A model generated the notes under the pieces. The model saw nothing but the letters and a program-made list of their open reading frames with translations, was not told the origin of the DNA and ran no database searches. From IMG/VR virus record IMGVR_UViG_3300047170_000049, positions 62,001 to 126,000 of that record: a DNA stretch of 64,000 nucleotides; one strand, given 5' to 3'. Shown piece by piece: positions 1-64,000 of this stretch; within the stretch, counting starts at the first letter, position 1, and each line of letters opens with the position of its first letter. The position numbers were made by a program, and so were the translations under genes. Source of the DNA: a virus.

Positions 1-348
1 TTCTGGGGAAAGCTTCAAATATTCTATGGCGTTTTCTGCGTTACGCTTATCCCAATAATCATCGTCTTTATTTGTATTTTTAAGCTTCTCAGCTAGAGCG
101 TCATAAATTTTATCATTATTTGCTGGAGTATCGTGTTGGTGACCCTTTAGCGCACTATAAAATTTAGTAATAGCAGATTCATGGTTATCTTCTGAAGAAT
201 TAAAAGCGTTAGACAATAGGTCACGATATTCTTGAGGTGTGAAGTGCTCAGAATTAATGTATTTTTGTACTTGTGCTTCCTTTTCAGGATTACTGAGGTC
301 AGCGCCAGTAAAAACACCATGTATTCTTTTTGTCTTAGCTTTTGGCAT
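1..348 (-). CDS. Unknown protein, C-terminus outside window
   Basis: An open frame of 116 codons runs from an ATG at 348 to the window edge with no stop, so the gene continues to the left. The visible part starts MPKAKTKRIHG and is highly charged and hydrophilic, with no signal peptide or membrane segment. It lies 3 nt downstream of the next gene in the same direction, so it belongs to the same structural-side operon. I do not recognise the family; a virion or injected protein is possible from context only. Confidence 0.7.
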   Translation of the reverse strand, partial: MPKAKTKRIHGVFTGADLSNPEKEAQVQKYINSEHFTPQEYRDLLSNAFNSSEDNHESAITKFYSALKGHQHDTPANNDKIYDALAEKLKNTNKDDDYWDKRNAENAIEYLKLSPE

Positions 349-351
349 ACA

Positions 352-1350
352 TTAGTCTTTCTTCAACAAGGTCATCAAAAGGTTATACTCAGGATTACTT
401 TGGAGTAACTTCCTTTTAGCTTTGTGACGGGCCATGTGAGCTTTCATACCCTCATCGGCCTTATTCGCTTTTTCTTTAGCGTCATCTTCTGCACTAGACA
501 TAAGTGCATTGTTTATGTCTTCACTATGGTCTGGGGTCTGGATAGTAGGCTGGACCTGTCCTTGCTTAATATCCGTAGCAATACCCACTAATGAAGATAC
601 CACATTTACGACCGATTCGTAGATTTCTGGTGCTTCCGTTTTAACTTTATCTAACATTGGCTTATTTTGCTGCACACTTTGTAAAGTCTGCATTAACTGT
701 TGTTTTAATTCAGGTGGCAAAGCATTCCCAGGTGAAGCGGGTTGACCAGAATCTGGTTGTTGTTGACCAGATTGTGGTTGTATTGACTGGGAAGGGTCTT
801 GAGCCACGGCAGCGGGTGCTTGTGGCTGTGCAGGTTGTACGGACGCACCTGAAGGGTTTAATTGTGCAGGTTGAGGGTCGGTTGAATTAGTTTCGCGTAT
901 TAGTTCTGGATTAGGTGTGCTTAGGTCTGAGGCTTCTAGACCTTGTTCAGGGTAAAGCTCATCAGTCTCATCTTCCATGGGCTCTTCATTTTCAAATTCC
1001 ATGTCAGGTTGATAAACTTTAATACCATGGGCATCGTTAGCTTCTAAGTTAGCTAATGCTTTTTCAGCATCTTCTAGTGAGTCGCCTACCCCAATTAAAA
1101 GGTCTTTATCTAATACAATTTTGAATTGTTTTTCAATGTCGTTAAGGGCATCAATATTGTCGATGTCTAATTGTACGACAGTATTGCCTTCGAGCATTGC
1201 TACAACTTCGCCTTGCTTCTGTGCAATGACAGAACGTATTAGGCGATGCAGCATTTCCTTGTGGCGCATAAGCCACTTAGCGTCGGTTATGTTACGAGCT
1301 TCTTCTAGGAAAGGTGCTGATATGATGGCGACAATTTTATTTTCTTCCAT
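352..1350 (-). CDS. Unknown protein with possible degenerate GGDEF/cyclase-like N-terminal domain
   Basis: 332 aa from ATG 1350; an in-frame GTG six nt upstream (1356) is the alternative start. Residues 1-115 form a compact alpha/beta domain ending in IGVGDSLEDAEKAL and GIKVYQP, which resembles the end of GGDEF or minimal nucleotide-cyclase folds (beta strand, G-x-G, then an AD/AE helix). No GGDEF or metal-binding pair is evident, so activity is doubtful. Residues about 130-210 are Pro/Gln-rich and probably disordered; the C-terminus is Lys-rich and helical. It overlaps the upstream gene by 14 nt. The cyclase-like reading is a weak inference; virion-associated is possible. Confidence 0.65.
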   Translation of the reverse strand: MEENKIVAIISAPFLEEARNITDAKWLMRHKEMLHRLIRSVIAQKQGEVVAMLEGNTVVQLDIDNIDALNDIEKQFKIVLDKDLLIGVGDSLEDAEKALANLEANDAHGIKVYQPDMEFENEEPMEDETDELYPEQGLEASDLSTPNPELIRETNSTDPQPAQLNPSGASVQPAQPQAPAAVAQDPSQSIQPQSGQQQPDSGQPASPGNALPPELKQQLMQTLQSVQQNKPMLDKVKTEAPEIYESVVNVVSSLVGIATDIKQGQVQPTIQTPDHSEDINNALMSSAEDDAKEKANKADEGMKAHMARHKAKRKLLQSNPEYNLLMTLLKKD

Positions 1351-2365
1351 TGGCACGACTCATCAATGATTTATAAAGCATCTCTATAGAATCCGTGTCC
1401 CAATCTTCCTTGAATGACATTGAAATGGCTGCGCCTTCAGCTTTAATGACAGGTTCTGATAGTGCTTTGAAGCAAGCGCATCTTACTGGTGTGCCGCTTT
1501 TAATTTCTGACTCACCACAATCTGGGCATGTGCTATTTTGTGACTTGTTAAGGCTCATCTTAAGAGACTTTACGAACGGATTTGGCACTTTAGGCCCCGT
1601 TTGTGGAGCTTTAGCGGCAGTTCCAGGAGCTTTAAGGTTTGGCAGCTTCATCTTAGAAGGCTTAAGGTTGGCATCTGTAGCTGGGGTCTTATCACCCATG
1701 ATGCCAGTCTTAGGTTCTTTTACGCCACCAGCACTACCAGCTTTTGGAGGTGCAGGCATTGCAGGCATCAATCCTGCTTTATCAAGTTCGTCGGTCTTAA
1801 TTGTTAGTTCAGGAGCTTTAGATTCTTTGGAGTGAGCCACAACACGCATAAGGTCATCAACCTTATCGTTAAGCATCTGCATCTGGGTATCATTAAGCTT
1901 TTGCTCTAACTCGTCAATTCGTTCATGTACTGAAGAATCTTCTTTGGCTGATTTTTCTTCTGGTTTCGATTTTTCGCTTTGGTCTGGTCCCATTTGAGAA
2001 TCTTCATAAAGCTCAAATGTAGACATGATGTGTGCAGCAAGTTGTGGCAGTGCTGTAAGTCTAAATTCATGTATGATTTTTCCACCGTCACGGATGTGTC
2101 CGTTGTAAACGTCGGCGGTTTGTTTATTAACTAGAAGAAAGCAATTTTCTTTGAATGGAAGGTCAATCTCTTTATTTCCGTGCTCAGGAATAGGCTTTAA
2201 CTCTTTAATTAGGAACGAAATTAAAGCTTTAGGTACAACCTTCAGACTTGCATGAAGCTCTTGTAAATCCACTACGGATTTCGTAGGGATTTTGTCCAAG
2301 GCTTTCGCCAAGGCTTCGTATGGTTGTTCGCCCATTAGGGCTTTTAGAAGCTTAATCTGTTCCAT
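1337..2365 (-). CDS. Unknown protein with C-terminal zinc-ribbon-like motif
   Basis: 342 aa. A folded N-terminal part (about 1-120) is followed by a charged helix, a long Pro/Ala/Lys-rich linker (about 190-270), then a motif CPDCGE ... RCACF that fits a four-cysteine zinc ribbon, and a short acidic tail. It follows the 128-aa virion-like gene at 2373-2759 by 7 nt and overlaps the next gene. No family recognised. Context suggests a structural or assembly role. Confidence 0.65.
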   Translation of the reverse strand: MEQIKLLKALMGEQPYEALAKALDKIPTKSVVDLQELHASLKVVPKALISFLIKELKPIPEHGNKEIDLPFKENCFLLVNKQTADVYNGHIRDGGKIIHEFRLTALPQLAAHIMSTFELYEDSQMGPDQSEKSKPEEKSAKEDSSVHERIDELEQKLNDTQMQMLNDKVDDLMRVVAHSKESKAPELTIKTDELDKAGLMPAMPAPPKAGSAGGVKEPKTGIMGDKTPATDANLKPSKMKLPNLKAPGTAAKAPQTGPKVPNPFVKSLKMSLNKSQNSTCPDCGESEIKSGTPVRCACFKALSEPVIKAEGAAISMSFKEDWDTDSIEMLYKSLMSRANGRK

Positions 2366-2372
2366 GAAAAAC

Positions 2373-2759
2373 TTACTGTGCTACGTTGTTTAACTGAGAA
2401 TCGTCTTGAACTAAGTAGACGCCAACAGTAGAAGCACTGGTCTTCAAAGAATTGAACTGACCTGAACTAAGCTTTGTATAGGCGTTTGGGGAAAGTGCGA
2501 TACCCGTGGTTAATGTGGGTGTAGATGGTACGCTTCCTGGTTGAGTGTAGAAGATTGCGAAAGCTGTGCTGGTAGAGTTATTGTACAACCAAACACTTTG
2601 GCCAATTCCTGGAAGACTCAATCCACCAGAAGCATCACCTAAGTTCATAAGGGAAGGTCCGACTTCAATGGTCTTCTTACCGCCGCCATATTGGTTAAAC
2701 TCAATAGCCTCAATTTGACCTGAGTCAGCGCCGCCTTGTTTAAGTACACGTTTTAACAT
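2373..2759 (-). CDS. Small virion-like structural protein
   Basis: 128 aa, rich in Gly, Ser, Thr and beta-strand-prone segments, with almost no charged residues after residue 35. This composition is typical of capsid decoration or tail surface proteins. First gene of its unit: a late-type promoter motif (2803-2830) sits about 45-70 nt upstream and CAGGAGTG gives a good ribosome site. Family not recognised. Confidence 0.65.
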   Translation of the reverse strand: MLKRVLKQGGADSGQIEAIEFNQYGGGKKTIEVGPSLMNLGDASGGLSLPGIGQSVWLYNNSTSTAFAIFYTQPGSVPSTPTLTTGIALSPNAYTKLSSGQFNSLKTSASTVGVYLVQDDSQLNNVAQ

Positions 2760-2802
2760 TGATAATCACTCCTGGCAAAGATAGTATTGCTTTAATCTAA
2801 TC

Positions 2803-2830
2803 AATTAAGATTTTGGGTTAACCCTTTGAT
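2803..2830 (-). promoter_or_regulatory. Late-type promoter motif L1
   Basis: On the minus strand this reads CAAAGGGTTAACC then CAAAATCTTAATT. It shares the core AAAATCTTAAT and the upstream GTTA block with six other sites, all in front of minus-strand structural units. The role is inferred from recurrence and position. Confidence 0.65.
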
Positions 2831-2881
2831 ATTCTTAGCTTTTTTATTTATTATTATTTGGCTTAAGTTTTTAAAATATAA

Positions 2882-2899
2882 GCCGAATAGTCATATAGA
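2882..2899 (+). promoter_or_regulatory. Promoter-like motif GCCGAATAGTCATAT
   Basis: Lies 12-29 nt before the plus-strand gene at 2911. The same ten-base block GCCGAATAGT followed by an ATAT box occurs at 9847 in front of the other small plus-strand pair. A 6-bp inverted repeat (GGCTTA/TAAGCC, 2860-2865 and 2879-2884) abuts it. Function as a promoter or operator is inferred. Confidence 0.45.
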
Positions 2900-2910
2900 C
2901 GGAGGGTTAT

Positions 2911-3177
2911 ATGAACAACCAAATAAAAGTGGCATTTGATGTTCGGGCTCTGACAAGTGAAAAAGGTCTTAGGACGTTCAAGACGTTCGCAGATTTAGGC
3001 GTACATATATTTATCACGGCACCCAATCGCGAAAGCGAAGAGATTGCCTTACAGTTGGTAGATTTATTAAAAATAAAGGCAGCGGTTGTGACAAAAGGCA
3101 CGTTGCTAACTGCAGATTTATCCATAGATTACGATTATTTAGAAAATGCTAAAACTAATATAGTGTTTAAGGATTAA
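2911..3177 (+). CDS. Degenerate HAD-fold protein (catalytic Asp lost)
   Basis: 88 aa, ATG after a strong GGAGGG site. It aligns along its whole length with the HAD phosphatase at 13567-13851: both begin [LI]KVAFD, have a [FIW][IW][TS] motif II, a [RT]KG[ST] lysine and a late Asp. The active one has DIDDT, whereas here motif I is DVRAL, so the second Asp (acid/base) and the Thr are missing. Likely a catalytically dead paralogue kept for binding. Embedded plus-strand gene among minus-strand structural genes. Confidence 0.75.
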   Translation: MNNQIKVAFDVRALTSEKGLRTFKTFADLGVHIFITAPNRESEEIALQLVDLLKIKAAVVTKGTLLTADLSIDYDYLENAKTNIVFKD

Positions 3178-3186
3178 GGAGGGTAT

Positions 3187-3447
3187 ATGGAATTGAATGG
3201 TTTAGCTAACATAAGAATGGTATTGGACGCCGCCAAGGATAATAACGAGGTGACGGAAGAAATCTATAAAACCCTGACTGAACAGGCTGTTTTAATGGAG
3301 CGGTACATGATTGCCCTAAAGCATATCCCAGACATTGCTTGGCATGAAGTTAGGGCTAACCCTGAACTTTTTCCCACCCGTAGGGAAATGCTTAATTTGG
3401 AAGGTGAGCCTTACGCTGCATTCTTTGCGCGACGCAATTCCTTGTAA
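3187..3447 (+). CDS. Unknown small protein
   Basis: 86 aa, ATG at 3187 with AGGAGGG 7 nt upstream. Mostly helical, with no membrane segment or metal motif. Co-transcribed with the dead HAD protein 9 nt upstream and followed by a hairpin terminator. No family recognised. Confidence 0.7.
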   Translation: MELNGLANIRMVLDAAKDNNEVTEEIYKTLTEQAVLMERYMIALKHIPDIAWHEVRANPELFPTRREMLNLEGEPYAAFFARRNSL

Positions 3448-3449
3448 GA

Positions 3450-3490
3450 AGATTTGGCTTAGTTTGATGGACTCATTCCAAGCCAAATCT
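3450..3490. terminator. Convergent hairpin, probable bidirectional terminator
   Basis: Perfect 11-bp inverted repeat, AGATTTGGCTT at 3450-3460 and its complement at 3480-3490, with a 19-nt loop. It sits exactly between the ends of two convergent genes (plus 3447, minus 3500). No strong T-run follows on either strand. Confidence 0.6.
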
Positions 3491-3499
3491 GAGGTGGGA

Positions 3500-3883
3500 T
3501 TAGAAGGTCTCGCCGTACAAGAACCAAAATAGGCCAATAACACAACCCATTGCGACTACCGCAAAATACACCCATAATATGCGTGGGTCTACGCCATGGC
3601 GCTTACTGCTTAATTCAACATAAGGAATTGTGCCAGTGTGGTGTAATTGGAATTGGTCTGGGTTAATACCTGAATACTCAACAAACCAACCCCAGTGGTA
3701 TGACTTCCAAAGCTCTGGACGGTAAATGTAAACACCATCAGGCTGGCAGTTGAAGGTCGCTTGTCTCATTAGGCCGATGACGTACTGAGGATAGTGCTCA
3801 AAATAAATCTGGGCTAATTCAATACTTCTTTGCTGTTCGGACTGAGGCAGGTCTTGAAACTGCTTCTTCTGATGCTGAGTCAT
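3500..3883 (-). CDS. Unknown protein with C-terminal membrane anchor
   Basis: 127 aa. About 95 soluble residues rich in aromatic and Gln residues are followed by one hydrophobic segment (residues about 100-123, from ILWVYF to FWFLY) and a 4-residue tail, so it is a tail-anchored protein. Its leader contains a 9-bp hairpin whose 3' arm runs into the GGAG ribosome site. It could be a lysis-accessory or superinfection-exclusion protein, but nothing in the sequence decides this. Confidence 0.65.
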   Translation of the reverse strand: MTQHQKKQFQDLPQSEQQRSIELAQIYFEHYPQYVIGLMRQATFNCQPDGVYIYRPELWKSYHWGWFVEYSGINPDQFQLHHTGTIPYVELSSKRHGVDPRILWVYFAVVAMGCVIGLFWFLYGETF

Positions 3884-3891
3884 AGTATTCT

Positions 3892-3925
3892 CCGTGTTGT
3901 TGTTGGTTATAAAATCACAACACGG
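3892..3925 (-). promoter_or_regulatory. Leader hairpin overlapping the ribosome site
   Basis: CCGTGTTGT (3892-3900) and ACAACACGG (3917-3925) form a 9-bp stem with a 16-nt loop. In the minus-strand transcript the 3' arm ends inside CGGAGAA, the Shine-Dalgarno site of the 127-aa gene, with ATG at 3883. It could attenuate translation or terminate read-through from the upstream gene. Confidence 0.5.
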
Positions 3926-3954
3926 GGATAAAACGCAGTCAAGGCCAATTTTTA

Positions 3955-4818
3955 TTATCTTGGTCCTACGTTGCCGCCAGTAGGGGCATTGATTTCGGCG
4001 TCGGGTACGTCTTTCTCCGTGCGATTACCTAGGAAAATGTAATCGGCTTGAACTTGAGCTTGCATTGGCATTTTCTGCATTGAGTAATCGCCAGTGTAAG
4101 CGTTCATCTGTGGGAAGATACGGATTTCGTGCATCATCTGCTTGACGTAAAAATAAGGCTTATATTTGTAACGAACAGAAATTAGTTTGGGTTGGTCACT
4201 TGTGTTATTCCAACCAGGTTGTTTACCACCAGGAATCCACGCAATGTGTCCTTGAGCGTCGATATTGAAATCTTGGCCTTCGGTATAGAACTTACCATCG
4301 GAGTCGGTGACATATTCAATTTCTGAAATTTGGAATTGAGTGCGGTCAATGCCAGTCATCGAGTGGGTGACTTTTTCAAAGTTAGAATGGAAGAATTCTG
4401 CGGGGCATTCGCAAGGAATTAACTTATCGTATTCAGTAAACGATGCAAGTTTGGTCGTGCCCTTGTAGTAGCGATTAAATGTGAGCATCGCACTAGAGCT
4501 ACCGTAGAAACCTGCAGGGATGTATGCTAGTTGTTTAGAGTTGTTTGTAAACACTCCCCAAACTTGTCCAGCGCACATATAAACAAATCCATTTTCACAG
4601 TGAGCGGTGGCGTTGCCATCGAAATCGTGATTATGGGAATGACGAATGTCACCATCAGTAACTTGGCCTAAGACGCAAGGGATTGCCTTGTAGTGCCAGA
4701 ATAATACACCATTTTGAATTAAGAAATTATCTTGACCAATGGAATCGACGGTGACCGCGTTCCAAGGTTCTTCATAATTAATTAATACAGCATTTACCGC
4801 TGGTTTTACATCGGCCAT
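3955..4818 (-). CDS. Putative virion structural protein
   Basis: 287 aa, beta-rich, with many aromatic residues and a Gly/Pro tail; no signal peptide. A His-rich stretch (RHSHNHDFDG, about residues 59-68) and several Cys could bind metal. It is 3 nt after the 214-aa gene and in the same unit. Composition and position suggest a baseplate, head or fibre-associated component, but I do not recognise the family. Confidence 0.6.
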   Translation of the reverse strand: MADVKPAVNAVLINYEEPWNAVTVDSIGQDNFLIQNGVLFWHYKAIPCVLGQVTDGDIRHSHNHDFDGNATAHCENGFVYMCAGQVWGVFTNNSKQLAYIPAGFYGSSSAMLTFNRYYKGTTKLASFTEYDKLIPCECPAEFFHSNFEKVTHSMTGIDRTQFQISEIEYVTDSDGKFYTEGQDFNIDAQGHIAWIPGGKQPGWNNTSDQPKLISVRYKYKPYFYVKQMMHEIRIFPQMNAYTGDYSMQKMPMQAQVQADYIFLGNRTEKDVPDAEINAPTGGNVGPR

Positions 4819-4821
4819 TTA

Positions 4822-5466
4822 TTACTCCCAGAAATTTCCAGGCAAGTGCCCTTTGGGTACGTTTTTATTTTTCATACGGTAATCATCTTCCAATTTTGAA
4901 CCATGGAAAGGCTGAGGTTCATTGAAGTAGACTTTACCATCGGGGCCTTGTTCTTTGTTGTACATATGTTGAGCACCAAAGGCTTCATGGGCTTGTTGTG
5001 GATTCATGCCTGCCATTTGATAGTGCTTAATTGCTTCGTTCTTATGATACTCACCAGCCAAGTGATTATTAATATCTTTACCTTGGTCGTAGTTATCTTT
5101 ATGGAAGTTTGAAAAGTGAGCGTGCCAATTAGCAATTTTCTTATGGTTCTCAGGAGTGGAGGCGTGTGGCATGGAGCGAAGCTCTGCATCGTGCTGTATG
5201 GACGAGACGTTGCCCCATTGTGGGTTGAATTGCCTATCGGTAGACTTGTAAAGATTCTCGTGCCAGCTAATACCGTTTTGAACCTTATCCGCCATACCCT
5301 TGGCAACGGCACGGTGAGCGGCTTGTCCTAGGACTCTTAGTTCGCCTGAAGCTTTCTTCAAGGCCATAATGTTTAATCCACCCTTGGTACGGATGTGATA
5401 AATAGGGTCGGTCTTGTAAACGCCGACTTGTTCCATAGTGTGAATGTCTTGTTTGTTTAAATTCAT
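4822..5466 (-). CDS. Unknown hydrophilic protein of the late region
   Basis: 214 aa, very rich in His, Asn, Gln and Lys, like the two large enzymes encoded just upstream (714 and 692 aa). First gene after a late-type promoter motif (5487-5514). No membrane segment. The shared composition suggests a co-packaged, injected protein; this is inference. Confidence 0.6.
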   Translation of the reverse strand: MNLNKQDIHTMEQVGVYKTDPIYHIRTKGGLNIMALKKASGELRVLGQAAHRAVAKGMADKVQNGISWHENLYKSTDRQFNPQWGNVSSIQHDAELRSMPHASTPENHKKIANWHAHFSNFHKDNYDQGKDINNHLAGEYHKNEAIKHYQMAGMNPQQAHEAFGAQHMYNKEQGPDGKVYFNEPQPFHGSKLEDDYRMKNKNVPKGHLPGNFWE

Positions 5467-5486
5467 ATTTTCCCCTAAAGGACTAT

Positions 5487-5514
5487 AATTAAGATTTTAG
5501 GTTAACCCTTTGAT
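5487..5514 (-). promoter_or_regulatory. Late-type promoter motif L2
   Basis: Minus strand reads CAAAGGGTTAACC then TAAAATCTTAATT, nearly identical to L1 over 26 positions. It overlaps the stop codon of the upstream 714-aa gene and lies 20-48 nt before the ATG at 5466. Confidence 0.65.
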
Positions 5515-7646
5515 TTTATTGCATCTTTGACGGCTGGAATACCCCATACCCAAATAGAATTAATCAATGAATCAGGGTATTTAGACTGTTTTACCAATTC
5601 TTTGATTTCTTCTAGACGGTATAGTTCAGGGCTTGGGTCTAACTTATATTTAAACATAAGTTCTTTGATGAGGTTTGGGTCTAGACGTAGAATCCAGTCG
5701 CGAAGTTCTTCTGCGACCTTGGGATTTCTAATACGAGGTAGGCCCTGGAACTTAGTTTCATTATTAGAGTTTTGCTTAACGTCATTTTCTACGCGCAAGA
5801 TGTATGGGATGAAGATGTCCGTGTCTTTAGAAGGGTCGAAGGCAAGATTGGCAAAAGAAGACCCGTGGTCAATCATTTGCAAGCCCTTGCCGTTTGTCAT
5901 GACATTACCGCCATGAGAATCAGCTTCGCCTAGGATGTAGAACATGGTGGCTATTTTATGGACAACACCTTCACGGGTGAGTTCGCCAATGAGTGCCTTG
6001 AATTCATGTTCGTCATCTTTTTCAAGGTCTTGCGCTATCTTGTAATCGTCGGGTAGCATTTTGATTGCTACGGCATAGTGAGGCTTACCATCTTTTTGGA
6101 TTTCACCCATAACTGAATGTGGAATGTAATCAACCAAACCAAACACACTATGGGCTAGTTTATAGAAACAGGCTTCTTTAATGAATTGAGGGCCAGTATC
6201 TTTTAAAGACTTAACACCAGGCTTATTCTTAGGTTCGAGTTTTAAGAGCCATGAGTCTTTAGGTTCGTCGCCGACGATAAAGGAATCTGTGGTGAAATGG
6301 CCATAGTGACTTAGGTCATGAATCTTCTCGTCACGGATTAGCGAATTGATATTTTGTGTTGCTACTATGGAGTAATCATCTTGAGTCAGTGGCTTAAAGA
6401 ATTTAATGCCAGCAAACTTTTGTTCAATCTTTTCTAGAAGACCTTCTTCTTTAAGGAAGGAGTCCAGGCTCGAACCTAGATGTTTATTTTCGTTCTTTGT
6501 CATCTTAGGTTTAGCATCGGCAACTTCACCGTAATTATGTATGTTGCCTTTTGCATCACGTTGTGGTTTAGTCTGAAACTTCAGATTTTTAGAGTTGATA
6601 TTGAAACTTGCAGTGGGATGGCCAACAACAATTTCATTTTCATGCGAATGGGGATGTTCTTGGCCTTGGACGGTCATGTGATGACCAGAGTGAAGGACTT
6701 GTTTCAGTGGCACCCATTTGGACATTACCACCCCATGATTATCTGGTTGACCTTCAATATGCCCACGATTATATGCGAACCTCGCTGCCATTTCTGGGTC
6801 CGTTGTCCACGACGTTAAGTGTGCTGTGGGTAATTTTATTTTTTTATCGTCAACCTCGTTAGTTTCGGGGTTATGACCTACTGCATCTTTAATTGCTTTG
6901 CCATAATGCCCACCGACCCCACGATAAAGTTTGACATGAGGCTCACCATGAAAATAACGTTTAGGTGTGAATTTATCTTGCATTATTTCAGCTTGAACTT
7001 TTTTAGCGTACTCATCTAGGTGAGGAAGAACATCAGAGGCTTGCATGAATTTATTGGGGTACTCAAATTTAGTATTTTTTAAATGTTCTAAGGTTTCTTT
7101 GTCATGACCCATCAATCCATCAGGGTTGAGATAAGCTTCGTGACTATTGGCAGATTCGCCACGGTGGTCCGTTACCGTTTCAGGTTGACCCGTGAAATGA
7201 GACTTAATGGTCGCGAAATGACCAGGGCTAACCGCTCTTTCGTAGCTGGACCAAAAATTCCCAACCTTCTTCATGTTTGCCAAGGCTTCATCGGGCGCAA
7301 ATTTGGGATGGGTTTGTATTGCGTTGGTGACGTACTGGTCTTCACGACCTTCGTGACCCACACGCCTTAGTGTGGCAGCATCAGCATGCTTAGGGATGTG
7401 TCCAGCGTATTCAAATAGAAACGAATTGAGATTATCTTTTTGATTAGGACGAGTCTTAAGATGGTCTAGGACTTTGTGAACTGCAGCATTAGGCATACCT
7501 TCGCCGCCGTCATTGGGATTATTGGCCGAAGGAAGGCGCTGCCAAATGTCGTAGTTAGCTGGCACACGTTTAGCATGCTCAATGGCTTTATCCCAGTCAC
7601 CACGATGGATGGCTTCAAAAGTTGCTTTCTCATTTGAGTCAGACAT
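5502..7646 (-). CDS. ADP-ribosyltransferase plus kinase-like fold, probable injected effector
   Basis: 714 aa, hydrophilic and His/Asn-rich. Residues 235-350 carry the three landmarks of R-S-E type ADP-ribosyltransferases: LYRG (R242), HLTSWTTD (S279) and HENEIV (E336-x-E338). Residues about 410-630 look like a small protein/lipid kinase-type fold (HipA or PI3/4-kinase-like): a lysine in WLLKLEP (K469), a helix Glu, ADSHGGN (D576-N581) as catalytic loop, and MIDHGSSF (D593) as metal-binding Asp. The first 230 residues are unassigned. Such transferases in phages (T4 Alt is the classic case) ride in the head and modify host proteins on entry. It overlaps the 692-aa enzyme gene by 1 nt. The targets are unknown and the kinase assignment is less certain than the transferase. 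Confidence 0.8.
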   Translation of the reverse strand: MSDSNEKATFEAIHRGDWDKAIEHAKRVPANYDIWQRLPSANNPNDGGEGMPNAAVHKVLDHLKTRPNQKDNLNSFLFEYAGHIPKHADAATLRRVGHEGREDQYVTNAIQTHPKFAPDEALANMKKVGNFWSSYERAVSPGHFATIKSHFTGQPETVTDHRGESANSHEAYLNPDGLMGHDKETLEHLKNTKFEYPNKFMQASDVLPHLDEYAKKVQAEIMQDKFTPKRYFHGEPHVKLYRGVGGHYGKAIKDAVGHNPETNEVDDKKIKLPTAHLTSWTTDPEMAARFAYNRGHIEGQPDNHGVVMSKWVPLKQVLHSGHHMTVQGQEHPHSHENEIVVGHPTASFNINSKNLKFQTKPQRDAKGNIHNYGEVADAKPKMTKNENKHLGSSLDSFLKEEGLLEKIEQKFAGIKFFKPLTQDDYSIVATQNINSLIRDEKIHDLSHYGHFTTDSFIVGDEPKDSWLLKLEPKNKPGVKSLKDTGPQFIKEACFYKLAHSVFGLVDYIPHSVMGEIQKDGKPHYAVAIKMLPDDYKIAQDLEKDDEHEFKALIGELTREGVVHKIATMFYILGEADSHGGNVMTNGKGLQMIDHGSSFANLAFDPSKDTDIFIPYILRVENDVKQNSNNETKFQGLPRIRNPKVAEELRDWILRLDPNLIKELMFKYKLDPSPELYRLEEIKELVKQSKYPDSLINSIWVWGIPAVKDAIKSKG

Positions 7647-9724
7647 TATTTATCCCAGTTGTGCGTCGCGTTCATCATAACGTGCTTATCGTCAATAAGT
7701 ACGTCTTGTGCAGGTTTAACATCATGCTTCTCGTTTTTAACTGAAGCAGGTGAACGTTCGGCGTTCATTGCAAAGTTGCCTAATTTCTTAAATTTGTTAA
7801 ATTTTACCACATAAGGATGGTTCTTGATTTCATCGGGGGTAGCATCAAGTGCGTGGGTAATCCCATTGTACCAAGCGTAAGCCGCTTTATCATGGTCGTT
7901 ACCAAAGCGGTTTAAAAGCCTATGCCAATGGGCATGGACTAATTGCTCTTCCATTTTCTTATTTCCTAAAACCAACTTGGAAATTTTCTCTTGGTCCATC
8001 TTAGGGTCCATTGAGCCAAGTTCAGGATAGAGCTTTTTAATGTGGGGATTCTTCTGGGCAGTCTCAACAATAGTAATAGGCATAAGGCCGTAAGAGCCTA
8101 TGGCTTTCGTGCCAGTGTTGATGCCGTGTACAACTTCAGCGTGCTTTAAATTTTTACCGTTAGAAGATTCAATATTCTTGATGGCATCTAAATCGCCCTT
8201 GGCAGTGTCAACTACTTGGATACCAGGCTGACTCTTATCTTGGCTACTTAAAGCCGTAGGAGCGCCGAGCATTGACATTGCCGTGATAACGTTCATAGCT
8301 TTTGTCTTCATGTTCTTATCCAACCCTTCTGATAAAAGTGTATCATAAGGCTGGCTTAAAGTCTCTATTTTGCTTATTTCCGTATTTTTCCTAACGTTTT
8401 CAATGGCTTTGAGCTTATCTTTTTTAGTAAGCTCCGCTTTCTTAGTGTCTTCAGTGGCTAAAGCCCAGTCAGGAAGCAAACCAGCTTTCTGGTCAGCGTA
8501 AATTGTTTGCGCGGGGTTAGCTCTATTGTGCGCTGCGTGCTTACCAAAGTTAACCCATGAGTTCTGGCCGCGTGTTTCTGAGGTCAGGGCCTTTTGTGCT
8601 TGAGGTGAATACATCTGCTTATGGCTAAGGTATGCGTTCTCTTCGCCTTTGGGACCAAATCCATAACCTTCTTTAGCGTGGCCAAAATAATCGTGGACTA
8701 TACGGAAGAGGTCGTTAGCGGGTAAGTCTTCGCCATTATGAATAACGCCTGAAGGTTTGAGCATTGGGTGATTGGAGTATAGTGAATCTCCAGAACCAAA
8801 ACCTTGTTCGGTAGGGTAGTACCACATATGATTGTTTTGGCGAACGTCTTGGAGCATATCTTTAGATGATTTATAGGGATTAGCCATGTCTGGTCTAATC
8901 TTACTGATTTTTAAACCAGCATTTTTAATGTGATGAAATTGTTCTGCCGTTTCATTGATTAGTGCATTGTAGGCACGTTTAGTTTCAGGATGGTCAGGGG
9001 TGTGGGGCATGGCTTCGTAGGCCGCTGCAATGTTCTTAGCACGAGGCACGTTGACTTCTGCTTGGGTGTCTGGATGATTTAAAGTCAAACCTTTCGACTT
9101 GGCGTAATTGTTAGCGACGCTTCTAATTTTAATATCGGGTTGAGTTGGGGTAGGTGGCTTGAACGCATCTGCCTTGCGAAGGTTACGGTACTCAATCTCG
9201 CCCTTGGCCATCTTATAGCCATTGGCATTAGGCTGCTTGTCAGACCAAAGGACTTTATCTTCTTTCCAAAGCTCTAATGGCTTAACCTTGACGTTTAATT
9301 TGTGTTGGGGCATTCCCGCTTGGACTTTATCCCAAAGGTCCTTATCCACCGTTATATGAGGCTGGAACGTGGGAAATTTATCTGGGCCATAATGGTCTTG
9401 AAGCTTCTTGTTGGCTTCTTCCATATGTTTGATACCAGGGCCTACGAGCTTAAGGACGTGCCATGTCTTACCTTCTGGGGTATTAAACTTATGGGGCACT
9501 AGCTGGAATTGGTCAGGAGGGGTTGTATTGAGTTGATTTAGGTGGTGTTCCATTTGCTTCACGTCGGGCTCATGGGCTCCTAAGTTTCTTAGGGTGACGT
9601 GGTACTTACCGCCATTTTCTGGATTGATAGCTTGGCCGTTGATATGAACGGGCCACATCAAATAGTGCTCTTTCCACGCTGGGTCTTGCGCTTTTACATT
9701 TGAAACACTAGTCTTCGTGGGCAT
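7646..9724 (-). CDS. 2H phosphoesterase + unknown HDYFGHA domain + lytic transglycosylase
   Basis: 692 aa. N-terminal domain (about 35-155) has the paired H-x-T motifs of 2H phosphoesterases, YHVT (H42) and PHIT (H123), about 80 residues apart. The middle domain (about 270-420) contains HDYFGHA (344-350), ENAYLSHKQMYS and TRGQNSW, rich in possible metal ligands; I do not recognise it. A hydrophobic stretch at about 476-495 precedes a C-terminal soluble lytic transglycosylase-like domain: IESSNGKN (E519), GSYGLMPI, and AYAWYNG. The phage may use it to breach peptidoglycan during entry and to hydrolyse a cyclic or 2'-5' nucleotide in the cell. First gene after late-type motif L3. Confidence 0.8.
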   Translation of the reverse strand: MPTKTSVSNVKAQDPAWKEHYLMWPVHINGQAINPENGGKYHVTLRNLGAHEPDVKQMEHHLNQLNTTPPDQFQLVPHKFNTPEGKTWHVLKLVGPGIKHMEEANKKLQDHYGPDKFPTFQPHITVDKDLWDKVQAGMPQHKLNVKVKPLELWKEDKVLWSDKQPNANGYKMAKGEIEYRNLRKADAFKPPTPTQPDIKIRSVANNYAKSKGLTLNHPDTQAEVNVPRAKNIAAAYEAMPHTPDHPETKRAYNALINETAEQFHHIKNAGLKISKIRPDMANPYKSSKDMLQDVRQNNHMWYYPTEQGFGSGDSLYSNHPMLKPSGVIHNGEDLPANDLFRIVHDYFGHAKEGYGFGPKGEENAYLSHKQMYSPQAQKALTSETRGQNSWVNFGKHAAHNRANPAQTIYADQKAGLLPDWALATEDTKKAELTKKDKLKAIENVRKNTEISKIETLSQPYDTLLSEGLDKNMKTKAMNVITAMSMLGAPTALSSQDKSQPGIQVVDTAKGDLDAIKNIESSNGKNLKHAEVVHGINTGTKAIGSYGLMPITIVETAQKNPHIKKLYPELGSMDPKMDQEKISKLVLGNKKMEEQLVHAHWHRLLNRFGNDHDKAAYAWYNGITHALDATPDEIKNHPYVVKFNKFKKLGNFAMNAERSPASVKNEKHDVKPAQDVLIDDKHVMMNATHNWDK

Positions 9725-9757
9725 TTCTTAATTCCTTAATCTTCTTATGTACTTAAG

Positions 9758-9784
9758 CTATTAAGATTCTTATATAACCTATCG
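9758..9784 (-). promoter_or_regulatory. Late-type promoter motif L3
   Basis: Minus strand: GGTTATATAAGAATCTTAATAG, matching the consensus except for one base in the core (AGAATCTTAAT). It lies 35-60 nt before the ATG at 9724. Confidence 0.6.
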
Positions 9785-9846
9785 GAAGCATTCAGGAATA
9801 CTTAAGGGATTTATTGTGATTATTTCCTAAAGTTTTAACAAAAATT

Positions 9847-9862
9847 GCCGAATAGTAATATG
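9847..9862 (+). promoter_or_regulatory. Promoter-like motif GCCGAATAGTAATAT
   Basis: Second copy of the GCCGAATAGT block, 14-29 nt before the plus-strand gene at 9876, same spacing as the copy at 2882. Recurrence supports a regulatory role. Confidence 0.45.
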
Positions 9863-9875
9863 AAAGGTGGTTGTT

Positions 9876-10082
9876 ATGAAAGCAACGTATGTGGTTAAAT
9901 ATACGAAAATTTTCATGAAAGACGCACAACGCTTAAATGAACAATTATGTCAGGTTCAATTCGAGGATAAAGAGAAGGCCAAGGATTTTAAAGAAGAGCT
10001 AGGCATTGAGGCAGGTAAGACCTACCCCACAGGCTTTGGTTGTTTTTATTATGTAGATGAAGCTGAAATTTTAGTTTTGTGA
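9876..10082 (+). CDS. Unknown small protein
   Basis: 68 aa, starting at ATG 9876 because AAAGGTGG lies 5 nt upstream; a GTG at 9867 lies inside that ribosome site. Charged, with a short aromatic segment GFGCFYYVD near the C-terminus. First of a two-gene plus-strand unit among structural genes. No family recognised. Confidence 0.65.
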   Translation: MKATYVVKYTKIFMKDAQRLNEQLCQVQFEDKEKAKDFKEELGIEAGKTYPTGFGCFYYVDEAEILVL

Positions 10083-10088
10083 GGTCGT

Positions 10089-10697
10089 ATGGCTAAGGTG
10101 GTTAATTTATATAGTTCTTTTGGTTTTTGGACTGAAAACTCTGCGCGATTCCCAAATTTACTTCATAGGTTGGGAATTGAAGTAAACCCAGGACGTTCGT
10201 TAACTTTCAACAAAACATTAGAAGAAATGGAAGCGATTGCAAATGAGCTTGGCTTTACCCCACTTCCAATAGTTCAAGTGGCCTATGGTGATAAAATGCC
10301 ACAAGAAGAGATGGGTAAAATTATTATGGAAGGCAAGTGTGCAGTTGATTTAATCTACTCACACGATTGGGTTAGCCATCTGTTTGCATACTTATTGATG
10401 ACGCCTAAACTTAAACATAACTTACAAGACTTGGTGGTAAATCTACCTCCAGATGGGAAATCTTCCGAATTAACAAAGCAAACCTCTGTTTTTGATGTGC
10501 TTACCGCATTATCAATAACGGAATTATCTACCCAAAAAAATGATGAGGATTTTGCAAAATTTGTTAAATATGCTTTAGAGGCATACGGGGGTGCAAAAGT
10601 TCACATTGAGAATGTGGGTGGATTCGTACACAATTTCAAAGAAGCTAGGGAGAAGGTTTACGAGGTGGAGAATTTTCTAGCGCAGAAAGCCGCTTAG
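10089..10697 (+). CDS. Unknown 202-aa protein
   Basis: Starts 6 nt after the previous gene with GAGGTCGT as ribosome site. Mixed alpha/beta, acidic, soluble, no membrane segment. Its end overlaps the end of the convergent 302-aa gene by 4 nt and no terminator hairpin is present there. No recognisable motif. Confidence 0.7.
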   Translation: MAKVVNLYSSFGFWTENSARFPNLLHRLGIEVNPGRSLTFNKTLEEMEAIANELGFTPLPIVQVAYGDKMPQEEMGKIIMEGKCAVDLIYSHDWVSHLFAYLLMTPKLKHNLQDLVVNLPPDGKSSELTKQTSVFDVLTALSITELSTQKNDEDFAKFVKYALEAYGGAKVHIENVGGFVHNFKEAREKVYEVENFLAQKAA

Positions 10698-11602
10698 AAA
10701 TTAGTCATGTAGACTTTTTTGCCCCACATTGCCTTTAGAACGTCCATGATGCTTTCACGCTTGGCTTCCAATTCTTGTGCGCGTAACGCATAGATTTGAT
10801 TACCAGGACCGCTAACGCCTTGGCTAATACCGTCAATACCAATACTTTGAGAGTTGAAACGATAGAGAGGGCCAAGCATGGATAGAACATCTAATGCAGC
10901 GGTGACGCCGATGATGTCATTAATGATTCCAGGGACCGCATTTTCTTCAAACCCGAATGTAGCGCGTATGTAGAAAAATGAGGGAATCCACTGGAGTCTT
11001 GAGAAGACCGCGAATAATGCAGCGGCAGGTCCTGAAGACGCACCAGCTACGATACCCGTGGAATTGAATGTGGTTTGCAAAGGAACTAAGTGGAGTAGAC
11101 CACGGTCAGCATAGGTTAAATCAACCCACTCTAATGGGAATTGATAAAACACCGTACCATCAGTGTCGATGTTACCAGCTTCATTTGAAATATATTGGCC
11201 GTTGATTGTTTGAGCACTATTAACGGCTCGAATAGATACTTCTTCTAGAGAGTACATATTCTTAAAGCCCATATCTAATTGGTTGTAACCTTGAAGATAC
11301 TTTGTGCGGTCGAAATCTTTACGAATGGTACGTTGAACTTGTGTAATATCAACCTTGCATTCAGTTTCAACGCGTGACGTAGCACGGGCTAGTAAATCTT
11401 TTAAAGTGTCATCGTCGAGAACTTGCTTAGTGTAAGGGTGGACCAAGGGGATGCCGAATAGAAATTGCTTTTTAAATTTGTCAACGGAAAGCATAGGCTC
11501 AACACGAGCATAGCCAGCGGTTCCATTCTCACCGTTAAACTTTGAGACTTTTTGTGGAAATCCACCAAATGTATTTTTCTTTGAATTACTATAATCAGCC
11601 AT
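10694..11602 (-). CDS. Putative head or neck structural protein
   Basis: 302 aa. The N-terminal half has LDDDTLKDLLARATSRVE, resembling the helix-rich start of phage head-completion/adaptor proteins that recognise sheets of a connector; the rest is beta-rich with hydrophobic patches (AALFAVFSRLQWIPSFFYI). It lies downstream of the 49-aa and 135-aa genes and overlaps the former by 8 nt. Assignment as virion protein is likely; exact role is not established. Confidence 0.6.
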   Translation of the reverse strand: MADYSNSKKNTFGGFPQKVSKFNGENGTAGYARVEPMLSVDKFKKQFLFGIPLVHPYTKQVLDDDTLKDLLARATSRVETECKVDITQVQRTIRKDFDRTKYLQGYNQLDMGFKNMYSLEEVSIRAVNSAQTINGQYISNEAGNIDTDGTVFYQFPLEWVDLTYADRGLLHLVPLQTTFNSTGIVAGASSGPAAALFAVFSRLQWIPSFFYIRATFGFEENAVPGIINDIIGVTAALDVLSMLGPLYRFNSQSIGIDGISQGVSGPGNQIYALRAQELEAKRESIMDVLKAMWGKKVYMTNF

Positions 11603-11744
11603 CTTTTTTCTCTATCTCTTTACGAATTCGCTTCTTAGCTTGCATTCGTTCTTGGTGTTTATATTTTTTGTAAGTCTTACCCTTGACTTTCATATCAGCG
11701 CCGTTGTTTTCAATTAACGTGCGGTGACCACCCATAGGCTTCAT
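11595..11744 (-). CDS. Small very basic protein
   Basis: 49 aa. ATG at 11744 is 1 nt past the stop of the 135-aa gene, giving a coupled start; an in-frame upstream extension would lie almost entirely inside that gene and is unlikely. About 40% Lys/Arg, no hydrophobic core. It may bind nucleic acid, but the function is unknown. Confidence 0.55.
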   Translation of the reverse strand: MKPMGGHRTLIENNGADMKVKGKTYKKYKHQERMQAKKRIRKEIEKKDG

Positions 11745-11745
11745 C

Positions 11746-12153
11746 TTAGCACTGGTAAAGTGACTGAGGCTGCATAATGAGTACATTATACCCAACTGCA
11801 ATCTTAGTGTTAGCACCTTCGATAAGGGTAACGTTGATATTAACTCCAGCCATATTTTGGGTATCGGCTTGAGCTAAGTTAAAAGCCCAGATTGATGGGT
11901 CTTGTGAGAAGGGCTGGTACATTGTTTTTGTTACGGTGTTAGCATCGTTAATGGAATTAATTACGGCAGTAGCTGTAGCTCCAGTTGCAGGCATGTAGCG
12001 ATTGCCCCATTTGGAATAATCTTGAACGGTGTTTAAATCGACGAATTGTAAATAGATGGTAGTATTCTCACCAGGGAAGATAGTGAGTTGATTCATATAT
12101 TGAAGGTCGTTAACCGTGGTGCCTGAATCTAAAACGCGAAAGCCTAATCTCAT
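11746..12153 (-). CDS. Putative virion structural protein
   Basis: 135 aa, beta-rich, with Asn/Thr/Gln-rich loops and few charges, like tail or head surface proteins. It is 9 nt after the XhlA-like membrane gene. No family recognised. Confidence 0.6.
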   Translation of the reverse strand: MRLGFRVLDSGTTVNDLQYMNQLTIFPGENTTIYLQFVDLNTVQDYSKWGNRYMPATGATATAVINSINDANTVTKTMYQPFSQDPSIWAFNLAQADTQNMAGVNINVTLIEGANTKIAVGYNVLIMQPQSLYQC

Positions 12154-12162
12154 GTGTGCCTC

Positions 12163-12465
12163 TTAAAGCTTGAAGACCATTTTAATTGCACCAGCAATAA
12201 TACCGCTGAGAATGGTCCATAGAATTTTGTTTTGTAGCTTTGTATCTTTTTGAAGGGCAGATAGTTGTTCTTTTTGGTGTTCTTGATTGTTTTCAAAGAG
12301 TATGACTTTTTCAGCCAACATCTTTTGGGTGCTAATGATTTGCTTTAACAGTTCGTCACGCTCTTCACCCGCTTGTTTGATGTAATCAAGCTCAGTGCGT
12401 AATTTAATTAAATCTGTGCGAACCGATATTTCTTTGTTCAAGTTAGACCTGCCGTTACTGGACAT
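12163..12465 (-). CDS. XhlA-like coiled-coil membrane protein
   Basis: 100 aa from ATG 12465; AAAGGA 9 nt upstream fits this start better than the TTG at 12474. Residues about 10-75 are heptad-rich coiled coil and residues about 78-97 (ILWTILSGIIAGAIKMVF) form one membrane span. This layout matches XhlA/hemolysin-type proteins that assist holins, so a lysis role is plausible but unproven. First gene after late-type motif L4. Confidence 0.65.
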   Translation of the reverse strand: MSSNGRSNLNKEISVRTDLIKLRTELDYIKQAGEERDELLKQIISTQKMLAEKVILFENNQEHQKEQLSALQKDTKLQNKILWTILSGIIAGAIKMVFKL

Positions 12466-12503
12466 TCTTATCAATCCTTTGATTTCATTAGCGAATAGAT
12501 ACT

Positions 12504-12530
12504 ATATTAAGATTTGGAGCTAAGATATTG
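12504..12530 (-). promoter_or_regulatory. Late-type promoter motif L4
   Basis: Minus strand: CTTAGCTCCAAATCTTAATAT. The core is CAAATCTTAAT (one mismatch) and the GTTA block is degenerate (CTTA). It lies 39-65 nt upstream of ATG 12465. Confidence 0.55.
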
Positions 12531-12574
12531 GAATGATTGGGGTTTGGCGGGTCGAAACTAATACGGAGATTTTC

Positions 12575-12943
12575 CTAATTGATTTTAAGAACTTCCCAAT
12601 TAGGCTTGGCATCGGTGGTAAAGTAGACATTAGCCACCCCTGCCTGTTTTAGGAGTTCCATACAATGAATGCAGGGTTTGGCCATGGCAGGCAGGCCAGT
12701 CTTGTATTCTCTATAGACATAGGCGTCGGCACCCCTAATCTCCGCATCTTTCGCGGCGATTATTGCAGCAAGCTCCGCATGAACGGTATTAAACGGTACG
12801 GCACTTTTGGGGTGGGTCTTATTGGCTTTATTGAAGCCCACGGATAAGACCTTGTTTTTCTTAACTATTACACAAGCAAGCTGGTGCCTATAGGTAGACT
12901 TAAGGGCAATCTTCCTGCCTAGGGCAAAGAACTTGAATTTCAC
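12575..12943 (-). CDS. Cytidine/deoxycytidylate deaminase family protein
   Basis: 122 aa. HAELAAI provides the zinc His and catalytic Glu, PCIHC the two zinc Cys, the signature of the CMP/dCMP deaminase family. I choose GTG 12943, which starts just after the stop of the overlapping 54-aa zinc-ribbon gene (TAA-G-GTG); an ATG at 13006 would lie inside that gene and has no ribosome site. Probably feeds dUMP to the phage thymidylate synthase (18199-19053), though the exact substrate cannot be read here. Confidence 0.8.
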   Translation of the reverse strand: MKFKFFALGRKIALKSTYRHQLACVIVKKNKVLSVGFNKANKTHPKSAVPFNTVHAELAAIIAAKDAEIRGADAYVYREYKTGLPAMAKPCIHCMELLKQAGVANVYFTTDAKPNWEVLKIN

Positions 12944-12944
12944 C

Positions 12945-13109
12945 TTAAACTCGCTTTGTTTTAACTTCTTTAGGTTCGGCTTCAATTTCTTCAATAGCAA
13001 GCTCATCGCACCATAATTCATAGTCGCGCTGACACACTTCACATGCGTCCTCAAAGGTGAGAAGCTTTTCCTCACACTTGCATTTTTTAGTCTTGCTATC
13101 GTATTTCAT
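12945..13109 (-). CDS. 54-aa zinc-ribbon-like protein
   Basis: A short frame starting MKYDSKTKKCKC with a ribosome site GGTAAG upstream. Cys residues are arranged C-x-C then C-x2-C (KCKC and CEVC) over about 20 residues, fitting a small zinc site, followed by an acidic tail. Its ATG overlaps the upstream stop (TGATG) and its stop is 1 nt before the deaminase GTG, so it sits exactly in an operon slot. Function unknown. Confidence 0.6.
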   Translation of the reverse strand: MKYDSKTKKCKCEEKLLTFEDACEVCQRDYELWCDELAIEEIEAEPKEVKTKRV

Positions 13110-13348
13110 CAAAGCTTACCAATATGCCCACTCACGTTATCCCAAAAGTTAGCCAACTTGGTGTAGTGCTTCTGGTCTTCCTTGCTGAGGGCAGCATCCG
13201 TAGACTTAGTGCGGCTTACTAGGGCTAGATTCTTAACATTGATTAAAGCCTTGTCGCGTGAGCCAACATTTGCGGCATACGCCTTTGCAAACTCAGTCGC
13301 ATTGACTTTATCGTTCTTAGGCTTTCTGTGCTTTTTTGCGCTTTGCAT
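13109..13348 (-). CDS. Unknown small basic protein
   Basis: 79 aa, helical, Lys/Ala-rich, no membrane segment. It overlaps the membrane-protein gene upstream by 32 nt and the zinc-ribbon gene downstream by one base. No family recognised. Confidence 0.6.
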   Translation of the reverse strand: MQSAKKHRKPKNDKVNATEFAKAYAANVGSRDKALINVKNLALVSRTKSTDAALSKEDQKHYTKLANFWDNVSGHIGKL

Positions 13349-13556
13349 TCTTAACTCCCTTAAGTTTTAAAGATGATTGTGTTTGTAATCGGCCTACAGT
13401 GTAATATGTGTAAAATGAAAAGTAAAGAAAAAGTGCATAGGTCAGGAATGGGTCGCGTTTGACTAGAATCAATCCTTCGTAGGAGGCGGCCAGAATCTTA
13501 CCAAGGTAAAATCCAGCAAATAACGCGGTCAAAGTTAAAAGTAATTTCTTAAACAT
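13317..13556 (-). CDS. Small membrane protein, two spans
   Basis: 79 aa. Hydrophobic segments at about residues 3-23 (a possible uncleaved signal anchor) and 37-56 (FLTYALFLYFSFYTYYTVG), then a strongly basic tail (KGVKNAKRKKAQK) expected to stay in the cytoplasm. Small two-span proteins with a basic tail include phage holins and antiholins; no further evidence for this. Confidence 0.6.
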   Translation of the reverse strand: MFKKLLLTLTALFAGFYLGKILAASYEGLILVKRDPFLTYALFLYFSFYTYYTVGRLQTQSSLKLKGVKNAKRKKAQKA

Positions 13557-13566
13557 GCTTATCTCC

Positions 13567-13851
13567 TTAAATTTTAATAGTTACAAGGCCAAGTGCTGCA
13601 GGCTGGTCATCAACCGCAATGTCAACTTGGATAGAACCCTTGCGCAGTACGGTAGCTTGCAGGCCAAGTTTATCACGCCACTGTTCAGCGTAATCTTGAC
13701 CGCCTCCACTCCAAATTATCATGTCGCATCCAATATCTTGAAAGCCACGGAATAAGTCAATTACCTTATGATTGGGAATGGTACGCCCTTGGTCATCTTG
13801 CTTAATGAGTGTATCGTCAATATCAAAGGCAACTTTTAAGTGCTTATTCAT
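13567..13851 (-). CDS. HAD-family phosphatase
   Basis: 94 aa, a minimal cap-less HAD. Motif I is FDIDDT (D10, D12), motif II IIWSGG (Ser), motif III lysine in RKGS, and VDIAVDD supplies the late acidic pair. This set is typical of phage HAD proteins that act on nucleotide or polynucleotide 3' phosphates. A dead paralogue is at 2911-3177. Confidence 0.8.
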   Translation of the reverse strand: MNKHLKVAFDIDDTLIKQDDQGRTIPNHKVIDLFRGFQDIGCDMIIWSGGGQDYAEQWRDKLGLQATVLRKGSIQVDIAVDDQPAALGLVTIKI

Positions 13852-13852
13852 A

Positions 13853-14431
13853 TTAATAACTCACAGTCCATGCTTTGGTTGTTGCATTGTAATTTGCAAA
13901 ACCAGGGTTATAGGTGGCATGACCATCTTGGGTAGTTCCATCCCAAACCATACTACGGTTACCGCTACTATCAGTGGTCAAAGTAAACTTACATTTGGAG
14001 GTATCGGTATCAAAGTAAGTATTATCGGGCATAAGAATATTAGCTGATTGACTTGCGTCACTCAAGTTGCCAACAAAGTAAGCAAATACCCCACCGCCAA
14101 AAAGTCCAAGTAAGGCTTCTTTGTAGGTAGCCGAGTTAGGCCCACACGGGGTGATTGCAATGGTAGGAGTTAAATTTGCTGCGCTACCGTTTGATACCGT
14201 CCCATTACAAATTACGGAGCTTTGTGTAACTTCAGTTGAGTCAAGAACATTATTGCCATTTGCATCTAATCCAGTGGCAATCAAAGTTCCACCGTAGAGA
14301 CATTGAGACCCAGGATTAATGCCCGTTATGTTGATTAAGCTATTTAAGCCGTTAGACCCGTTAGCACCTGTAAAATTACGGTTCGGTCCACAACCTACTA
14401 CCAATAACAAAGCCAAAAATAATCTTTTCAT
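13853..14431 (-). CDS. Lipoprotein with collagen-like stretch and EF-hand-like loop
   Basis: 192 aa. Signal peptide with lipobox LVVGC (Cys 14), so the mature protein is lipid-anchored. Then GANGSNGLNS repeats and a loop DANGNNVLDSTE whose spacing fits an EF-hand calcium site. Paired Cys may form disulfides. I know similar secreted domains mainly from Bdellovibrio-like bacteria, which makes this a host-type cargo gene, perhaps altering the host surface. Confidence 0.7.
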   Translation of the reverse strand: MKRLFLALLLVVGCGPNRNFTGANGSNGLNSLINITGINPGSQCLYGGTLIATGLDANGNNVLDSTEVTQSSVICNGTVSNGSAANLTPTIAITPCGPNSATYKEALLGLFGGGVFAYFVGNLSDASQSANILMPDNTYFDTDTSKCKFTLTTDSSGNRSMVWDGTTQDGHATYNPGFANYNATTKAWTVSY

Positions 14432-14440
14432 TTTATTCTC

Positions 14441-16198
14441 CTATAAGTTGGGTAATACGTTAATTTCATTTCCATCTGCACCAGGAATGGTATAAATTCC
14501 ATTCACAGGCGGTGGCACTTCCAAAACTTCTGGAGGTGTCACAGGTACAACTTGAATCGTGTTGGCCGCTCCTTGCGCTACCTCAATCGCGCCGTTTCTT
14601 ATGGTTAAAGGCACTTGGTTACCGTTAGGGTCGGTGTAGGTTAAAACCCCATCGTAATTAACATAAAGACCGTTATTCAGTGCAAGACCATTACCACCAC
14701 CCACATTAACAATCAAACTGCCATCGTTTGGCTGTGTTTTAATATTTAGAGTCTTTAAAAACTCACGCACCTTAACCTCATCTTCTTTGTCGGCGGCTTG
14801 ATTATTGTGACTTCTAAATTCTACTATATTATTGTTCCTAACGTCAATGCAATATTTCAACTTACCTTCGTTATTCCTTATACCAACTATAACCAATTCG
14901 CCGTTAAGCATTCTTTCACCATAGGAAGCAACACAATTATTAAACTCTTGACCCCAGTCGTATAATTCCCATGTGTCTTTAGGGAAGCTAAGGACTAGGC
15001 CATCTTCAATCTGGTGATTATCAGCGGCAAGCCATTCAGGGTTTAAAGTGAATACTTTCTTTTCTGTCTTAAATTTACGGTACTGTCGTGAAACGTAGTC
15101 ATGGAGTTCGCCAAGTGTCTTAAAATCTTCTGGTAAAACTATATCGTTTTCATGCTCCAAATATTGCCTAGTCGTATCCATCAAGTAGCCTTCTTGATAA
15201 GCCGTAAGCATAATCTTTTTAATCTTAAAAGGGCTAAACTTTGCTAAGAACTTTCTAATTTGTTCAGTCATACCAGGCTCAACTTCCGTAAATCCATTAA
15301 AGCCTTTGAAGTTTTCAGTCAAATCAATCAACGGAGCTTTCTCAACCACTTCATGAATGTAGTCGAGCGGGATTAAATCCTTAAGGAGAAATCCAAAATT
15401 AAAAACTTTTAGGCTGAGACGCTCAACCTGGTATAAAGGTGATGATGCCTGGTAATAATCTGAAACTGTCGAAAAGCCAGTGACTTGTGGCGTTATATTG
15501 TCAATTACCATATTGGGATTAAAAACAGCGTTGCCGCCAACTATGTTCATTGCACTAATGGCTTGGGTGTAATTATCGTTGCTTAGTTCATAAAGGCGAC
15601 TAGCAACTAATTTTGTAAGCTTAGGACCGCTAGACCCAAAAGCCTTCTCAATCGCATCTTTAAAAGATGTGAGCTTACCTAATTCAACAATACCCTTTTT
15701 AACTGTATGAACATCAGAGTTGGTAATATTAATGCAGTCCTTCCAAAGAACCTGTGTTATAGGACTCTCAAGACTATTGAAAACTGTATTGATAGAATCT
15801 TTATAGGGCAAAACAAATTTGTGGTCAGGCAAGAAGTGATTTCTTATATACTCTGCAATTGTTGCCTCAGTTTGGTCTTCAAATTTACCCCTGGTGTCAA
15901 CATAAACCTGACTAGTAGAAGTGAGCGTGTAATTATAAGAACTTGATGCTAATGCAAGTCCAGTTTGACGCTCACGCACCCTCTTTTCAAAAAGACCTGA
16001 CACAAAGCTAGCAGGGTGAACTTCGTATGCTACCCCATTCCATACCCAAAACTGTACAGAGCGGTCAGGGTAACGTTGTAGCTTAACTCGTGAGTTTGTG
16101 AGTGAGTTGGGATAATAAGACAAAATTTCTAAGCAATCTGGTTCTTTAGCCAGTGCGTATGCTTTTAAGTCTGAAGCGTCAACAATTACTTCTTGCAT
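14441..16198 (-). CDS. PcfJ-like domain protein
   Basis: 585 aa, ATG 16198 after TTGAGGATGA. Residues about 390-495 match the PcfJ-like pattern: a folded block with FNNCVASYGERMLNGE, then IVGIRN, YCIDVRNN and a Gln/Asn-containing turn. PcfJ domains occur in conjugative plasmids and phages; their function is unknown. The first 380 residues are unassigned and helical. The last 90 are Gly/Asn/Pro-rich, fibre-like. A tRNA-like element lies in the 83-nt gap in front of it. Confidence 0.65.
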   Translation of the reverse strand: MQEVIVDASDLKAYALAKEPDCLEILSYYPNSLTNSRVKLQRYPDRSVQFWVWNGVAYEVHPASFVSGLFEKRVRERQTGLALASSSYNYTLTSTSQVYVDTRGKFEDQTEATIAEYIRNHFLPDHKFVLPYKDSINTVFNSLESPITQVLWKDCINITNSDVHTVKKGIVELGKLTSFKDAIEKAFGSSGPKLTKLVASRLYELSNDNYTQAISAMNIVGGNAVFNPNMVIDNITPQVTGFSTVSDYYQASSPLYQVERLSLKVFNFGFLLKDLIPLDYIHEVVEKAPLIDLTENFKGFNGFTEVEPGMTEQIRKFLAKFSPFKIKKIMLTAYQEGYLMDTTRQYLEHENDIVLPEDFKTLGELHDYVSRQYRKFKTEKKVFTLNPEWLAADNHQIEDGLVLSFPKDTWELYDWGQEFNNCVASYGERMLNGELVIVGIRNNEGKLKYCIDVRNNNIVEFRSHNNQAADKEDEVKVREFLKTLNIKTQPNDGSLIVNVGGGNGLALNNGLYVNYDGVLTYTDPNGNQVPLTIRNGAIEVAQGAANTIQVVPVTPPEVLEVPPPVNGIYTIPGADGNEINVLPNL

Positions 16199-16216
16199 CG
16201 TTCATCCTCAAGGGGT

Positions 16217-16274
16217 TTTGCAGGTATCGGGTGCGAACCGACGTTTAAGACCGCCAATCTTGTGTCCCTGCAAA
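16217..16274 (-). ncRNA. tRNA-like element without a D arm
   Basis: Acceptor-like stem of 8 bp (16267-16274 with 16217-16224), T arm with 5-bp stem and loop TTCGCAC (16226-16242), and an anticodon-like arm with 4-bp stem and 7-nt loop TTGGCGG (16247-16261; U33 kept, anticodon would be GGC, alanine). Only about 5 nt separate the acceptor strand from the anticodon arm, so there is no room for a D arm; total length is about 58 nt against the usual 73-76. It could be a decayed tRNA, a tRNA mimic, or a structured leader for the PcfJ gene. Confidence 0.45.
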
Positions 16275-16281
16275 CTTAAAA

Positions 16282-16713
16282 TCAAAGTGAGAGTAGGGTC
16301 AGCTTGCCTGCTTTAACCTTCGCAATTACATCACGGGCTTCTTTCACGGTGTGAACTTCTACTAAGATGGGTCGGCCACTCTTACCTTTGACGGTGAATG
16401 CACCATACATTTTTTCAGAGTCACTCTTACCTGAAGCCTGTTCTTCAAAGGCAGCAATTTGCTTTAGAATGGCTTTCTCTAAAGTGGTGACTTTACCTTT
16501 GACTGGAGATAATGCTTGAACTTTTGCTTCTAAAGTTTTTACTTTTTCCTTAAGGTCTGCAACTTCAATTCCCAATTCAGCATTCAAATCTTGCAAATCT
16601 CCATTGCGTTGAATCTCTTTTTCTAAATCGCGGTTGGCAGTCTTTAATTCAATTTTCAAATCAACAATTTGTTGGCTTTCTGTACTCTTAGGTTTACGGC
16701 TAAATAATCCCAT
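16282..16713 (-). CDS. Coiled-coil protein of unknown function
   Basis: 143 aa. Residues about 15-95 form a long heptad-rich coiled coil; residues 100-143 are a small alpha/beta domain ending in KLTLLSL. N-terminus MGLFSRKPK is basic. Good GGAG ribosome site. Next to the small beta-rich gene at 16723. Confidence 0.65.
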   Translation of the reverse strand: MGLFSRKPKSTESQQIVDLKIELKTANRDLEKEIQRNGDLQDLNAELGIEVADLKEKVKTLEAKVQALSPVKGKVTTLEKAILKQIAAFEEQASGKSDSEKMYGAFTVKGKSGRPILVEVHTVKEARDVIAKVKAGKLTLLSL

Positions 16714-16722
16714 TTTTATCTC

Positions 16723-16992
16723 CTAGTGAAAAAGTAATCCATATAGTTCTTTTGTTTCAGTATCCCAATTACAACGCTCAAACCAACTTGGTGGAAATGG
16801 TGGTGTTTCACCGTAGTCAGTGTAGACCGACACATATCCACTAAACTTCACACTGCGAATCTGATATAAGCGATTCACAATTAGCCCTTCTTGTGCGTAA
16901 AGGGCACCGGAGGTATTGAACATCCAATCTCCAACAAATATTACCCATTCGCCAATCTTCAACGGGCTCAAATCATTCTTCGGCATACTCAT
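16723..16992 (-). CDS. Small beta-rich protein, ELxxLLF-tail family
   Basis: 89 aa. A short strand-rich body (IGEWVIFVG ... YQIRSV ... YVSVYT) suggests a small SH3-like barrel, and the protein ends KELYGLLFH. Four other small genes in this window end in the same kind of tail (17018, 19149, 19388, 24153). No known function. Confidence 0.6.
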   Translation of the reverse strand: MSMPKNDLSPLKIGEWVIFVGDWMFNTSGALYAQEGLIVNRLYQIRSVKFSGYVSVYTDYGETPPFPPSWFERCNWDTETKELYGLLFH

Positions 16993-17017
16993 AAATTACT
17001 TTAGTTATTTCTTTAAA

Positions 17018-17260
17018 TCAACTAAATAAAAGGCGTGCCAGTTCGAGTTCTTCCATCTTATTGAGATTAGGCAGCTTTTTCATAGGAGGGATATAATCGC
17101 CAAATTGAATTTTGATGCGCCGTTCGTCTTCTGTAAGGTAGACGCGGTTAACCCAGGCATCTCCTTTATCTAGGTGAAGGCGCGACAAGATAGTTCCTTG
17201 TGTGATTCTTTCACCAGTTTTTAAACTAATGTGTTCACCTAATACGAAGTAGGATTTCAT
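17018..17260 (-). CDS. Small beta-rich protein, ELxxLLF-tail family
   Basis: 80 aa, strand-rich, ending ELELARLLFS, like the product of the neighbouring gene at 16723. Its ATG overlaps the stop of the phosphoesterase gene by 4 nt, so it is translationally coupled to it. Confidence 0.6.
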   Translation of the reverse strand: MKSYFVLGEHISLKTGERITQGTILSRLHLDKGDAWVNRVYLTEDERRIKIQFGDYIPPMKKLPNLNKMEELELARLLFS

Positions 17261-17979
17261 CGGACGTAATCAATTACCGTAATTGGATTACCAGGGAAGT
17301 AGGTCTCATCGCAAATTGCCGCGTTATAGTAGCTAACTCCGTCCTTATGTACTTGAGTTCCACCAGGAGTATGGATATGGCCAAAGATGTGCAAATCAAG
17401 TTCTTTGAGTTGCTTGATTCTATCCATTAAATCCATGCAGCCTAAGTGCTCATCACGCAAGGTGCCATCAGCGTAACTCGTTTGGTCGAGAATACCGTAA
17501 GGAGGTCCATGAGTAATTAAGATATGAGTGTTATCTGGGATAGCTTTCCAATGTGGTACAATAGGCTCTGCAGGCTTCATTTTGCCGTAGCCACAATTTT
17601 CCATACGACGCAAATGACCGCGAGCACGATTCCAAGCCCAGTTAAAGAAGAAAGGTTGAACGGGTGAACCGTAAAAATTAATACCTTCGATTGTTACAGC
17701 TTGGTCTATAAGAAGATGGGCTCTAGGGCATATGTCCGTAAACCACTTAAGACTATCGGGCATGAATTTTTCAAAAGTCTTTTCGTGATTACCTGGAATA
17801 AGAACTATGTGACGAGCTTGGGTTTGTGCGTTCATCCATGTAGCGAACGCTTCAACTTCGTGCTTGTCACCGTGACCAGACCAATCCCCAGCATGGATTA
17901 AAAAATCACACTCGGGAATTACAATTTTATTATGTCGATTATGTGTGTCGCTAATTGCTACGATTTTAAATTGACTCAT
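17257..17979 (-). CDS. Calcineurin-like metallophosphoesterase
   Basis: 240 aa. All blocks of the two-metal phosphoesterase site are visible in order: SDTHNRH, HAGDW, PGNHEK, ILITHGPP and FGHIHTPGG. Length and single-domain layout fit small cytosolic phosphodiesterases, and no partner domain is attached. Substrate unknown; candidates are nucleotides or cyclic dinucleotides. It overlaps the upstream membrane gene by 14 nt. Confidence 0.85.
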   Translation of the reverse strand: MSQFKIVAISDTHNRHNKIVIPECDFLIHAGDWSGHGDKHEVEAFATWMNAQTQARHIVLIPGNHEKTFEKFMPDSLKWFTDICPRAHLLIDQAVTIEGINFYGSPVQPFFFNWAWNRARGHLRRMENCGYGKMKPAEPIVPHWKAIPDNTHILITHGPPYGILDQTSYADGTLRDEHLGCMDLMDRIKQLKELDLHIFGHIHTPGGTQVHKDGVSYYNAAICDETYFPGNPITVIDYVR

Positions 17980-18202
17980 CTTTTCGCTCCAACCAAGTAA
18001 GAAGACCTGCTATAATCATGTTAGGGCCAGTGCTCAAAGCGCCTACGATTAATTCATAAAGAATAAATCCACCAAGCATCTGGTGCCAATTTTGAGGTTG
18101 TGGAGGCTGCATCATCATTACCGCTCCGAGGGGGAATGAGCCTACGATAGTTAAAAAGTAACAAATGCTAAACCATCGGGACCATCGCTTAATATGCTTC
18201 AT
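17966..18202 (-). CDS. Small membrane protein, two spans
   Basis: 78 aa. Hydrophobic segments at about 11-30 ([20 protein letters not shown]) and 43-68 ([18 protein letters not shown] and on). Basic N-terminus, charged C-terminus. Coupled to thyA by a 4-nt overlap. Function unknown. Confidence 0.65.
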
Positions 18203-19053
18203 ACTGACACCTTGCCTTTGATTGGTGGGTGATGTTGATAACCGTCTAGGAAAATGTCTGTGATTTTAAAGTCATCAATGTTGGTAATTAATTTATTAAG
18301 CCTGAGCGTTGGGAGTTCTTTTGGAAGACGGGTCATTTGCTCTTTGATTTGGTCAATGTGATTATTGTAAATATGAACGTCGCCAAAGGTGTGTACGAGT
18401 TCGCCCACTTCTAATCCTACAACTTGAGCAATCATGTGGGTGAGTAGTGCGTAAGAGGCGATGTTGAATGGAACACCTAAGAACGTATCGGCACTGCGCT
18501 GATACATCTGACAAGAAAGCTTACCGTTGGCCACATAGAATTGAAAGAATGCGTGACATGATGGTAGGGCTTGGTCTTTAACTTGGTTTGGATTCCAGGC
18601 CGTAACAATCATGCGGCGTGAATCTGGGTTTGTCTTAAGTTGCTCAATAACGTCTTTAATTTGGTCCGTGCCACGGCTACTAGGCCATGCAAAGTTATTT
18701 TTAATGCCATGATAGTCACCATCAAAGTGACGCCATTGGAAGCCATATACGGGGCCTAGGTCACCTTTTTCGTCGGCCCACTCATCCCAAATATGAACGT
18801 TATTATCTACAAGGTATTGGATGTTGGTATCGCCTTTAAGCATCCATAGAAGCTCATGGGCTACGCCGTGAAACCAAACCTTCTTTGTGGTAAGTATTGG
18901 GAATCCTTTAGCTAAATCAAAACGCATTTGATGCCCGAAAAGGCTTATCGTACCAGTTCCAGTACGGTCGTTCTTTTTATTACCTTCGCGTAAAATCTTA
19001 TCACAAAGCTCTAAGTATTGAACATCAACGTGGTTTGCTGGAAAAATCTCCAT
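18199..19053 (-). CDS. thyA: Thymidylate synthase
   Basis: 284 aa, the usual ThyA length. Recognisable blocks: [11 protein letters not shown] (phosphate-binding Arg), [23 protein letters not shown], the catalytic [10 protein letters not shown], the [14 protein letters not shown] Arg loop and HIYNNH. It makes dTMP from dUMP using methylene-tetrahydrofolate. With the deaminase (12575) and dUTPase (44644) it gives the phage its own thymidine route. First gene after an extended -10 promoter (19072-19084). Confidence 0.97.
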
Positions 19054-19071
19054 AATCTCTTACCTCTTAAA

Positions 19072-19084
19072 CTTTAATACCACA
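19072..19084 (-). promoter_or_regulatory. Extended -10 promoter for thyA
   Basis: Minus strand reads TGTGGTATTAAAG, giving TG-G-TATTAA, about 20-30 nt before the thyA ATG. No good -35 at 17 nt, as is usual for extended -10 promoters. Confidence 0.55.
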
Positions 19085-19097
19085 TTATTTCCAAAAG

Positions 19098-19110
19098 TAT
19101 GGTATATTTT
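19098..19110 (+). promoter_or_regulatory. Extended -10 promoter, divergent from thyA
   Basis: TATGGTATATTTT contains TG-G-TATATT, about 40 nt before the plus-strand gene at 19149. It is back to back with the thyA promoter. Confidence 0.55.
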
Positions 19111-19148
19111 TATTAAGGCACCAGGTTATATCGAAAGCTGAGGTGTCT

Positions 19149-19391
19149 ATGATGACTGAAGTAGGGCCTGTACTGAAAAAAGGCGATTTGATTTTTAACA
19201 AACGCTCAGGCGAATTAATGCGCATGGTGGGTAGTGACAAAGACTTATATTGCCATTTTAGAATTGGCTTGGAAAACAACCAGCCTATGTTTGTATTATC
19301 AATATTAGACGTACTTAATGGCATTAACAAAGGGGAGTTATTCCCAGTGGACGAACAAGAAAAAGAACTTTACCAAACTCTGTTCAAATGA
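19149..19391 (+). CDS. Small beta-rich protein, ELxxLLF-tail family
   Basis: 80 aa from ATG 19149, chosen over GTG 19143 because GAGG is 5 nt upstream. Strand-rich body beginning LKKGDLIFNKRSGE and a tail KELYQTLFK. Its opening matches that of the next gene (IGTYLYQKNSG), so the two are tandem paralogues. Overlaps that gene as ATGA. Confidence 0.65.
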   Translation: MMTEVGPVLKKGDLIFNKRSGELMRMVGSDKDLYCHFRIGLENNQPMFVLSILDVLNGINKGELFPVDEQEKELYQTLFK

Positions 19392-19615
19392 TTAAAATTG
19401 GGACATATCTATACCAAAAGAATTCTGGTCGCGGGACTGTCTATGAAGTCATATGGATTAATACGAAAAATAATTCTATTTTTTTAAGAAGCTTAAATGA
19501 TAAAAGTAAGGGTCAACTCATTTTAAGCACGGTCAAAGAGGCGGTGAATGATGGCATGATGGGTGTCGTTAGTCACAAATCGAGAAGACTTGCGCAACTT
19601 CTTTACGGCAAATAA
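19388..19615 (+). CDS. Small beta-rich protein, paralogue of preceding gene
   Basis: 75 aa, body IKIGTYLYQKNSGRG then strands, ending RLAQLLYGK. Coupled to the previous gene by an ATGA overlap and followed at once by a strong terminator whose stem begins at the stop codon. Function unknown. Confidence 0.65.
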   Translation: MIKIGTYLYQKNSGRGTVYEVIWINTKNNSIFLRSLNDKSKGQLILSTVKEAVNDGMMGVVSHKSRRLAQLLYGK

Positions 19616-19644
19616 AAACCCCTGATATTTCTACCAGGGGTTTT
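19614..19644. terminator. Strong bidirectional intrinsic terminator
   Basis: AAAACCCCTG and CAGGGGTTTT form a perfect 10-bp stem with a 10-nt loop; A and T runs flank it on each strand. It separates the plus-strand pair ending at 19615 from the capsid unit ending at 19669. Confidence 0.9.
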
Positions 19645-19668
19645 CGGAAACTATCTTAACTACTTAGA

Positions 19669-19983
19669 TTAGAACTGAATGGGTGCTTGTGGAAGGAGAG
19701 GTCGTAATTGAATATACAAATCTCCGACTACGGCTGCAGAAGGTTTAGTTCCTGCAGTTACACACTTTTCAAAGCTTGCATTCCCAGCGGTAGCTGGAAT
19801 GTGAACAAGAAGGTCGTTCACTTGTAAGCTTGAGAAGTCATGAGTGGCACTTACGTTCGTCGCAACAATCATTCCAACAAATTGTGAAGAACTATTAATA
19901 GCGTTTACAACTTCTTGGCCATCTTGTACGCGGTGAGCGATTCCAGTGGCTAATGCTTTCGCGGCTTCTTTTGATAAACTCAT
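19669..19983 (-). CDS. Putative capsid decoration/accessory protein
   Basis: 104 aa, immediately downstream of the major capsid gene (12 nt). Short helix followed by strands, with Ala/Val/Ser-rich composition and no Lys-rich parts. Position, size and composition fit a head decoration or stabilising protein. Assignment is by context. Confidence 0.6.
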   Translation of the reverse strand: MSLSKEAAKALATGIAHRVQDGQEVVNAINSSSQFVGMIVATNVSATHDFSSLQVNDLLVHIPATAGNASFEKCVTAGTKPSAAVVGDLYIQLRPLLPQAPIQF

Positions 19984-19995
19984 CGTCGCCTCCGA

Positions 19996-21378
19996 TTAAC
20001 TGTTACGGAGGTTGTCGATAAGGATATTGAAGCGAGGAAGTTTAACAACTGTAGCGCAGAATCTAAAGCTAACTTTAGGAATGCTGAGGTCAGTCATAGC
20101 AAGTTGCATTGACTTGTAAGGGCTGAGTTCAGCAATTTCAAGACCGCGCATATCTAACATAAACCCAGTAACGAAACCAGGGGTTTTGTTATTGAGGTCG
20201 ATGAAAGCAGTGGTAGCTCCACCAGAGTTAACTACTCGACCAATCCAACGTAAGCTGCTTCCACCTGCATCTGAACGATACATATTGAAGTGCTTGGCGA
20301 AAACGCCTGAAGCTGGGGTGATGGTAGCAGTTACGCTATTGCCAGAAGCACCAATTGTGATGGGGCTAATAGCAGTTGCAGGGGATTCACCAATTTCGTT
20401 AACTGCAGTACAAAAGTATTGATAAACTTCGTTTGCGTTGAAAGAGGTTGTTCCTGCAGCTTGTGCAAGAGCGATGGTAGGGCTGTTAGGAGCACCGATA
20501 CGGGGACGGGCTACTGCAGTTTTACCAGAGAGGAAACGGCTTGATTCGATGCTAACAACTGAATCAGCTACTGCTTGCTCTTTCAAGCTTGCACCAGTTG
20601 ATTGTTGAGGGCTTCCTGCGAGAACGATACGTTCTTTGGGGAAAGCAATCTTGTTATAAGCGCCGTGTGTCAAGGGGTCAATGTACAATTTCTCAGGAGA
20701 ACCGTGGTTCATAGCAGCTTGTGCATATGAATCTTCGATGATTCCTTGAGAAAGGATACCGTTCTGGTTGAATACGATTGATTTGTTTGAACCGTACTCA
20801 TTGAACATTAAGTCTTGTGTTGAAGACAAATAATCTGATTGACGAATTTGGGGGTCAAGACCTTGCATTCCAGGGGTTGTTGACATTGCGAGGGGGTTAC
20901 CGTCGAAAACGCCAGCATTGCTGAAAGCTTCTTTACCACGGAATACTTCAAATTCGATGTCGCCAGCGATTTTCAATGCACTGTCTGCTTCAGCGCGGTC
21001 TTCGGATTTAACTCCGTCGAAAGCTTGAATCATTGTGGATTGAACAGTCACTCTACGAACTTCAGCGTAGTATGCCATGGGCACCACTGAACGAACATAG
21101 CTTGAGGTTTGTTCTTGTCCGACAGAGCCTTCAAGCACTGCAGAACCACCGAACACACCGTAATCAAGTTGACGGTTGAATTGTACTAAGGTCCCCTTAG
21201 CTGGGTTCACCTTAAGAAGCTTTTGCAACTTAATGTGTTTATCTTCGTAGGTAGCAACGTTCATTACAGGAGAAAGGTCTTCCATCTGTAATGCGCTACC
21301 TTGGTTTAGAGCACTGGGGGATACGTTATATCCACCTGCTTCTAAAGCTTTTTTAAGGGCTTCTAATTGTTCAATCAC
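19996..21378 (-). CDS. Major capsid protein
   Basis: 460 aa. It follows protease and scaffold genes in standard order. Helix at the N-terminus, then a long block including VVPMAYYAEVRRVTV and FEVFRGKEAFSN, typical of HK97-fold capsids of large myoviruses. Residues about 298-400 (PNSPTIALAQ through FIDLNNKT) look like an inserted immunoglobulin/FnIII-type beta-sandwich (YQYFCTAVNEIGES is a typical strand pair). The C-terminal LSIPKVSFRFCATVVKLP is the closing strand. Named from context and layout rather than a diagnostic motif. Confidence 0.85.
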   Translation of the reverse strand: MIEQLEALKKALEAGGYNVSPSALNQGSALQMEDLSPVMNVATYEDKHIKLQKLLKVNPAKGTLVQFNRQLDYGVFGGSAVLEGSVGQEQTSSYVRSVVPMAYYAEVRRVTVQSTMIQAFDGVKSEDRAEADSALKIAGDIEFEVFRGKEAFSNAGVFDGNPLAMSTTPGMQGLDPQIRQSDYLSSTQDLMFNEYGSNKSIVFNQNGILSQGIIEDSYAQAAMNHGSPEKLYIDPLTHGAYNKIAFPKERIVLAGSPQQSTGASLKEQAVADSVVSIESSRFLSGKTAVARPRIGAPNSPTIALAQAAGTTSFNANEVYQYFCTAVNEIGESPATAISPITIGASGNSVTATITPASGVFAKHFNMYRSDAGGSSLRWIGRVVNSGGATTAFIDLNNKTPGFVTGFMLDMRGLEIAELSPYKSMQLAMTDLSIPKVSFRFCATVVKLPRFNILIDNLRNS

Positions 21379-21380
21379 GG

Positions 21381-22226
21381 TTATGACTCCTTCTCAATAA
21401 GTTTTAAGATAGTTTCTTTACCCTTTTTATGAAGGTAAAAATCTACGATACTGTCTCGTTCGTTCTTAGTTAATGTGGGCTTACGGCTAATGGAAGTTAA
21501 CTTAGCGTGAATTTCCTTATCCGTTAGAGGCTTCTTGTCTTCAGATTTTTGAAGACTGCCTTCGCCTGGTTTAGCAACATGATTAATGTCAGTCACAGCT
21601 TTGCGAACTGGCTTGTTAATCATCTTCTCGAAAAGCTCTGTAACTTTTTCGAGACCAGCTTGAAGCTTCTTGGTTTCAGTCTCAGACTTAGCAAGCTTCT
21701 GTTCTAATTCTTCAACCTTAGCGTTATCCTTTTCAGACATTTGCAAAGGTGCAGATGCTGAGGGGGATGGTGCAGGGGCTGCAGGACTAGCTGAACCCAT
21801 ATCTGCAGGAGCGGCTTCTGGAGATGGAGATGAGCGTTTAGCCATTTCCATTTTGCATTTTTCCATAAGGTCCTGGAGTTTTTCGGGGTCAAGGTCAGCT
21901 AAGAGTTCTTCTAAGCTGCCAAAGTCTTGGTCTTGTTGACTGTCACTTGCTTCAGGTGAAGCAGGTGGAGTTGCGCTTGAATCAGAAGCTTCAGGAGAAG
22001 GTGCAGGGGCAGAAGCACTTGCATCGTCTTTCTTCATTGACTCTTCTTTTTCTTTTGAAGATTCTTCTTTGGATTTTTCTTTGGAAGATTCTTCTTTCTT
22101 AGCGAGTTCGGCAGCTTCAGCTTTTTTAAGCTCTTCTGCCTTATCCGTTTCTTTCTTGATTAACACGTCAAGTTCGCCAATGGCTTCCTTAACGAGTTTC
22201 TCAAGGTCAATTTTTGGTGTATCCAT
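21381..22226 (-). CDS. Scaffold-like protein
   Basis: 281 aa, extremely rich in Glu, Lys, Ser, Ala and Pro. Residues 1-80 are charged helix, 80-165 disordered Ser/Ala/Pro repeats with an acidic helix between, 165-220 coiled coil, and the last 60 a small folded tail (TLTKNERDSIVDFYLHKKG). Lies between the protease and the capsid gene, the standard scaffold position. It ends 2 nt before the capsid gene starts. Confidence 0.75.
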   Translation of the reverse strand: MDTPKIDLEKLVKEAIGELDVLIKKETDKAEELKKAEAAELAKKEESSKEKSKEESSKEKEESMKKDDASASAPAPSPEASDSSATPPASPEASDSQQDQDFGSLEELLADLDPEKLQDLMEKCKMEMAKRSSPSPEAAPADMGSASPAAPAPSPSASAPLQMSEKDNAKVEELEQKLAKSETETKKLQAGLEKVTELFEKMINKPVRKAVTDINHVAKPGEGSLQKSEDKKPLTDKEIHAKLTSISRKPTLTKNERDSIVDFYLHKKGKETILKLIEKES

Positions 22227-22271
22227 TTTCTCTTCCTCTTATTAGTTAAAGTAAAACTAACTGCTTCCCTA

Positions 22272-22727
22272 TTATTGACCAGAACCTGGCCATTTGTAGT
22301 CGCCGACTTTGGCAACAAGGTTAGCGGGGAGGATTTCAGCGGTTGATGGAACTGAACCATTCGCGCCGAGATAACGTTCTTGATACACGCCTAATTGAGC
22401 AAGGTCCCAGTCGATTAAAGATTTAACTGAGCTAGCAACAATGGAATGTCCAGAGTCAGTGTCAGATTCTTCAACGATTTGGAGTTTGCTTGGGCTGTAG
22501 ACTTGTTGAGGGCTGCCGATACTGTCCAAAAATGGAGTGTCGAAAGGAACAATGCGAATTAGCATGTTGTTCTGACCTGCAGTAGGGGTGGCACTTTGTG
22601 ACACAGACAAGATAGCACCAGAAGCATCAGTCGATTGACTGAATGTATAGCTGGGAAGACGTAATGAAAGTCTTTCTTGGAGGTCACGAGCGAGGGCTTG
22701 TTGTTTTGCAATTTGTAAAAGGGACAT
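22272..22727 (-). CDS. Putative virion structural protein
   Basis: 151 aa, beta-rich, starting MSLLQIAKQQ with a short helix and followed by Ser/Thr/Gln-rich strands. It sits between protease and scaffold genes with its own late-type motif upstream (22776-22803). Family not recognised. Confidence 0.6.
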   Translation of the reverse strand: MSLLQIAKQQALARDLQERLSLRLPSYTFSQSTDASGAILSVSQSATPTAGQNNMLIRIVPFDTPFLDSIGSPQQVYSPSKLQIVEESDTDSGHSIVASSVKSLIDWDLAQLGVYQERYLGANGSVPSTAEILPANLVAKVGDYKWPGSGQ

Positions 22728-22775
22728 CTTTTATTCTCCTTATTTAAAAATAACTAGTTACTAGAGATATTACCT

Positions 22776-22803
22776 TTATTAAGATATTTCCCTAAGTTCT
22801 TAA
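22776..22803 (-). promoter_or_regulatory. Late-type promoter motif L5
   Basis: Minus strand: ACTTAGGGAAATATCTTAATAA. Core AAATATCTTAAT with one difference from consensus; 50-75 nt upstream of ATG 22727. Confidence 0.55.
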
Positions 22804-22808
22804 AATGA

Positions 22809-23768
22809 TTAATGTTTTTTAGAATTATTCAATTTCGCGTAAATTTCCATAGCTTCTGCCTCGTTAGCGGCATAGAGCTTGTTGGCTAGCACAGCTTCCA
22901 CTTTTTCTAAGTTCTCCTCAGATAGGGTAGGAAGATGTTTTCGCATTTCAGTACGGGTTAGCTTCTTTTTCTTGAAAATTTTCACTAACTTAGCTAACTC
23001 AGTATCGAGTCCTTCCTTTTGCAAGGCAGGCCCACTTGAGAGGGCTGAGGGAGTGGCACCCATTCCACCAGCGGAGATTGCCTTTTTAAGTCCGCTGAGG
23101 GCATTGGATAGCTGTGCATATTGGTCAGGTCGTACTGAGTCCTGAATTATATACACTTCATTGTAAGCCGATTTGTGCAAGGATTCGTGGCCACCATTGG
23201 CAGTCGAGTAATCCATAGACTTGCGGACTCCTTGGTGGGATTCCTGCACAAATTCAACTTTGGCGGCTCTATTACAAGGCTTGTGCGTTAGCGCAAGTCT
23301 ACGAATAGCCGTTTCTTTTAAAAGATTTCCTTCACGTTTAACTGTAGAACCTTCAACGCTAAAGCCAAGTTGTTGTTCAACCCCAGCCGATTCAAAGTTG
23401 CGTATAATAGATGCGGCAGCTTTGGCGTTTGGATGATTCTCGTCATCAAAGATTTCTACTTGGCCCCAAATGAGTGGGACCTTGAGTTTCTTAAATGCTT
23501 GTAATTCTTGCTTATTTGAGCAATCTTTTTCGCTAAAGATTTTCTTAGCGTTCATGACCCTACCGACGATAGACTGAAAGCCTTCAAAGCCTTTGTTTTT
23601 CTCATCTTTTAGGTCTTCTGGGTTGATATGCTCCGTATTAACTAGAGCCTTTCCTGAACGTAGCTCTTCTATGTCAGCACCCTTAACATCTAGGACTTCG
23701 CCTGAAGTATCGGGGGTTTGCGCTGAAAAGACACCAGCCAGTATTAGATTTTTCTTAAGGTCACTCAT
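22809..23768 (-). CDS. Prohead maturation protease
   Basis: 319 aa. Pattern of the U35/S78-type serine proteases: NTEHINPED (candidate catalytic His), IWGQVEIFD strand, GFSVEGST (candidate Ser) and IRRLALTHKPCNRAAKVEF. Protease domain about 1-180; the remaining 140 residues are charged and may act as internal scaffold or be self-cleaved. Located upstream of scaffold and capsid genes. First gene after late-type motif L6. Confidence 0.8.
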   Translation of the reverse strand: MSDLKKNLILAGVFSAQTPDTSGEVLDVKGADIEELRSGKALVNTEHINPEDLKDEKNKGFEGFQSIVGRVMNAKKIFSEKDCSNKQELQAFKKLKVPLIWGQVEIFDDENHPNAKAAASIIRNFESAGVEQQLGFSVEGSTVKREGNLLKETAIRRLALTHKPCNRAAKVEFVQESHQGVRKSMDYSTANGGHESLHKSAYNEVYIIQDSVRPDQYAQLSNALSGLKKAISAGGMGATPSALSSGPALQKEGLDTELAKLVKIFKKKKLTRTEMRKHLPTLSEENLEKVEAVLANKLYAANEAEAMEIYAKLNNSKKH

Positions 23769-23776
23769 ACTAACAA

Positions 23777-23804
23777 AATTAAGATTTTAAGCTAAATACT
23801 TGAT
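23777..23804 (-). promoter_or_regulatory. Late-type promoter motif L6
   Basis: Minus strand: AAGTATTTAGCTTAAAATCTT followed by AATTTTG. Full AAAATCTTAAT core, very close to the protease ATG (23768). Confidence 0.6.
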
Positions 23805-23834
23805 TTAATTAAAGTTAAATGCCTTAAATTCTTA

Positions 23835-23862
23835 TTGACACTAATACGGGATGTGGTAATAT
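23835..23862 (+). promoter_or_regulatory. Sigma-70-type promoter
   Basis: TTGACA (23835-23840), 16-nt spacer, TAATAT (23857-23862), preceded by TGG, so it has a perfect -35 and an extended -10. About 33 nt before the GTG at 23896. The clearest host-type promoter in the window. Confidence 0.8.
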
Positions 23863-23895
23863 TAATGAATAGCGACTTAAACAAAGGGGATTAAA

Positions 23896-24153
23896 GTGTA
23901 TCTTACAAGAATTTTAGACTTAGGTGTTTGGAAGACCGTAGCGACCGTTATCAACCCAATTGGTCAATTTCGTAGCGCCTTAACCTTAGAACAAAAGCGC
24001 CGCGTGGTATCCATTGGCAAGAATATTGATATTGATAAGAAAATTGAAGCCGCTCAATTATGGGCTATCGCCCGTGAATCAACTGACCAAGAACTGCGTA
24101 AAATGCAAGCCGCAATCAAAGTAGTAGTAGAGCATAAAAACAAGGATTTATAA
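23896..24153 (+). CDS. Unknown small protein
   Basis: 85 aa, GTG start with AAGGGG about 9 nt upstream. Basic, helical C-terminal half. Driven by a strong host-type promoter, so expected early, possibly host-interacting. Abuts the next gene (shared base at 24153). No family recognised. Confidence 0.65.
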   Translation: MYLTRILDLGVWKTVATVINPIGQFRSALTLEQKRRVVSIGKNIDIDKKIEAAQLWAIARESTDQELRKMQAAIKVVVEHKNKDL

Positions 24154-24440
24154 TGGGTTCTTCTAAATTAGGCATGGCTAGATTTTGGCCTTCCGTAAAA
24201 AATGAAGAACCTAAAGCACCTCAAGTTGTCATACCTAAAATAATTCACATAACGGATTATGAATATTACGACTCACATGAGGTAATTCTAGCGGTTACAT
24301 TTAAGGACCAAACGATACACCATTGCGAACCGCAACAACAGCATAAGTGTCACGAATTGATGGCACAATGGGCAAAGTCAATTATAGGTCCTAGTGAATC
24401 TGAAGAGATGAAATTGCACGACTTACTTTTTTGTAAGTGA
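24153..24440 (+). CDS. Unknown small protein, LLF tail
   Basis: 95 aa with a KTFxxxxIxF-like body (VILAVTFKDQTIHHCEP) of the kind seen in small KTSC-like domains, and a C-terminal tail MKLHDLLFCK resembling the tails of the proteins at 16723, 17018 and 19149. Its end overlaps the convergent MuF-like gene by 18 nt, with no terminator between. Confidence 0.6.
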   Translation: MGSSKLGMARFWPSVKNEEPKAPQVVIPKIIHITDYEYYDSHEVILAVTFKDQTIHHCEPQQQHKCHELMAQWAKSIIGPSESEEMKLHDLLFCK

Positions 24441-25253
24441 CTTTTCTTGTTTCTTTTGATGGTCGTATTCATTGTGGTCTTGACCCACATATTCTAAGCG
24501 ACCTGCTTTATTGAATCCAAACCCAGGACCGACGAACACTAGGACGTGACGGCAGTTAGGATGAGTCGTGGATATACTTGCTTTACGGTCTTTCCAATCA
24601 CCTGAATCACTAGCGAGTTCAGACATTTTATAGACCTTTGGGGTAACCATATCAGGTTGAACCCATAAACGAATACAGTCTTTACAAATCTTATCATCGT
24701 TAACGCCAATTTTGCAAACCAATGGGTCTTCAATACCAAGCTGTTCAGAGCTTTTAAGAATGGCATCGGCCACACCATGGTTTTGAGCATTGTGAAGTTC
24801 GACGTTGGCAATAAGCTCCACACCCTTATCGAGCTTCTTACGTTGCTCTTCTAAAGACTCACGAATTTTGGAGAAGATTTCTTTGCCTTCATCTGTACGA
24901 AGAAAATCGCCAATCTTCTCACTCTTAAGTTTATTTTTGTTTTTAACCGTAGCTAGACCTTCTTCGATGGTTCGCATCATATCGGCAGTGGTCTTTTGCT
25001 TTAGGGAGTCGATGTAGTCTGAGGCGGTATTTTGCAAGCGTTCCATGTTCACTTTATCGCTGGAATCTTGCATACCGTTTAATAGGTTGGCGTGTAAGTA
25101 AGCCTGGAGCAATGACTTTTTAGGGTCGTAGTTCTTTAAGGCAAAGGAATAGTAATTCTTTAAGGCGCTAGGGCCTAAGAACGTACCTTTGAGGTTATCA
25201 AAGGACCTTGAGATGATTGATTGAATTACTTCGCGTGCTTTTTTGCTTAACAT
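24423..25253 (-). CDS. MuF-like head morphogenesis protein
   Basis: 276 aa. N-terminal helical part, then the typical MuF/SPP1 gp7 C-terminal block: a helix ELHNAQNHGVADAI, CKDCIRLW, a Pro-rich turn, and THPNCRHVLVFV. Follows the portal gene directly (1-nt overlap), as in other phages. It is thought to help head assembly or DNA exit and is packaged in few copies. Confidence 0.85.
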   Translation of the reverse strand: MLSKKAREVIQSIISRSFDNLKGTFLGPSALKNYYSFALKNYDPKKSLLQAYLHANLLNGMQDSSDKVNMERLQNTASDYIDSLKQKTTADMMRTIEEGLATVKNKNKLKSEKIGDFLRTDEGKEIFSKIRESLEEQRKKLDKGVELIANVELHNAQNHGVADAILKSSEQLGIEDPLVCKIGVNDDKICKDCIRLWVQPDMVTPKVYKMSELASDSGDWKDRKASISTTHPNCRHVLVFVGPGFGFNKAGRLEYVGQDHNEYDHQKKQEKSLTKK

Positions 25254-27274
25254 TATTCGTGCCCATGACCGTCATCTTTGTCACCTAGGGCGTTCATAAT
25301 TTGGTTGAGCATGTCTTGTGACTGAGCCTGCCAACTTTCAGTAACCTTGTCTTTGATTTGCTTATGCAATTTGAGTAACTCTCTACGATTTTTGGGTAAG
25401 CTCTTTTCAGCTTTGGTTAAGCCTTCAGACTTATTCAAAAGTTCTTGGAGTTGAGCCACTACGGAGTCAAGGTCTTGAGGTTGTTGTGGAGCGCCGCCAC
25501 CTGGTTGTCCTGGTTGACCAGGTTGGGGTGGAGGGTTAAGCATTTGCTTAACTTCTAAGTACATCTCGTCGCCAAGGTAGTAGTCGAATTCAGGATGTTG
25601 GGTCTTGTCGCCATAACCTTTATATTGCTCACCGCCAAAGGATTCGAGGATTTGTCCCTTCGTGTAGTATTTTTCAAGGATTGCAAGCCATGCAGCGTTC
25701 ATTGGGAATTCGCCTGCAAGTGGGACCTTCTGTTTTTCTACGCGGTCCATGATGTCGTTCATGTTCATGTAGATTGCAGAGTCTTGCTCTAAGCGGGTAG
25801 CTTCTTTTTCTGGTGTATCTGCATCAAGACCTTCGAGGTCGATGTAGAAAAGTTTAGCCCATTCAGGATTAATCTTGGGTAAAAGTCTTTCGTTAATGAA
25901 ATCTTCTACGCTAAGTAGTAATGGACGAAGACCAATGTCACGAGCGGCGATTAACTTCCATTCGTTATTAGCTTCTGCCATTGACTGAGAGTTCGTACCG
26001 CGTGATAGGTATGATAGAGCGGCTACTTCATCAGGTGACATTTGGAAAGCGGCGAAAATCATACGTTTAGTCAAGTCTGATAAGTATTGGAATTCCATGT
26101 CGCGGCCAGCGGCATCTAATGCAACGGTATCAACTTCGTCTTTAGTACCGATACCAAATACTGGCATACGCCAAGCAGCATTAGAAGAGTTGATATGCGC
26201 GTTCATCTGAGCACGAATCATTTCAACGTCTTCTTTGTCCAAGTTCTCAGATTTGAAAACCAGGATGTTACGAGATGCGCGACCGTTAATGAAGTACATC
26301 TTGTTATGAGTTGTAATATTGATGTGGGTTGTGATAGCATTAATAATACGGTCAAAGATGGTTACAGGATAACCTGAACGTAGAATGTCAGTTGAAGGGC
26401 TAAGGGTCCAGACTAGTAGTTCATCATCTGTAAAGAACTGTCTTGGACGTTCTTGGATAACTTGTACCCATGTGTAATCATCTTCAATGAAGCGTTCTGG
26501 GTCAACTTCGATTTTACCTTGTCCGTCAATACCATCGCGAATGCGTTGAAGTTCTACGATAGCTTGTTCACGGATAGATTGAGCGGCATCAGCTTTAGGT
26601 GCTGCGAAGTAAATAGTACCAGCATCGACGGCGCGAAAGTATTGAAACTCTTCTGAGCTTTCAGTCTTAATGATTTCAGTTGCGAACCACCCGAACGTCA
26701 AAGCATCTTCTATGATTTCTGAGAAGTATTGGGATAGGGTACGTTTTTCTTTATCTTTAAGCCCTTCGTTAGAACCACAATTGAGCATAAGTTCTTTAAT
26801 CTTAGGGACTTCTGTCTCTTTAAGCTCTTTGATTTTTTCATCACTCAAACCTTCTAAAATTTGAGGCTTGATGTTAACGGTAAAACCAACATCGAAACGG
26901 TTAGCACGAGGTCTAGCGAATGATGCAATTTGACGAGCACGAACGGGTAGGATGACGCCGCCGATAAGTTCTTCTGTATCGCGGATGCGCTTGAGCATGA
27001 TGTTTGGAATGAGCGAAGTTTTTTGTTTATAGAGACCTTCGTAATTGGAATAACCAAGCTGAGGGTCTACGTCATAAGATAGGCGAAGACTCTTCTTGAT
27101 TTTCTCATCAGAGCTTTTCTTAAGTTCGCTAAGGATTTGTGCAATTGGGTCAGCCGAATTGGTATTAGGGTCAACTTCAATTGTGGTAAATCGCTTATCG
27201 CTAGTAGGAAGCTGCTCTGCGTTTCTAGGTAACTCAGCGCCGCCTACTAATCTTTGTGTTTTATCATCGCTCAT
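25253..27274 (-). CDS. Portal protein
   Basis: 673 aa. Between terminase and MuF-like genes. Blocks such as FGWFATEIIK, LVWTLSPS, and SPDEVAALSYLSRGTNSQSM followed by a long helix fit large phage portals of the DUF935/phi29-like type. The C-terminal 100 residues are Pro/Gln-rich then helical. Forms the DNA-entry ring; no catalytic function expected. Confidence 0.85.
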   Translation of the reverse strand: MSDDKTQRLVGGAELPRNAEQLPTSDKRFTTIEVDPNTNSADPIAQILSELKKSSDEKIKKSLRLSYDVDPQLGYSNYEGLYKQKTSLIPNIMLKRIRDTEELIGGVILPVRARQIASFARPRANRFDVGFTVNIKPQILEGLSDEKIKELKETEVPKIKELMLNCGSNEGLKDKEKRTLSQYFSEIIEDALTFGWFATEIIKTESSEEFQYFRAVDAGTIYFAAPKADAAQSIREQAIVELQRIRDGIDGQGKIEVDPERFIEDDYTWVQVIQERPRQFFTDDELLVWTLSPSTDILRSGYPVTIFDRIINAITTHINITTHNKMYFINGRASRNILVFKSENLDKEDVEMIRAQMNAHINSSNAAWRMPVFGIGTKDEVDTVALDAAGRDMEFQYLSDLTKRMIFAAFQMSPDEVAALSYLSRGTNSQSMAEANNEWKLIAARDIGLRPLLLSVEDFINERLLPKINPEWAKLFYIDLEGLDADTPEKEATRLEQDSAIYMNMNDIMDRVEKQKVPLAGEFPMNAAWLAILEKYYTKGQILESFGGEQYKGYGDKTQHPEFDYYLGDEMYLEVKQMLNPPPQPGQPGQPGGGAPQQPQDLDSVVAQLQELLNKSEGLTKAEKSLPKNRRELLKLHKQIKDKVTESWQAQSQDMLNQIMNALGDKDDGHGHE

Positions 27275-27277
27275 AAA

Positions 27278-28252
27278 TTACTCTGCCGTCGCAATCGTTA
27301 CAACCAAAGTCTCAAGACTGAGGTTAGTTACACTTAAAGCGTAGGTCGTTCCATTCTTAAGATAGAGTCCTGGGGTTTCAGGACTATCGACTGTTGTGGG
27401 CTCAACTAACGTGTTATTTGAAACATCAGCATTAGCTTGAACACTGCAACGTTGTTGTGCAGCAATCATGACCCACTTTTTAGCGTTTGAATAAATTACG
27501 AATCCAGCGGCTCCAGGCATGATGCCTGATTCAATTGGAAGTCCATTTGGATTAGCTGCCGTGATTTCAATGTAATTAGGCGTTACGTTTGTAAGAACGT
27601 AGGTGCCTTGGGTGTATTGACTAAATCCAGCGGAGATTAGAAGCTTATCGCCAATTTGTGCTTGATTATTTGAAGCACCATTACTGAAGAGTAATAACAG
27701 TGTAGGGTCTAGAACCACTACAGTTTCTGCCACTGCATCAAGATTTTGAATAGAAAATGATGTTGCGTTCTTACCAATAACAGTGAACACACCTTGGTTA
27801 ACTGGGTTAAAGCCAGAACCTGCACTAATGCTAACTTGGTCACCAATTTGAAGTGTGCTGAAGTCAGGCGCTGTACCCGTTCCAGTATATGTGTAAAGGG
27901 CAATGCCACCATTTACCGTAACGGCGAATTGGGTGGTATTATCAATGCCTGTCACGCGGCTAGTTCTAAAAGCTGGGGCTGTTCCACCAGTCCAAGTAAA
28001 TCTAAAGGTGTTAAGAGCAATAGAAGGTTGGCTTACGGTAAATGCCGTAGTGCTATCAATCGCGGTATTTCTCGTACCGTTGAAGATTGATTGGGTAAAC
28101 CCTGGAGCAATTGCAAACTCTTCCGACTTAGGTCTGGTTACCGTCATGCCTAGCAAATTGTAAGAAAGGTCAGCATTTCGGATACTTGGGTTGTTATTTT
28201 GTAGCATGTCAGAGAAAGCTAAAAAGCCTAATCGTAAATTTAAAGTGCTCAA
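27278..28252 (-). CDS. Putative virion structural protein
   Basis: 324 aa, almost entirely beta-strand with repeated units of about 40 residues ending in [TS]F[ST][IV] (TVIGKNATSFSIQN and similar). Low charge. Lies between terminase and portal and has its own late-type motif (28287-28314). Could be a head fibre, decoration or tail surface protein. Confidence 0.6.
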   Translation of the reverse strand: MSTLNLRLGFLAFSDMLQNNNPSIRNADLSYNLLGMTVTRPKSEEFAIAPGFTQSIFNGTRNTAIDSTTAFTVSQPSIALNTFRFTWTGGTAPAFRTSRVTGIDNTTQFAVTVNGGIALYTYTGTGTAPDFSTLQIGDQVSISAGSGFNPVNQGVFTVIGKNATSFSIQNLDAVAETVVVLDPTLLLLFSNGASNNQAQIGDKLLISAGFSQYTQGTYVLTNVTPNYIEITAANPNGLPIESGIMPGAAGFVIYSNAKKWVMIAAQQRCSVQANADVSNNTLVEPTTVDSPETPGLYLKNGTTYALSVTNLSLETLVVTIATAE

Positions 28253-28286
28253 GAAAGTGCTCCTTGGATAATACCGTTTTTTAATA

Positions 28287-28314
28287 CATTAAGATTTTCA
28301 TATAACTCATTGAT
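28287..28314 (-). promoter_or_regulatory. Late-type promoter motif L7
   Basis: Minus strand: AATGAGTTATATGAAAATCTT followed by AATGTATT. Full AAAATCTTAAT core and GTTA block; 35-62 nt upstream of ATG 28252. Confidence 0.65.
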
Positions 28315-28322
28315 TTTATTCA

Positions 28323-30161
28323 TTAAATTCCCCAATGAAATCCCTGCTTTTTGGATGTTTGCGTAGGGTTTGCCCCACCAGATTCCTGGGTAACCGTCTT
28401 AATTTGAGTAGAAAGCCAGTTGTCCATTTGCTTTTGAACTTCTGCACGATACTCTTCAGGGGTTTGCTCTTTTTTCTCTTCATTGTTCTTAGGGATAATA
28501 ATTTGGTTACGGCTAATCCATACGTTTTGAGCTATGTAAGACAATGCGTCATGAGAGTCATCGTCTTCTTTTACGGGGGTATCTGTAAGCTTACCTGCCG
28601 TATCGTAACTAAAGTGATAACGCTCTAAGTTTTGAATTAAAGCCTCACACTCACCCTTAAGACCATAAAGTCTAGTGCCGCCCGTGGTGGGTGCAATTTT
28701 AGAACGGATGGCGGTAATACCGTTTTCAACGCGTTTGGTGAAGTCATCATATATTCTAACGACTTTAGACAACATCTTGTTAATACCAGGCTGTGCAGTA
28801 TCTGGGTACATGACAGAGAATTTATACTCATCGTGCATCCTACCCGCTAGTTCGACTACTTCTGGGGGTTCTAGGCCAGCTTGTTCATGAACTTTAAGAA
28901 TATAAACATTTCCAACGCCATCTTCATAGGCAATAACTATAGAGGTAGGGTGAGTTACGCCGTGGTCAATACCAGCATAGCGTCTAACGCCAGCTTTGAT
29001 GAACCTATCAATAAGGTCTTTTTTGGTAACCTCAAAGCCTGGGTCTTCACCAGTAAAAATCTCCCACATCTCACGAGGGGTCTTTTCAAAATTCTCTCGT
29101 TTAAATCTTGAGTAGACCGCACCTTCTGCCGATGGTGCCATTGACATTTTTTGTGACAAGAACCATTCGACCGTAGGGGCTGATTTGAATTCTTGTATTA
29201 CTGACTTAGTAGGACGAAGTGTTTTGCAAGTTGAGGTTTGCTTCTTAAGGTCACCACCACATACGGCAGAGAGTGGGCACTTCAAACAGCCTTCAAAGCC
29301 CTGCACCGTTTCAAACTTTGCTTGTTCATGCACGGGTAATAAATCGAACTGAGCGTCAACTAAGGTTATGTTTTCCGTAACGTTGACGTGCATGGTCACA
29401 GGAACCGTCCCAGATATTTCATCAGGGCAACGCTTAGTGTTTTCTAATACAGTCCAAAACTCAAATTGAATGCCGTTAGTTTTACGGTCTTCATATTCAG
29501 TTTCAATAATAGTGTACTTACCCTTACGAGATGAAATCCCAAAATTAATCCATGGCTTGCCATCTTGGGTGTAAATTGGAATACCGCTAACGTCTTGGTA
29601 AGCTACCATTTTATCTGGGCTTAAAGACGCTAACTCATCTAATGACACTACAGGTTGGTGAGGCCCTTGAACGGCCATAGGGGAGATGGAAAGAATTTCT
29701 ACTTCCACATCTTCCCCGTTCACCATGAACTTGGAATTTTTTTGGGTCGGCTCACCAGTCAAGTGTTCCTTGACATAAGGCTTATTAGCAAATTTCCTAA
29801 AATAGGAATATGCGCGATTCGCTTGTGGAATTGTACCGCCTAAGTGTACAACCCCGCGACCAAAGTGCAAAGGCAGTAGGATAGCTAATACGGCAGATGA
29901 TAAGGTCTTTTGGCTAGAACGGCCTGCAATGAAACGAATCGTTACAGGCTCATCACCTTTTTCATCAGCACAAAATTGATAAATCTTCCAAACCATATCG
30001 AGAGGATTGGAAGTGGCAAAACGAGACACCGTGCAGTCAGCTAAGTCTACATCAAGAAAATACTTCAACCAACGTTGAAGGCCGACCTTAGAAGTAATGC
30101 GCTCTAAGAGCATTATTCGGTCGCGGTTTTCTTTTTCAGTGTCTACTACAGGGATGGTCAT
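28323..30161 (-). CDS. Terminase large subunit with four-cysteine insertion
   Basis: 612 aa. ATPase: variant Walker A AGRSSQKT (79-86), where Gln84 replaces the usual Gly, and Walker B VVSLDEL (D175, E176). Nuclease: YAGIDHG (D399), MYPDTA (D454) and EDDDSHDA (533-538), the RNase H-like acidic set. Between the two domains C292-x2-C295-x5-C301-x10-C312 makes a probable Zn or Fe-S site. Packages DNA into proheads. Overlaps the upstream gene as ATGA. Confidence 0.9.
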   Translation of the reverse strand: MTIPVVDTEKENRDRIMLLERITSKVGLQRWLKYFLDVDLADCTVSRFATSNPLDMVWKIYQFCADEKGDEPVTIRFIAGRSSQKTLSSAVLAILLPLHFGRGVVHLGGTIPQANRAYSYFRKFANKPYVKEHLTGEPTQKNSKFMVNGEDVEVEILSISPMAVQGPHQPVVSLDELASLSPDKMVAYQDVSGIPIYTQDGKPWINFGISSRKGKYTIIETEYEDRKTNGIQFEFWTVLENTKRCPDEISGTVPVTMHVNVTENITLVDAQFDLLPVHEQAKFETVQGFEGCLKCPLSAVCGGDLKKQTSTCKTLRPTKSVIQEFKSAPTVEWFLSQKMSMAPSAEGAVYSRFKRENFEKTPREMWEIFTGEDPGFEVTKKDLIDRFIKAGVRRYAGIDHGVTHPTSIVIAYEDGVGNVYILKVHEQAGLEPPEVVELAGRMHDEYKFSVMYPDTAQPGINKMLSKVVRIYDDFTKRVENGITAIRSKIAPTTGGTRLYGLKGECEALIQNLERYHFSYDTAGKLTDTPVKEDDDSHDALSYIAQNVWISRNQIIIPKNNEEKKEQTPEEYRAEVQKQMDNWLSTQIKTVTQESGGANPTQTSKKQGFHWGI

Positions 30162-30601
30162 TTTGCCTTTAAATCTTCCTTAAGTTGTTCATCAAGAACT
30201 TGGAGTACAACGCCTGGTTTTTCATCTCCAAAAATCTGTAAATGTGATTCGTGTACTGAGTGGACGGCTTCTGCAACTACTGATTGGACTCGCTCAACTT
30301 CTGACATACCAACGGGTTGTTGTGATTTAAAACCTGGATTGCCATTTTTAATTTCCAATTTTCCTTTAAATTCTGGACGAGGATTGGCTTTAACAATATC
30401 CAAAGGGTTGGTGTCATCTGAAGCAACTAAATTCCCACCTGTAGCTTCGATAACTGCAATAGCCATCTTAACTTCTTCCTCATCAACAACATCATGCAAG
30501 GTATTTAAAAGTTGGTTATGCGCAACAACCCTATCAAGTGAAGCTTCAGATTCTTTTTTGTACATCTCAGTGAGTTCTTCTGGTGTAGGCATCTTTGTCA
30601 T
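30158..30601 (-). CDS. Unknown protein between terminase subunits
   Basis: 147 aa, helical at both ends with a Pro/Gly/Lys-rich middle. Coupled to both terminase genes by 4-nt overlaps, so it may be a packaging accessory. No motif recognised. Confidence 0.65.
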   Translation of the reverse strand: MTKMPTPEELTEMYKKESEASLDRVVAHNQLLNTLHDVVDEEEVKMAIAVIEATGGNLVASDDTNPLDIVKANPRPEFKGKLEIKNGNPGFKSQQPVGMSEVERVQSVVAEAVHSVHESHLQIFGDEKPGVVLQVLDEQLKEDLKAK

Positions 30602-31182
30602 TTTTTACCTTCCTTTTCATTTATCATTTGCTCTAAAAGAGCTTCTTTAACTTGTGGTGTTAATTCTTTCTTAAATTCAGGGTCTATCTTGAAAGTTGTA
30701 ACACTATGATTTTCCGTTTTAATTTCTTGCTTTGTAATCTTGTCTTTACCCGTAATCTTTTGGAGTAAGTCGATAGCGTCTTTATAGCTCTTAAGACTAT
30801 TAATTGAATTATCTGGCAGGTCTTCTTTCTTGCCAGTTTGTAGGTACTTAATCATTTGCTCATTGTGTTGCTTATGGGCCACAGAGATTAAATTGGTTAA
30901 GTGAACTATGGACTCCAGTTCTTGCTTGGCCATCTTCTGACCTACTTGTTCTTGCAAGCCCTTAGCGTATTCATCACGCTTACGGTGCCACTCAAACTTC
31001 TCAGCGGCAAACAATACATCACCTTCAGAAATACCTTTATTAAGACGGGCAATCTCAGCACATGAGTAATTCTCAAGGAACAGTTCATAAAACTGTGCAA
31101 CTAAGGCAGGCGACATGGGTCGAATGCCAATCTTCTTATACGATTCTAAAATTTCTAATTCGCGTGGGTTAAAATTTGGCAT
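30598..31182 (-). CDS. Terminase small subunit
   Basis: 194 aa from ATG 31182 (a TTG at 31188 is the alternative). Residues about 35-70 contain a helix-turn-helix-like stretch (SCAEIARLNKGISEGDVLFA) followed by a charged helix EWHRKRDEYA, as in DNA-recognising small terminases; then oligomerisation helices and a basic tail. Two genes upstream of the large subunit. Confidence 0.7.
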   Translation of the reverse strand: MPNFNPRELEILESYKKIGIRPMSPALVAQFYELFLENYSCAEIARLNKGISEGDVLFAAEKFEWHRKRDEYAKGLQEQVGQKMAKQELESIVHLTNLISVAHKQHNEQMIKYLQTGKKEDLPDNSINSLKSYKDAIDLLQKITGKDKITKQEIKTENHSVTTFKIDPEFKKELTPQVKEALLEQMINEKEGKK

Positions 31183-31561
31183 CGTCAATATACACTTCGA
31201 TTTTAGTGTTCTCCCAAAGCAAATGCTTGGTCCAGAGTTTTAAGTTCTTAACTGCCGCTGCAGTTTCTTTATTGTACTTAAATGTAGTTTTGAGCTTACG
31301 AGGGTCGTACTTCTTACGCTTGATAAGAGCTTCGCCCTTCTTAGTGTAGTGGTGCTTAGTCTTAAGGCGGTAAATAACCACACGAGCTTCAGTATCGACT
31401 TCAAAGGAAGCTTCTAGTGTTAACGGAGTGCAGGCATATGTGTACGCTTCCATTTGGTGAATGTGGAAATCATGTAATACGCCAAACTTAGTTAGAAGTA
31501 GTTTTCCTAGCGTCCACTTTTGTTGAGCATTTGTGGTATTACTTGCTGCAGCTTGTTCCAT
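31169..31561 (-). CDS. Unknown 130-aa protein
   Basis: ATG 31561 is preceded by AAAGGAAGG, so the 55-nt overlap with the Mre11-like gene is real. Basic middle (TKHHYTKKGEALIKRKKYDPRKLK) and an acidic end IEVYIDDAKF. Strand-rich. No family recognised. Confidence 0.65.
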   Translation of the reverse strand: MEQAAASNTTNAQQKWTLGKLLLTKFGVLHDFHIHQMEAYTYACTPLTLEASFEVDTEARVVIYRLKTKHHYTKKGEALIKRKKYDPRKLKTTFKYNKETAAAVKNLKLWTKHLLWENTKIEVYIDDAKF

Positions 31562-32514
31562 ACGCCTTCCTTTAATTCTTCATTGATGTCAGCTACTTCA
31601 AACACATATTTATGAAGCGCATCTGAAATGGAGTCTGACTTTTCTAAATCAATTTTTTTGCCTGAGACTTGTTTAATATTAGGAATTATCTTTGCTTTGC
31701 CGATAAGGTCTTGGTGACGGTCGATGAAGTTGTTGTAAAACTCTTGCGTCCCGCTTACGACGATACGAATATCATCTTTCAAAAAGTTTAACCCGTCTAA
31801 GTGAATAGCCGTGTCAGAATCAACCTCTAAAGTGCGGTACGTTTTAACAAAGGGGTCTGTGCAATACTTTTCAAAGGTTCTAGTTTCGGTATCAAGAATC
31901 CAGATGAATTTAGACTGGTTAGCTTCACCAGCGGTCACTGCGCGAGGCGTACCAATATATGTTACGCCGTCAATGACCTGGTGTGAATGGATATGTCCAG
32001 ACACAATGAAGGATTGTGGAATAAGCTTTTGGTCTAAACCATCTGGCGCGTAGAAGCCGTTTTCATATTTGGACCCATCAAATGTTTGATGGCAAAGTAG
32101 GATAGCATCTGCAGGAATGCCTTTGCATACTTCGATGAACTTTTCTTTATCTGCAATAAATGGTACGCCCCACACGCCGTCAAATAATTTCGTGGCCTTA
32201 ACTACAGGGGTGCAATACCCCTCAAGGGTAAGGGACACGGCATTTAACGAATCATTAGTGGGGCCGACCATATCGTGATTACCAACTAAAACGACTGGCA
32301 CATCTTGTTGTGTTCCAGCAATACGTTCTAAGTTATTTTTATAAAATGAAATGACTTCTTGCTGAAGGATACGATGCGTATGAAACAGGTCGCCCATTAA
32401 AATGGTGCCATCAACATCACCAGCATGTAACTCGGCTAAGTCGAAAATCTTTCCCAAGTCGATTAGATTGTTTGGCTGCCCATGGGGGTCGCCTATTAAA
32501 AGTAACTTGCTCAT
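31507..32514 (-). CDS. Mre11/SbcD/gp47-like nuclease subunit
   Basis: 335 aa. Phosphoesterase blocks in order: IGDPHG, MGDLFHTH, VVLVGNHD, LLCHQTF and VSGHIHSHQ, then a C-terminal cap. This is the layout of T4 gp47 and SbcD. The partner Rad50-like ATPase is encoded on the other strand at 40719-42539. Role: processing of DNA ends in recombination-dependent replication. Confidence 0.85.
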   Translation of the reverse strand: MSKLLLIGDPHGQPNNLIDLGKIFDLAELHAGDVDGTILMGDLFHTHRILQQEVISFYKNNLERIAGTQQDVPVVLVGNHDMVGPTNDSLNAVSLTLEGYCTPVVKATKLFDGVWGVPFIADKEKFIEVCKGIPADAILLCHQTFDGSKYENGFYAPDGLDQKLIPQSFIVSGHIHSHQVIDGVTYIGTPRAVTAGEANQSKFIWILDTETRTFEKYCTDPFVKTYRTLEVDSDTAIHLDGLNFLKDDIRIVVSGTQEFYNNFIDRHQDLIGKAKIIPNIKQVSGKKIDLEKSDSISDALHKYVFEVADINEELKEGVWNKLQQVIPQMLNKSGR

Positions 32515-32792
32515 TTTCTATCCACTAATACGACAAACATCTCAGGGAGAATGATGCACTTTTGGCTATCGAATTCAAAAATGTTTTTAACTGCAGCATG
32601 TGAGCTTACGTCGGAAGCCCTAACGTACACGACATCGCCAGCATCGAATTGCTTAGACTTAGCTAATACTTTAGTACCGATAAGTGCATTAGAAATCTTA
32701 TCATCTTGAACCCAACCACGACTGGGAGTAGCTTTTTCTTTATTAAAAACGAGTGGTTCAACCATTACTTGGTCATTAACTGTTAGAAACAC
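32511..32792 (-). CDS. GroES-like co-chaperonin
   Basis: 93 aa, GTG start with AAGGGAG 7 nt upstream. Fits a GroES ring subunit: first strand VNDQVMVEPL, a flexible stretch at about 16-36 in the place of the mobile loop, KVLAKSKQFDAGDVVYV (cf. GroES GDxVxF), and the closing strands KCIILPEMFVVLVDR. Length matches GroES (about 95 aa) rather than T4 gp31 (about 110). Expected to cap the phage GroEL encoded at 38464. Confidence 0.8.
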   Translation of the reverse strand: MFLTVNDQVMVEPLVFNKEKATPSRGWVQDDKISNALIGTKVLAKSKQFDAGDVVYVRASDVSSHAAVKNIFEFDSQKCIILPEMFVVLVDRK

Positions 32793-33772
32793 GTCTTAAC
32801 TCCCTTAAGTTTTAAAACCTTCTGTTCGATGACATTAAGCTTGTCTAAGTTACTATATAGCACATTTAGTAGTTCATTCGACTCAGTATTTACATGGGGG
32901 TTGACGAATTCTGAGTTAGGGTCTGCAGTGTAATCCCCAAGTAACTCATCTGCATCTTCCGTATTAAGTGGCTGGTCTAAGCTAGAATACTTAGTGGCTT
33001 CTACCAGTTCATCGACTTCTTTTTCAGTTAATTCAAGAATTTCAGCTATTTCTTTATTTCTTAAGTCAGGCCGAGTTTGTTTAAGCTTACGAATCTTATA
33101 AAGCTTCTTTTGATTATGCAGGCCAATGGTGGCAGAGGAAGGTGAAAAAGAATTTGCTATCAAATTTGCTAGCATACGTCCAATGGCCATGGCGTGGAAG
33201 CTTGATGAGTTTTCATCTAATACATATTTATCTACGGCCAAAACTAATGCCTCATTTGAAAGCTGCAGTATGTCGCCAAACTCAGAGTACCCCTTATAGG
33301 ATGACTTAGTGAACACCTTGGCACGGTTAAGAGCAAGGTGGAGATACTTGTTGATGATTTCTTCACGGGCAACTTTAATCTTCTCGTATAGGGCATGGAG
33401 GCGCTTATGTGGCCTTGTAACGTTCTGCACGGCAAATAATACGAACTTGTAATTAATTGGAACAGCGTACATCAATTGAGGCTTACGTTTAGAAATTGCT
33501 TCGCCAACAGTCGCCGTAAAGGTATCCTCACGGCCACGAAAGTAAGCGCGAGCCATCTTGATACCACCTTTAGTGTGGTTAATCTTCTCTATGAACTTAT
33601 CATAAACACGTTTACCATCGGCGGTGGTCTTAAGCTTCTTTGAGAACGCTATCTCCAATCCATTGAGCTTAACGAACATAGCTTCAGTATCCGTATCTGG
33701 AAGCTTCTTCAATTCTGCATTAAGCTCTTTTATGTAAATATGCACGACGTTGCTAGAGTCTTTGTCTTCCAT
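32783..33772 (-). CDS. Phage sigma factor lacking region 4.2
   Basis: 329 aa. Region 2-like segment at 139-210: FGDILQLSNEALVLAVDKY is the core-binding helix pattern and SFHAMAIGRMLANLI the -10-recognition area. An HTH-like stretch at 239-262 and SLDQPLNTEDADEL match region 3 and its linker. Region 4 begins (LNVIEQKVLKLKGV) but the protein ends at 329, before the -35-binding helix. T4 gp55 also lacks a normal region 4. The N-terminal 135 residues are unassigned. A good candidate reader of the late-type motif. Confidence 0.75.
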   Translation of the reverse strand: MEDKDSSNVVHIYIKELNAELKKLPDTDTEAMFVKLNGLEIAFSKKLKTTADGKRVYDKFIEKINHTKGGIKMARAYFRGREDTFTATVGEAISKRKPQLMYAVPINYKFVLFAVQNVTRPHKRLHALYEKIKVAREEIINKYLHLALNRAKVFTKSSYKGYSEFGDILQLSNEALVLAVDKYVLDENSSSFHAMAIGRMLANLIANSFSPSSATIGLHNQKKLYKIRKLKQTRPDLRNKEIAEILELTEKEVDELVEATKYSSLDQPLNTEDADELLGDYTADPNSEFVNPHVNTESNELLNVLYSNLDKLNVIEQKVLKLKGVKTCF

Positions 33773-35235
33773 TACGATAGCCTTTGTTGTTTCGTAGATG
33801 CGATTTCTAAAAATTGAACTTCGCCAACATCTTGGTAATACCCAATTCTAATATTGGCATGACGATAGAGTAGGGGCACATTGATAATACGGAAATCTAT
33901 AATCTTACAATCCTTCTTGCCTGATGCAGGGTCAAGACGGGTGGAACGGCCAATGGCACCTTGTTTGACCTTAGTGCCTGCCTTGTTAGCCTTCCACGAA
34001 ATCGTTAATTGCAGTGGTTTAAAATTAGTTCCAGTGGACACCGCTGAAGTCCCAACCACGCACATAATCTTACCTTCGTTAAAGTCCTTAACTATTTGGT
34101 GGATTTCTTTATCCCCACCATGGGCGAAAGTGTAGGGCACTTTCATATGTGGGCCTAAGAGTCTTTCTTGCTCATATTCGTCAATCAGTATTAACGTAGG
34201 CTTGCCATTGTTCACGGCTTGCGCTGCACACTGAGCCACCAAACGAATGACGGCGGGGTTCTTATAGAGATGCTCTTGGTTAGCTTTTAATACGTTAGTG
34301 CCAGTGTACTTACTGGGAGATTCAACGTCAAAAATTAAGGTCGAGAGTTTGGCTAGGTAGCCCTCTTTAATACCATCTTGAATTGTTTTTTCATAAACCT
34401 TCTTACCAATGATTCCTTCTAGTAGAAGGTCTGTGCCATCGTTACGCTCCTGGGTGGCAGAGAGAAACCAACGGTAAGGACAGTGACCAAGCAAGTCCAA
34501 TGAGAACTTAGCGAAAAGGTCAGCGCCTAGGGTGTGGGATTCGTCCGAAATGAATACTTGGTACTTTTTAAATTCTTCTATTAGGTCTTTATGCTCAACA
34601 TTTGCCAAAGACTTACCGATACAGATTAAGAAATGCTTGCCTACTTCTTTTTTGCCATCACCATATAAGCCAACGTATTTCTTGCCAAACGCTTTGAGGG
34701 TATCGTCGTAGATTTGACGGGCAATGGAAGCTGATGGGGTTACAATTACCGTGGGTAAACCCACTCGTTTTAGTAGGAGGGTTACAATGTAGCTCTTACC
34801 TAATCCCGTTGCCAGTTCAGCATGGGAATGAGGGTTGTTTACAAAGTGCTCTACAGTAACTTCTTGATAGTCATATGGGGTTAACGTGGGGGCAATGTTC
34901 CAAGGTAAATCTTTAAAATCAGGATATTCAACTTGGTTAGTGATTGATGTAGAAAATCTTTGACGTAAGTCATCAGCTACTCCAGATAGGGTGTAGAACC
35001 CTTTACCGTCCGTATGTAAAAGGGTTGACACCAATTGGTCTTCTAATTCTTTAATCTTCCTATTGACGTAATCCGTTCCATAGCGTTGCGCCAAATAGAA
35101 ATTTTTCTTTAGGTTCTTAATTTGATAAGCAATACTGGAATTCTTGTAAGATAAATACTTCTGTAGGCCCTTAAGCTCTGACTCATTTGGGTCGATAATT
35201 CTTAACTTAGTAGGCGATTCCAGTATGAATTGCAT
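33772..35235 (-). CDS. SF2 DNA helicase, UvsW-like
   Basis: 487 aa. Motif I LATGLGKS (141-148), motif Ia TPSAS, motif II ISDESH (231-234), motif III SATQ, and motif VI QGAIGRSTR. Two RecA-like domains with about 120 unassigned N-terminal residues. This resembles T4 UvsW and related helicases that remodel forks, D-loops or R-loops. Shares a base with the sigma-factor gene. Confidence 0.9.
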   Translation of the reverse strand: MQFILESPTKLRIIDPNESELKGLQKYLSYKNSSIAYQIKNLKKNFYLAQRYGTDYVNRKIKELEDQLVSTLLHTDGKGFYTLSGVADDLRQRFSTSITNQVEYPDFKDLPWNIAPTLTPYDYQEVTVEHFVNNPHSHAELATGLGKSYIVTLLLKRVGLPTVIVTPSASIARQIYDDTLKAFGKKYVGLYGDGKKEVGKHFLICIGKSLANVEHKDLIEEFKKYQVFISDESHTLGADLFAKFSLDLLGHCPYRWFLSATQERNDGTDLLLEGIIGKKVYEKTIQDGIKEGYLAKLSTLIFDVESPSKYTGTNVLKANQEHLYKNPAVIRLVAQCAAQAVNNGKPTLILIDEYEQERLLGPHMKVPYTFAHGGDKEIHQIVKDFNEGKIMCVVGTSAVSTGTNFKPLQLTISWKANKAGTKVKQGAIGRSTRLDPASGKKDCKIIDFRIINVPLLYRHANIRIGYYQDVGEVQFLEIASTKQQRLS

Positions 35236-35660
35236 TAGATAGTCTTCTCACGAACTTGACGGAGTTTAAGACGTAAGGGTGAGTTTTCATCAACCACTTG
35301 TTCTAATACCGTTTTAAGCTGGTCATAGTTCTGGGCTGCACCAGGAATGATAACTGAGGGCTTGCCGTCAATTAAGATAATGGTGCGTGGAATTGAGTCG
35401 ATACGAAACGCTGCCGTGAATGCAGGGTTCTTGTCGATGTCGAGCTTGTAGAATTTAATTTGAGTAAATTCTTTTTCAGCTTGCTCAACTAAGGGTGAGA
35501 ATGCCTTACAGGGTCCACACCATTCAGCGTAGGCATCAATAAAGATAATACCCTTTGAGCCAACCAACTTAGCTTTAACATCTGCTTCATTAAGTTGTTC
35601 TACTGCAAAGGCATTGACGCCCAGAAGTAGCATTGTTGCTAATACGAGTTTCTTAAACAT
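35235..35660 (-). CDS. Exported thioredoxin-like protein
   Basis: 141 aa. Signal peptide of about 19 residues (MFKKLVLATMLLLGVNAFA), then a thioredoxin fold with AEWCGPCK (C48, C51) and the cis-proline block SIPRTI. A redox-active thioredoxin placed in the periplasm by a phage is unusual; it may reduce or repair disulfides in exported phage or host proteins. C-terminal 20 residues are basic. Confidence 0.85.
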   Translation of the reverse strand: MFKKLVLATMLLLGVNAFAVEQLNEADVKAKLVGSKGIIFIDAYAEWCGPCKAFSPLVEQAEKEFTQIKFYKLDIDKNPAFTAAFRIDSIPRTIILIDGKPSVIIPGAAQNYDQLKTVLEQVVDENSPLRLKLRQVREKTI

Positions 35661-36195
35661 TTTGTTCTCCTTTGGCTACTTGAGCCATCAATTCCTGAGC
35701 TTTTTCTAAGGAAGCTCCAGTAAAAATAGTTCCTACAATTGGTTGACGATAAAATATTAATGTTTCCGTCTTTTCTTTGTCATTCACCACACGCTTAATC
35801 CAGCTTGAATCTAATACGGCGAATTTTTTGTAGCCATTGTCATCGGATAGTTCCACGATGTGGGTAGGATTCATGAAATCCATTAATGCCTGAACAACAA
35901 GCTCTTCGATATATTCTTGAACCGTAGTGCCAAGTTTAGCTAGGTCAACATGCCGTGCATTGTACTCTACTTCTTTCTTATCTAAATGAATGGATTGTTG
36001 TCTCAAAATAGAACCTGCACGCTTGTAATACGAAATATCACTCAACTCATTATCAAACGATGCGGGGCTTGCGCTTATGTGCATATTATAATCGACGAAA
36101 GCGTCACTAGTTGGCTTAATTTCAAACTCAGGTAGCTCCGATACCACATCGACAGGTACGGGAAAGGTCGTAGAATCAATTACTTTTGCGCTCAT
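35653..36195 (-). CDS. Unknown 180-aa protein
   Basis: Acidic, soluble, mixed alpha/beta; a helix with TTVQEYIEELVVQALMDF in the middle and FAVLDSSWIKRVV after it. Overlaps neighbours by 8 and 20 nt. No motif recognised. Confidence 0.65.
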   Translation of the reverse strand: MSAKVIDSTTFPVPVDVVSELPEFEIKPTSDAFVDYNMHISASPASFDNELSDISYYKRAGSILRQQSIHLDKKEVEYNARHVDLAKLGTTVQEYIEELVVQALMDFMNPTHIVELSDDNGYKKFAVLDSSWIKRVVNDKEKTETLIFYRQPIVGTIFTGASLEKAQELMAQVAKGEQNV

Positions 36196-36430
36196 TTGAC
36201 ATACTCACTTCTGTAGAAAAGGTTAAAGTTTTTAAAAAATAATCGGCTGCTTTATTACTCAATTCATGAATGTCTAAGTCAACAGCACTGAGGGCACGTT
36301 TCACGTCTTCTGGGAATTTATCTTGGAAAGCCATTGCTATGTTAGCTTGCCAAACCATTCTATATTCTGGGTCTGATAACATTGCTTTAGAGATGGTATC
36401 AATTGCTTCTGCTATCTTACTATCGTTCAT
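36176..36430 (-). CDS. Unknown small helical protein
   Basis: 84 aa, nearly all helix, acidic, no membrane segment. Coupled to the nuclease-like gene by a 4-nt overlap. Function unknown. Confidence 0.65.
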   Translation of the reverse strand: MNDSKIAEAIDTISKAMLSDPEYRMVWQANIAMAFQDKFPEDVKRALSAVDLDIHELSNKAADYFLKTLTFSTEVSMSNERKSN

Positions 36431-36942
36431 TTAACTAATACCGCATGTTTTTTAAGAACAGTAATTGGAATGGCATAACCATCAGTCCAATAGCCTTCGT
36501 TAGGAATGGACTTGATTGGAGGGTTGTGCTTCTCAACATAAGCTTTAACCGTATTAATTAATACGGCATTTTCAAACATATAATAATTACCCGTAATAGC
36601 CGACATGAAAACATAAAGGTCAGTCTTAACTGGGTAAGAGTCGGCTTTCCAAGGCCCACCCCAAGTCTTTGTACGATTATTGCTATACACTTCTACAAAT
36701 AAATTTGGGGAAGTCTTATCTTCTTTGGAGTAAGACCCACCTTCGACGTATTTATAATCCTCACCTTTAACTTCAACAAGTTTTGTGCCGATACCAGGCA
36801 AAGTGATTTTAAAGTCGGGTCGTGAGTGCCAGTTTTCATCTAACTTATTTAAGTTAATCGCATTAGGGAATGCCGCCTGAAACATAGCTTCAGCGCGGTC
36901 ACCAACTTTTTGCTGTGCTTTAAAACCGTAAGTATCTACCAT
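36427..36942 (-). CDS. PD-(D/E)xK nuclease-like protein
   Basis: 171 aa. VGDRAEAMF (E17), RPDFKI (D43) and KLVEVKGED (E57-x-K59) are arranged as in restriction-endonuclease-like folds. Gly/Trp-rich loop after it. May cut or resolve DNA; target unknown. In the second position of a unit driven by the motif at 37201-37226. Confidence 0.7.
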   Translation of the reverse strand: MVDTYGFKAQQKVGDRAEAMFQAAFPNAINLNKLDENWHSRPDFKITLPGIGTKLVEVKGEDYKYVEGGSYSKEDKTSPNLFVEVYSNNRTKTWGGPWKADSYPVKTDLYVFMSAITGNYYMFENAVLINTVKAYVEKHNPPIKSIPNEGYWTDGYAIPITVLKKHAVLVK

Positions 36943-37184
36943 GAGAAAGATTTAACTCTGTTAAGAAGTTGTGTGACTTGCTTTAGAGACCATGAATTAG
37001 TTGGAGTAGAGCCGCTATTTGCACACTCAGCTAAATTCTTAAAGTGGGCGATAACGAATTGACGGTATTTATACAAGTCATCACTGATGACGTTTATAAT
37101 ATCTTGCTTCCCATCTACTTCACGTTTGAGCCAATACACTTGGCTACGCAATTCTTTAAGTTGTTGGTCTTTATTTTTTTTCAT
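36936..37184 (-). CDS. Small coiled-coil protein
   Basis: 82 aa. Residues 1-50 form a charged coiled coil, then NSWSLKQVTQLLNRV. First gene of a unit with an extended -10 promoter 17 nt upstream of its ATG and TAGGAGT as ribosome site. No family recognised. Confidence 0.65.
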   Translation of the reverse strand: MKKNKDQQLKELRSQVYWLKREVDGKQDIINVISDDLYKYRQFVIAHFKNLAECANSGSTPTNSWSLKQVTQLLNRVKSFSW

Positions 37185-37200
37185 GCCAATACTCCTAATG

Positions 37201-37226
37201 TCTATATATCACTTATTTCCCTAAAA
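37201..37226 (-). promoter_or_regulatory. Shared extended -10 promoter, copy A
   Basis: Minus strand: TTTTAGGGAAATAAG then TGATATATAGA. The same block (TTTTAG, A/T-rich spacer, AAGTGATATA) recurs at 38393, 45130 and 48815. TG-A-TATATA is an extended -10. Confidence 0.7.
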
Positions 37227-37238
37227 TGCGTAATTTAA

Positions 37239-38318
37239 TTAAGCACTTGCAAGAACTTTATTTTTTACAAGGAATTCAACTACTTGCTCAGATGTCATTG
37301 GTTGGATAGGGATGGACTTGATATTGTCTGCAGACCAATGAATCATATCGCCCTTACTGACTAAAAATGCGACAGGACCTTTAGTACCTGACACATATTT
37401 AGACACGGGAATAAACCCATGAGTTATCGCAAAGCCAAATTGACCATCAATTACGCAGGGATGGGTGTCGCCCATATTGGTGCAATCAATGGCGTGAACA
37501 GGTGGTGGAGATGAAGGTAGGTTAAATTGCTTAACAAATTCTTTGATGTTGATTTTATCATCAGGTTGTTCCATGAGGAAAGAACGTAATAAGGCTACAG
37601 AGCGTTCTGATAATTCAATACCGTTATCGAACTTAGCGTACATATCTTTTACACGACGAGTATTCTCTTCAGATAGCTTCATAGTTAGTAGGAGTTTAAA
37701 CACAGCCCTCAACTTCTCGGCCTCGGACTCTTTTGTATGTACGGATACTAGTTCCTGGTTTGCTGGTTTGCTAATTTTCTTATTTGTTGATTTGCTAGTT
37801 TGCTTATTAGCTGCGTCCGTCATACGGTCCGAGATAGGGTCCGCGATACGGTCCGAGCTTAAAAACTTATGGATTCTAGCTAGTTGCCCGTTCTTGTCAG
37901 AATCACCTAAAAGTTCGAGGATTGCGGCGTCTTTAACTTCCCAAACTATGACATTATGACCCTTCTTATTTTTGACAATTTCAAACTCTTGGAACAAACC
38001 CAATCGCACGCAATAACTTACAAACTCAGACCAGTCATCGTTCGCTAAACCAACACCTGGATTCCAATTCTTATCATCTTTAAGAGCTTGCCTGAATTGG
38101 TCACGGTGCAAAAGAAAGTAATGCGCACCTTGGTTTAGGATACAATTAGTAAGTGTGATAGCTCTTTTGACATTCAACGTGTCTTGGATGTGGTCTTGGT
38201 AGCCAGTTCTTAAAAACAGTTCTTTTGGAAGCTTTGGTCTTTCAGGAAGTAATAACGGGGATTGCAGTATTAGTAATTCTTGACGGGCGTTTTGGATTCG
38301 TTCTGATAAAAATGACAT
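37239..38318 (-). CDS. Unknown 359-aa protein, first gene of leftward unit
   Basis: N-terminal part (about 30-145) is a winged-helix-like domain with GLANDDWSEFVSYCVRLGLFQEF; then a Ser/Lys/Asn linker with short repeats (DNA-level repeats near 37760-37855), and a folded C-terminal domain ending in a predicted helix. Layout resembles replication-initiator or regulator proteins, but no family is recognised. Confidence 0.6.
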   Translation of the reverse strand: MSFLSERIQNARQELLILQSPLLLPERPKLPKELFLRTGYQDHIQDTLNVKRAITLTNCILNQGAHYFLLHRDQFRQALKDDKNWNPGVGLANDDWSEFVSYCVRLGLFQEFEIVKNKKGHNVIVWEVKDAAILELLGDSDKNGQLARIHKFLSSDRIADPISDRMTDAANKQTSKSTNKKISKPANQELVSVHTKESEAEKLRAVFKLLLTMKLSEENTRRVKDMYAKFDNGIELSERSVALLRSFLMEQPDDKINIKEFVKQFNLPSSPPPVHAIDCTNMGDTHPCVIDGQFGFAITHGFIPVSKYVSGTKGPVAFLVSKGDMIHWSADNIKSIPIQPMTSEQVVEFLVKNKVLASA

Positions 38319-38347
38319 TCAACTAACTCCTTCTTGTGTATTACCAA

Positions 38348-38361
38348 ATCCTATACCACAA
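38348..38361 (-). promoter_or_regulatory. Extended -10 promoter, leftward
   Basis: Minus strand TTGTGGTATAGGAT, containing TG-G-TATAGG, about 30 nt before the ATG at 38318. Divergent from copy B at 38393. Confidence 0.5.
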
Positions 38362-38392
38362 TTAAGTTAACTATTTTGATTATTTTTTTAAG

Positions 38393-38420
38393 TTTTGTAG
38401 ATAAAAGGTGATATAACAGA
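38393..38420 (+). promoter_or_regulatory. Shared extended -10 promoter, copy B
   Basis: TTTTGTAGATAAAAGG then TGATATAACAGA, ahead of groEL (ATG 38464). Matches copies A, C and D over the TTTTAG-like block and GTGATATA. Confidence 0.7.
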
Positions 38421-38463
38421 ACTAGACGGTATCCCTTTTAAATTTACTTAGGAGTTATCTAGC

Positions 38464-40278
38464 ATGTATAAACAACACGTCAAGGCTAAAACAGCCGCAA
38501 AATCCATTACTTATGAAGGCTCACAACTCAAACACATCGTTCTAGACACTCTGCAAAGAGCTAGTAAGTTGGTTGGTTCAACACTTGGACCAAATGGAAA
38601 ACTCGTATTAATTGAAAGACAAGAAGACATGCCACCTTTCGTTACGAAAGATGGTATTACCGTTTTCAACTCCATGGCCTTCACTAATTCGACGGCCCAG
38701 GCCGTATTAGAAGCGGCACGCGATAGTAGTAGTAAAACGAATGTAGAGGCAGGAGATGGAACCACTACAGCTACTATCCTTGCCGCTGGCCTGATAAAAC
38801 ATGGTTTTGACTTCCTAGGGCAGAATCCTAGGCTTTCAACCCAGAAAGTAATGCGTGAGCTTGAGCAAGCCTACGAAGAGCTTATAGTGCCCTTCGTGCG
38901 CGATAATGCACTTAAGATTACTAACGAGAACTCACAAGACCTTTTAAAGAAGGTAGCCCTTATCTCAACCAATAATGACGCTGATATGGCCAAGGCCGTG
39001 ACCGATTGCTTCGCACAAGTAGGCCACAACGGTAACGTGACTATTGTTGAAGCTACTGGTTCTGGAGGCTTTGAAGTTGAGAAGATTGAAGGCTTACCTA
39101 TCGCCCGTGGGTTTGAAGACTCATGCGGTCGTTTCGTAGAAGAATTCATTAATGACCGTGGGCATTATCGAACGATGTTGGATAAACCTAAGTTCATTCT
39201 TTACAATGGTCGCTTAAATGACATAACTCCTTTAATTCCCGTATTAGATAAGATTGGTCAAGCAGCTTACCCTGTAGATGAAACTGGTCGTATTATCGTG
39301 GACGCTCAACGCTTTAATGAAAATATCGTATTAGTTGCACATGACTTTAGCGAACGCGTATTAGCCGTATTAGCTCAAAACTTCCGTAACCCTGGAACTA
39401 TTAATGTAGTTCCTCTAAAGACTCCAATGTCAATGCAGACTAATTCTCAGTCCCACTTCCTACAAGACGTGGCGGCTTTCGTAGGGGCTAAAGTGTTTGA
39501 CCCACTCTCTAACCCTTTAGAGAATGCACAACTTGCAGACCTTGGCTTAGAGACAATGCACTCATTTGAATTCAACCGTTATAAGTCAACCATCTTAGGT
39601 GACCCCGATGAGCTTCTAATCATTGCCCGTAGCGAAGAGCTTCAAATCCAATCTCAAAACGCAGCTTCTTCTATGGACAAGGAACTCTTCAATGAGCGTC
39701 AAGCCCTACTTACAGGTGGTATTGCCCGACTTAAAGTCATGGGCTCATCTGAAGCTGAACTTAAAGAGAAGCGTCACCGTGTGGAAGATGCAGTATGTGC
39801 AATCAAAGGTGCGCTTAAAGACGGTGTTCTCCCTGGATGTGCTAAGACCCTTATCTCTCTAAGACAACAAATCAAGGGTAGTGAATATTCTCCAGCGGTT
39901 AAGTACATCATGCGTAACGCATTCATTGAACCCTTCTATAGAATCTTTGCTAATGCAGAAATTCCAACTGAAGAGGTCCATGAGATTTTTAATGACGTTA
40001 TGAAAGACCAGCAATTCATGACCACCTACGATGCCCTCAATTCTAAAGTTGGAAATGCAATTGAACTAGGTATTATTGACTCAGCCTCAGCCGTATTATG
40101 CGCAATCAAAAATAGTCTATCGGTCGCTAAAATGTTAATGGGACTTAGCGGGATTGTGGTATTTAGTAGAGATATGGAAACTGAGATTGATAACGCCAAA
40201 ACTCTCACCGCTGAAGAGCGTGCAATCCAAGAAGCAGTTGCTCAACGCGAAAAAGAAGATTACGAACCGAGGTCATAA
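38464..40278 (+). CDS. GroEL-like chaperonin
   Basis: 604 aa versus about 548 for bacterial GroEL. Nucleotide site AGDGTTTA (D98) and LGPNGK are intact, as is the ELKEKRHRVEDA block with the hydrolysis-linked Asp. The usual PGGG near the C-terminal equatorial domain is PGCA, and the GGM-repeat tail is replaced by a charged end EKEDYEPRS. The apical domain is divergent, so substrate and co-chaperonin specificity probably changed. It works with the GroES-like protein at 32511-32792. Likely folds capsid or other phage proteins. Confidence 0.95.
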   Translation: MYKQHVKAKTAAKSITYEGSQLKHIVLDTLQRASKLVGSTLGPNGKLVLIERQEDMPPFVTKDGITVFNSMAFTNSTAQAVLEAARDSSSKTNVEAGDGTTTATILAAGLIKHGFDFLGQNPRLSTQKVMRELEQAYEELIVPFVRDNALKITNENSQDLLKKVALISTNNDADMAKAVTDCFAQVGHNGNVTIVEATGSGGFEVEKIEGLPIARGFEDSCGRFVEEFINDRGHYRTMLDKPKFILYNGRLNDITPLIPVLDKIGQAAYPVDETGRIIVDAQRFNENIVLVAHDFSERVLAVLAQNFRNPGTINVVPLKTPMSMQTNSQSHFLQDVAAFVGAKVFDPLSNPLENAQLADLGLETMHSFEFNRYKSTILGDPDELLIIARSEELQIQSQNAASSMDKELFNERQALLTGGIARLKVMGSSEAELKEKRHRVEDAVCAIKGALKDGVLPGCAKTLISLRQQIKGSEYSPAVKYIMRNAFIEPFYRIFANAEIPTEEVHEIFNDVMKDQQFMTTYDALNSKVGNAIELGIIDSASAVLCAIKNSLSVAKMLMGLSGIVVFSRDMETEIDNAKTLTAEERAIQEAVAQREKEDYEPRS

Positions 40279-40454
40279 TGGACGATACGTTTTTATTCTA
40301 TTTAACCTTAATAAATTTGCAAGTGTGGCTCACTTATAAACCACACCTATCATTTAATGTTAATGGTGATTTTCATTGGATATTGCTATCCGTGGGTTGG
40401 TTTGGCTTTGCAATTAGAAAGCCTTCACCCCTTAGAAAGGATATTCAGTGTTAG
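40278..40454 (+). CDS. 58-aa hydrophobic protein
   Basis: Starts at ATG 40278, overlapping the groEL stop (TAATG), and runs 58 codons to TAG at 40454, overlapping the next gene by 7 nt. Aromatic and hydrophobic (FLFYLTLINLQVWLTY; WILLSVGWFGFAI), probably one membrane span near the C-terminus with a basic end. Function unknown. Tight fit between neighbours supports it as a real gene. Confidence 0.6.
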   Translation: MDDTFLFYLTLINLQVWLTYKPHLSFNVNGDFHWILLSVGWFGFAIRKPSPLRKDIQC

Positions 40455-40735
40455 TTCTCTATAAATGTAACTTGTGCGGTAATACGACGAAGAAACTTTA
40501 CAAGACTGGTCAACCACAGCCTGGTTTCTTAATTTGTCATTGCTCAGGCGTTCTCGAAAAAGCCCTGCCTAATGTTAATACGTCCAGTGTGGAAATCTAC
40601 GATAACGGTCTTATGGCTAAGAAAGTCGAACTTCGTAAAGATGCCGCTGAACGTATGAAAGAACGTGGCGACATTCACATCAAAACTATGGATGAAAGAG
40701 AAACGGTAATAAAAAAACATGATACTCAAGATTAA
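40448..40735 (+). CDS. Zinc-ribbon protein
   Basis: 95 aa, GTG start with AAAGGA 6 nt upstream. CNLCGN then ICHCSG supply four ligands for a zinc ribbon; the rest is a charged helix. Overlaps the Rad50-like gene by 17 nt. May be a nucleic-acid binding accessory. Confidence 0.65.
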   Translation: MLVLYKCNLCGNTTKKLYKTGQPQPGFLICHCSGVLEKALPNVNTSSVEIYDNGLMAKKVELRKDAAERMKERGDIHIKTMDERETVIKKHDTQD

Positions 40736-42539
40736 ATCAGTAGGGATTTCTAGTTTCAGAGACATTGCTGATGACCAAAAAGTAACATTCACTGACTCTG
40801 GTATTTACTCTATTACGGGTGAAAACTTAGATGACGGTGGGTCTAATGGTACAGGCAAGACTTCTTTTGTAATGGCAATCATTGCTGGCTTTCTTGGCTC
40901 TAAAGCCACGGGTGTTAGCGCAAAAGAACTAAAGAATCGCCATACAGATTCTAAACCAGTCATTGACCTTGAGTTTGAAGTTGACCATCAACCCCACAGT
41001 ATTAAACGAACCATTGGTGGTAAAGTAATACTGGATGGAGTGGAAGGTTCTGCCGATGATGTTCAAGACAAAATCAACAACCTATTAAAGCTTACCCCAG
41101 AACAATTCAAAGCCTTGTCCTTCAAAGAGCAAGGCGATGCTGGTGGCTTCCTACTCTTAAGCGATGGCGAAAAGAAAGAATTCCTAAGCTCATTCTTTAA
41201 CCTGGATGAAATCAATGCAGCCAATGAAACTATCTCTAAAGAGTTTAATCTGGCAGAGCAAAAGCTTACGGGCTCAACCGTTAGCATTACCAATCGTGAA
41301 CACTTACTTGAATCATCTCGCGCAGAGGTTACGCGCACACAAGATAAGCTTAATTCAATTCACGACCTGGACCAACAAATCCTATCCAACCGCATTGAGC
41401 GCGTAGAACTAATACGCAAAAATGAAGACTTAGCAAAGTTACTAGAGGGTGGGATTAGCCCTTCTATTGGAATCATCAATGCTGAACTAGTGAAAATAAA
41501 GCAAGCCGTAATCAATGCTGAAGCAGAGCTTGCTAAAAATGCAAAGATTGATTCTGAGTTGCATATCATCAATGAAAAAACCAAGAGTCTTAATAAGCAA
41601 ATAGCTACCGTCCACGCACACCGTTGCACGACTTGCGACCAAGAAATTAATGCTGAAAAAACTGCTTCTCTAATGAAATCACTCCAACTAGAACTGGGCA
41701 ACAACATCACGGCTTTCCAAGCATTGAAGGCCAAGCGTATAGACGAGCAAAGCATTAAACAAAGCATATTGGCTTTAAAGGCTATACAAGAAAAACATAA
41801 CAACAACTTAATGGAAGAGCGTCTCAAGAACGATAAGACCTGTGTCAAACAAGCTATTGCTACGAACGAAAAACTAATACAGAATTTAGATACTATGATT
41901 GCTTCAGCTAAACGCGAGCAAGAACATGCCAAGGCTGACTTTGACCGCGCCACCAAATCTTTAGAGCATAACCAAAATGAGCTTGCGCGATTAAAGGCTG
42001 AGAATGAAAAGATGCAATCGGACATTAAGGTATTAGAATCTCTCGACAAGGTTCTTTCTAAGAACGGCTTCGTGGGCTATATCTTTGACACCGTATTAGA
42101 AGAACTCAATTACGAGACTAATGCAAACCTTTCCAATATACCCAATGCCTCTAAGTTCACTCTGCAATTCCACTCTGACAAGATTGCTAAGTCCACAGGT
42201 AACGTCACAAAGAACATTACTTTCAAGCTCTTCTCTAATGGCGATGAGGTTTCAATTGACTCCCTATCTGGTGGTGAGAAGCGTAGCTTAATCATAGCCG
42301 TAGATGAAGCCCTGGACTCCGTATTAAGTAAACGCACCGGTACGGTGTTGAATTGGAAGTTCCTGGACGAACCCTTTGACTCTATTGATATTAATTCCAA
42401 AGAAGCCCTTCTAGAATTCTACAAGGGTAAGTCACACGATAGGCTCTATTTCATCATAGACCACACCTCTGAACTTAATGCGGGGCTCGATAACAGCATT
42501 AAACTAACAAAGAAAAACGGGATAGCACACATATCATGA
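40719..42539 (+). CDS. Rad50/SbcC/gp46-like ATPase
   Basis: 606 aa. Walker A SNGTGKTS near residue 43-50, long coiled-coil arms (about 165-300 and 310-440), zinc hook CTTC (C303, C306) at the apex, ABC signature LSGGEK (S517) and Walker B FLDEPFD (about 548). This is the short, phage type of SbcC. Partner of the Mre11-like protein at 31507. Confidence 0.95.
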   Translation: MILKIKSVGISSFRDIADDQKVTFTDSGIYSITGENLDDGGSNGTGKTSFVMAIIAGFLGSKATGVSAKELKNRHTDSKPVIDLEFEVDHQPHSIKRTIGGKVILDGVEGSADDVQDKINNLLKLTPEQFKALSFKEQGDAGGFLLLSDGEKKEFLSSFFNLDEINAANETISKEFNLAEQKLTGSTVSITNREHLLESSRAEVTRTQDKLNSIHDLDQQILSNRIERVELIRKNEDLAKLLEGGISPSIGIINAELVKIKQAVINAEAELAKNAKIDSELHIINEKTKSLNKQIATVHAHRCTTCDQEINAEKTASLMKSLQLELGNNITAFQALKAKRIDEQSIKQSILALKAIQEKHNNNLMEERLKNDKTCVKQAIATNEKLIQNLDTMIASAKREQEHAKADFDRATKSLEHNQNELARLKAENEKMQSDIKVLESLDKVLSKNGFVGYIFDTVLEELNYETNANLSNIPNASKFTLQFHSDKIAKSTGNVTKNITFKLFSNGDEVSIDSLSGGEKRSLIIAVDEALDSVLSKRTGTVLNWKFLDEPFDSIDINSKEALLEFYKGKSHDRLYFIIDHTSELNAGLDNSIKLTKKNGIAHIS

Positions 42540-42898
42540 TAACAACAAACGAAGACGTATGGGACTCCCTAACAGATGAAACTGAAGTATTCATTCCAAT
42601 CCACAAGTCACAAGAAAACGGTGAGCCAAAGGTTGTGCTGTTGGTAGACAATACTAATACGCAAAACGTTGGCGAGGTACGTGTATTCTTAACGGATGAG
42701 GAAATGAAGAACTACTTAGCTCAAACAAATAAGAAAGAAGTGGCGTATGTGCGCTACTCAATTTTAAAACTTAATAAAAGTATGAACGTATTATTAAGTA
42801 AAAAGGCAGATTTGAGATTAAATGTGGTATTATACACATTGGATATTACTAAAAAGCTCTACCCCGTAGAGACTCTTTGGACATACTTAAGCATTTAA
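42536..42898 (+). CDS. Unknown 120-aa protein
   Basis: Acidic N-terminus, alpha/beta body similar in feel to SseB-type domains (VFIPIHK ... VRVFLTDEEMKNYL ... VRYSILKLNK). ATGA overlap with the Rad50-like gene. A possible internal extended -10 (TGGTATTAT, 42825-42833) near its 3' end could serve the next gene. Function unknown. Confidence 0.65.
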   Translation: MITTNEDVWDSLTDETEVFIPIHKSQENGEPKVVLLVDNTNTQNVGEVRVFLTDEEMKNYLAQTNKKEVAYVRYSILKLNKSMNVLLSKKADLRLNVVLYTLDITKKLYPVETLWTYLSI

Positions 42899-42908
42899 GG
42901 AGAATAAA

Positions 42909-43187
42909 ATGGCTGGTAAAACAAAACGCGAAAAAATGGAATCTAAGTTTGACGATACGTTTATTAGCGAGACTCGTGGTAAAACGGACTCCCAACTAAA
43001 CGAAGCTCTTCTTAATTACATGAAGGCTATCAAAGAGAATGAAGATACCAAAAAGGCTGATGAAACCTTAGCCGCTCTTAAGGAACAGCTTGGTGACCTC
43101 AATGGTGGATACCGCGATGCAAAGAAAGCTATCACAGATAAGATGGACTACATCTTTGAACTGAAAAAAGAACGAGGCACGTTCTAA
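42909..43187 (+). CDS. Small charged coiled-coil protein
   Basis: 92 aa, Lys/Glu/Asp-rich, helical throughout, with a good AAGGAG site. Ends 1 nt before the secreted protease gene. No family recognised. Confidence 0.65.
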   Translation: MAGKTKREKMESKFDDTFISETRGKTDSQLNEALLNYMKAIKENEDTKKADETLAALKEQLGDLNGGYRDAKKAITDKMDYIFELKKERGTF

Positions 43188-43188
43188 T

Positions 43189-44076
43189 ATGTTAAAAGCA
43201 ATACGATTACTATTGCTTTCCTTGAGCCTCATCAGTGTTGCACATGGAAGTGATTTTGACTTTGCGAAGATTAAGCAATCTGTCTTTAACGTGGCGGTAC
43301 TTAGGAAGTCTGGGGTTTTTGTTAACCCTCGCACGCAAGAGTTTATACCAATGATGCGTGCTACGGCATTCTTTGTTAACACTCCTACTGGCACAGTTGG
43401 GGTTACTAATAATCACGTTTGTCGTGACTTACACAAAGGTATTCCATCTATCATTCTTAATGAAGATGGGGTTGTAAAATCTTTGTCAGACCTCGATATA
43501 ATCACCGATGTCTATATGGAACCTGGTAAAGACATTTGTATTTTTAAGACCAAGCTTCCCCACCCTGGACTTAACCTAGGGAAAGTAGACCCCAAACGTT
43601 ACGACCATGTTACCATCACTGGATTTGATGGTGAAATCCAGATGATGATTTCTGAAGGTTACATCTATGGGACGGCAGTTGAGCGTTACTTCAATCACTT
43701 TGATAAGTGCGCTGAAAGCAAGTTTGCACCATTTAGTCCAAATTGGTTTATTTGCGAAGATTATACGGTCATTCCAATCTACACTGAAACTAAGCAGTTA
43801 AAGTCAACCGCTAGAGTTTCACCAGGATGGTCTGGGTCGCCAGTGCTGAATGCCAATTCTGAAGTTGTGGCCATAGTAAACGCATACGATATTCCAACGG
43901 AGCAAGACAATAAAGAAGAGTCTTACCTACACTCCGTATCTGAGATTCAACATGCTATCGCCAACGCTCAATTTATACCCTTCAATGACAAGTCGATTCT
44001 ACAAGAAGTTGAAGTTACGGAAGAGTATGAAGAAATCTTTGGCGACCTAGGAGTGCCTGCGCACTTTCTCCAATGA
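43189..44076 (+). CDS. Secreted trypsin-like serine protease
   Basis: 295 aa. Signal peptide of about 20 residues (MLKAIRLLLLSLSLISVAHG). Catalytic triad of the chymotrypsin fold: TNNHVC (H76), GKDICIF (D115) and PGWSGSP (S215). The usual GDSGGP is GWSGSP, as in some HtrA- or Glu-endopeptidase-type enzymes. C-terminal acidic tail. It should act in the periplasm or outside. Possible roles are host envelope digestion at lysis or processing of exported proteins. Confidence 0.85.
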   Translation: MLKAIRLLLLSLSLISVAHGSDFDFAKIKQSVFNVAVLRKSGVFVNPRTQEFIPMMRATAFFVNTPTGTVGVTNNHVCRDLHKGIPSIILNEDGVVKSLSDLDIITDVYMEPGKDICIFKTKLPHPGLNLGKVDPKRYDHVTITGFDGEIQMMISEGYIYGTAVERYFNHFDKCAESKFAPFSPNWFICEDYTVIPIYTETKQLKSTARVSPGWSGSPVLNANSEVVAIVNAYDIPTEQDNKEESYLHSVSEIQHAIANAQFIPFNDKSILQEVEVTEEYEEIFGDLGVPAHFLQ

Positions 44077-44657
44077 AAATACTTGCATTAGACATTTCAA
44101 GTAAAACTGGATGGGCTATTTTCGACAATAATAAGTTAGTTGAATATGGCCTTATTCGCGTAACTCTAATAAATTTTAATGTTAACGAAGAGCCTAATAA
44201 ACAACCCGAGTACCCATATAATCTTTTAAAAGCTGCAGATGAAATGGCAGCCCATTTAGGCAATTTAATTCACAAACATAACCCCGATGCAATCGTCATT
44301 GAGAACACAGTGAAGGGTCGCAACAGGCACACACAGCGTCTACTAGAGTGGCTTCATAAGTCAACCATAGAGCAGCTTATTGCACATAAACGAACATTTA
44401 CCTATCTGGACCCTAGCGAATGGCGTGGAATCCTTGAAATTCGCATGTCAAAAGAAGATAAGAAGAATAATGCTTTAGTGAATAAAGGCAAGAAACGTGG
44501 TAAGATTACTAAGAAGCACTTAAGCGTTCGATTTGCCAATACCACCTTTGGATTAAAACTTTTAATGAAAGACAATGATATTGCAGATGCCATATCACTG
44601 GGTCTGGCATTCTACGAAAAAACACATATCATGGGGAAAGACAATGGACAATCTTAA
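44073..44657 (+). CDS. RuvC-like Holliday-junction nuclease
   Basis: 194 aa. RNase H-fold acidic residues: ALDISSKTGW (D7), IVIENT (E77), and DNDIADA (D169, D172), as in RuvC. Insertion of about 20 basic residues (KEDKKNNALVNKGKKRGK) may be a DNA-binding loop. Probably resolves branched DNA before packaging. ATGA overlap with the protease gene. Confidence 0.85.
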   Translation: MKILALDISSKTGWAIFDNNKLVEYGLIRVTLINFNVNEEPNKQPEYPYNLLKAADEMAAHLGNLIHKHNPDAIVIENTVKGRNRHTQRLLEWLHKSTIEQLIAHKRTFTYLDPSEWRGILEIRMSKEDKKNNALVNKGKKRGKITKKHLSVRFANTTFGLKLLMKDNDIADAISLGLAFYEKTHIMGKDNGQS

Positions 44658-45120
44658 AAATTTATTTCATTCACTAGAAATCAAGGTAAAGAAATTAGAC
44701 CCCAAGGCTGTAATCCCTAAGTATGCGAAAGATGGTGATGCTGGCCTAGACCTAACCGCCATCTCCAAATCATTTGAGCGCCATAAAGACGGTAGTAGAA
44801 TTATAACCTACGGTACAGGGCTAGCCATTGAAATCCCCAAGGGTTACGTTGGGTTAATCTTCCCCCGTAGCTCCATTTCTAAGACCTGCCTTAATCTCAC
44901 TAATTCCGTAGGGGTTATTGATTCAGGCTATCGTGGCGAAATCATGGCTAAATTTAGAATTGATAGTGCAGACCGTGCTACCGCTGGTAGTTCTTATAAG
45001 GAAGGTGAGCGCATCATGCAATTGATTGTAATGCCTTACCCACAGGTAACCTTAGTAGAAGCCGATGAACTTTCTGACACTGAACGTGGCGAAGGTGGAT
45101 TCGGGTCTAGCGGAAAATAA
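44644..45120 (+). CDS. dut: dUTP diphosphatase
   Basis: 158 aa from ATG 44644, with GGGGAAAG upstream; an upstream in-frame start would overlap the RuvC gene further. Trimeric dUTPase motifs in order: DGDAGLDL (1), PRSSIS (2), GVIDSGYRGEI (3), ERIMQLIV (4) and RGEGGFGSSG (5). Prevents uracil incorporation and supplies dUMP to ThyA. Confidence 0.96.
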   Translation: MDNLKNLFHSLEIKVKKLDPKAVIPKYAKDGDAGLDLTAISKSFERHKDGSRIITYGTGLAIEIPKGYVGLIFPRSSISKTCLNLTNSVGVIDSGYRGEIMAKFRIDSADRATAGSSYKEGERIMQLIVMPYPQVTLVEADELSDTERGEGGFGSSGK

Positions 45121-45129
45121 TTTAGACGA

Positions 45130-45153
45130 TTTTAGAAAATAAGTGATATAGAG
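45130..45153 (+). promoter_or_regulatory. Shared extended -10 promoter, copy C
   Basis: TTTTAGAAAATAAG then TGATATAGAG, 18 nt before the ATG at 45171; the best match to copy A. Confidence 0.7.
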
Positions 45154-45170
45154 TCCTTAAGGAGTTGACT

Positions 45171-45944
45171 ATGAGTTTTGATGAATCAGAATATGCAACA
45201 GATGAAGTCTTAAATGACTTGAACGAAGAAGAGGGTAGTTCCACGCAAGGTACTATTAACGAAGCCTTGAAGCGTGTTGAGGAAGCCAATCTTCTAATGT
45301 TGCTTGTTAATAAAGATATTTTCAGTGAAGGCTCTGCCCGTGCAGAGATTCTTGAATCAGTTCAAAGTAGGCTTAAAGCATGGGCAATCTCAGAGATTGA
45401 AACTTTGCTCAATCTTGCACAATCACAACCCAAAGCAGTAGCTGAAGTTTACAAGTCACCTTTTGACTCAGAAGAAACCACCGCTCTTAAGTTGTTGGCA
45501 AATCGCGTACTAAAACGTGACACTACAGCTATTACAGTGGCAGCAAAAGAACCTGAGATTAAACCTATTACAGTGCCCCAAGCTACATTAAGAACTCCTT
45601 CAGTGTCCAAGGTTCAAGCTCCTAAAAAGGCTGCGCCTGCAGCACCTAAGAAGGTTGAATCAAAAGGTGTTCAAGCTAAGAAGGGCGTACCTGCAGGTGG
45701 CCCTAAACCAATTCCAATGGCGACAGTAGCACAAGCCATGGATATTGCATCTAAGACTGCAGGTGCATCAGGTGCGCAAATCGGCGCAATCATGACGGCA
45801 GTTCAACCCAATGAAAGCGTCGCAATGGCGACAAAAAAAAGTAATTTAATTGCTGCAGCTATCGCCCAGATGACGGGTGGAAATCAAGTTGCAGTTTTGG
45901 CAGATACCCCTTCAGATTCAGGAGATATAAATGAGCGATTCTAA
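45171..45944 (+). CDS. Unknown acidic protein with Ala/Pro/Lys linker
   Basis: 257 aa from ATG 45171 (AAGGAG upstream; TTG 45165 is too close to it). Acidic N-terminus, helical domain to about 125, Ala/Pro/Lys linker about 150-185, then an Ala/Met-rich helical tail. First gene of a unit. Family not recognised. Confidence 0.65.
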   Translation: MSFDESEYATDEVLNDLNEEEGSSTQGTINEALKRVEEANLLMLLVNKDIFSEGSARAEILESVQSRLKAWAISEIETLLNLAQSQPKAVAEVYKSPFDSEETTALKLLANRVLKRDTTAITVAAKEPEIKPITVPQATLRTPSVSKVQAPKKAAPAAPKKVESKGVQAKKGVPAGGPKPIPMATVAQAMDIASKTAGASGAQIGAIMTAVQPNESVAMATKKSNLIAAAIAQMTGGNQVAVLADTPSDSGDINERF

Positions 45945-46548
45945 TGACACCCCAGTAGTACCTACCCCTGCACCAGTGGACCCAACTCCAGCGCCTGTGG
46001 CACCAGTTGCTCCACCAGCGCCAGCGCCTGCAAAGACGTATATGGAGCGTTTGCTTGAGATGGAGATGGCACTCAAACAACACGTTGTGCAAATTACTCA
46101 ACAGAATGGACTTATAAAGTATTTGTCCAATCTCTCGGCTCAATTGGTAGAAGAAATTACCAACTTGAACGACCAACTAAATGCCCTGTATGACCTGCAC
46201 GAAGCTAAACAAGAGATTAGCCGTACTGCAATCAATGCGAATCTCACCAAGAAGATTGAAGATTCTATGCGTAAGATTATCTCTGACCGCGTAGCAAATG
46301 GAGCACTCACAAAGATTGATGCAGTAGCTTCACTTGAAGACCTCTTCACCTACTCTAGCCCTGAAGTCCCTTACGCTTTCCGTTTGGTTCGCGTTCTAGA
46401 AGCTGACCAACAAAAAGATGTTGTTGGTAAAAAAGAAGGCGACTTAATTGGTAACATGAAGATTTTGGAAGTTTACAGACTGAATAAAAAAGATGCAGCA
46501 CCTGTAGACCCCAAAGCGCCTAAGACGGACGCCCCTACTTCAAACTAA
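45931..46548 (+). CDS. Unknown protein, Pro/Ala-rich N-terminus and coiled coil
   Basis: 205 aa. Residues 6-35 are Pro/Ala/Val repeats, about 38-115 coiled coil, then a small domain with AFRLVRVLE, and a Pro/Asp tail. Overlaps the previous gene by 14 nt. Function unknown; may form a rod-like complex. Confidence 0.65.
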   Translation: MSDSNDTPVVPTPAPVDPTPAPVAPVAPPAPAPAKTYMERLLEMEMALKQHVVQITQQNGLIKYLSNLSAQLVEEITNLNDQLNALYDLHEAKQEISRTAINANLTKKIEDSMRKIISDRVANGALTKIDAVASLEDLFTYSSPEVPYAFRLVRVLEADQQKDVVGKKEGDLIGNMKILEVYRLNKKDAAPVDPKAPKTDAPTSN

Positions 46549-46559
46549 AGGACTGATGA

Positions 46560-47831
46560 ATGTCTACTAAGAAGAAAAAAGCAAAACCAGTTATTAAGAC
46601 TGATTTAATTGCTCAAGATATTTCTAACGTTGCAGAAGATTTAGGTTGTGAGCCTTGGGAATTAACTAAGGCTCAATACCGCAAAAACGGCGGCACAGTC
46701 TCAGAGTGGGACTTGAAATCACATGGTGGCTTCTCTGGTATTCAAAAAGCTTACTTTGAGCACGATGAACCCAAAGACTATGCCTCCATTGAAGACCTTA
46801 AAGATGTTCGTAAGAAGTATCTTAAGCTTCTTAAAGACTTTGGCTCAGAAGAACGCTTCTTGGCTAAACTCAAAGATGCTATTAGTGAAGTACCAAAGGT
46901 TGATGTTATACCTTACAAACCCAAGAAGAATAAGCCTGTTAAGCGTTTCCTAAACCTAGTGCTTTCAGACTTACACATTGGTGGTGACATTGACCCTAAA
47001 GAGACTGGCAACAGCTTCTCTAAGAACGATGAAGCCCGATGTCTAGCAGCCGTAGTTAAGAACGTAATTGAATACAAGCTTGACCACCGCGATGAGACTG
47101 AGCTTAACGTGATGATTCTAGGCGATGTCATTGAGAATGAAATGCACGAAAGAACTTCTGCAGACCTCATTCACATGCAAGTATGCCGTGCAATGTACCT
47201 ATTAAACCAAGTGATTGCTCAGTTTTCGGCCAACTTTAAGAAGGTTCATGTTTGGTTCGCCGTAGGTAATCATGGTCGTGACTCAGGTATTAACAAAGGC
47301 CGTGCAGTTGCTCTTAAGTACAACTCACTTGAGACTGACATTTACTATGCACTTCGTTTAGCTGGTCAGCACTTGGCTAACGTAGAATTCCACCAACCTA
47401 AGACCCCATGGTGCGAAATCAATGTTTTTGGTCATAAGTTCTATGCCACTCACGGAGATACGCACTTTAATGTTGGTAACGTAGGCTCTAAACTAGATGT
47501 TAAGTCCATTGAGGTTCAAGTTGACCGAATCAACGCCTCGCTTAAAGACAAGAATGAGTACAGCGTATTCATCTGCGGTCACGTTCACTCTGCAGTACAT
47601 ACCGCCCTAAACAATGGTGCGTACTTGATTGTTAACGGAGCACTTACCCCACCTAACGGTTTTGCAAATACCATTGGAATTATGGAGAACCCTCAAATCC
47701 AAATGATGTGGGAATCTACAGAATCCAAAGCTGTGGGCGACGTGCGAATGATTACTGTCAATGGCGCTAACAAAAATCCAGAATTGGAAAAGATTATCAA
47801 ACCTTTCGTGGATTTAGATACGGACCTTTAA
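46560..47831 (+). CDS. Metallophosphoesterase (DNA-repair type)
   Basis: 423 aa. Two-metal phosphoesterase motifs: VLSDLHIGG, ILGDVIEN, AVGNHGRD, ATHGDTHF and ICGHVHSA. About 130 N-terminal residues including a possible HTH (CEPWELTKAQYRKNGG) are unassigned. Differs from the Mre11-like protein in lacking a cap and in its N-terminal domain. Similar proteins in large phages are annotated as phosphatases or exonucleases. Operon with coiled-coil and zinc proteins. Confidence 0.8.
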   Translation: MSTKKKKAKPVIKTDLIAQDISNVAEDLGCEPWELTKAQYRKNGGTVSEWDLKSHGGFSGIQKAYFEHDEPKDYASIEDLKDVRKKYLKLLKDFGSEERFLAKLKDAISEVPKVDVIPYKPKKNKPVKRFLNLVLSDLHIGGDIDPKETGNSFSKNDEARCLAAVVKNVIEYKLDHRDETELNVMILGDVIENEMHERTSADLIHMQVCRAMYLLNQVIAQFSANFKKVHVWFAVGNHGRDSGINKGRAVALKYNSLETDIYYALRLAGQHLANVEFHQPKTPWCEINVFGHKFYATHGDTHFNVGNVGSKLDVKSIEVQVDRINASLKDKNEYSVFICGHVHSAVHTALNNGAYLIVNGALTPPNGFANTIGIMENPQIQMMWESTESKAVGDVRMITVNGANKNPELEKIIKPFVDLDTDL

Positions 47832-47832
47832 A

Positions 47833-48162
47833 ATGAGCAAACATACCCAGCCTAGAAACAGGGGTGGGGATTCTTCCAATGAAGAAAATCTCCGTGGGAA
47901 GTACAGAGAAGCTAAGAAAGAAATTAAACAGCTTCACGCTTACGTTAAGTATTTAGAGAAAAAGTTGCGTGCCCTGGAAGGCATCAACCTGAATGAAGAT
48001 ACCAAGGATGATGTGGATAACACGGAAGAAATGGATAAGGCACGATGCCGTAAGTGTAAATCTACCAATGTAACCGTTTTAAGCATCCCTCGTAGGAGTG
48101 ATACCTTAAACATAACCATATGTGAAGATTGTGGCGACAGAGACAGTGTTAAAGAGAAATAA
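47833..48162 (+). CDS. Coiled-coil zinc-ribbon protein
   Basis: 109 aa. Basic start, coiled coil at about 20-50, then CRKCKS ... CEDCGD, a four-Cys zinc ribbon. Could be a DNA-binding transcription or replication accessory. Family not recognised. Confidence 0.65.
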   Translation: MSKHTQPRNRGGDSSNEENLRGKYREAKKEIKQLHAYVKYLEKKLRALEGINLNEDTKDDVDNTEEMDKARCRKCKSTNVTVLSIPRRSDTLNITICEDCGDRDSVKEK

Positions 48163-48166
48163 TTTT

Positions 48167-48538
48167 ATGAAAGCAGATGGCACTGAATCTTCACTCAATC
48201 GGGCAAAAAGATTAATTAAAGAAATTGAACTTAAAATTAGTAAGATTTCCAAAGACCTTAGCGATGAGACTGACATACAAAACTTAATCAATGAGAAAAT
48301 AACTGAACTTAAAGAATGTGTAGATAACCTAAAGAGCGGTAAGACTGCAGTTTCATTCACTGAATTTCATATAATTAAAGAAGAGATTGTTTCATTTCAA
48401 GACTTAAATTCCAAAAAAACTGAAGCTATTAAGAACCTCAACATCTTGTTGACAACACAAAAAGAGGAATTAGCTAAACTACAAATGGAACTTAAGGCTC
48501 TTCAGAAGAGCGGTGTAGTAATAGCTTTTAAGAAATGA
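48167..48538 (+). CDS. Coiled-coil protein
   Basis: 123 aa from ATG 48167, 4 nt after the previous stop; a longer frame from 48122 would lie over the zinc-ribbon codons. Heptad-rich helix for most of the length. No known domain. Confidence 0.6.
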   Translation: MKADGTESSLNRAKRLIKEIELKISKISKDLSDETDIQNLINEKITELKECVDNLKSGKTAVSFTEFHIIKEEIVSFQDLNSKKTEAIKNLNILLTTQKEELAKLQMELKALQKSGVVIAFKK

Positions 48539-48820
48539 ACCACTATACAAACTTACAACCATTATGGCCAGCCGATAATAGAAAGAAGCATAATCATTAA
48601 GCATAATAAAGACATCAGTAAGCTCAAGGAGAGGATTTTCACTGAGCCTGATTTTATTAATTCAAAGAAATATGGGTATAGCCTGGAGAAGTTCCAGAAG
48701 CAACACCCTGACAGTATCCCTGATAATATTATTGCGGTACTGCTTTGTATTAGTGTCGAAGAAGTGCAAGGTCACTTCCAATCTTCAGTTGAAAAATTAA
48801 GAAAAGCTTTCAAGATTTAA
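48535..48820 (+). pseudogene. Small gene broken by a 13-nt tandem duplication
   Basis: ATG 48535 overlaps the previous stop (ATGA) but the frame closes after 21 codons at 48600. In the +1 frame a good coding stretch continues to TAA 48820. The break lies at AAGCATAAT-CATT-AAGCATAAT (48586-48607), a 13-nt tandem repeat. Removing one unit restores a single 90-aa frame with the sequence ...DNRKKHNKDISKLKER and on. So the gene is frame-shifted by a recent duplication, by a sequencing/assembly artefact, or is read by slippage. Function unknown. Confidence 0.7.
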
Positions 48821-48839
48821 AAATTTAGTGATATATAGA
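48815..48839 (+). promoter_or_regulatory. Shared extended -10 promoter, copy D
   Basis: ATTTAAAAATTTAG then TGATATATAGA, overlapping the stop of the broken gene and 53 nt before the polymerase ATG. Same TGATATATAGA box as copy A. Confidence 0.7.
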
Positions 48840-48892
48840 ACATAAGCACTGCTTATTGTAGAGTCCGTTTTAGGCGTACTCGAAAGGAAAAT

Positions 48893-51800
48893 ATGAATTT
48901 CAAACCAATCGTACCCCCTCATACACACCCCCTTAGCCTTGATTCTGGCAACTCAGTTAAGCAATTTATCAAAGCCTCAGCTAAGACATTTGGTCATAAG
49001 GCCATTGCTATTACTGACCACGGCACCATGGGTGCAATCATTGAGGCTTACGAATACTCTAAAGAACTTAAGAAGAAAGAAGGCTTGGATATTACAATCA
49101 TTCCAGGCATAGAACTCTACCTGAAGCCTGATGAGACAGACCCCACACGCGACCGTCGTAACGGTAAGCCCGTATCCTACTACCACGTCACATGCCATTT
49201 TAATAACTTCCAATCATACCTCAAGTGCTGTGAACTCACTAAGAAGGGGTATGAACGTGGTCTATGGAAAGGGTCCGAGTATAAGCCTCTCATCACATGG
49301 GACGAGCTTGAATCCCTATCGGGCCAAGTTACGCTCTTCTCGTCATGTCTAATTGGCGCGGTTCTCGGCCCCTGGATTAACGGCTCCAAAGAACAATCTG
49401 AACAGAACTTTGTTCGTTTAAAAAACATTGCTGGTCCCGAAAAATTTTTTGTAGAAATCTTCCCATACGAAGTATCCAAGGACTGGGACAAAAAAGACAT
49501 GGTATTCAAAACCAAGCCCTCGTCTTGCGATTGCCCTAATGGAATGATGCAAGTTGGTGCCAATGAATGGGTAATGCACCTAGCTGAGAAATACAACGTT
49601 CCAATGGTCGCGTCGGAAGATGCCCACTACGCCAACCCTGATGATAAAGCCATTCAAGATGCTCGACTCTCTAACGGTAAAGAACAATGGAAAATGGCTG
49701 ATGTTAACTGTCTGCACACTTCCGATTGGCTCTTCGCAGAGTTTAACCGCCTCCACATCGGAAAATTTTCAGAATCTCAATTTCAAGAAATTATTGAAAA
49801 CTCTTATAAGTTTGCTGACCAATCTAAGGGGTTTAGTCCACATTTTAAACCGGCACTGCCGTTATACCCACTTGAGCTTGAAGCTGGAATGAATGAAGAT
49901 AATCAACAAGCCAAGCACGTTGTTAACTTAATTCAAAAGAAAGGCCGTGTTGACTTCTCTAATGATATTTACCGTAACCGTTTAAATAAAGAGCTTAAAG
50001 AACTAGCCTTTAATGGCAAAATCAATATCCTGCCCTACTTCTTAACACTTCATACCGTTATTGAGCACTGTGAAAAGAATAACATCTTGGTAGGCCCTGG
50101 ACGGGGCTCTGCCGCTGGGTCTCTACTTGCATACGGTCTGGGCATTACTAACGTTGACCCTATTAAAGAAGACCTTAGTTTTGAGCGTTTCTTTGACGTT
50201 ACTCGTGTTGAAGAGGGTCTAGCCGATATTGATACGGACTTTAGCGACCGCGATGCGGTCATTGAATTCGCTAAGAAGGAATGGGGTGACCGTTTTGCCT
50301 ACATTGGAGTCGCCCAGAAGTTCAAAACCAAGATGGCACTCAAAGACATTGATAGATTTTTGAATGGCGAAGTTTCTAAGCTCACGGAAGACGTGGCAAA
50401 ATCAGTTGGTAACTCACCCCAAGGCGTTGACGAAGAGCGATTCTTGAACGGATATACTGACCAAGACGGCAATACTGTAGACGGCGAACTCGACACCAAC
50501 CCCAAACTACTTCGCTACCTACAAGAACACCCTAAAAATGCAGCGTTGCTATTCAAGATGATTGGTATTACCCGTCAAATGGGCCGTCATGCGTGTGGGG
50601 TTATCATAGCAGACCGCCCTGTCCATGAGTTTATCCCCCTAATGAAGGTTAAAGGCGAGCTTATCACCCAGCTTACCCCCGAATGGGTCCAGAAGTGTGG
50701 TGGCGTTAAGTACGACTTCCTAGGTCTAAACACGCTTTTAGACGTGCAAAAGTGTGTACGTCTTATCAAGGAACGCACTGGGAAGGTGATTGACCCATGG
50801 AAAATTGAAGACACTCCTGAAATCTGGGAAGCGGCAGCTAATAACCCTTCGACTATTTTCCAGTTACATACGCAAACGGTCCGTCATGGTTTACAGACTA
50901 TGCGTCCTAAGAATGTTACTGAAGGCGCTATCCTTACATCAATCTTTCGACCAGGCGCTACAGATGCCGTTTCAGATGAAGACCCTAATAAGACCATGGC
51001 AGATATATTCTTAGAGCGTTGGACTGGTCAGCGTGAGACTAAGTATATTCACCCAGACCTTATTCCTTACTTGTCTGTCACCAAGGGTGTTATCACTTGG
51101 CAAGAACAAATTATGAAAATAGTCCATGAACTCGGTGGGTTAACTATGGTTGAGACTCAAAAGGTTCGTAAGTCTATTTCTAAGAAAGTTTCAGATGACC
51201 TGATTAACTCACTGAACAAGGTTGAGAAACATTTGGTTGAGGTGCGGGGCTGGACTAAAGAACAGGCTAACTCCTTGACTTCACAGATGAAAGCTTCAGG
51301 CCGTTACTCGTTCAATAAATCCCACGCTATTTCCTATATTTACATTGCGCGTGCGTGCGCATATTTGAAGTACCACTACCCATTGGAATGGTGGACTGCC
51401 GTATTATCTAATGCTGATAAAGAAGACTTAAAAGGCTACTGGAAGCATGTGTCTAAGTTTGTTCGCTTCCCTGATGTCAATAAGTCCAACGATTCCTTTG
51501 AGATTTCTAGCGAAGGTGGTGTAGAGTTTATTAGAGCGCCCTTGAGCCTACTGGAAGGCATTGGAGCGGCTGCCCTAGCTGAGATAACGTCTAAGCGTCC
51601 GTTTGTGGATTTTAGAGACTTTATCACGCGAATTGACCGTAGGGTAATTAACAAGCGTGCCGTGGCTAACCTTATTTTCAGTAATTCTTTAGATTCGCTA
51701 TTTACTACGGATAGGACCGACGAAGAAAAATATGCTGAATATTTGAATCTAAGGGCTGAGATTGCTGGCACTACCCGTGAAGCCTTCCCCCAGGAGTACA

Positions 51801-52279
51801 TGAATTTAACCCCATTAAAACGCTATCTACTTAAGAAGACTATATTAACTGTATATAGTGACGACTTATTTGACATAGCCCTGCCAAAATTAATTGCAGA
51901 AAAAATGGTCGAGATTGACCAAAATGGGATATATAAGTATTTGGATACGAGTGGAAAGTTTACGATTGCCAATAGCAATACGTTTAAAATTTTCACCGAT
52001 GCCAACAATCCAGCGGAGGCTAACTTTGCCGTGATTGGAATGATTCAAGATGAGAAGGAATTCATCTATCAAAAGACTAAGAAGGCATTGAAGCTTTCAG
52101 TTGAGTTGGATGACTTGACGTTTGAGACGGTTAAGTGGCCTAAGTGGGGCTCAGACCATCACGATGAAGAAAAGGTTAAGAACACTATTTGCGTTTTAAT
52201 TCTGAACCGCAAAGGTGGAACTGGCAGAGATAAGGTTTTTGTTAAAAAGATTATTCCAATAGAAAGAGGAATCGAATGA
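48893..52279 (+). CDS. dnaE: DNA polymerase III alpha subunit (DnaE type)
   Basis: 1128 aa, close to bacterial DnaE length. N-terminal PHP domain keeps metal ligands (HTHPLS, ITDHGT, PGIELY, EDAHYANP). Palm: GPGRGSAAGSL, ADIDTDF with D445, D447, D449, and KYDFLGL (D608), so all catalytic aspartates are present. Fingers and tandem HhH follow (LEGIGAAALAEI). It replicates the phage genome. No beta-clamp, tau or epsilon gene is visible in the window, so it may use host subunits. Confidence 0.96.
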   Translation: MNFKPIVPPHTHPLSLDSGNSVKQFIKASAKTFGHKAIAITDHGTMGAIIEAYEYSKELKKKEGLDITIIPGIELYLKPDETDPTRDRRNGKPVSYYHVTCHFNNFQSYLKCCELTKKGYERGLWKGSEYKPLITWDELESLSGQVTLFSSCLIGAVLGPWINGSKEQSEQNFVRLKNIAGPEKFFVEIFPYEVSKDWDKKDMVFKTKPSSCDCPNGMMQVGANEWVMHLAEKYNVPMVASEDAHYANPDDKAIQDARLSNGKEQWKMADVNCLHTSDWLFAEFNRLHIGKFSESQFQEIIENSYKFADQSKGFSPHFKPALPLYPLELEAGMNEDNQQAKHVVNLIQKKGRVDFSNDIYRNRLNKELKELAFNGKINILPYFLTLHTVIEHCEKNNILVGPGRGSAAGSLLAYGLGITNVDPIKEDLSFERFFDVTRVEEGLADIDTDFSDRDAVIEFAKKEWGDRFAYIGVAQKFKTKMALKDIDRFLNGEVSKLTEDVAKSVGNSPQGVDEERFLNGYTDQDGNTVDGELDTNPKLLRYLQEHPKNAALLFKMIGITRQMGRHACGVIIADRPVHEFIPLMKVKGELITQLTPEWVQKCGGVKYDFLGLNTLLDVQKCVRLIKERTGKVIDPWKIEDTPEIWEAAANNPSTIFQLHTQTVRHGLQTMRPKNVTEGAILTSIFRPGATDAVSDEDPNKTMADIFLERWTGQRETKYIHPDLIPYLSVTKGVITWQEQIMKIVHELGGLTMVETQKVRKSISKKVSDDLINSLNKVEKHLVEVRGWTKEQANSLTSQMKASGRYSFNKSHAISYIYIARACAYLKYHYPLEWWTAVLSNADKEDLKGYWKHVSKFVRFPDVNKSNDSFEISSEGGVEFIRAPLSLLEGIGAAALAEITSKRPFVDFRDFITRIDRRVINKRAVANLIFSNSLDSLFTTDRTDEEKYAEYLNLRAEIAGTTREAFPQEYMNLTPLKRYLLKKTILTVYSDDLFDIALPKLIAEKMVEIDQNGIYKYLDTSGKFTIANSNTFKIFTDANNPAEANFAVIGMIQDEKEFIYQKTKKALKLSVELDDLTFETVKWPKWGSDHHDEEKVKNTICVLILNRKGGTGRDKVFVKKIIPIERGIE

Positions 52280-53049
52280 CTAACACAGAATTAAGAAAGA
52301 AAATCCAAGATTTAAAGGTAATCATTGGTCGAAACCTGGAGAACTGGGATTCTCGCACCCGCTCAGGCATGGTTGGCCAACAAGAAAAAGCCAAACGTGA
52401 CATTGAAGTTACGAAGCAAGAATTGTCTACCAACATCGTGCGTAGTGCAATGCTCATCGCAGGTCTAGAAGATGCCCCTGCCGCTACTTTAAAAGGTATC
52501 GCAGCTATGAACCCATCAGAGTCTGTATCAATTGACTTCTATGAATTAGAACACAGATTAATTGATAGTATTTATAAAGGTCGCGAAGTTGTTGGGTTCA
52601 CCGTTAACAATGAATTCACCATCATGTTGAACCGCGTTCTATCTTTAGTAAGAGATGAGCTTGGTGCCATTTCAATGCCCACCGTTGCAATCCCTGCCAC
52701 ACGCTACGGCAAGTATGATAGTAAAGATGACGTTGCAAAATTCTTGCATGAAATTTTTAAAGCTCAGTTTGGAACAGAGTTAAAAGCAAAATATATGCAC
52801 CTAAGACTCACCCAGCTTGGCAAAGAGCTTCTGGATGGTAACTTTGACACCTTAACGATTGTGGTTACAAACATTCCTAAAGACTTTAGACAAGTTGTCG
52901 GTGGAATCACAAAACACTTAGTTTTCGTAACTAAAGAAGAAGGTATCCCAGAAAGTGTGGTATCTTCAGAGGGTGATACTGAACAAGATTTAATTTTAAA
53001 GATTGTTAATAAGATTCAAGAAAATAAACTTAAAGGAGAAAATAAATGA
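52276..53049 (+). CDS. Unknown replication-region protein
   Basis: 257 aa, helical first 100 residues (GRNLENWDSRTRSGM), then an alpha/beta part and a Lys-rich tail. ATGA overlaps with polymerase and SSB genes suggest a replisome accessory (for example loader or polymerase cofactor). No motif to decide. Confidence 0.65.
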   Translation: MTNTELRKKIQDLKVIIGRNLENWDSRTRSGMVGQQEKAKRDIEVTKQELSTNIVRSAMLIAGLEDAPAATLKGIAAMNPSESVSIDFYELEHRLIDSIYKGREVVGFTVNNEFTIMLNRVLSLVRDELGAISMPTVAIPATRYGKYDSKDDVAKFLHEIFKAQFGTELKAKYMHLRLTQLGKELLDGNFDTLTIVVTNIPKDFRQVVGGITKHLVFVTKEEGIPESVVSSEGDTEQDLILKIVNKIQENKLKGENK

Positions 53050-54077
53050 GTACAGGTATTTACGACCCAACCAAAACTGGTGGAGGCAACTTCACTCGTC
53101 GAAATTACTTCGACGTAGAAAAAGACGGCGTTTCTAATGTGTATCGTCTTTTACCCCCGTTCGGTTCATTAGCAAACGACGGTAAAATTGCTTACTACTG
53201 GGCAATCCACTTTGGATTTAAAAACTCAGAAGGTAAGATGAAGCCTATTGCTTGCATTCAACGTAAGAATAAAGAAGGCGTTGTCACTCAAGCATGTCCT
53301 TTGTGCATTAAACTTAACTCACTTAAGACTGCACACGAAGCAATGAAGCTTAAAGACCCAGAATCACCCATGACCAAAGAACTTGGCGAAAGACTCCGTT
53401 GGTTGAACCTTGATAAAGGGTACTCACTCAACGTTCTTGCTACGGATGGTAAGATTGGCGTTCTCAAGTTAAGATATAAGCCTTTTAAAGCTTTAGAGAC
53501 TTTAATCACTAAGCTTCATAAAGAAGAAGGCGTTAATGCAGTTAACCCTGGTGAAGGCGTTTACTTTGATATTCGTCGTACTGGAACGGGTTTTCAAACT
53601 GAATACACCGTTGAAGCTGCCACCCTTACCTATAAGAATCAAGACACTGGTCGTATGGTTAAGGAATACAAAATGGCCGTGGTTGACGATTCAATCATTG
53701 AGCGCATGGAAAAAGAAGCCGCTGACCTTCCTAAGCTCTATAAGATTTTTAGCGAAGAAGACTTAGCTTTAGTTGCTACAGGCGACCCCACCGTGTTGGA
53801 CCGTTTGTTTGCTAAACCTGAGAAGAAAGAAGTTGGTGGTGGTTTTTCTGGTGGTGAAGACGGTGGTGCAGATGAAGATACTGAAGCTCAAGCCGCTTCT
53901 TCACAAGCAAATGCTGTTAAAGCAGCGTATGTTGCAGCCGCTCCAGTGGCAGCAAAAGCTGAACCTGAATTGACCGTGGCGTCTACACCAGCGCCATCAC
54001 CTGCAGCGGCAGCCGCCGTATTGCAGATGTCTAAAGACGAACAAGATTTAGTGGCTCAATTTCTTAACAGAGGATGA
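53046..54077 (+). CDS. Single-stranded DNA-binding protein, gp32-like
   Basis: 343 aa. OB-fold-like region at about 20-200 with a zinc-finger-like insertion (ACIQRK ... ACPLCIKLN), as in T4 gp32-type SSBs. FRLLPPFG-like strand YRLLPPFGS and aromatic residues fit DNA contact. The end is a Gly/Asp/Ala-rich disordered acidic tail, expected to bind partner proteins. Located between polymerase and RecA. Confidence 0.8.
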   Translation: MSTGIYDPTKTGGGNFTRRNYFDVEKDGVSNVYRLLPPFGSLANDGKIAYYWAIHFGFKNSEGKMKPIACIQRKNKEGVVTQACPLCIKLNSLKTAHEAMKLKDPESPMTKELGERLRWLNLDKGYSLNVLATDGKIGVLKLRYKPFKALETLITKLHKEEGVNAVNPGEGVYFDIRRTGTGFQTEYTVEAATLTYKNQDTGRMVKEYKMAVVDDSIIERMEKEAADLPKLYKIFSEEDLALVATGDPTVLDRLFAKPEKKEVGGGFSGGEDGGADEDTEAQAASSQANAVKAAYVAAAPVAAKAEPELTVASTPAPSPAAAAAVLQMSKDEQDLVAQFLNRG

Positions 54078-54079
54078 TT

Positions 54080-54619
54080 ATGTCAAACGTTACAGCATTA
54101 AGTGCTTCAGACCTACATGAAACTTCTGCGAATATCTCACTTCCCAGAGGTAATGGACTTAAGCCCTTAATTCTTGACATGACTAAAGTTTACGAAGTGG
54201 AATCAAGGATTGGAGAAATAGCACACTCCAATCCTATGACCTTCCCAGTTTTAGTCAGTGAGTTTAACTTAAGCTACATTCAAATCAGTAAGATGGTAGC
54301 AGCGGTTCAATTGGAAAAGGCACAAGTAGAGACCATGCTTAACCAAGCTAAGTCAGTAGCCTTACTTGATACCGTAGAACTAACTTTGGCCAATAAGAAA
54401 ATTAAGTCAACTGCAGATACACGAGAAGCCGCCCTTCATTTAGACCCACAAGTACAAGAATTTACTCAGCGTCTTAACATGCTTGAGGCGGTTCACACTC
54501 TTCTCAAAGATAAGGCCAAGGGAATTGAAATGGCATATCACGCAGCTAAGAAAGTTGCAGAGTTAAATGCCCGTATTCCTGATGGTTCTATCAAGGGTGG
54601 TTTAAGTGCAGGCGAATAA
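54080..54619 (+). CDS. Unknown helical protein
   Basis: 179 aa from ATG 54080 (GAGG 7 nt upstream); ATG 54074 overlaps the previous stop but has its ribosome site too close. Mostly helical; includes TVELTLANKKIKSTADTR. May be a recombination mediator like UvsY by position beside SSB and RecA, but sequence alone does not show it. Confidence 0.65.
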   Translation: MSNVTALSASDLHETSANISLPRGNGLKPLILDMTKVYEVESRIGEIAHSNPMTFPVLVSEFNLSYIQISKMVAAVQLEKAQVETMLNQAKSVALLDTVELTLANKKIKSTADTREAALHLDPQVQEFTQRLNMLEAVHTLLKDKAKGIEMAYHAAKKVAELNARIPDGSIKGGLSAGE

Positions 54620-54632
54620 CTTAGGAGATACT

Positions 54633-55679
54633 ATGTCTAAAAAAGAAATTGTTCCAGCTAACAAATGGATGTCTAAATTACTTAAGCACGAAGCTGCAGT
54701 TAAATACGAATTGCAAGAAGACGCTAAGTACATGAAGTCACCAAGCCCTGGTGTTAATTATTTGTTTGGTAAGAAAATGGGAATGAAGCCTGGTACGTCC
54801 ATGCTTCTTTACGGTCCTGCTAAGTCAGGTAAAACCTTATTGTCACTAGCTTTTGCAGGTCAACTACATCGTGATGACCCAGAAGCAATCATTCTCCACT
54901 TTGATACGGAAATGCGTGAAACCGTGCCTACATGGGCTAAAGTATTTGGCATTGATATGAGCCGAATCGTCACCTACAGCACCAATCGCCCTGAAGAAAT
55001 CTTTGACTTCATCGCTACTGATGTTCAGGCGATGATTCAAGAAGGTGCTCCAATCAAGTGTATTATCATTGACTCACTTGCTGCACTTTCTTATCCCAAA
55101 GAAGCCAACGCTGAAAAGACTACTAACCATGTTATGGGTGATGCCGCTGCGTATCTCAACCGTGGTATGAAAGCAATTCTTCCAGTGATTCGTCGTGGTG
55201 GCATTTACACATTCTTGTGTCAACACGTTCGAGATAATATGGACCCACAAACTGCCAAATATCAAAAGTATGTGATACCTGGTGGTCGTGGTCTTAAACA
55301 CTTGTGCGAATACTTCGTCTTGTGTGAGAAAATTAATAATAAAGATTCCAAAACCTTTGATTCTGTTAAGACCGATGGTAGCGGTAATCCTATTCAAACT
55401 GGTCACCACATTCGCGTAGCAATGGAAGAGAATTCTTGCGGTCCACAAAATCGTAAGATTGAAATTCAATTGTCATATGTGGATGGTATTGTTAACCAAC
55501 ACGAAGAAATCGCAACTCTAGCAGTTAACATGGGAGTTATTCAACGCCCTAATAACATGACCTATGCTTACGGCGATAAGAAATGGGTTGGTTACGCTAA
55601 CTTTGTTGAAGCCCTCAAAGCAGATTTTGATTTGCAAAGGGAATTACTTGACAAGGTGGTAGAGAACGACCTAACATAA
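54633..55679 (+). CDS. RecA/UvsX-like recombinase
   Basis: 348 aa from ATG 54633 (AGGAG upstream). Walker A GPAKSGKTLLS (about 59-70), Walker B CIIIDSLAAL (about 142-151), and a following block with QHVRDNMDP. Length matches RecA/UvsX. Strand exchange for recombination-dependent replication with SSB and Mre11-Rad50. Confidence 0.9.
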   Translation: MSKKEIVPANKWMSKLLKHEAAVKYELQEDAKYMKSPSPGVNYLFGKKMGMKPGTSMLLYGPAKSGKTLLSLAFAGQLHRDDPEAIILHFDTEMRETVPTWAKVFGIDMSRIVTYSTNRPEEIFDFIATDVQAMIQEGAPIKCIIIDSLAALSYPKEANAEKTTNHVMGDAAAYLNRGMKAILPVIRRGGIYTFLCQHVRDNMDPQTAKYQKYVIPGGRGLKHLCEYFVLCEKINNKDSKTFDSVKTDGSGNPIQTGHHIRVAMEENSCGPQNRKIEIQLSYVDGIVNQHEEIATLAVNMGVIQRPNNMTYAYGDKKWVGYANFVEALKADFDLQRELLDKVVENDLT

Positions 55680-55689
55680 GGAAATAAAA

Positions 55690-55900
55690 GAATTAAGGAA
55701 TTGTGGCAGGGGAGAACGTCGGTACACGAGCATCAGTCCCCTGAAGCAAGCCGACCTAGGATTCCTTAGTAGTACAGTGGCGTGTATAGCGAACTCTTAT
55801 GAGAAGTCAGTAGCTAGGGTGTGTCCTTATCGAACACGGGGCTTAGAAAGCCCTGGGGCATGAACTAAGTGTTATAGCTGCGCCACGGTACTTTTTATTG
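55690..55900 (+). ncRNA. Structured RNA candidate with pseudoknot
   Basis: The 231-nt gap between RecA and primase has no coding frame. Stem TAAGGAAT/ATTCCTTA (55694-55701 with 55761-55768) encloses an H-type pseudoknot: CAGGGGA/TCCCCTG (55707-55713, 55737-55743) interlocked with GTCGG/CCGAC (55718-55722, 55751-55755). A second domain is closed by AGTAC-A-GTGGCG with CGCCAC-G-GTACT (55771-55782, 55881-55892) and holds a hairpin GGGCTT/AAGCCC (55839-55853) and others. CTTTTTATT follows the last stem, like a terminator. Not tmRNA, RNase P or 6S by any landmark I know. Confidence 0.65.
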
Positions 55901-55910
55901 AAAGAAATTA

Positions 55911-56879
55911 ATGGAAGAAAGATTACGTCAATTCTTTGCAGACCAGGGCATTTCTCCCTCCAGTGAGACTGGCCGCTCATTTATTTTTAACTGCCCAGCT
56001 TGTGGTGGCACCCAAAAGCTTTACATGCAGAAGTCGGACGGCTCATCTGTATGCTTTAAACAAGGCACCTCTACATGCCCTAAAAATCGAAGTAAGCCTC
56101 AATTCGTATTAGCTCAATTAACTTCCTTGCCAGTTAAAGAAATAGCCGATATAATTTATTTAAGAACGGCCAAACTAGAGCAAGACACCTTAAAAATAGA
56201 CTTTAGTGATAGGAAAATCACTAATAAAAATCAAGAGTTAGCCCTTGCCACACTAGAGATGCACTTCGTACCCCTATTAGATAATAGTGCTAAACCTGGT
56301 GTCGATTATTTAGCCAGTCGAGGAATTTCCTTTGAGATTGCACAGAAGTATGGGATTATGTACTCAGCGGTCTTTAAGAGAGTTATCTTCCCTGTCATCA
56401 TGAAGAACACTCTATATGGGTGGCAAGCACGCGCTATCGAGAAGAACGTAGAGCTTAGGATGAAGAACATGCCTGGTTATTGGAAGAGCCAGTCATTAAT
56501 GTTCTACGATAATATAATTAACAAAGATTTTGCTATCTTAGCAGAAGGACCCGTTGATGCACTGAAATTTGAAAAGGTCGGTGGGTTTGTAGCGTCAATG
56601 GGTAAGACCATCTCTACGGCTCAATTAAAGCTTCTTAAGGATGCAAAAATTAAGAGGCTCTATCTTGCATTGGATGATGATGCCGATGATAAATTAGATG
56701 CTATTAAAAAGTATTTGGATGATGGAGTAACCAATCGAATGCAGTTTTTTAAACTCAAAGTGCCTTCACATAGAGAGGATTTTGGGGCCTGCACATACGA
56801 AGAATGTGAAGAGGCATTTAGGAATGCTAAATCCATGGAAGACTCAATGATTATCTTACCGCTGGGAGTATTTAGATGA
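55911..56879 (+). CDS. DNA primase (Toprim)
   Basis: 322 aa. N-terminal zinc-ribbon (NCPACGG ... VCFKQGTSTCP) then a primase core with Toprim signatures ILAEGPVDALK and ALDDDADD. Shorter than bacterial DnaG and without a helicase domain; the helicase is a separate gene two positions downstream. Starts 11 nt after the structured RNA. Confidence 0.85.
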   Translation: MEERLRQFFADQGISPSSETGRSFIFNCPACGGTQKLYMQKSDGSSVCFKQGTSTCPKNRSKPQFVLAQLTSLPVKEIADIIYLRTAKLEQDTLKIDFSDRKITNKNQELALATLEMHFVPLLDNSAKPGVDYLASRGISFEIAQKYGIMYSAVFKRVIFPVIMKNTLYGWQARAIEKNVELRMKNMPGYWKSQSLMFYDNIINKDFAILAEGPVDALKFEKVGGFVASMGKTISTAQLKLLKDAKIKRLYLALDDDADDKLDAIKKYLDDGVTNRMQFFKLKVPSHREDFGACTYEECEEAFRNAKSMEDSMIILPLGVFR

Positions 56880-57658
56880 AAACAAAAGGTTTTGTGTACC
56901 GTTCTGATTTTGAAGGCTTGTATCTGCGAAAGCACTCTTTTAAGTCTGGTCCTTTTGATGAAACAAAACTTAAAACTTACAATGCTTTAATTAAGAAGTT
57001 TGCTTGGAAGGCATACTCCTACAACGTTTCTTTATTTCATAAAGTTGGAATGGATTTAGTAGACTTAGAATCCATTGGAATGTCATACCTTTACACATTT
57101 TTTTCAAATCCGTGTAGTATCAAGTTTGATAAGAAATTAGACGAGTACCGTATATTGCACCGACATTTACGTCAACGCTATGAACATCTTATAATTTTTA
57201 CCAGGCGCAAGGTTAAGGGTATTGTTGACTCAACCAATTACACAGAAGAACACATGGATGGTAAGGCTTCTTGTGAGCACGTTTTTATAATTGACCAAAT
57301 TGCTTCAACCCAAGAAACGCCTGAGAAGCTGGCCTTAAGTAAAGAATTTTCCAATAAAGTAGATTCTTACCTTAAAGACGTATTAGAAGAAGTTTATCCT
57401 GTGAATGAAGGTACATTGAAGAAAATTAAAATCAATGATGCGGATTTTAAAAAAATCTGTTTATTTCACATAGTTAGTCACTACGAAACGCCTAGTAGAT
57501 TCTCTAATTCTGTTACATTGGATACATGGGTCAAACGTAAAATTACAAAAAAAATTAACGATTTTATGATTAATATTAATGAAAGTTACGAAAAGAATGA
57601 TATTAAGAATATAAGCAAGAAGGTCAACAAGATTTTAGAAATGGACTTTGACGCGTGA
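56876..57658 (+). CDS. Sigma-region-2-like protein
   Basis: 260 aa. Residues 33-110 follow the region-2 pattern of sigma factors: two helices, then MDLVDLESIGMSYLYTFF in place of the usual DLxQxGxxGL. No region 4 helix-turn-helix is clear, though the C-terminal 100 residues are basic and helical. It could be a second promoter-specificity factor. Lies between primase and helicase genes, coupled by overlaps. Confidence 0.5.
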   Translation: MKTKGFVYRSDFEGLYLRKHSFKSGPFDETKLKTYNALIKKFAWKAYSYNVSLFHKVGMDLVDLESIGMSYLYTFFSNPCSIKFDKKLDEYRILHRHLRQRYEHLIIFTRRKVKGIVDSTNYTEEHMDGKASCEHVFIIDQIASTQETPEKLALSKEFSNKVDSYLKDVLEEVYPVNEGTLKKIKINDADFKKICLFHIVSHYETPSRFSNSVTLDTWVKRKITKKINDFMININESYEKNDIKNISKKVNKILEMDFDA

Positions 57659-59268
57659 AACCCAACCTCTACAATGCCGACGGATTTATATGGTCAGAAG
57701 CGTGGCAAGAAGCCGTAATAGGTTATTGCTTCGCCGACACCCGTATGTACGTCAAATGTGTCACGCACCTTAAGCCTAATTGGTTTACGGGCTCACCTAT
57801 GCTTCAGCAAATGTTTACCTCAATGAAGGAGTGGTACGATAAGGCGACGCATTGCCCTGCTTCATACAAAGACATTCTTGAGATGCCTTTCTATGCTGAG
57901 AATGATGCCAAGACCAGGCTTGCATACGACACTAAGTTTGCACGATGCGAAGCCTCAATGAAGAATTTTGACTTGGAAGAACTCCAAGAGAAGCTTACGG
58001 GCTTTGCTAGGGCCTCCATGTTCAAAGAAACCATGCTTTTAGCTGGTGAAGAGTTTGGTACGCGTGCTTATGAGAAGGCATACGAGTGGACCAGCTTAAA
58101 AATCCAAGAATTGTTAAAGACCACCTTTGAAGAAGACCTTCTTGCTATGAATTTAAGTAGTCCAGGCGATTGGCTTGTGGAAGAAAAATCACGAAGAGAG
58201 TTGGCTATTCCAACTGGATGCGGTGCTTTAGATACTGCGTTAGGCGGCGGGTTGTTTAAGCGTGAGACTACAGCAATAATGGCACCAACTAATACTGGTA
58301 AAACGACCTTTATGATTACAATTCTACGTCATGCGCTTGCCACTGGACGTAGAGTGATGTTTTTTTCGCATGAAGGTAGGCCAGAAGCTATTCGATTGAG
58401 CATCCTTACGGCATTGACAGGCATTCCACGACATAAGCTTTACGATATGTACCAAACCGCTCCTGGAAAGGTAATGATTAACCACGCTTCTGCAATAATG
58501 GAGAAGGGGCTTACTTACATTCCATATGCTTTTACAGGTCAGATGTATGTTGAGAACGTCGTGGCTGAGGCAGTTAAGCGCCAAAAAGATGCCATTAGCT
58601 TAAAACAACAGCCTTACGACATTATTATAGACGATTATCCTAAGAAATTAAAATCGAAGTATCGCTCAGGCGCTAAAGATATGGCTTATCGAACTGAGTT
58701 AGCTGAAGTGTACGATGAATTTAACCATCTTTCACAAGAAATCAATGTGCATTGTTTGCTGGCAATCCAGACAAATCGTACTGGGGCTAAGAACAACAAA
58801 GACACCAAGGCTGGGAATTTACTAGACCTTGAAGAAATAGACGAATCTTATGGTGTTGCGCAAAACATGGGCAATATTATCGCCCTAAACCGCTCACCTC
58901 GTGATGCTGAGTTGAATATCATTAATTATACTATTACCAAATCGAGAAATGCTGCGACCCACGTCACAGTAAGTACCAGAACTGCATACGAGTGCTCACT
59001 TACGCATGGTGATGGTGCATTGTTTGAAACCGTTGGTCAATATTTTCTAGCAGAAACGTTTGGCAATAAACCCCGTGGTCTTGGAGCTTACATCACCGAT
59101 GGTACTACAAAACGTGAAGCGCAAGATATTCATGCTTCTTTGTTGGGAATTGAGCGAAAAGAAAACCCGACAGTGCTCGATAATAACTTTAAACTTAAAC
59201 AAGATTATAAACTTTTATCTGATAGCACGAAGCAGCCGAGTCTGCCCAGTGCAACTGAAACCAAATGA
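57655..59268 (+). CDS. DnaB-like replicative helicase
   Basis: 537 aa, GTG start overlapping the previous stop. N-terminal helical domain (about 1-170), then RecA-like motor: MAPTNTGKTT (Walker A, about 210-219), FFSHEGRPE, Walker B YDIIIDDYPK (about 320) and an Arg-finger region near the end. Loads on the lagging strand with the phage primase. Confidence 0.9.
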   Translation: MKPNLYNADGFIWSEAWQEAVIGYCFADTRMYVKCVTHLKPNWFTGSPMLQQMFTSMKEWYDKATHCPASYKDILEMPFYAENDAKTRLAYDTKFARCEASMKNFDLEELQEKLTGFARASMFKETMLLAGEEFGTRAYEKAYEWTSLKIQELLKTTFEEDLLAMNLSSPGDWLVEEKSRRELAIPTGCGALDTALGGGLFKRETTAIMAPTNTGKTTFMITILRHALATGRRVMFFSHEGRPEAIRLSILTALTGIPRHKLYDMYQTAPGKVMINHASAIMEKGLTYIPYAFTGQMYVENVVAEAVKRQKDAISLKQQPYDIIIDDYPKKLKSKYRSGAKDMAYRTELAEVYDEFNHLSQEINVHCLLAIQTNRTGAKNNKDTKAGNLLDLEEIDESYGVAQNMGNIIALNRSPRDAELNIINYTITKSRNAATHVTVSTRTAYECSLTHGDGALFETVGQYFLAETFGNKPRGLGAYITDGTTKREAQDIHASLLGIERKENPTVLDNNFKLKQDYKLLSDSTKQPSLPSATETK

Positions 59269-59287
59269 GCGATAGCGAGGATTATTT

Positions 59288-59803
59288 ATGCTTGATTTTC
59301 TTAGTAGTGTTAGTAGCGGTCTTGGCGCAACTCTTAATGGCACTAAAACCGTAACAATCCAATTACGATACCAGATTCTTCTGGTGGTAGTTGTATTAGC
59401 TGGCGGCTTTGGCCTGGGTAAGTACACCCAACCAACCAAGGTAGTAACAAAGACTGAAACGGTTGTGAAGACTGTTACGGTTGACCATGTTAATACCGTT
59501 GTGGTGACCAAAGAGGTGGATAAGCCAGATGGAACAAAAGAAATTGATACCACCACGACCGATAAGAGTGTGACCGATACGACCACTCAGTCTGATGAAA
59601 AAACTGACAAGGTTGTCACTAACTCTAAGGCTCAATGGCGCGTTGACGGTTTATATGGAACGCAGATTGGAAGCACGACGGGGTTAGCCAACGGTCCCGT
59701 CTATGGGGTTGGAATTGAAAGACGCATCTTAGGTCCTATATGGGCAGGTGCTCAAGCGAATAGCGACAAACGAGTGGCTTTGACCGTAGGCTTTGAATTC
59801 TAA
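59288..59803 (+). CDS. Membrane-anchored protein, possible spanin-like
   Basis: 171 aa. One transmembrane span at about 28-45 (ILLVVVVLAGGFGLG), then a Val/Thr/Lys-rich stretch (about 50-100) and a C-terminal beta-rich domain YGVGIERRILGPIWAG ... VGFEF. Topology should place the C-terminus in the periplasm. This could be an inner-membrane spanin or membrane-associated replication anchor. No proof. Confidence 0.55.
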   Translation: MLDFLSSVSSGLGATLNGTKTVTIQLRYQILLVVVVLAGGFGLGKYTQPTKVVTKTETVVKTVTVDHVNTVVVTKEVDKPDGTKEIDTTTTDKSVTDTTTQSDEKTDKVVTNSKAQWRVDGLYGTQIGSTTGLANGPVYGVGIERRILGPIWAGAQANSDKRVALTVGFEF

Positions 59804-59816
59804 CAAAGAGAACACC

Positions 59817-60065
59817 ATGGACCTTAAGAAATATTTTAGTAAAGTGGATGTCCAAGAGATTGAAAGCATAGTTAACGAAATTAAGAAAGCCAATGGCAGA
59901 GACCTCAGAGAGACTGCCATTGGAATCTTAGTTGCTGGTGATGCCGATAATCACGACCATAAAGGCATTACGCGAGTAGATGGTGATAATGTTGCTTCTA
60001 AAGCATGGATTATTGCCGTACTAACTCACTTAACTTATAAAGGCTACGAGATTAAAAAGAAATGA
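59817..60065 (+). CDS. Unknown small protein
   Basis: 82 aa from ATG 59817; the longer in-frame extension starts at TTG inside the previous gene. Helical with a DNHDHKG loop that could hold a metal. ATGA overlap with the next gene. Confidence 0.6.
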   Translation: MDLKKYFSKVDVQEIESIVNEIKKANGRDLRETAIGILVAGDADNHDHKGITRVDGDNVASKAWIIAVLTHLTYKGYEIKKK

Positions 60066-60262
60066 CGTTCTTTAAGTCCAAACCAAAAATAAAGTTTAAA
60101 AGGTATCGAGTAAACAAGCTAGATAAGATGAAAAACTCGTTATCATTTTTGAATAGCAAGTATGGTGGCTTTAGCACCTACGTTAGCTTCCATGACCGAT
60201 ACACATTTGATTATTTTGAGAAGCTTATTAATAACTTTTTTAAACCAGAGGATGAAGGATGA
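60062..60262 (+). CDS. Small basic protein
   Basis: 66 aa, very Lys/Phe-rich (FFKSKPKIKFKRYR), possibly nucleic-acid binding. Overlaps the AAA+ gene start by 4 nt. Unknown family. Confidence 0.6.
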   Translation: MTFFKSKPKIKFKRYRVNKLDKMKNSLSFLNSKYGGFSTYVSFHDRYTFDYFEKLINNFFKPEDEG

Positions 60263-61266
60263 GCGACACGGAGCACGGTTTTAAGATTAAGAGGATTACA
60301 AAAATTGATGATTTGGCCGCAATGACTCCTGGAGATGCCATCGTGCTGCCAGAATCTGACCTTTGCATTCAACATGAAGATGTTTTGGTGCAAATGGACT
60401 TCGTAAGAAAGACTGGTAAGAAGCGTAACGTCAAAATCAAACCAGGGATTTACTCTATTATCAATTCACCCGCTGGAGTAGACATTGAAGCCACCACGCT
60501 CCAATCTAAACTTCTATTAGAGACCATTGACAATACTTCCAAAATTATGAACGAAGCCGACCTCTTCTTTGCAAACTTGGATGTGTACAAAGAATTAGGT
60601 CAACCTGAGAAACGAGCCATTCTTTTGTACTCACCTCCTGGATGTGGTAAGTCTTCTGCTATCGCTAAGTCAGTTAAAGACCTTATCGCCAAAGACCCTG
60701 GTACAGTGGTAATGGTTTGGCCCACTTCAGAAGTAGAAGCTGATGACCTGAGTGACTTCCTTTCAATGCAAAGCGAATACACCCCTGAAGCTACGAAACT
60801 TATCTTAATTATTGAAGATATTGGCGGTGGCGAACGAGACGATGCTGGCGGCCAAGCTGGTGTGGATAGCGGCCTTTTAAACCTCCTAGACGGGGTTACC
60901 GTGACCTTTAAGAAGCCTACCTTTATCATCGCCACCACAAACTTCCCAGAGAAGCTTTTAAGCGTATTAGCAGACCGTCCTGGACGATTTGATGAGACTG
61001 TAGAGCTTACCCCACCTTCTTTTGAAGAAAGGTGCAAATTAGTAGCCTTTATCGCTAAACGCGATTTAACTGAGTCTGAGCAAGACGCCCTATTCCAAAA
61101 CGGGGCTGAGAAATTCTCCATTGCCCATTTAAATGAAGTTGTGGTCCGTTCCAGATTAAAAAAGCAAACTTTGGAAAAAACCATTAAAGATTTAATCAAA
61201 CATACCGAGAAGTTTAATAAGGGATTTAAGAATAAAAGAAAATCCATGGGAATAGGTGAAGAGTGA
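60259..61266 (+). CDS. AAA+ ATPase (classical type)
   Basis: 335 aa. Walker A YSPPGCGKSS (about 124-133), Walker B LIIEDIGGG, sensor 1 ATTNFPE and Arg-finger block ADRPGRFDE, as in classical AAA proteins such as FtsH or Rpt. N-terminal about 110 residues (OB-like) unassigned. No zinc protease domain. Could act as an unfoldase with the ClpP-like protease two genes downstream, or as a replication remodeller. Confidence 0.85.
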   Translation: MSDTEHGFKIKRITKIDDLAAMTPGDAIVLPESDLCIQHEDVLVQMDFVRKTGKKRNVKIKPGIYSIINSPAGVDIEATTLQSKLLLETIDNTSKIMNEADLFFANLDVYKELGQPEKRAILLYSPPGCGKSSAIAKSVKDLIAKDPGTVVMVWPTSEVEADDLSDFLSMQSEYTPEATKLILIIEDIGGGERDDAGGQAGVDSGLLNLLDGVTVTFKKPTFIIATTNFPEKLLSVLADRPGRFDETVELTPPSFEERCKLVAFIAKRDLTESEQDALFQNGAEKFSIAHLNEVVVRSRLKKQTLEKTIKDLIKHTEKFNKGFKNKRKSMGIGEE

Positions 61267-61493
61267 ACTTAGCAGTAACTTTTCACTACTTGGACAAGAA
61301 CCGCCAACCCCAGGAATTCATTAGGTTCTTTAGGAGTGCTGAAGAGGCAGTTGAAACATTACTAAAATTAAAACATAAGCTACCTAAGATTGGTGGACTT
61401 TTTATAGACTACACGGTATTATCGAGAGATGAGTTTTATAAAAAGGAAGGTAGTGAGTATGAAAAACCAAGCCGACGTAAACGTTATTCCTGA
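61263..61493 (+). CDS. Unknown small protein
   Basis: 76 aa, GTG start overlapping the AAA+ stop. Strand-helix-strand with basic C-terminus. Overlaps the next gene by 35 nt. No family recognised. Confidence 0.6.
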   Translation: MNLAVTFHYLDKNRQPQEFIRFFRSAEEAVETLLKLKHKLPKIGGLFIDYTVLSRDEFYKKEGSEYEKPSRRKRYS

Positions 61494-61674
61494 CTCTAAC
61501 GAGGTCGCTATTCCTAGTGACCCGTTCTTTAATCAAATAAAACAAATTGGCGCGCTTAAAACTAGCGGTGGATTAGATTGCACCGTGTATGTGGTGGATT
61601 TCTCCCAAAGCAAGGGTGAAAGAATGGTACTGGAAATTAGCCGTACCACCAACACATGGAAGAAATGCAGGTAA
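61459..61674 (+). CDS. Unknown small protein
   Basis: 71 aa from ATG 61459 (AAGGTAGTG upstream). Beta-rich end CTVYVVDFSQSKGER. Ends 4 nt before the ClpP-like start. Function unknown. Confidence 0.55.
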   Translation: MKNQADVNVIPDSNEVAIPSDPFFNQIKQIGALKTSGGLDCTVYVVDFSQSKGERMVLEISRTTNTWKKCR

Positions 61675-61678
61675 GACC

Positions 61679-62278
61679 ATGGCTAGAGTGCCGACTGATG
61701 ATTTAGAACGGCTGATGCACCACAATGTTCATGTGGCTACTAAGACTATTTACATGGGTAGCGAAGAAGTGGACATTGATGGTAATGAGTCTGGTACGGA
61801 CGCTGCTATGGCTGCACGGATGATTAAAGCCCTGCATCATTTGGACTCTGCTACGGACCCTGAAAAACCCATCACCATTATCATGAATAACTTAGGCGGC
61901 GACGTTCAACATGGTATGGCTATTTACGATGCCATCAAAGCTTGTAAGAGTGAAGTAATTATTAAAGTCTTTGGCCACGCAATGTCCATGGGCTCAATCA
62001 TTCTCCAGGCTGCCGATAAGCGGGTTATGTCACCTAATTCTAAAGTCATGATTCACTACGGCACTGATGGAGCTTATGGCCACCCAAAGATTGCTCAACG
62101 CTGGATGGATGAAGCCAAGAAGTACAACAAATGGATGCTAGAGCTTTACCTAGAAAAAATTAGAGAGAAGCACCCAGACTTTACCAAGAAGCAAATAGAT
62201 AAGTTACTGGATTTTGACACTATTTACAGCGCCAATAAAGCTGTGGAAATGGGATTAGCCGATGAAGTTCTTGAGTAG
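61679..62278 (+). CDS. ClpP-like serine protease
   Basis: 199 aa from ATG 61679 (AGGTAAG upstream); the longer upstream frame overlaps the previous gene. ClpP pattern: NLGGDVQHGMAIYD, GHAMSMGS (S103), MIHYGTD (H126) and DFDTIYSANKAVEMGLADEV with the catalytic Asp equivalent. A full ClpP fold without a propeptide. Being in the replication region it is not the prohead protease; it may degrade host or phage proteins with an AAA+ partner. Confidence 0.9.
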   Translation: MARVPTDDLERLMHHNVHVATKTIYMGSEEVDIDGNESGTDAAMAARMIKALHHLDSATDPEKPITIIMNNLGGDVQHGMAIYDAIKACKSEVIIKVFGHAMSMGSIILQAADKRVMSPNSKVMIHYGTDGAYGHPKIAQRWMDEAKKYNKWMLELYLEKIREKHPDFTKKQIDKLLDFDTIYSANKAVEMGLADEVLE

Positions 62279-62489
62279 TATTCTTTTTATTTTGCTTATT
62301 TCCGTAGTTCTTGTGGTATTAAGTGGATGTAGTAATGCAGGTTCGCACCGCTTCCAGTTGTCCAATGGCAATATAGTAACTTGTGAAGGCTACATCTCAA
62401 GCAGTTGCGGAATGCACCTTTATAAGTGCGATAGTGGTAATGAATATATTTGTCAAGTTAACGTAAACATATTAGGAGAAAAGAAATGA
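62262..62489 (+). CDS. Small lipoprotein
   Basis: 75 aa. Signal peptide with lipobox VLSGC (Cys 23), then a short domain with four more Cys that can form two disulfides. Overlaps the protease gene by 17 nt. May be a surface-exclusion or lysis (o-spanin-like) protein; unproven. Confidence 0.7.
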   Translation: MKFLSSILFILLISVVLVVLSGCSNAGSHRFQLSNGNIVTCEGYISSSCGMHLYKCDSGNEYICQVNVNILGEKK

Positions 62490-63076
62490 TTGCTACCATG
62501 CAAGAAACCGATGTGAATGGCGAAACCGTAACAACCCACGCTGAAGGTGGAATGGCTACAGGTTCACCATCAGATTCAACTGCCAGTCCAAATCTTAATA
62601 CACCAGAAGCTCCTAAGCCTCCAACGAAGCGTATGCTTAAGATGGCTAAGAAGCAGGGCAAGCAATATAAGAAATTGTTTGCACGCTTTCAAAAGACCCA
62701 AGAAGCTAAGAAAGAAGCTTTGGCTGAAAGACTCTTTAAGCTGAAACAACAAATTGGGAAAGAAGAATTTAAGCTACTTAAGTCTTTAAGCACCGCTGAA
62801 ATTCCTGAAGTAAAGAATGAAGCAGGCGAAGTGACCCGTCCTAAGAGCTTCCACGTCAACTACGATATGATGTTTGCTGAAGCGAAGAACTTAACCGTTC
62901 TCATGCGCCAACGCCGTCTTGAGTCAGGCGAACGTAAGCGAACCACTGGCCGTTCTTCAAAACGTAAGGCACATAAGTCACGTTTGGCAGCGGTAGTTGC
63001 CCGTAACAAACGCTTAGAAGAAGCTGGTAATGCACTTGCAAATGCACAGGCCCCTAAGCAAGATGAAAAAGCTTAA
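62486..63076 (+). CDS. Basic protein of unknown function
   Basis: 196 aa with AGGAG ribosome site. First 50 residues disordered and Thr/Ser/Pro-rich, then highly basic helices (KRMLKMAKKQGKQYKKLF; ERKRTTGRSSKRKAHK). Possible DNA-binding or DNA-compacting protein. Confidence 0.6.
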   Translation: MIATMQETDVNGETVTTHAEGGMATGSPSDSTASPNLNTPEAPKPPTKRMLKMAKKQGKQYKKLFARFQKTQEAKKEALAERLFKLKQQIGKEEFKLLKSLSTAEIPEVKNEAGEVTRPKSFHVNYDMMFAEAKNLTVLMRQRRLESGERKRTTGRSSKRKAHKSRLAAVVARNKRLEEAGNALANAQAPKQDEKA

Positions 63077-63635
63077 CTTTCTTAAAATGCCCACATTGCA
63101 TTCACTTATGACTGAAGAGTCATTTGGTAGAATCAAAGTGGACAAAATGACTGATTGGGAAAAAAGAGAATTTGGATGGTACTCCATTCCACGATACGGA
63201 GCGGAGTTTTCCATCAAAACCTCTGAGATGATTAAGGTGAATGGAGTGGATGTTTTCAACTTCACTCTCTTTGAGTATGTTCGTGAGCAAGTTAAGTATG
63301 CCACTAGCCTATCTTACCCAATTCAGCGTTTAAAGGACTTGATTGATAAGGTTGAGCCCATAACTGCACAATGCGTTTACTCTTCTGACAATAGCCTATT
63401 TGTGGTCAACACGCTAGAGGGTTATGGACCAGCCGATTTCCCAGGTCTTATTAAAGACAATTTTACTAGGCTTTCAAGTCAATACCTAAATATTGATTTT
63501 AACCAACCCAGTACCAAGATTTCTGATGCTGAGGTGTGGAAGCGCGAAGGCAAGTGTCCAGAGTGTGGCTATACGGGTAAGTTCTTCCGTACAGCTTTAA
63601 TTTGCCATAAACATGGCATTTACGCGGGATTTTAA
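63063..63635 (+). CDS. Unknown protein with C-terminal zinc-ribbon motif
   Basis: 190 aa from ATG 63063, 14-nt overlap; ATG 63087 is possible. The C-terminal KCPECGYTG ... ALICHKHGIY fits a CCCH zinc ribbon. The rest is alpha/beta with a WYSIPRYG motif. No family recognised. Confidence 0.6.
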   Translation: MKKLNFLKMPTLHSLMTEESFGRIKVDKMTDWEKREFGWYSIPRYGAEFSIKTSEMIKVNGVDVFNFTLFEYVREQVKYATSLSYPIQRLKDLIDKVEPITAQCVYSSDNSLFVVNTLEGYGPADFPGLIKDNFTRLSSQYLNIDFNQPSTKISDAEVWKREGKCPECGYTGKFFRTALICHKHGIYAGF

Positions 63636-63854
63636 ATGGATGAATTACTTTACTACGTTTTAATATTTGCCTTTTGGTGGTTCATTGGATTGCCACTTGT
63701 AAGGTACTTAGCTTATAAGTCCGCCGTAAAGTTTTTTGGTAAAACTCCTAACCATCCGATTATACTAGAGAAATGCCCACCACACCGCTGGGTCTATAGC
63801 GAAGCAGGAAGTATGTACTGCAGCCGCTGTAAGAAAGTGCCAGGACAATCATGA
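63636..63854 (+). CDS. Membrane protein with zinc-ribbon end
   Basis: 72 aa. One N-terminal span (YYVLIFAFWWFIGLPLV, residues about 6-22), then KCPPHRW ... YCSRCKK, which can bind a zinc. Start directly follows the previous stop. Function unknown. Confidence 0.6.
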   Translation: MDELLYYVLIFAFWWFIGLPLVRYLAYKSAVKFFGKTPNHPIILEKCPPHRWVYSEAGSMYCSRCKKVPGQS

Positions 63855-64000
63855 CGCCTGAAGAGAAGGAATTAGAGAAACAAGCTAAATTATTTAAAGC
63901 CGTCTTATATAGACGAGTTAATGCCATACGCCCTGAAATAAATATTGACCTAAGTATGCAAAAACGTGGTATTAGATTTAATGACAATCAATTTATCTTT
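63851..64000 (+). CDS. Unknown protein, C-terminus outside window
   Basis: 50 codons from ATG 63851 (ATGA overlap with the previous gene) without a stop, so the gene continues to the right. Starts MTPEEKELEKQAKLFKAV; charged and helical. Family cannot be judged. Confidence 0.55.
   Translation, partial: MTPEEKELEKQAKLFKAVLYRRVNAIRPEINIDLSMQKRGIRFNDNQFIF

What the first reader, a model, noticed from the sequence alone, without database searches (positions are those of the whole stretch)
5502..7646. ADP-ribosyltransferase fused to a kinase-like fold in a phage late-region protein
One 714-aa protein carries a readable R-S-E transferase triad (R242, S279, E336/E338) and, further on, a K469 / DSHGGN / MIDHG set typical of small kinase-type folds. 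Phage transferases that enter with the DNA are known (T4 Alt), but a second phosphotransferase-like domain on the same chain would let one injected molecule make two different host modifications, or use the kinase fold to control the transferase.
Basis: partly seen in the sequence, partly recalled or inferred. Interest (0 to 1): 0.85.

Follow-up and report, generated by a model that had tools for sequence, protein, structure and literature searches.

The report
Phage protein joining ADP-ribosyltransferase and kinase
A gene among the virion-building genes of an uncultured large phage encodes one protein that very probably carries two host-modifying enzymes, an ADP-ribosyltransferase and an unusual kinase shaped like eukaryotic lipid kinases; related phages keep the kinase and swap the enzyme joined to it.

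Summary
In three relatives at 39-44% identity, R242, S279, E336 and E338 and the kinase residues K469, E491, D576, N581 and D593 are all invariant.

The kinase half models with high confidence (pLDDT 91). Its best PDB matches are type II phosphatidylinositol 4-kinases, then PI3-kinases. It matches neither Kinase-PolyVal nor any family above its curated cut-off.

The ART half has no Pfam or PDB match, but Pfam does not recognise T4 ModA/ModB either. Support comes from R, S and ExE on the expected strands, a best viral fold match that carries the same three motifs, and a profile that ranks T4 ModB and ModA first and second of 174 phage ORFs.

In 29 related loci the kinase ends a polyvalent protein, mostly in the head/neck gene cluster. 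Ten of 30 loci, window included, carry an ART on the same chain. In the window's own clade this is 5 of 5.

Best reading: a virion-associated polyvalent effector. Both folds are supported. Activity, packaging, injection and targets are inferred. It is a new variant of a known kind; I found no earlier report of this ART-kinase pairing.

The parts
5502..7646 (-). ART-kinase polyvalent protein, 714 aa (ATG start at 7646)
   Evidence: full-length homologues at 39-44% identity
7182..7646 (-). N-terminal all-helical repeat-like region, residues 1-155
   Evidence: AlphaFold model of residues 1-365 is helical here; PDB fold hits are TPR-like repeats at weak E-values; conserved in L009, L011, L012
6561..6965 (-). 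predicted R-S-ExE ADP-ribosyltransferase domain, residues 228-362
6921..6923 (-). R242 (ART strand-1 arginine, KLYRGVG)
   Evidence: invariant; on predicted strand 235-244
6810..6812 (-). S279 (LTSWTTD, ART S-T-S-like motif)
   Evidence: invariant; on predicted strand 277-281
6633..6641 (-). E336-N337-E338 (ART ExE motif)
   Evidence: both glutamates invariant; on predicted strand 335-342
5505..6494 (-). PI4K-II/PI3K-like kinase domain with N-terminal extension, residues 385-714
   Evidence: AlphaFold pLDDT 90.7; PDB matches PI4KII 4.7e-06 and PI3K; A6 alignment
6240..6242 (-). K469, ATP-binding lysine on a strand
   Evidence: at least 90% conserved in A6; on predicted strand 466-470
6174..6176 (-). 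E491, helix-C glutamate
   Evidence: invariant in A6; in predicted helix 487-500
5904..5921 (-). D576-S-H-G-G-N581 catalytic loop
   Evidence: D576 and N581 invariant in 27 loci; align with DRHSDN of PI3K delta
5862..5870 (-). D593-H-G, DFG-equivalent metal-binding motif
   Evidence: D593 invariant in 27 loci; aligns with DFG of PI3K delta
7646..9724 (-). upstream neighbour, second polyvalent protein (2H phosphoesterase-like, phrog_3170-like, lysozyme/transglycosylase-like)
   Evidence: its lysozyme-like domain lies inside the ART-kinase protein of L009, L011 and L012
4822..5466 (-). small downstream gene of unknown function, 214 aa, conserved next to the kinase gene
   Evidence: homologues in 15 loci, often directly downstream
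3955..4818 (-). virion structural protein-like gene (phrog_1004)
   Evidence: E 4.4e-06; downstream of the kinase gene in 24 of 29 related loci
10694..11602 (-). tail/adaptor-like structural gene (phrog_772), upstream boundary of the cassette
   Evidence: upstream on the same strand in 20 of 29 related loci

Best explanation
The gene encodes a polyvalent effector made with the virion proteins and probably carried in the particle. Its N-terminal helical region is probably a scaffold or packaging part. The middle domain is an R-S-ExE mono-ADP-ribosyltransferase of the general T4 Mod type, which would use host NAD to modify host protein (or, less likely, nucleic acid). The C-terminal domain is an active kinase with a PI4K-II/PI3K-like fold, which would phosphorylate a second host target. 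Entering with the DNA, one chain would make two host modifications at the start of infection. Shown: one intact ORF, both domains by conservation and model, invariant catalytic residues, conserved place among virion genes, partner swapping around a constant kinase. Inferred: both activities, packaging, injection, targets.
For: Kinase: pLDDT 90.7 and PDB match to PI4KII, E 4.7e-06, prob 1.00; K, E, D, N, D kept in 27 loci; all seven members first tested hit PF00454, best 4.2e-10. ART: R, S, E, E invariant and on the expected strands; BFVD matches include named phage ARTs, and the best match (Bacillus phage SP-15, E 8e-05) itself carries YLFRGM / SSFSYS / DEAEVV; homologous to a second ART subfamily, hhalign prob 96%; the combined profile ranks T4 ModB 1st and ModA 2nd of 174 phage ORFs. 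Coupling: 10 of 30 loci have ART and kinase on one chain, 5 of 5 in the window's 100/100-supported kinase clade. Context: inside the head/neck cluster, with neighbouring polyvalent domains (NUDIX, GNAT, ART-PolyVal, SAM-lyase-like, ParB-like), as described for injected polyvalent proteins (PMC5512222, PMC9503650).
Against: No protein family database names the ART domain, and the PDB fold search listed no ART among its 50 best. T4 Alt itself, the packaged prototype, ranks only 41st of 174. No virion proteomics is known to me for this phage, and the Mx1 genome report I read gives none. Nothing in the sequence shows injection or a host target. The window kinase lacks the usual GKHSKGT glycine-rich loop of its relatives (GHFTTDS instead).
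Confidence: 0.6

Rival explanations
1. The kinase is the control element of the polyvalent protein: by phosphorylating its own chain or its partners it keeps the ART and the neighbouring effectors silent in the producing cell and releases them after injection.
For: The kinase is the constant C-terminal part while the partners vary (ART subfamilies, GNAT, NUDIX, lysozyme-like), as expected of a shared control part. It also occurs as a separate neighbouring gene of about 430-450 aa in several loci (L014-L016, L019, L027, L028).
Against: Several loci carry two or three kinase domains, and others carry kinase with HEAT-like repeats and NUDIX only, with no recognised toxic partner. No phosphosite evidence.
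Confidence: 0.15
2. The kinase phosphorylates a small molecule (nucleotide, lipid or ADP-ribose-type signal) and not protein, so the chain acts on NAD and nucleotide signalling, for example against NAD-based host defence.
For: The closest folds are lipid kinases, and methylthioribose kinase is also matched. Neighbouring domains act on nucleotides (NUDIX, 2H).
Against: HipA_C and Fam20C protein kinases also score weakly. Fold alone does not decide the substrate.
Confidence: 0.2
3. Both domains are late enzymes that act inside the producing cell (host takeover or virion maturation) and are never injected.
For: Late-cluster position alone does not prove packaging; no proteomics.
Against: The conserved place between structural genes and the association with lysozyme-like domains in the same chains fit particle proteins better. 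Comparable polyvalent proteins are argued to be packaged (PMC5512222).
Confidence: 0.2
4. The middle domain is not an ART; the R-S-E pattern is coincidental in an unrelated beta domain.
For: No Pfam or PDB family match; weak PDB fold result.
Against: Motif order, strand placement, invariance, the SP-15 fold match with the same motifs, the link to subfamily B and the ModB/ModA ranking. T4 ModA and ModB also miss Pfam.
Confidence: 0.07

Closest known systems
Polyvalent proteins of phages (Iyer et al. 2017, PMC5512222)
   Same: Unrelated enzymatic domains on one chain, encoded among late virion genes; ART, 2H, GNAT and lysozyme domains belong to the described repertoire; kinases are described there too.
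   Different: The kinase is not their Kinase-PolyVal (PF18762 found nothing), and the ART is of the R-S-ExE kind, not the H-Y-D kind they describe as prototype.
T4 ModA/ModB (and Alt) ADP-ribosyltransferases
   Same: R-S-ExE order and flanking pattern; top two of 174 in the profile ranking. Alt is carried in the particle (annotation).
   Different: ModA and ModB are stand-alone and carry no kinase; Alt itself does not score.
Myxococcus phage Mx1 'kinase' WNM70334 (OR576727)
   Same: Homologous C-terminal kinase (25.7% identity, 4e-14), same gene neighbourhood.
   Different: N-terminal GNAT in place of the ART; its ART-PolyVal domain sits in the neighbouring gene with NUDIX and GNAT.
Type II phosphatidylinositol 4-kinases / PI3-kinases / HipA
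   Same: Fold and catalytic D..H..N and D-x-G motifs; sub-threshold PF00454 and HipA_C scores.
   Different: Phage protein domain of about 250-300 aa fused to other effectors; the window member is below the PF00454 cut-off (13.6 against 27.1 bits); substrate unknown.
Sinorhizobium phage phiM12 gp169 (AGR47801, phrog_27460)
   Same: Small stand-alone protein with RYLFRGM / SWTTDQKIAERF / EEFEV; local similarity to the window ART.
   Different: Unannotated, no fused kinase; the similarity is significant over about 45 residues only.

Membership tests
Phage polyvalent proteins | two or more unrelated enzymatic domains in one polypeptide | tested here: met
   ART plus kinase
Phage polyvalent proteins | encoded near late virion genes | tested here: met
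Phage polyvalent proteins | domain repertoire swapped between relatives | tested here: met
Phage polyvalent proteins | packaged in the virion and delivered into the host | not testable with these tools
   needs virion proteomics
R-S-E ADP-ribosyltransferases (T4 Mod/Alt type) | conserved R, S and (E/Q)xE on successive strands | tested here: met
R-S-E ADP-ribosyltransferases (T4 Mod/Alt type) | sequence-profile similarity to proven members | tested here: met
   ModB 1st and ModA 2nd of 174 with the combined A+B profile; P values themselves modest (0.0029, 0.025); Alt 41st
R-S-E ADP-ribosyltransferases (T4 Mod/Alt type) | ART fold by structure comparison | tested here: inconclusive
   BFVD supportive; PDB search swamped by helical repeats
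R-S-E ADP-ribosyltransferases (T4 Mod/Alt type) | NAD-dependent transferase activity | not testable with these tools
   biochemical assay needed
PI3/PI4-kinase-like (PKL) fold | kinase fold | tested here: met
   pLDDT 90.7, PI4KII match prob 1.00; TM-scores moderate (up to 0.51)
PI3/PI4-kinase-like (PKL) fold | catalytic K, E, D, N, D | tested here: met
PF00454 PI3_PI4_kinase family | score above curated cut-off | tested here: not met
   window 13.6 bits against 27.1; Mx1 relative 34.4 bits, above it
Kinase-PolyVal (PF18762) | profile match | tested here: not met
   0 of 8 genomes at E<=1

The most novel reading that the evidence does not exclude
A lineage of large phages uses a previously unreported PI4K-II-like kinase as the constant core of its particle-borne effectors and couples it with exchangeable ADP-ribosyltransferases and other enzymes, so that phosphorylation either gates the linked toxin-like enzymes or adds a second host modification on delivery.
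Probability: 0.35. Interest if true: 0.78.

Novelty: new variant of a known kind. Interest (0 to 1): 0.55.

Why it matters
Phage-delivered ARTs (T4 Alt) and phage kinases (T7) are known separately. Here one chain holds both, and a lipid-kinase-like domain recurs as the fixed partner of changing effectors in about 30 phages. A cultivated relative, Mx1 of Myxococcus xanthus, makes packaging, substrates and phenotype directly testable.

Tried and rejected
Window protein against viral contigs and phages: only Mx1; the distant search needed the two-member kinase alignment. Pfam/PDB profile searches for the ART found nothing. PF03496 in seven records: none; SP-15 gave none although its best match carries the motifs, so that family is too narrow to count against an ART. 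T4 Alt by profile: not significant. A third ART-like set (L003, L024, L029) aligns only weakly with the window's (17%) and is kept apart. Considered and rejected: frameshift or chance fusion (three independent full-length relatives carry the same order) and Kinase-PolyVal membership. A scan of the own record with the subfamily B ART profile found nothing although the window ART is there, so that scan is insensitive.

Full report
What is there. The record it lies in is a 159,288-base IMG/VR virus. All named residues are present. It sits on the same strand as the terminase large subunit, portal, head maturation protease and major head protein, between a phrog_772 tail/adaptor-like gene and a phrog_1004 virion structural-like gene.

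Relatives. Among 50,697 phage records only Myxococcus phage Mx1 matches, through the C-terminal half, in a gene annotated 'kinase'. A two-member kinase alignment found five viral contigs, and a seven-member one found 29 loci, some of them repeats; one further locus came from a metagenome-assembled genome contig labelled Saccharibacteria. Four loci are related over the whole ART-plus-kinase length (L009, L010/L011 near-identical, L012).

Kinase half. Across 27 loci E491, D576, N581 and D593 are invariant, and K469 and H578 are at least 90% conserved. The model of residues 385-714 has pLDDT 90.7 and pTM 0.89, with K469 on a strand, E491 in the following helix and D576-N581 in the loop before the D593-H-G turn. 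Foldseek's best PDB matches are type II PI4-kinases (E 4.7e-06, prob 1.00), then PI3-kinases; TM-scores are moderate (0.51 at best). Sequence profiles agree: PF00454 is hit by all seven members tested, best 4.2e-10, with weaker HipA_C and Fam20C, and the PI3K delta DRHSDN and DFG motifs align with D576-N581 and D593. The window member itself stays below the PF00454 cut-off, and its glycine-rich loop differs. The known polyvalent kinase family PF18762 is absent.

ART half. R242, S279, E336 and E338 are invariant in window, L009, L011 and L012. In the model of residues 1-365 (pLDDT 72; the ART part is mostly about 75-90, with a low loop at 323-335) they lie on strands 235-244, 277-281 and 335-342, the order expected of R-S-E transferases (established knowledge of the fold). 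Pfam and PDB profile searches are empty, but Pfam is also empty for T4 ModA and has no relevant match for ModB. In BFVD the best match is a Bacillus phage SP-15 protein (8e-05), and two named phage ARTs appear in the top ten at weak scores. I extracted the 469-aa SP-15 ORF: it carries YLFRGM, SSFSYS and DEAEVVLL in order. That it is the BFVD protein rests on its being the only ORF of exactly 469 aa found in that genome.

A second ART-like subfamily (L004, L008, L013, L014) is homologous to the window's (hhalign 96%; its HMM also hits the window protein). The joint profile ranked ModB first and ModA second among 174 phage ORFs, although the P values are modest. phiM12 gp169, a small unannotated phage protein, shares SWTTDxxxAxRF and the other two motifs.

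Architecture. Scanning all loci with seed HMMs: the kinase is the C-terminal domain of the last polyvalent gene in almost every locus. Upstream domains vary among NUDIX, GNAT, ParB-like, lysozyme-like, HEAT-like, SAM-lyase-like and four ART types. ART and kinase share a chain in 10 of 30 loci. In L009, L011 and L012 a lysozyme-like domain lies between ART and kinase; in the window that domain sits at the end of the neighbouring gene 7646-9724, which suggests that the two genes act together. In the kinase tree the window groups with L008, L009, L011 and L012 (100/100), and all five have an ART on the chain. The structural gene phrog_1004 follows in 24 of 29 loci and phrog_772 precedes in 20 of 29; some misses are truncated loci.

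Mechanism. Most likely a particle-borne dual effector of the polyvalent class (PMC5512222; ARTs enriched in myoviruses and near head genes, PMC9503650). Mx1 has a long contractile tail (PMC10720576). What is shown is composition, conservation, folds and position. Enzyme activity, packaging, injection and targets are inferred. Whether the kinase adds a second modification or controls the ART cannot be told from sequence.

Novelty. Polyvalent proteins with ARTs and with other kinases are published. I found no paper on an ART fused to a PI4K-like kinase in phages (open-access library only). Hence new variant of a known kind.

Noticed in passing
window 7646-9724 (-): Neighbouring polyvalent protein with a 2H phosphoesterase-like domain, a phrog_3170-like domain (up to 47% identical to phage proteins variously annotated lysin, RelA/SpoT or large polyvalent protein) and a lysozyme-like end.
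   Followed up: partly
L004 3116-8669; L014 2628-8705: Clusters with three or four kinase domains in neighbouring genes plus one or more subfamily B ART domains.
   Followed up: partly
L008 232-324 aa of ORF 4320-8918; L009 4954-6180; L012 3160-5154: S-adenosylmethionine lyase-like domains (PF23780, sub-threshold) in the same polyvalent cassettes, which suggests an anti-restriction role.
   Followed up: no
L054 2288-2791 (phiM12 gp169): Unannotated 167-aa Sinorhizobium phage protein that looks like a stand-alone ART and is related to the window domain.
   Followed up: partly
window 38464-40278 (+) and 48893-52279 (+): The phage encodes its own GroEL-like chaperonin and a large DNA polymerase of phrog_405.
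   Followed up: no
window 4822-5466 (-): Small protein conserved directly downstream of the kinase gene in many relatives, of unknown function; a possible partner or chaperone.
   Followed up: no

What the first reader, a model, noticed from the sequence alone, without database searches (positions are those of the whole stretch)
55690..55900. Roughly 210-nt structured RNA with a pseudoknot between RecA and primase
In a genome with almost no intergenic space, a 231-nt gap with no reading frame contains an 8-bp stem enclosing an interlocked pseudoknot (7 bp + 5 bp), then a second domain closed by an 11-bp stem with one mismatch and ending in a T-run. It may be a regulatory leader, a small phage RNA acting on the host, or an RNA partner of a phage enzyme. 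It resembles no class I can name.
Basis: partly seen in the sequence, partly recalled or inferred. Interest (0 to 1): 0.78.

Follow-up and report, generated by a model that had tools for sequence, protein, structure and literature searches.

The report
Orphan two-domain phage RNA with pseudoknot
Between its recombinase and primase genes this virus of bacteria carries a roughly 213-letter stretch that codes for no protein but is predicted to fold into a knotted RNA with its own start and stop signals; no relative of it could be found, so what it does is unknown.

Summary
In a 159-kb IMG/VR phage record that is ~96% coding, the 231-nt recA-primase gap has no plus-strand reading frame of 30 aa or more. 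The named stems are all present: an outer 8-bp stem (11 pairs with G-U), an interlocked 7-bp + 5/6-bp H-type pseudoknot, and a terminal 11-bp stem with one mismatch followed by T5. None of 2000 dinucleotide shuffles matches the enclosed pseudoknot, and it is the best of 21,228 tiles of this genome. Plain folding energy is only moderately low (z about -3.3; about 20 of 597 window tiles score lower). A sigma-70-like promoter (TTGACA-18-TAACAT) overlapping the end of recA would start a transcript ~8 nt before the first stem; the T-run would end it. That anatomy fits an independent ~213-nt sRNA, but no transcript has been seen. No relative was found: Rfam (E up to 5), blastn on phages and plasmids, covariance models in 44 related phage records, five exact-word scans. 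The nearest phage (67% RecA identity) has a 26-nt gap; others have plain terminators or gene insertions there. Covariation could not be tested. Best reading: a lineage-specific orphan phage sRNA that also occupies the place of the recA terminator; function unproven.

The parts
54633..55679 (+). RecA/UvsX-like recombinase gene (348 aa); its 3' end overlaps the putative RNA promoter
   Evidence: PF00154 RecA E 8e-12 and phrog_97 UvsX-like in the bulk scans; 36% identity to Myxococcus phage Mx1 RecA-like protein
55648..55677 (+). sigma-70-like promoter TTGACA-N18-TAACAT, predicted start ~55684
   Evidence: genome-wide about 30 sites of >=10/12 in 319 kb of strand, roughly 1 per 10 kb; consensus match only
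55684..55896 (+). proposed ~213-nt non-coding RNA
   Evidence: promoter-like site, absence of ORF, structure and T-run; transcript not observed
55692..55770 (+). domain 1: outer stem P1 (55692-55702/55760-55770) enclosing an H-type pseudoknot
55707..55743 (+). pseudoknot stem S1, CAGGGGA/TCCCCTG, 7 bp
   Evidence: pair probability 0.95-0.999
55718..55755 (+). pseudoknot stem S2, GTCGGT/GCCGAC, 5 bp + G-U, crossing S1
   Evidence: significance as part of the triple
55771..55896 (+). domain 2: terminal stem AGTACAGTGGCG/CGCCACGGTACT around a branched ~96-nt interior (with hairpin CGGGGCTT/AAGCCCTG, 55837-55855), then T5; probably the intrinsic terminator
55911..56879 (+). DnaG-type primase gene (322 aa) starting 14 nt after the T-run
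   Evidence: phrog_47 DNA primase in bulk scan; 32% identity to Mx1 primase

Best explanation
A lineage-specific phage small RNA of about 213 nt. Proposed working: host (sigma-70) RNA polymerase starts at a promoter inside the 3' end of recA (inferred). The transcript folds into a 5' domain, an H-type pseudoknot locked inside an outer stem (predicted, statistically supported), which shields the 5' end and presents a 13-nt interhelical loop and an A-rich groove-lying loop as the likely binding surface (inferred). The 3' domain's long closing stem plus T5 ends the transcript (inferred), so the same element also stands where related phages keep the recA terminator. The RNA would then act in trans, most likely by binding a host or phage protein or RNA; the target is not identified.
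For: Enclosed pseudoknot: 0 of 2000 shuffles, best of 21,228 tiles in the genome. P1, S1 and terminal stem mostly >0.9 probable in free folding. Promoter-like TTGACA-18-TAACAT ends about 7 nt before the predicted start, and sites this good occur only about once per 10 kb of strand. T5 directly follows the 11-bp closing stem. No ORF. In 10-11 of 38 related loci a strong compact terminator follows recA, against 0.5-2% of control stretches, so a transcript end here is expected; in the window the two-domain RNA takes that place.
Against: No transcript data. No homolog anywhere searched, so no covariation. The promoter is only a consensus match; the scan found 7 sites of >=9/12 in the local 2.4 kb against 5.8 expected by chance. 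A 96-nt interior in the terminator stem is unusual, and the simple scanner did not list it as a terminator. MFE alone is not exceptional.
Confidence: 0.45

Rival explanations
1. Cis-acting leader/attenuator of primase: domain 1 senses a ligand or a replication protein (for instance the phage's own ssDNA-binding protein, as gp32 binds its mRNA pseudoknot in T4) and decides whether polymerase reads past the terminal stem into primase.
For: Order is pseudoknot, then terminator-like stem and T5, then the primase start 14 nt on; an ssb-like gene lies in the same gene cluster (Mx1 counterpart annotated ssDNA binding protein); GTGGC occurs both in the P1-S1 linker and in the terminator 5' arm, so an 8-bp alternative helix 55700-55707/55882-55889 exists. 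T4 gp32 binds a pseudoknot 67 nt upstream of its own start codon (PMC3014915).
Against: The alternative fold is 11 kcal/mol worse and has zero probability in the ensemble. The T4 operator sits before the ssb gene itself and is followed by an A+U-rich unstructured run, neither of which is the case here. Relatives' primases have no counterpart leader.
Confidence: 0.25
2. Elaborate transcript end only: terminator plus RNase-blocking structure that ends and stabilises recA mRNA, with no separate RNA function.
For: Strong terminators follow recA in 10-11 of 38 related loci against 0.5-2% of controls, including L002/L028, L003/L031 and L013/L032.
Against: Domain 1 is far more than a terminator needs and is separately significant; a compact hairpin suffices in the relatives that have one; the promoter-like site would be unnecessary.
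Confidence: 0.2
3. Decoy or antitoxin-mimic RNA against a host defence protein, as pseudo-ToxI of phage PhiTE mimics the type III antitoxin ToxI pseudoknot.
For: A phage-encoded H-type pseudoknot is the known form of such a mimic (PMC3475682).
Against: PhiTE mimics are tandem ~36-nt repeats; there is no repeat here and no sequence match; the host and its toxins are unknown.
Confidence: 0.05
4. Guide-like or mobile RNA belonging to an enzyme (IscB/TnpB, retron, intron).
For: Insertion into a gap that is 26 nt or less in several relatives.
Against: No Rfam hit to any family; no TnpB zinc-ribbon domain or reverse transcriptase in the genome; a single copy.
Confidence: 0.05

Closest known systems
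T4/T2 gene 32 mRNA pseudoknot (translational operator of the phage ssDNA-binding protein)
   Same: H-type pseudoknot in a phage replication-gene cluster, two short stems, next to the start of a replication gene
   Different: Lies before primase, not ssb; enclosed in an outer stem; 13-nt interhelical loop; followed by a terminator-like domain rather than an unstructured A+U-rich run (PMC3014915)
ROOL and GOLLD ornate phage RNAs
   Same: Non-coding, elaborately structured RNAs carried by phages, function unknown
   Different: They are much larger (many GOLLD members exceed 800 nt), form nanocages and often lie near tRNA islands (PMC12286853); no Rfam match and no tRNA nearby here (the only tRNA is about 68 kb away)
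pseudo-ToxI of phage PhiTE (type III antitoxin mimic)
   Same: Phage-encoded pseudoknot RNA
   Different: Tandem ~36-nt repeats with sequence similarity to ToxI; here one single-copy, two-domain RNA (PMC3475682)

Membership tests
Any Rfam 15 family (ribozymes, riboswitches, tmRNA, RNase P, GOLLD, ROOL etc.) | Covariance-model score at the gathering threshold, or at least a weak E-value match | tested here: not met
   No gathering match in the whole window; none at E <= 5 in 55640-55940
tRNA/tmRNA | ARAGORN-detectable tRNA-like fold | tested here: not met
   No gene called in the window
T4 gene-32-type autoregulatory pseudoknot | Pseudoknot directly upstream of the phage ssb gene, followed by an A+U-rich unstructured run over the start site | tested here: not met
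   Pseudoknot lies upstream of primase; followed by a 126-nt structured domain
Independent phage sRNA | Own promoter | tested here: inconclusive
   TTGACA-18-TAACAT at 55648-55677, a consensus match only
Independent phage sRNA | Own terminator | tested here: inconclusive
   11-bp closing stem then T5, but a 96-nt interior; not listed by the simple terminator scan
Independent phage sRNA | Discrete transcript during infection | not testable with these tools
   No transcript data held
Conserved structured RNA | Covarying base pairs in homologs | not testable with these tools
   No homolog found with single-sequence models in 44 records nor with word scans
OMEGA/TnpB or retron RNA | Partner nuclease or reverse transcriptase in the same element | tested here: not met
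   No PF07282 or PF00078 in the genome; single copy
Type III antitoxin (ToxI-like) | Tandem repeats of ~35 nt with a toxin gene beside them | tested here: not met
   No direct repeats at the site; neighbours are recA and primase

The most novel reading that the evidence does not exclude
A new class of phage RNA in which an enclosed H-type pseudoknot forms the recognition domain of a trans-acting small RNA, expressed from inside the replication gene cluster, that captures a host protein or RNA (for example a defence or RNA-decay protein).
Probability: 0.2. Interest if true: 0.7.

Novelty: new member of a known kind. Interest (0 to 1): 0.42.

Why it matters
Phage-encoded structured RNAs are easily overlooked because they are poorly conserved and unannotated. 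A 213-nt two-domain RNA placed in the core replication cluster of a phage, unique to its lineage and with apparent promoter and terminator, is a concrete candidate for an RNA acting in host takeover or counter-defence, and it can be tested by one small-RNA sequencing experiment if a host is found.

Tried and rejected
Decayed or small coding gene: no plus-strand frame of 30 aa or more. Known RNA family: none. Copy elsewhere in the genome: none. Homologous RNA in the recA-primase gap of relatives: the L013 136-nt gap looked similar by eye (short interlocked helices, a GCAAGCC word), but its local alignment is no better than shuffles (50 of 300 reach it). Exact 17-base words in viral contigs and GTDB genomes gave only chance hits: L095/L096, L098-L111 (mostly ~39-kb phages), L112-L118 with a 17-20-nt match and no structure, and L119-L122 with identical flanks, i.e. 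one element. G038 match to the domain 2 model: a 35-nt hairpin only, E 0.006 for one genome with 43 genomes searched, taken as chance. Riboswitch-type antiterminator: alternative fold 11 kcal/mol worse. CRISPR array, TnpB or retron partner: none found. VIPR vrRNA: would need 9-16 YNNGG repeats (PMC13142463), not seen here.

Full report
What is there. The window is part (62001-126000) of a 159,288-nt IMG/VR virus record. Between a RecA/UvsX-like gene ending at 55679 and a DnaG-type primase starting at 55911 lies a 231-nt gap without a plus-strand reading frame of 30 aa or more. The genome is about 96% covered by ORFs; many of the other gaps over 120 nt look like promoter regions, a tRNA gene or coding frames that my start-codon rule missed.

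Structure. A nested folder gives P1 (55692-55702/55760-55770), S1 (55707-55713/55737-55743) and the terminal stem (55771-55782/55881-55892) with pair probabilities mostly above 0.9. S2 (55718-55723/55750-55755) crosses S1 and so cannot appear there. For an H-type pseudoknot the loops are feasible: L1 4 nt, L3 6 nt and A-rich, with an unusually long 13-nt interhelical stretch. I scored 'outer stem + two crossing stems' by summed stacking energy: -44.6 kcal/mol here, shuffles -23.3 +/- 6.4, none of 2000 as good, and the best of 21,228 tiles over both strands of the genome. The next best tile in the genome is -42.3, so the value alone is near the genome's expected extreme; the weight comes from its falling in one of the few non-coding gaps. 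The ordinary folding energy is only moderately low.

Transcription signals. TTGACA-N18-TAACAT (55648-55677) lies in the recA 3' end; a start at ~55684 would leave ~8 unpaired nt before P1. Such sites (>=10/12) occur about once per 10 kb of strand in this genome. The terminal stem runs directly into T5. In 38 related RecA loci strong terminators follow recA in 10-11 cases against 0.5-2% of control stretches, so this junction is often a transcript end. In this phage the two-domain RNA occupies it.

Relatives. RecA- and primase-based searches gave about 40 related contigs and Myxococcus phage Mx1. The closest (67% RecA identity) has a 26-nt gap; others overlap (L012), carry an 80-nt or 136-nt gap with a plain terminator (L002, L013), or have a terminator and inserted genes (L003); Mx1 has 3 nt. 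Covariance models of each domain, built from the single sequence, match nothing else in 43-44 whole related records apart from one chance hairpin. Rfam, blastn on phages and plasmids, and five exact-word scans found no homolog.

Interpretation. The combination of promoter-like site, 5' pseudoknot domain, 3' terminator-like domain and absence of coding favours an independent sRNA (0.45). A cis-acting primase leader (0.25) is weakened because the alternative fold that would open the terminator is 11 kcal/mol worse. An elaborate terminator/stabiliser without other function (0.2) fits the relatives but not the excess of structure. Enzyme-associated RNAs are unlikely: no TnpB zinc ribbon or reverse transcriptase in the genome. 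It is not a member of any family tested; in kind it joins phage-encoded structured RNAs such as ROOL, GOLLD, the T4 gene 32 pseudoknot and pseudo-ToxI, from all of which it differs. That the transcript exists, that the pseudoknot forms, and what it binds are all inferences.

Noticed in passing
window 2863-2889, 9828-9854, 38388-38414; genome G000 13068, 47707, 48528, 128813, 130050, 153810, 154342, 154779: A motif matching the flagellar sigma-28 (FliA) promoter consensus (from memory), TAAAGTTT-N11-GCCGATAA: 15 hits with <=3 mismatches at spacer 11 against 0-7 at other spacers, about 10 of them plus-strand and mostly intergenic, 7-88 nt before gene starts; four relatives show no such peak.
   Followed up: partly
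window 32786-33772 (-): A phage-encoded sigma-70-family factor (region 3 Pfam match; PDB SigA relatives, best E 1.5e-7); it may read the sigma-28-like promoters.
   Followed up: partly
window 2803, 5487, 23777, 28287: A 34-nt repeat AATTAAGATTTT...TTTGAT recurs, in several cases in intergenic promoter regions, possibly an upstream operator or activator site.
   Followed up: no
G000 49442-49516 (-), L008:11442-11516: The only tRNA gene found in the record, tRNA-Met(CAT), in a GC-rich gap.
   Followed up: no
L003:4033-5880: In this relative the recA-primase junction holds a terminator and two main reverse-strand ORFs (392 aa and 154 aa, N-termini look like secretion signals), so the site accepts insertions.
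   Followed up: no
window 44658-45164: A 507-nt stretch left uncalled by my ORF selection that reads like a dUTPase-type coding frame, perhaps with an unusual start codon.
   Followed up: no
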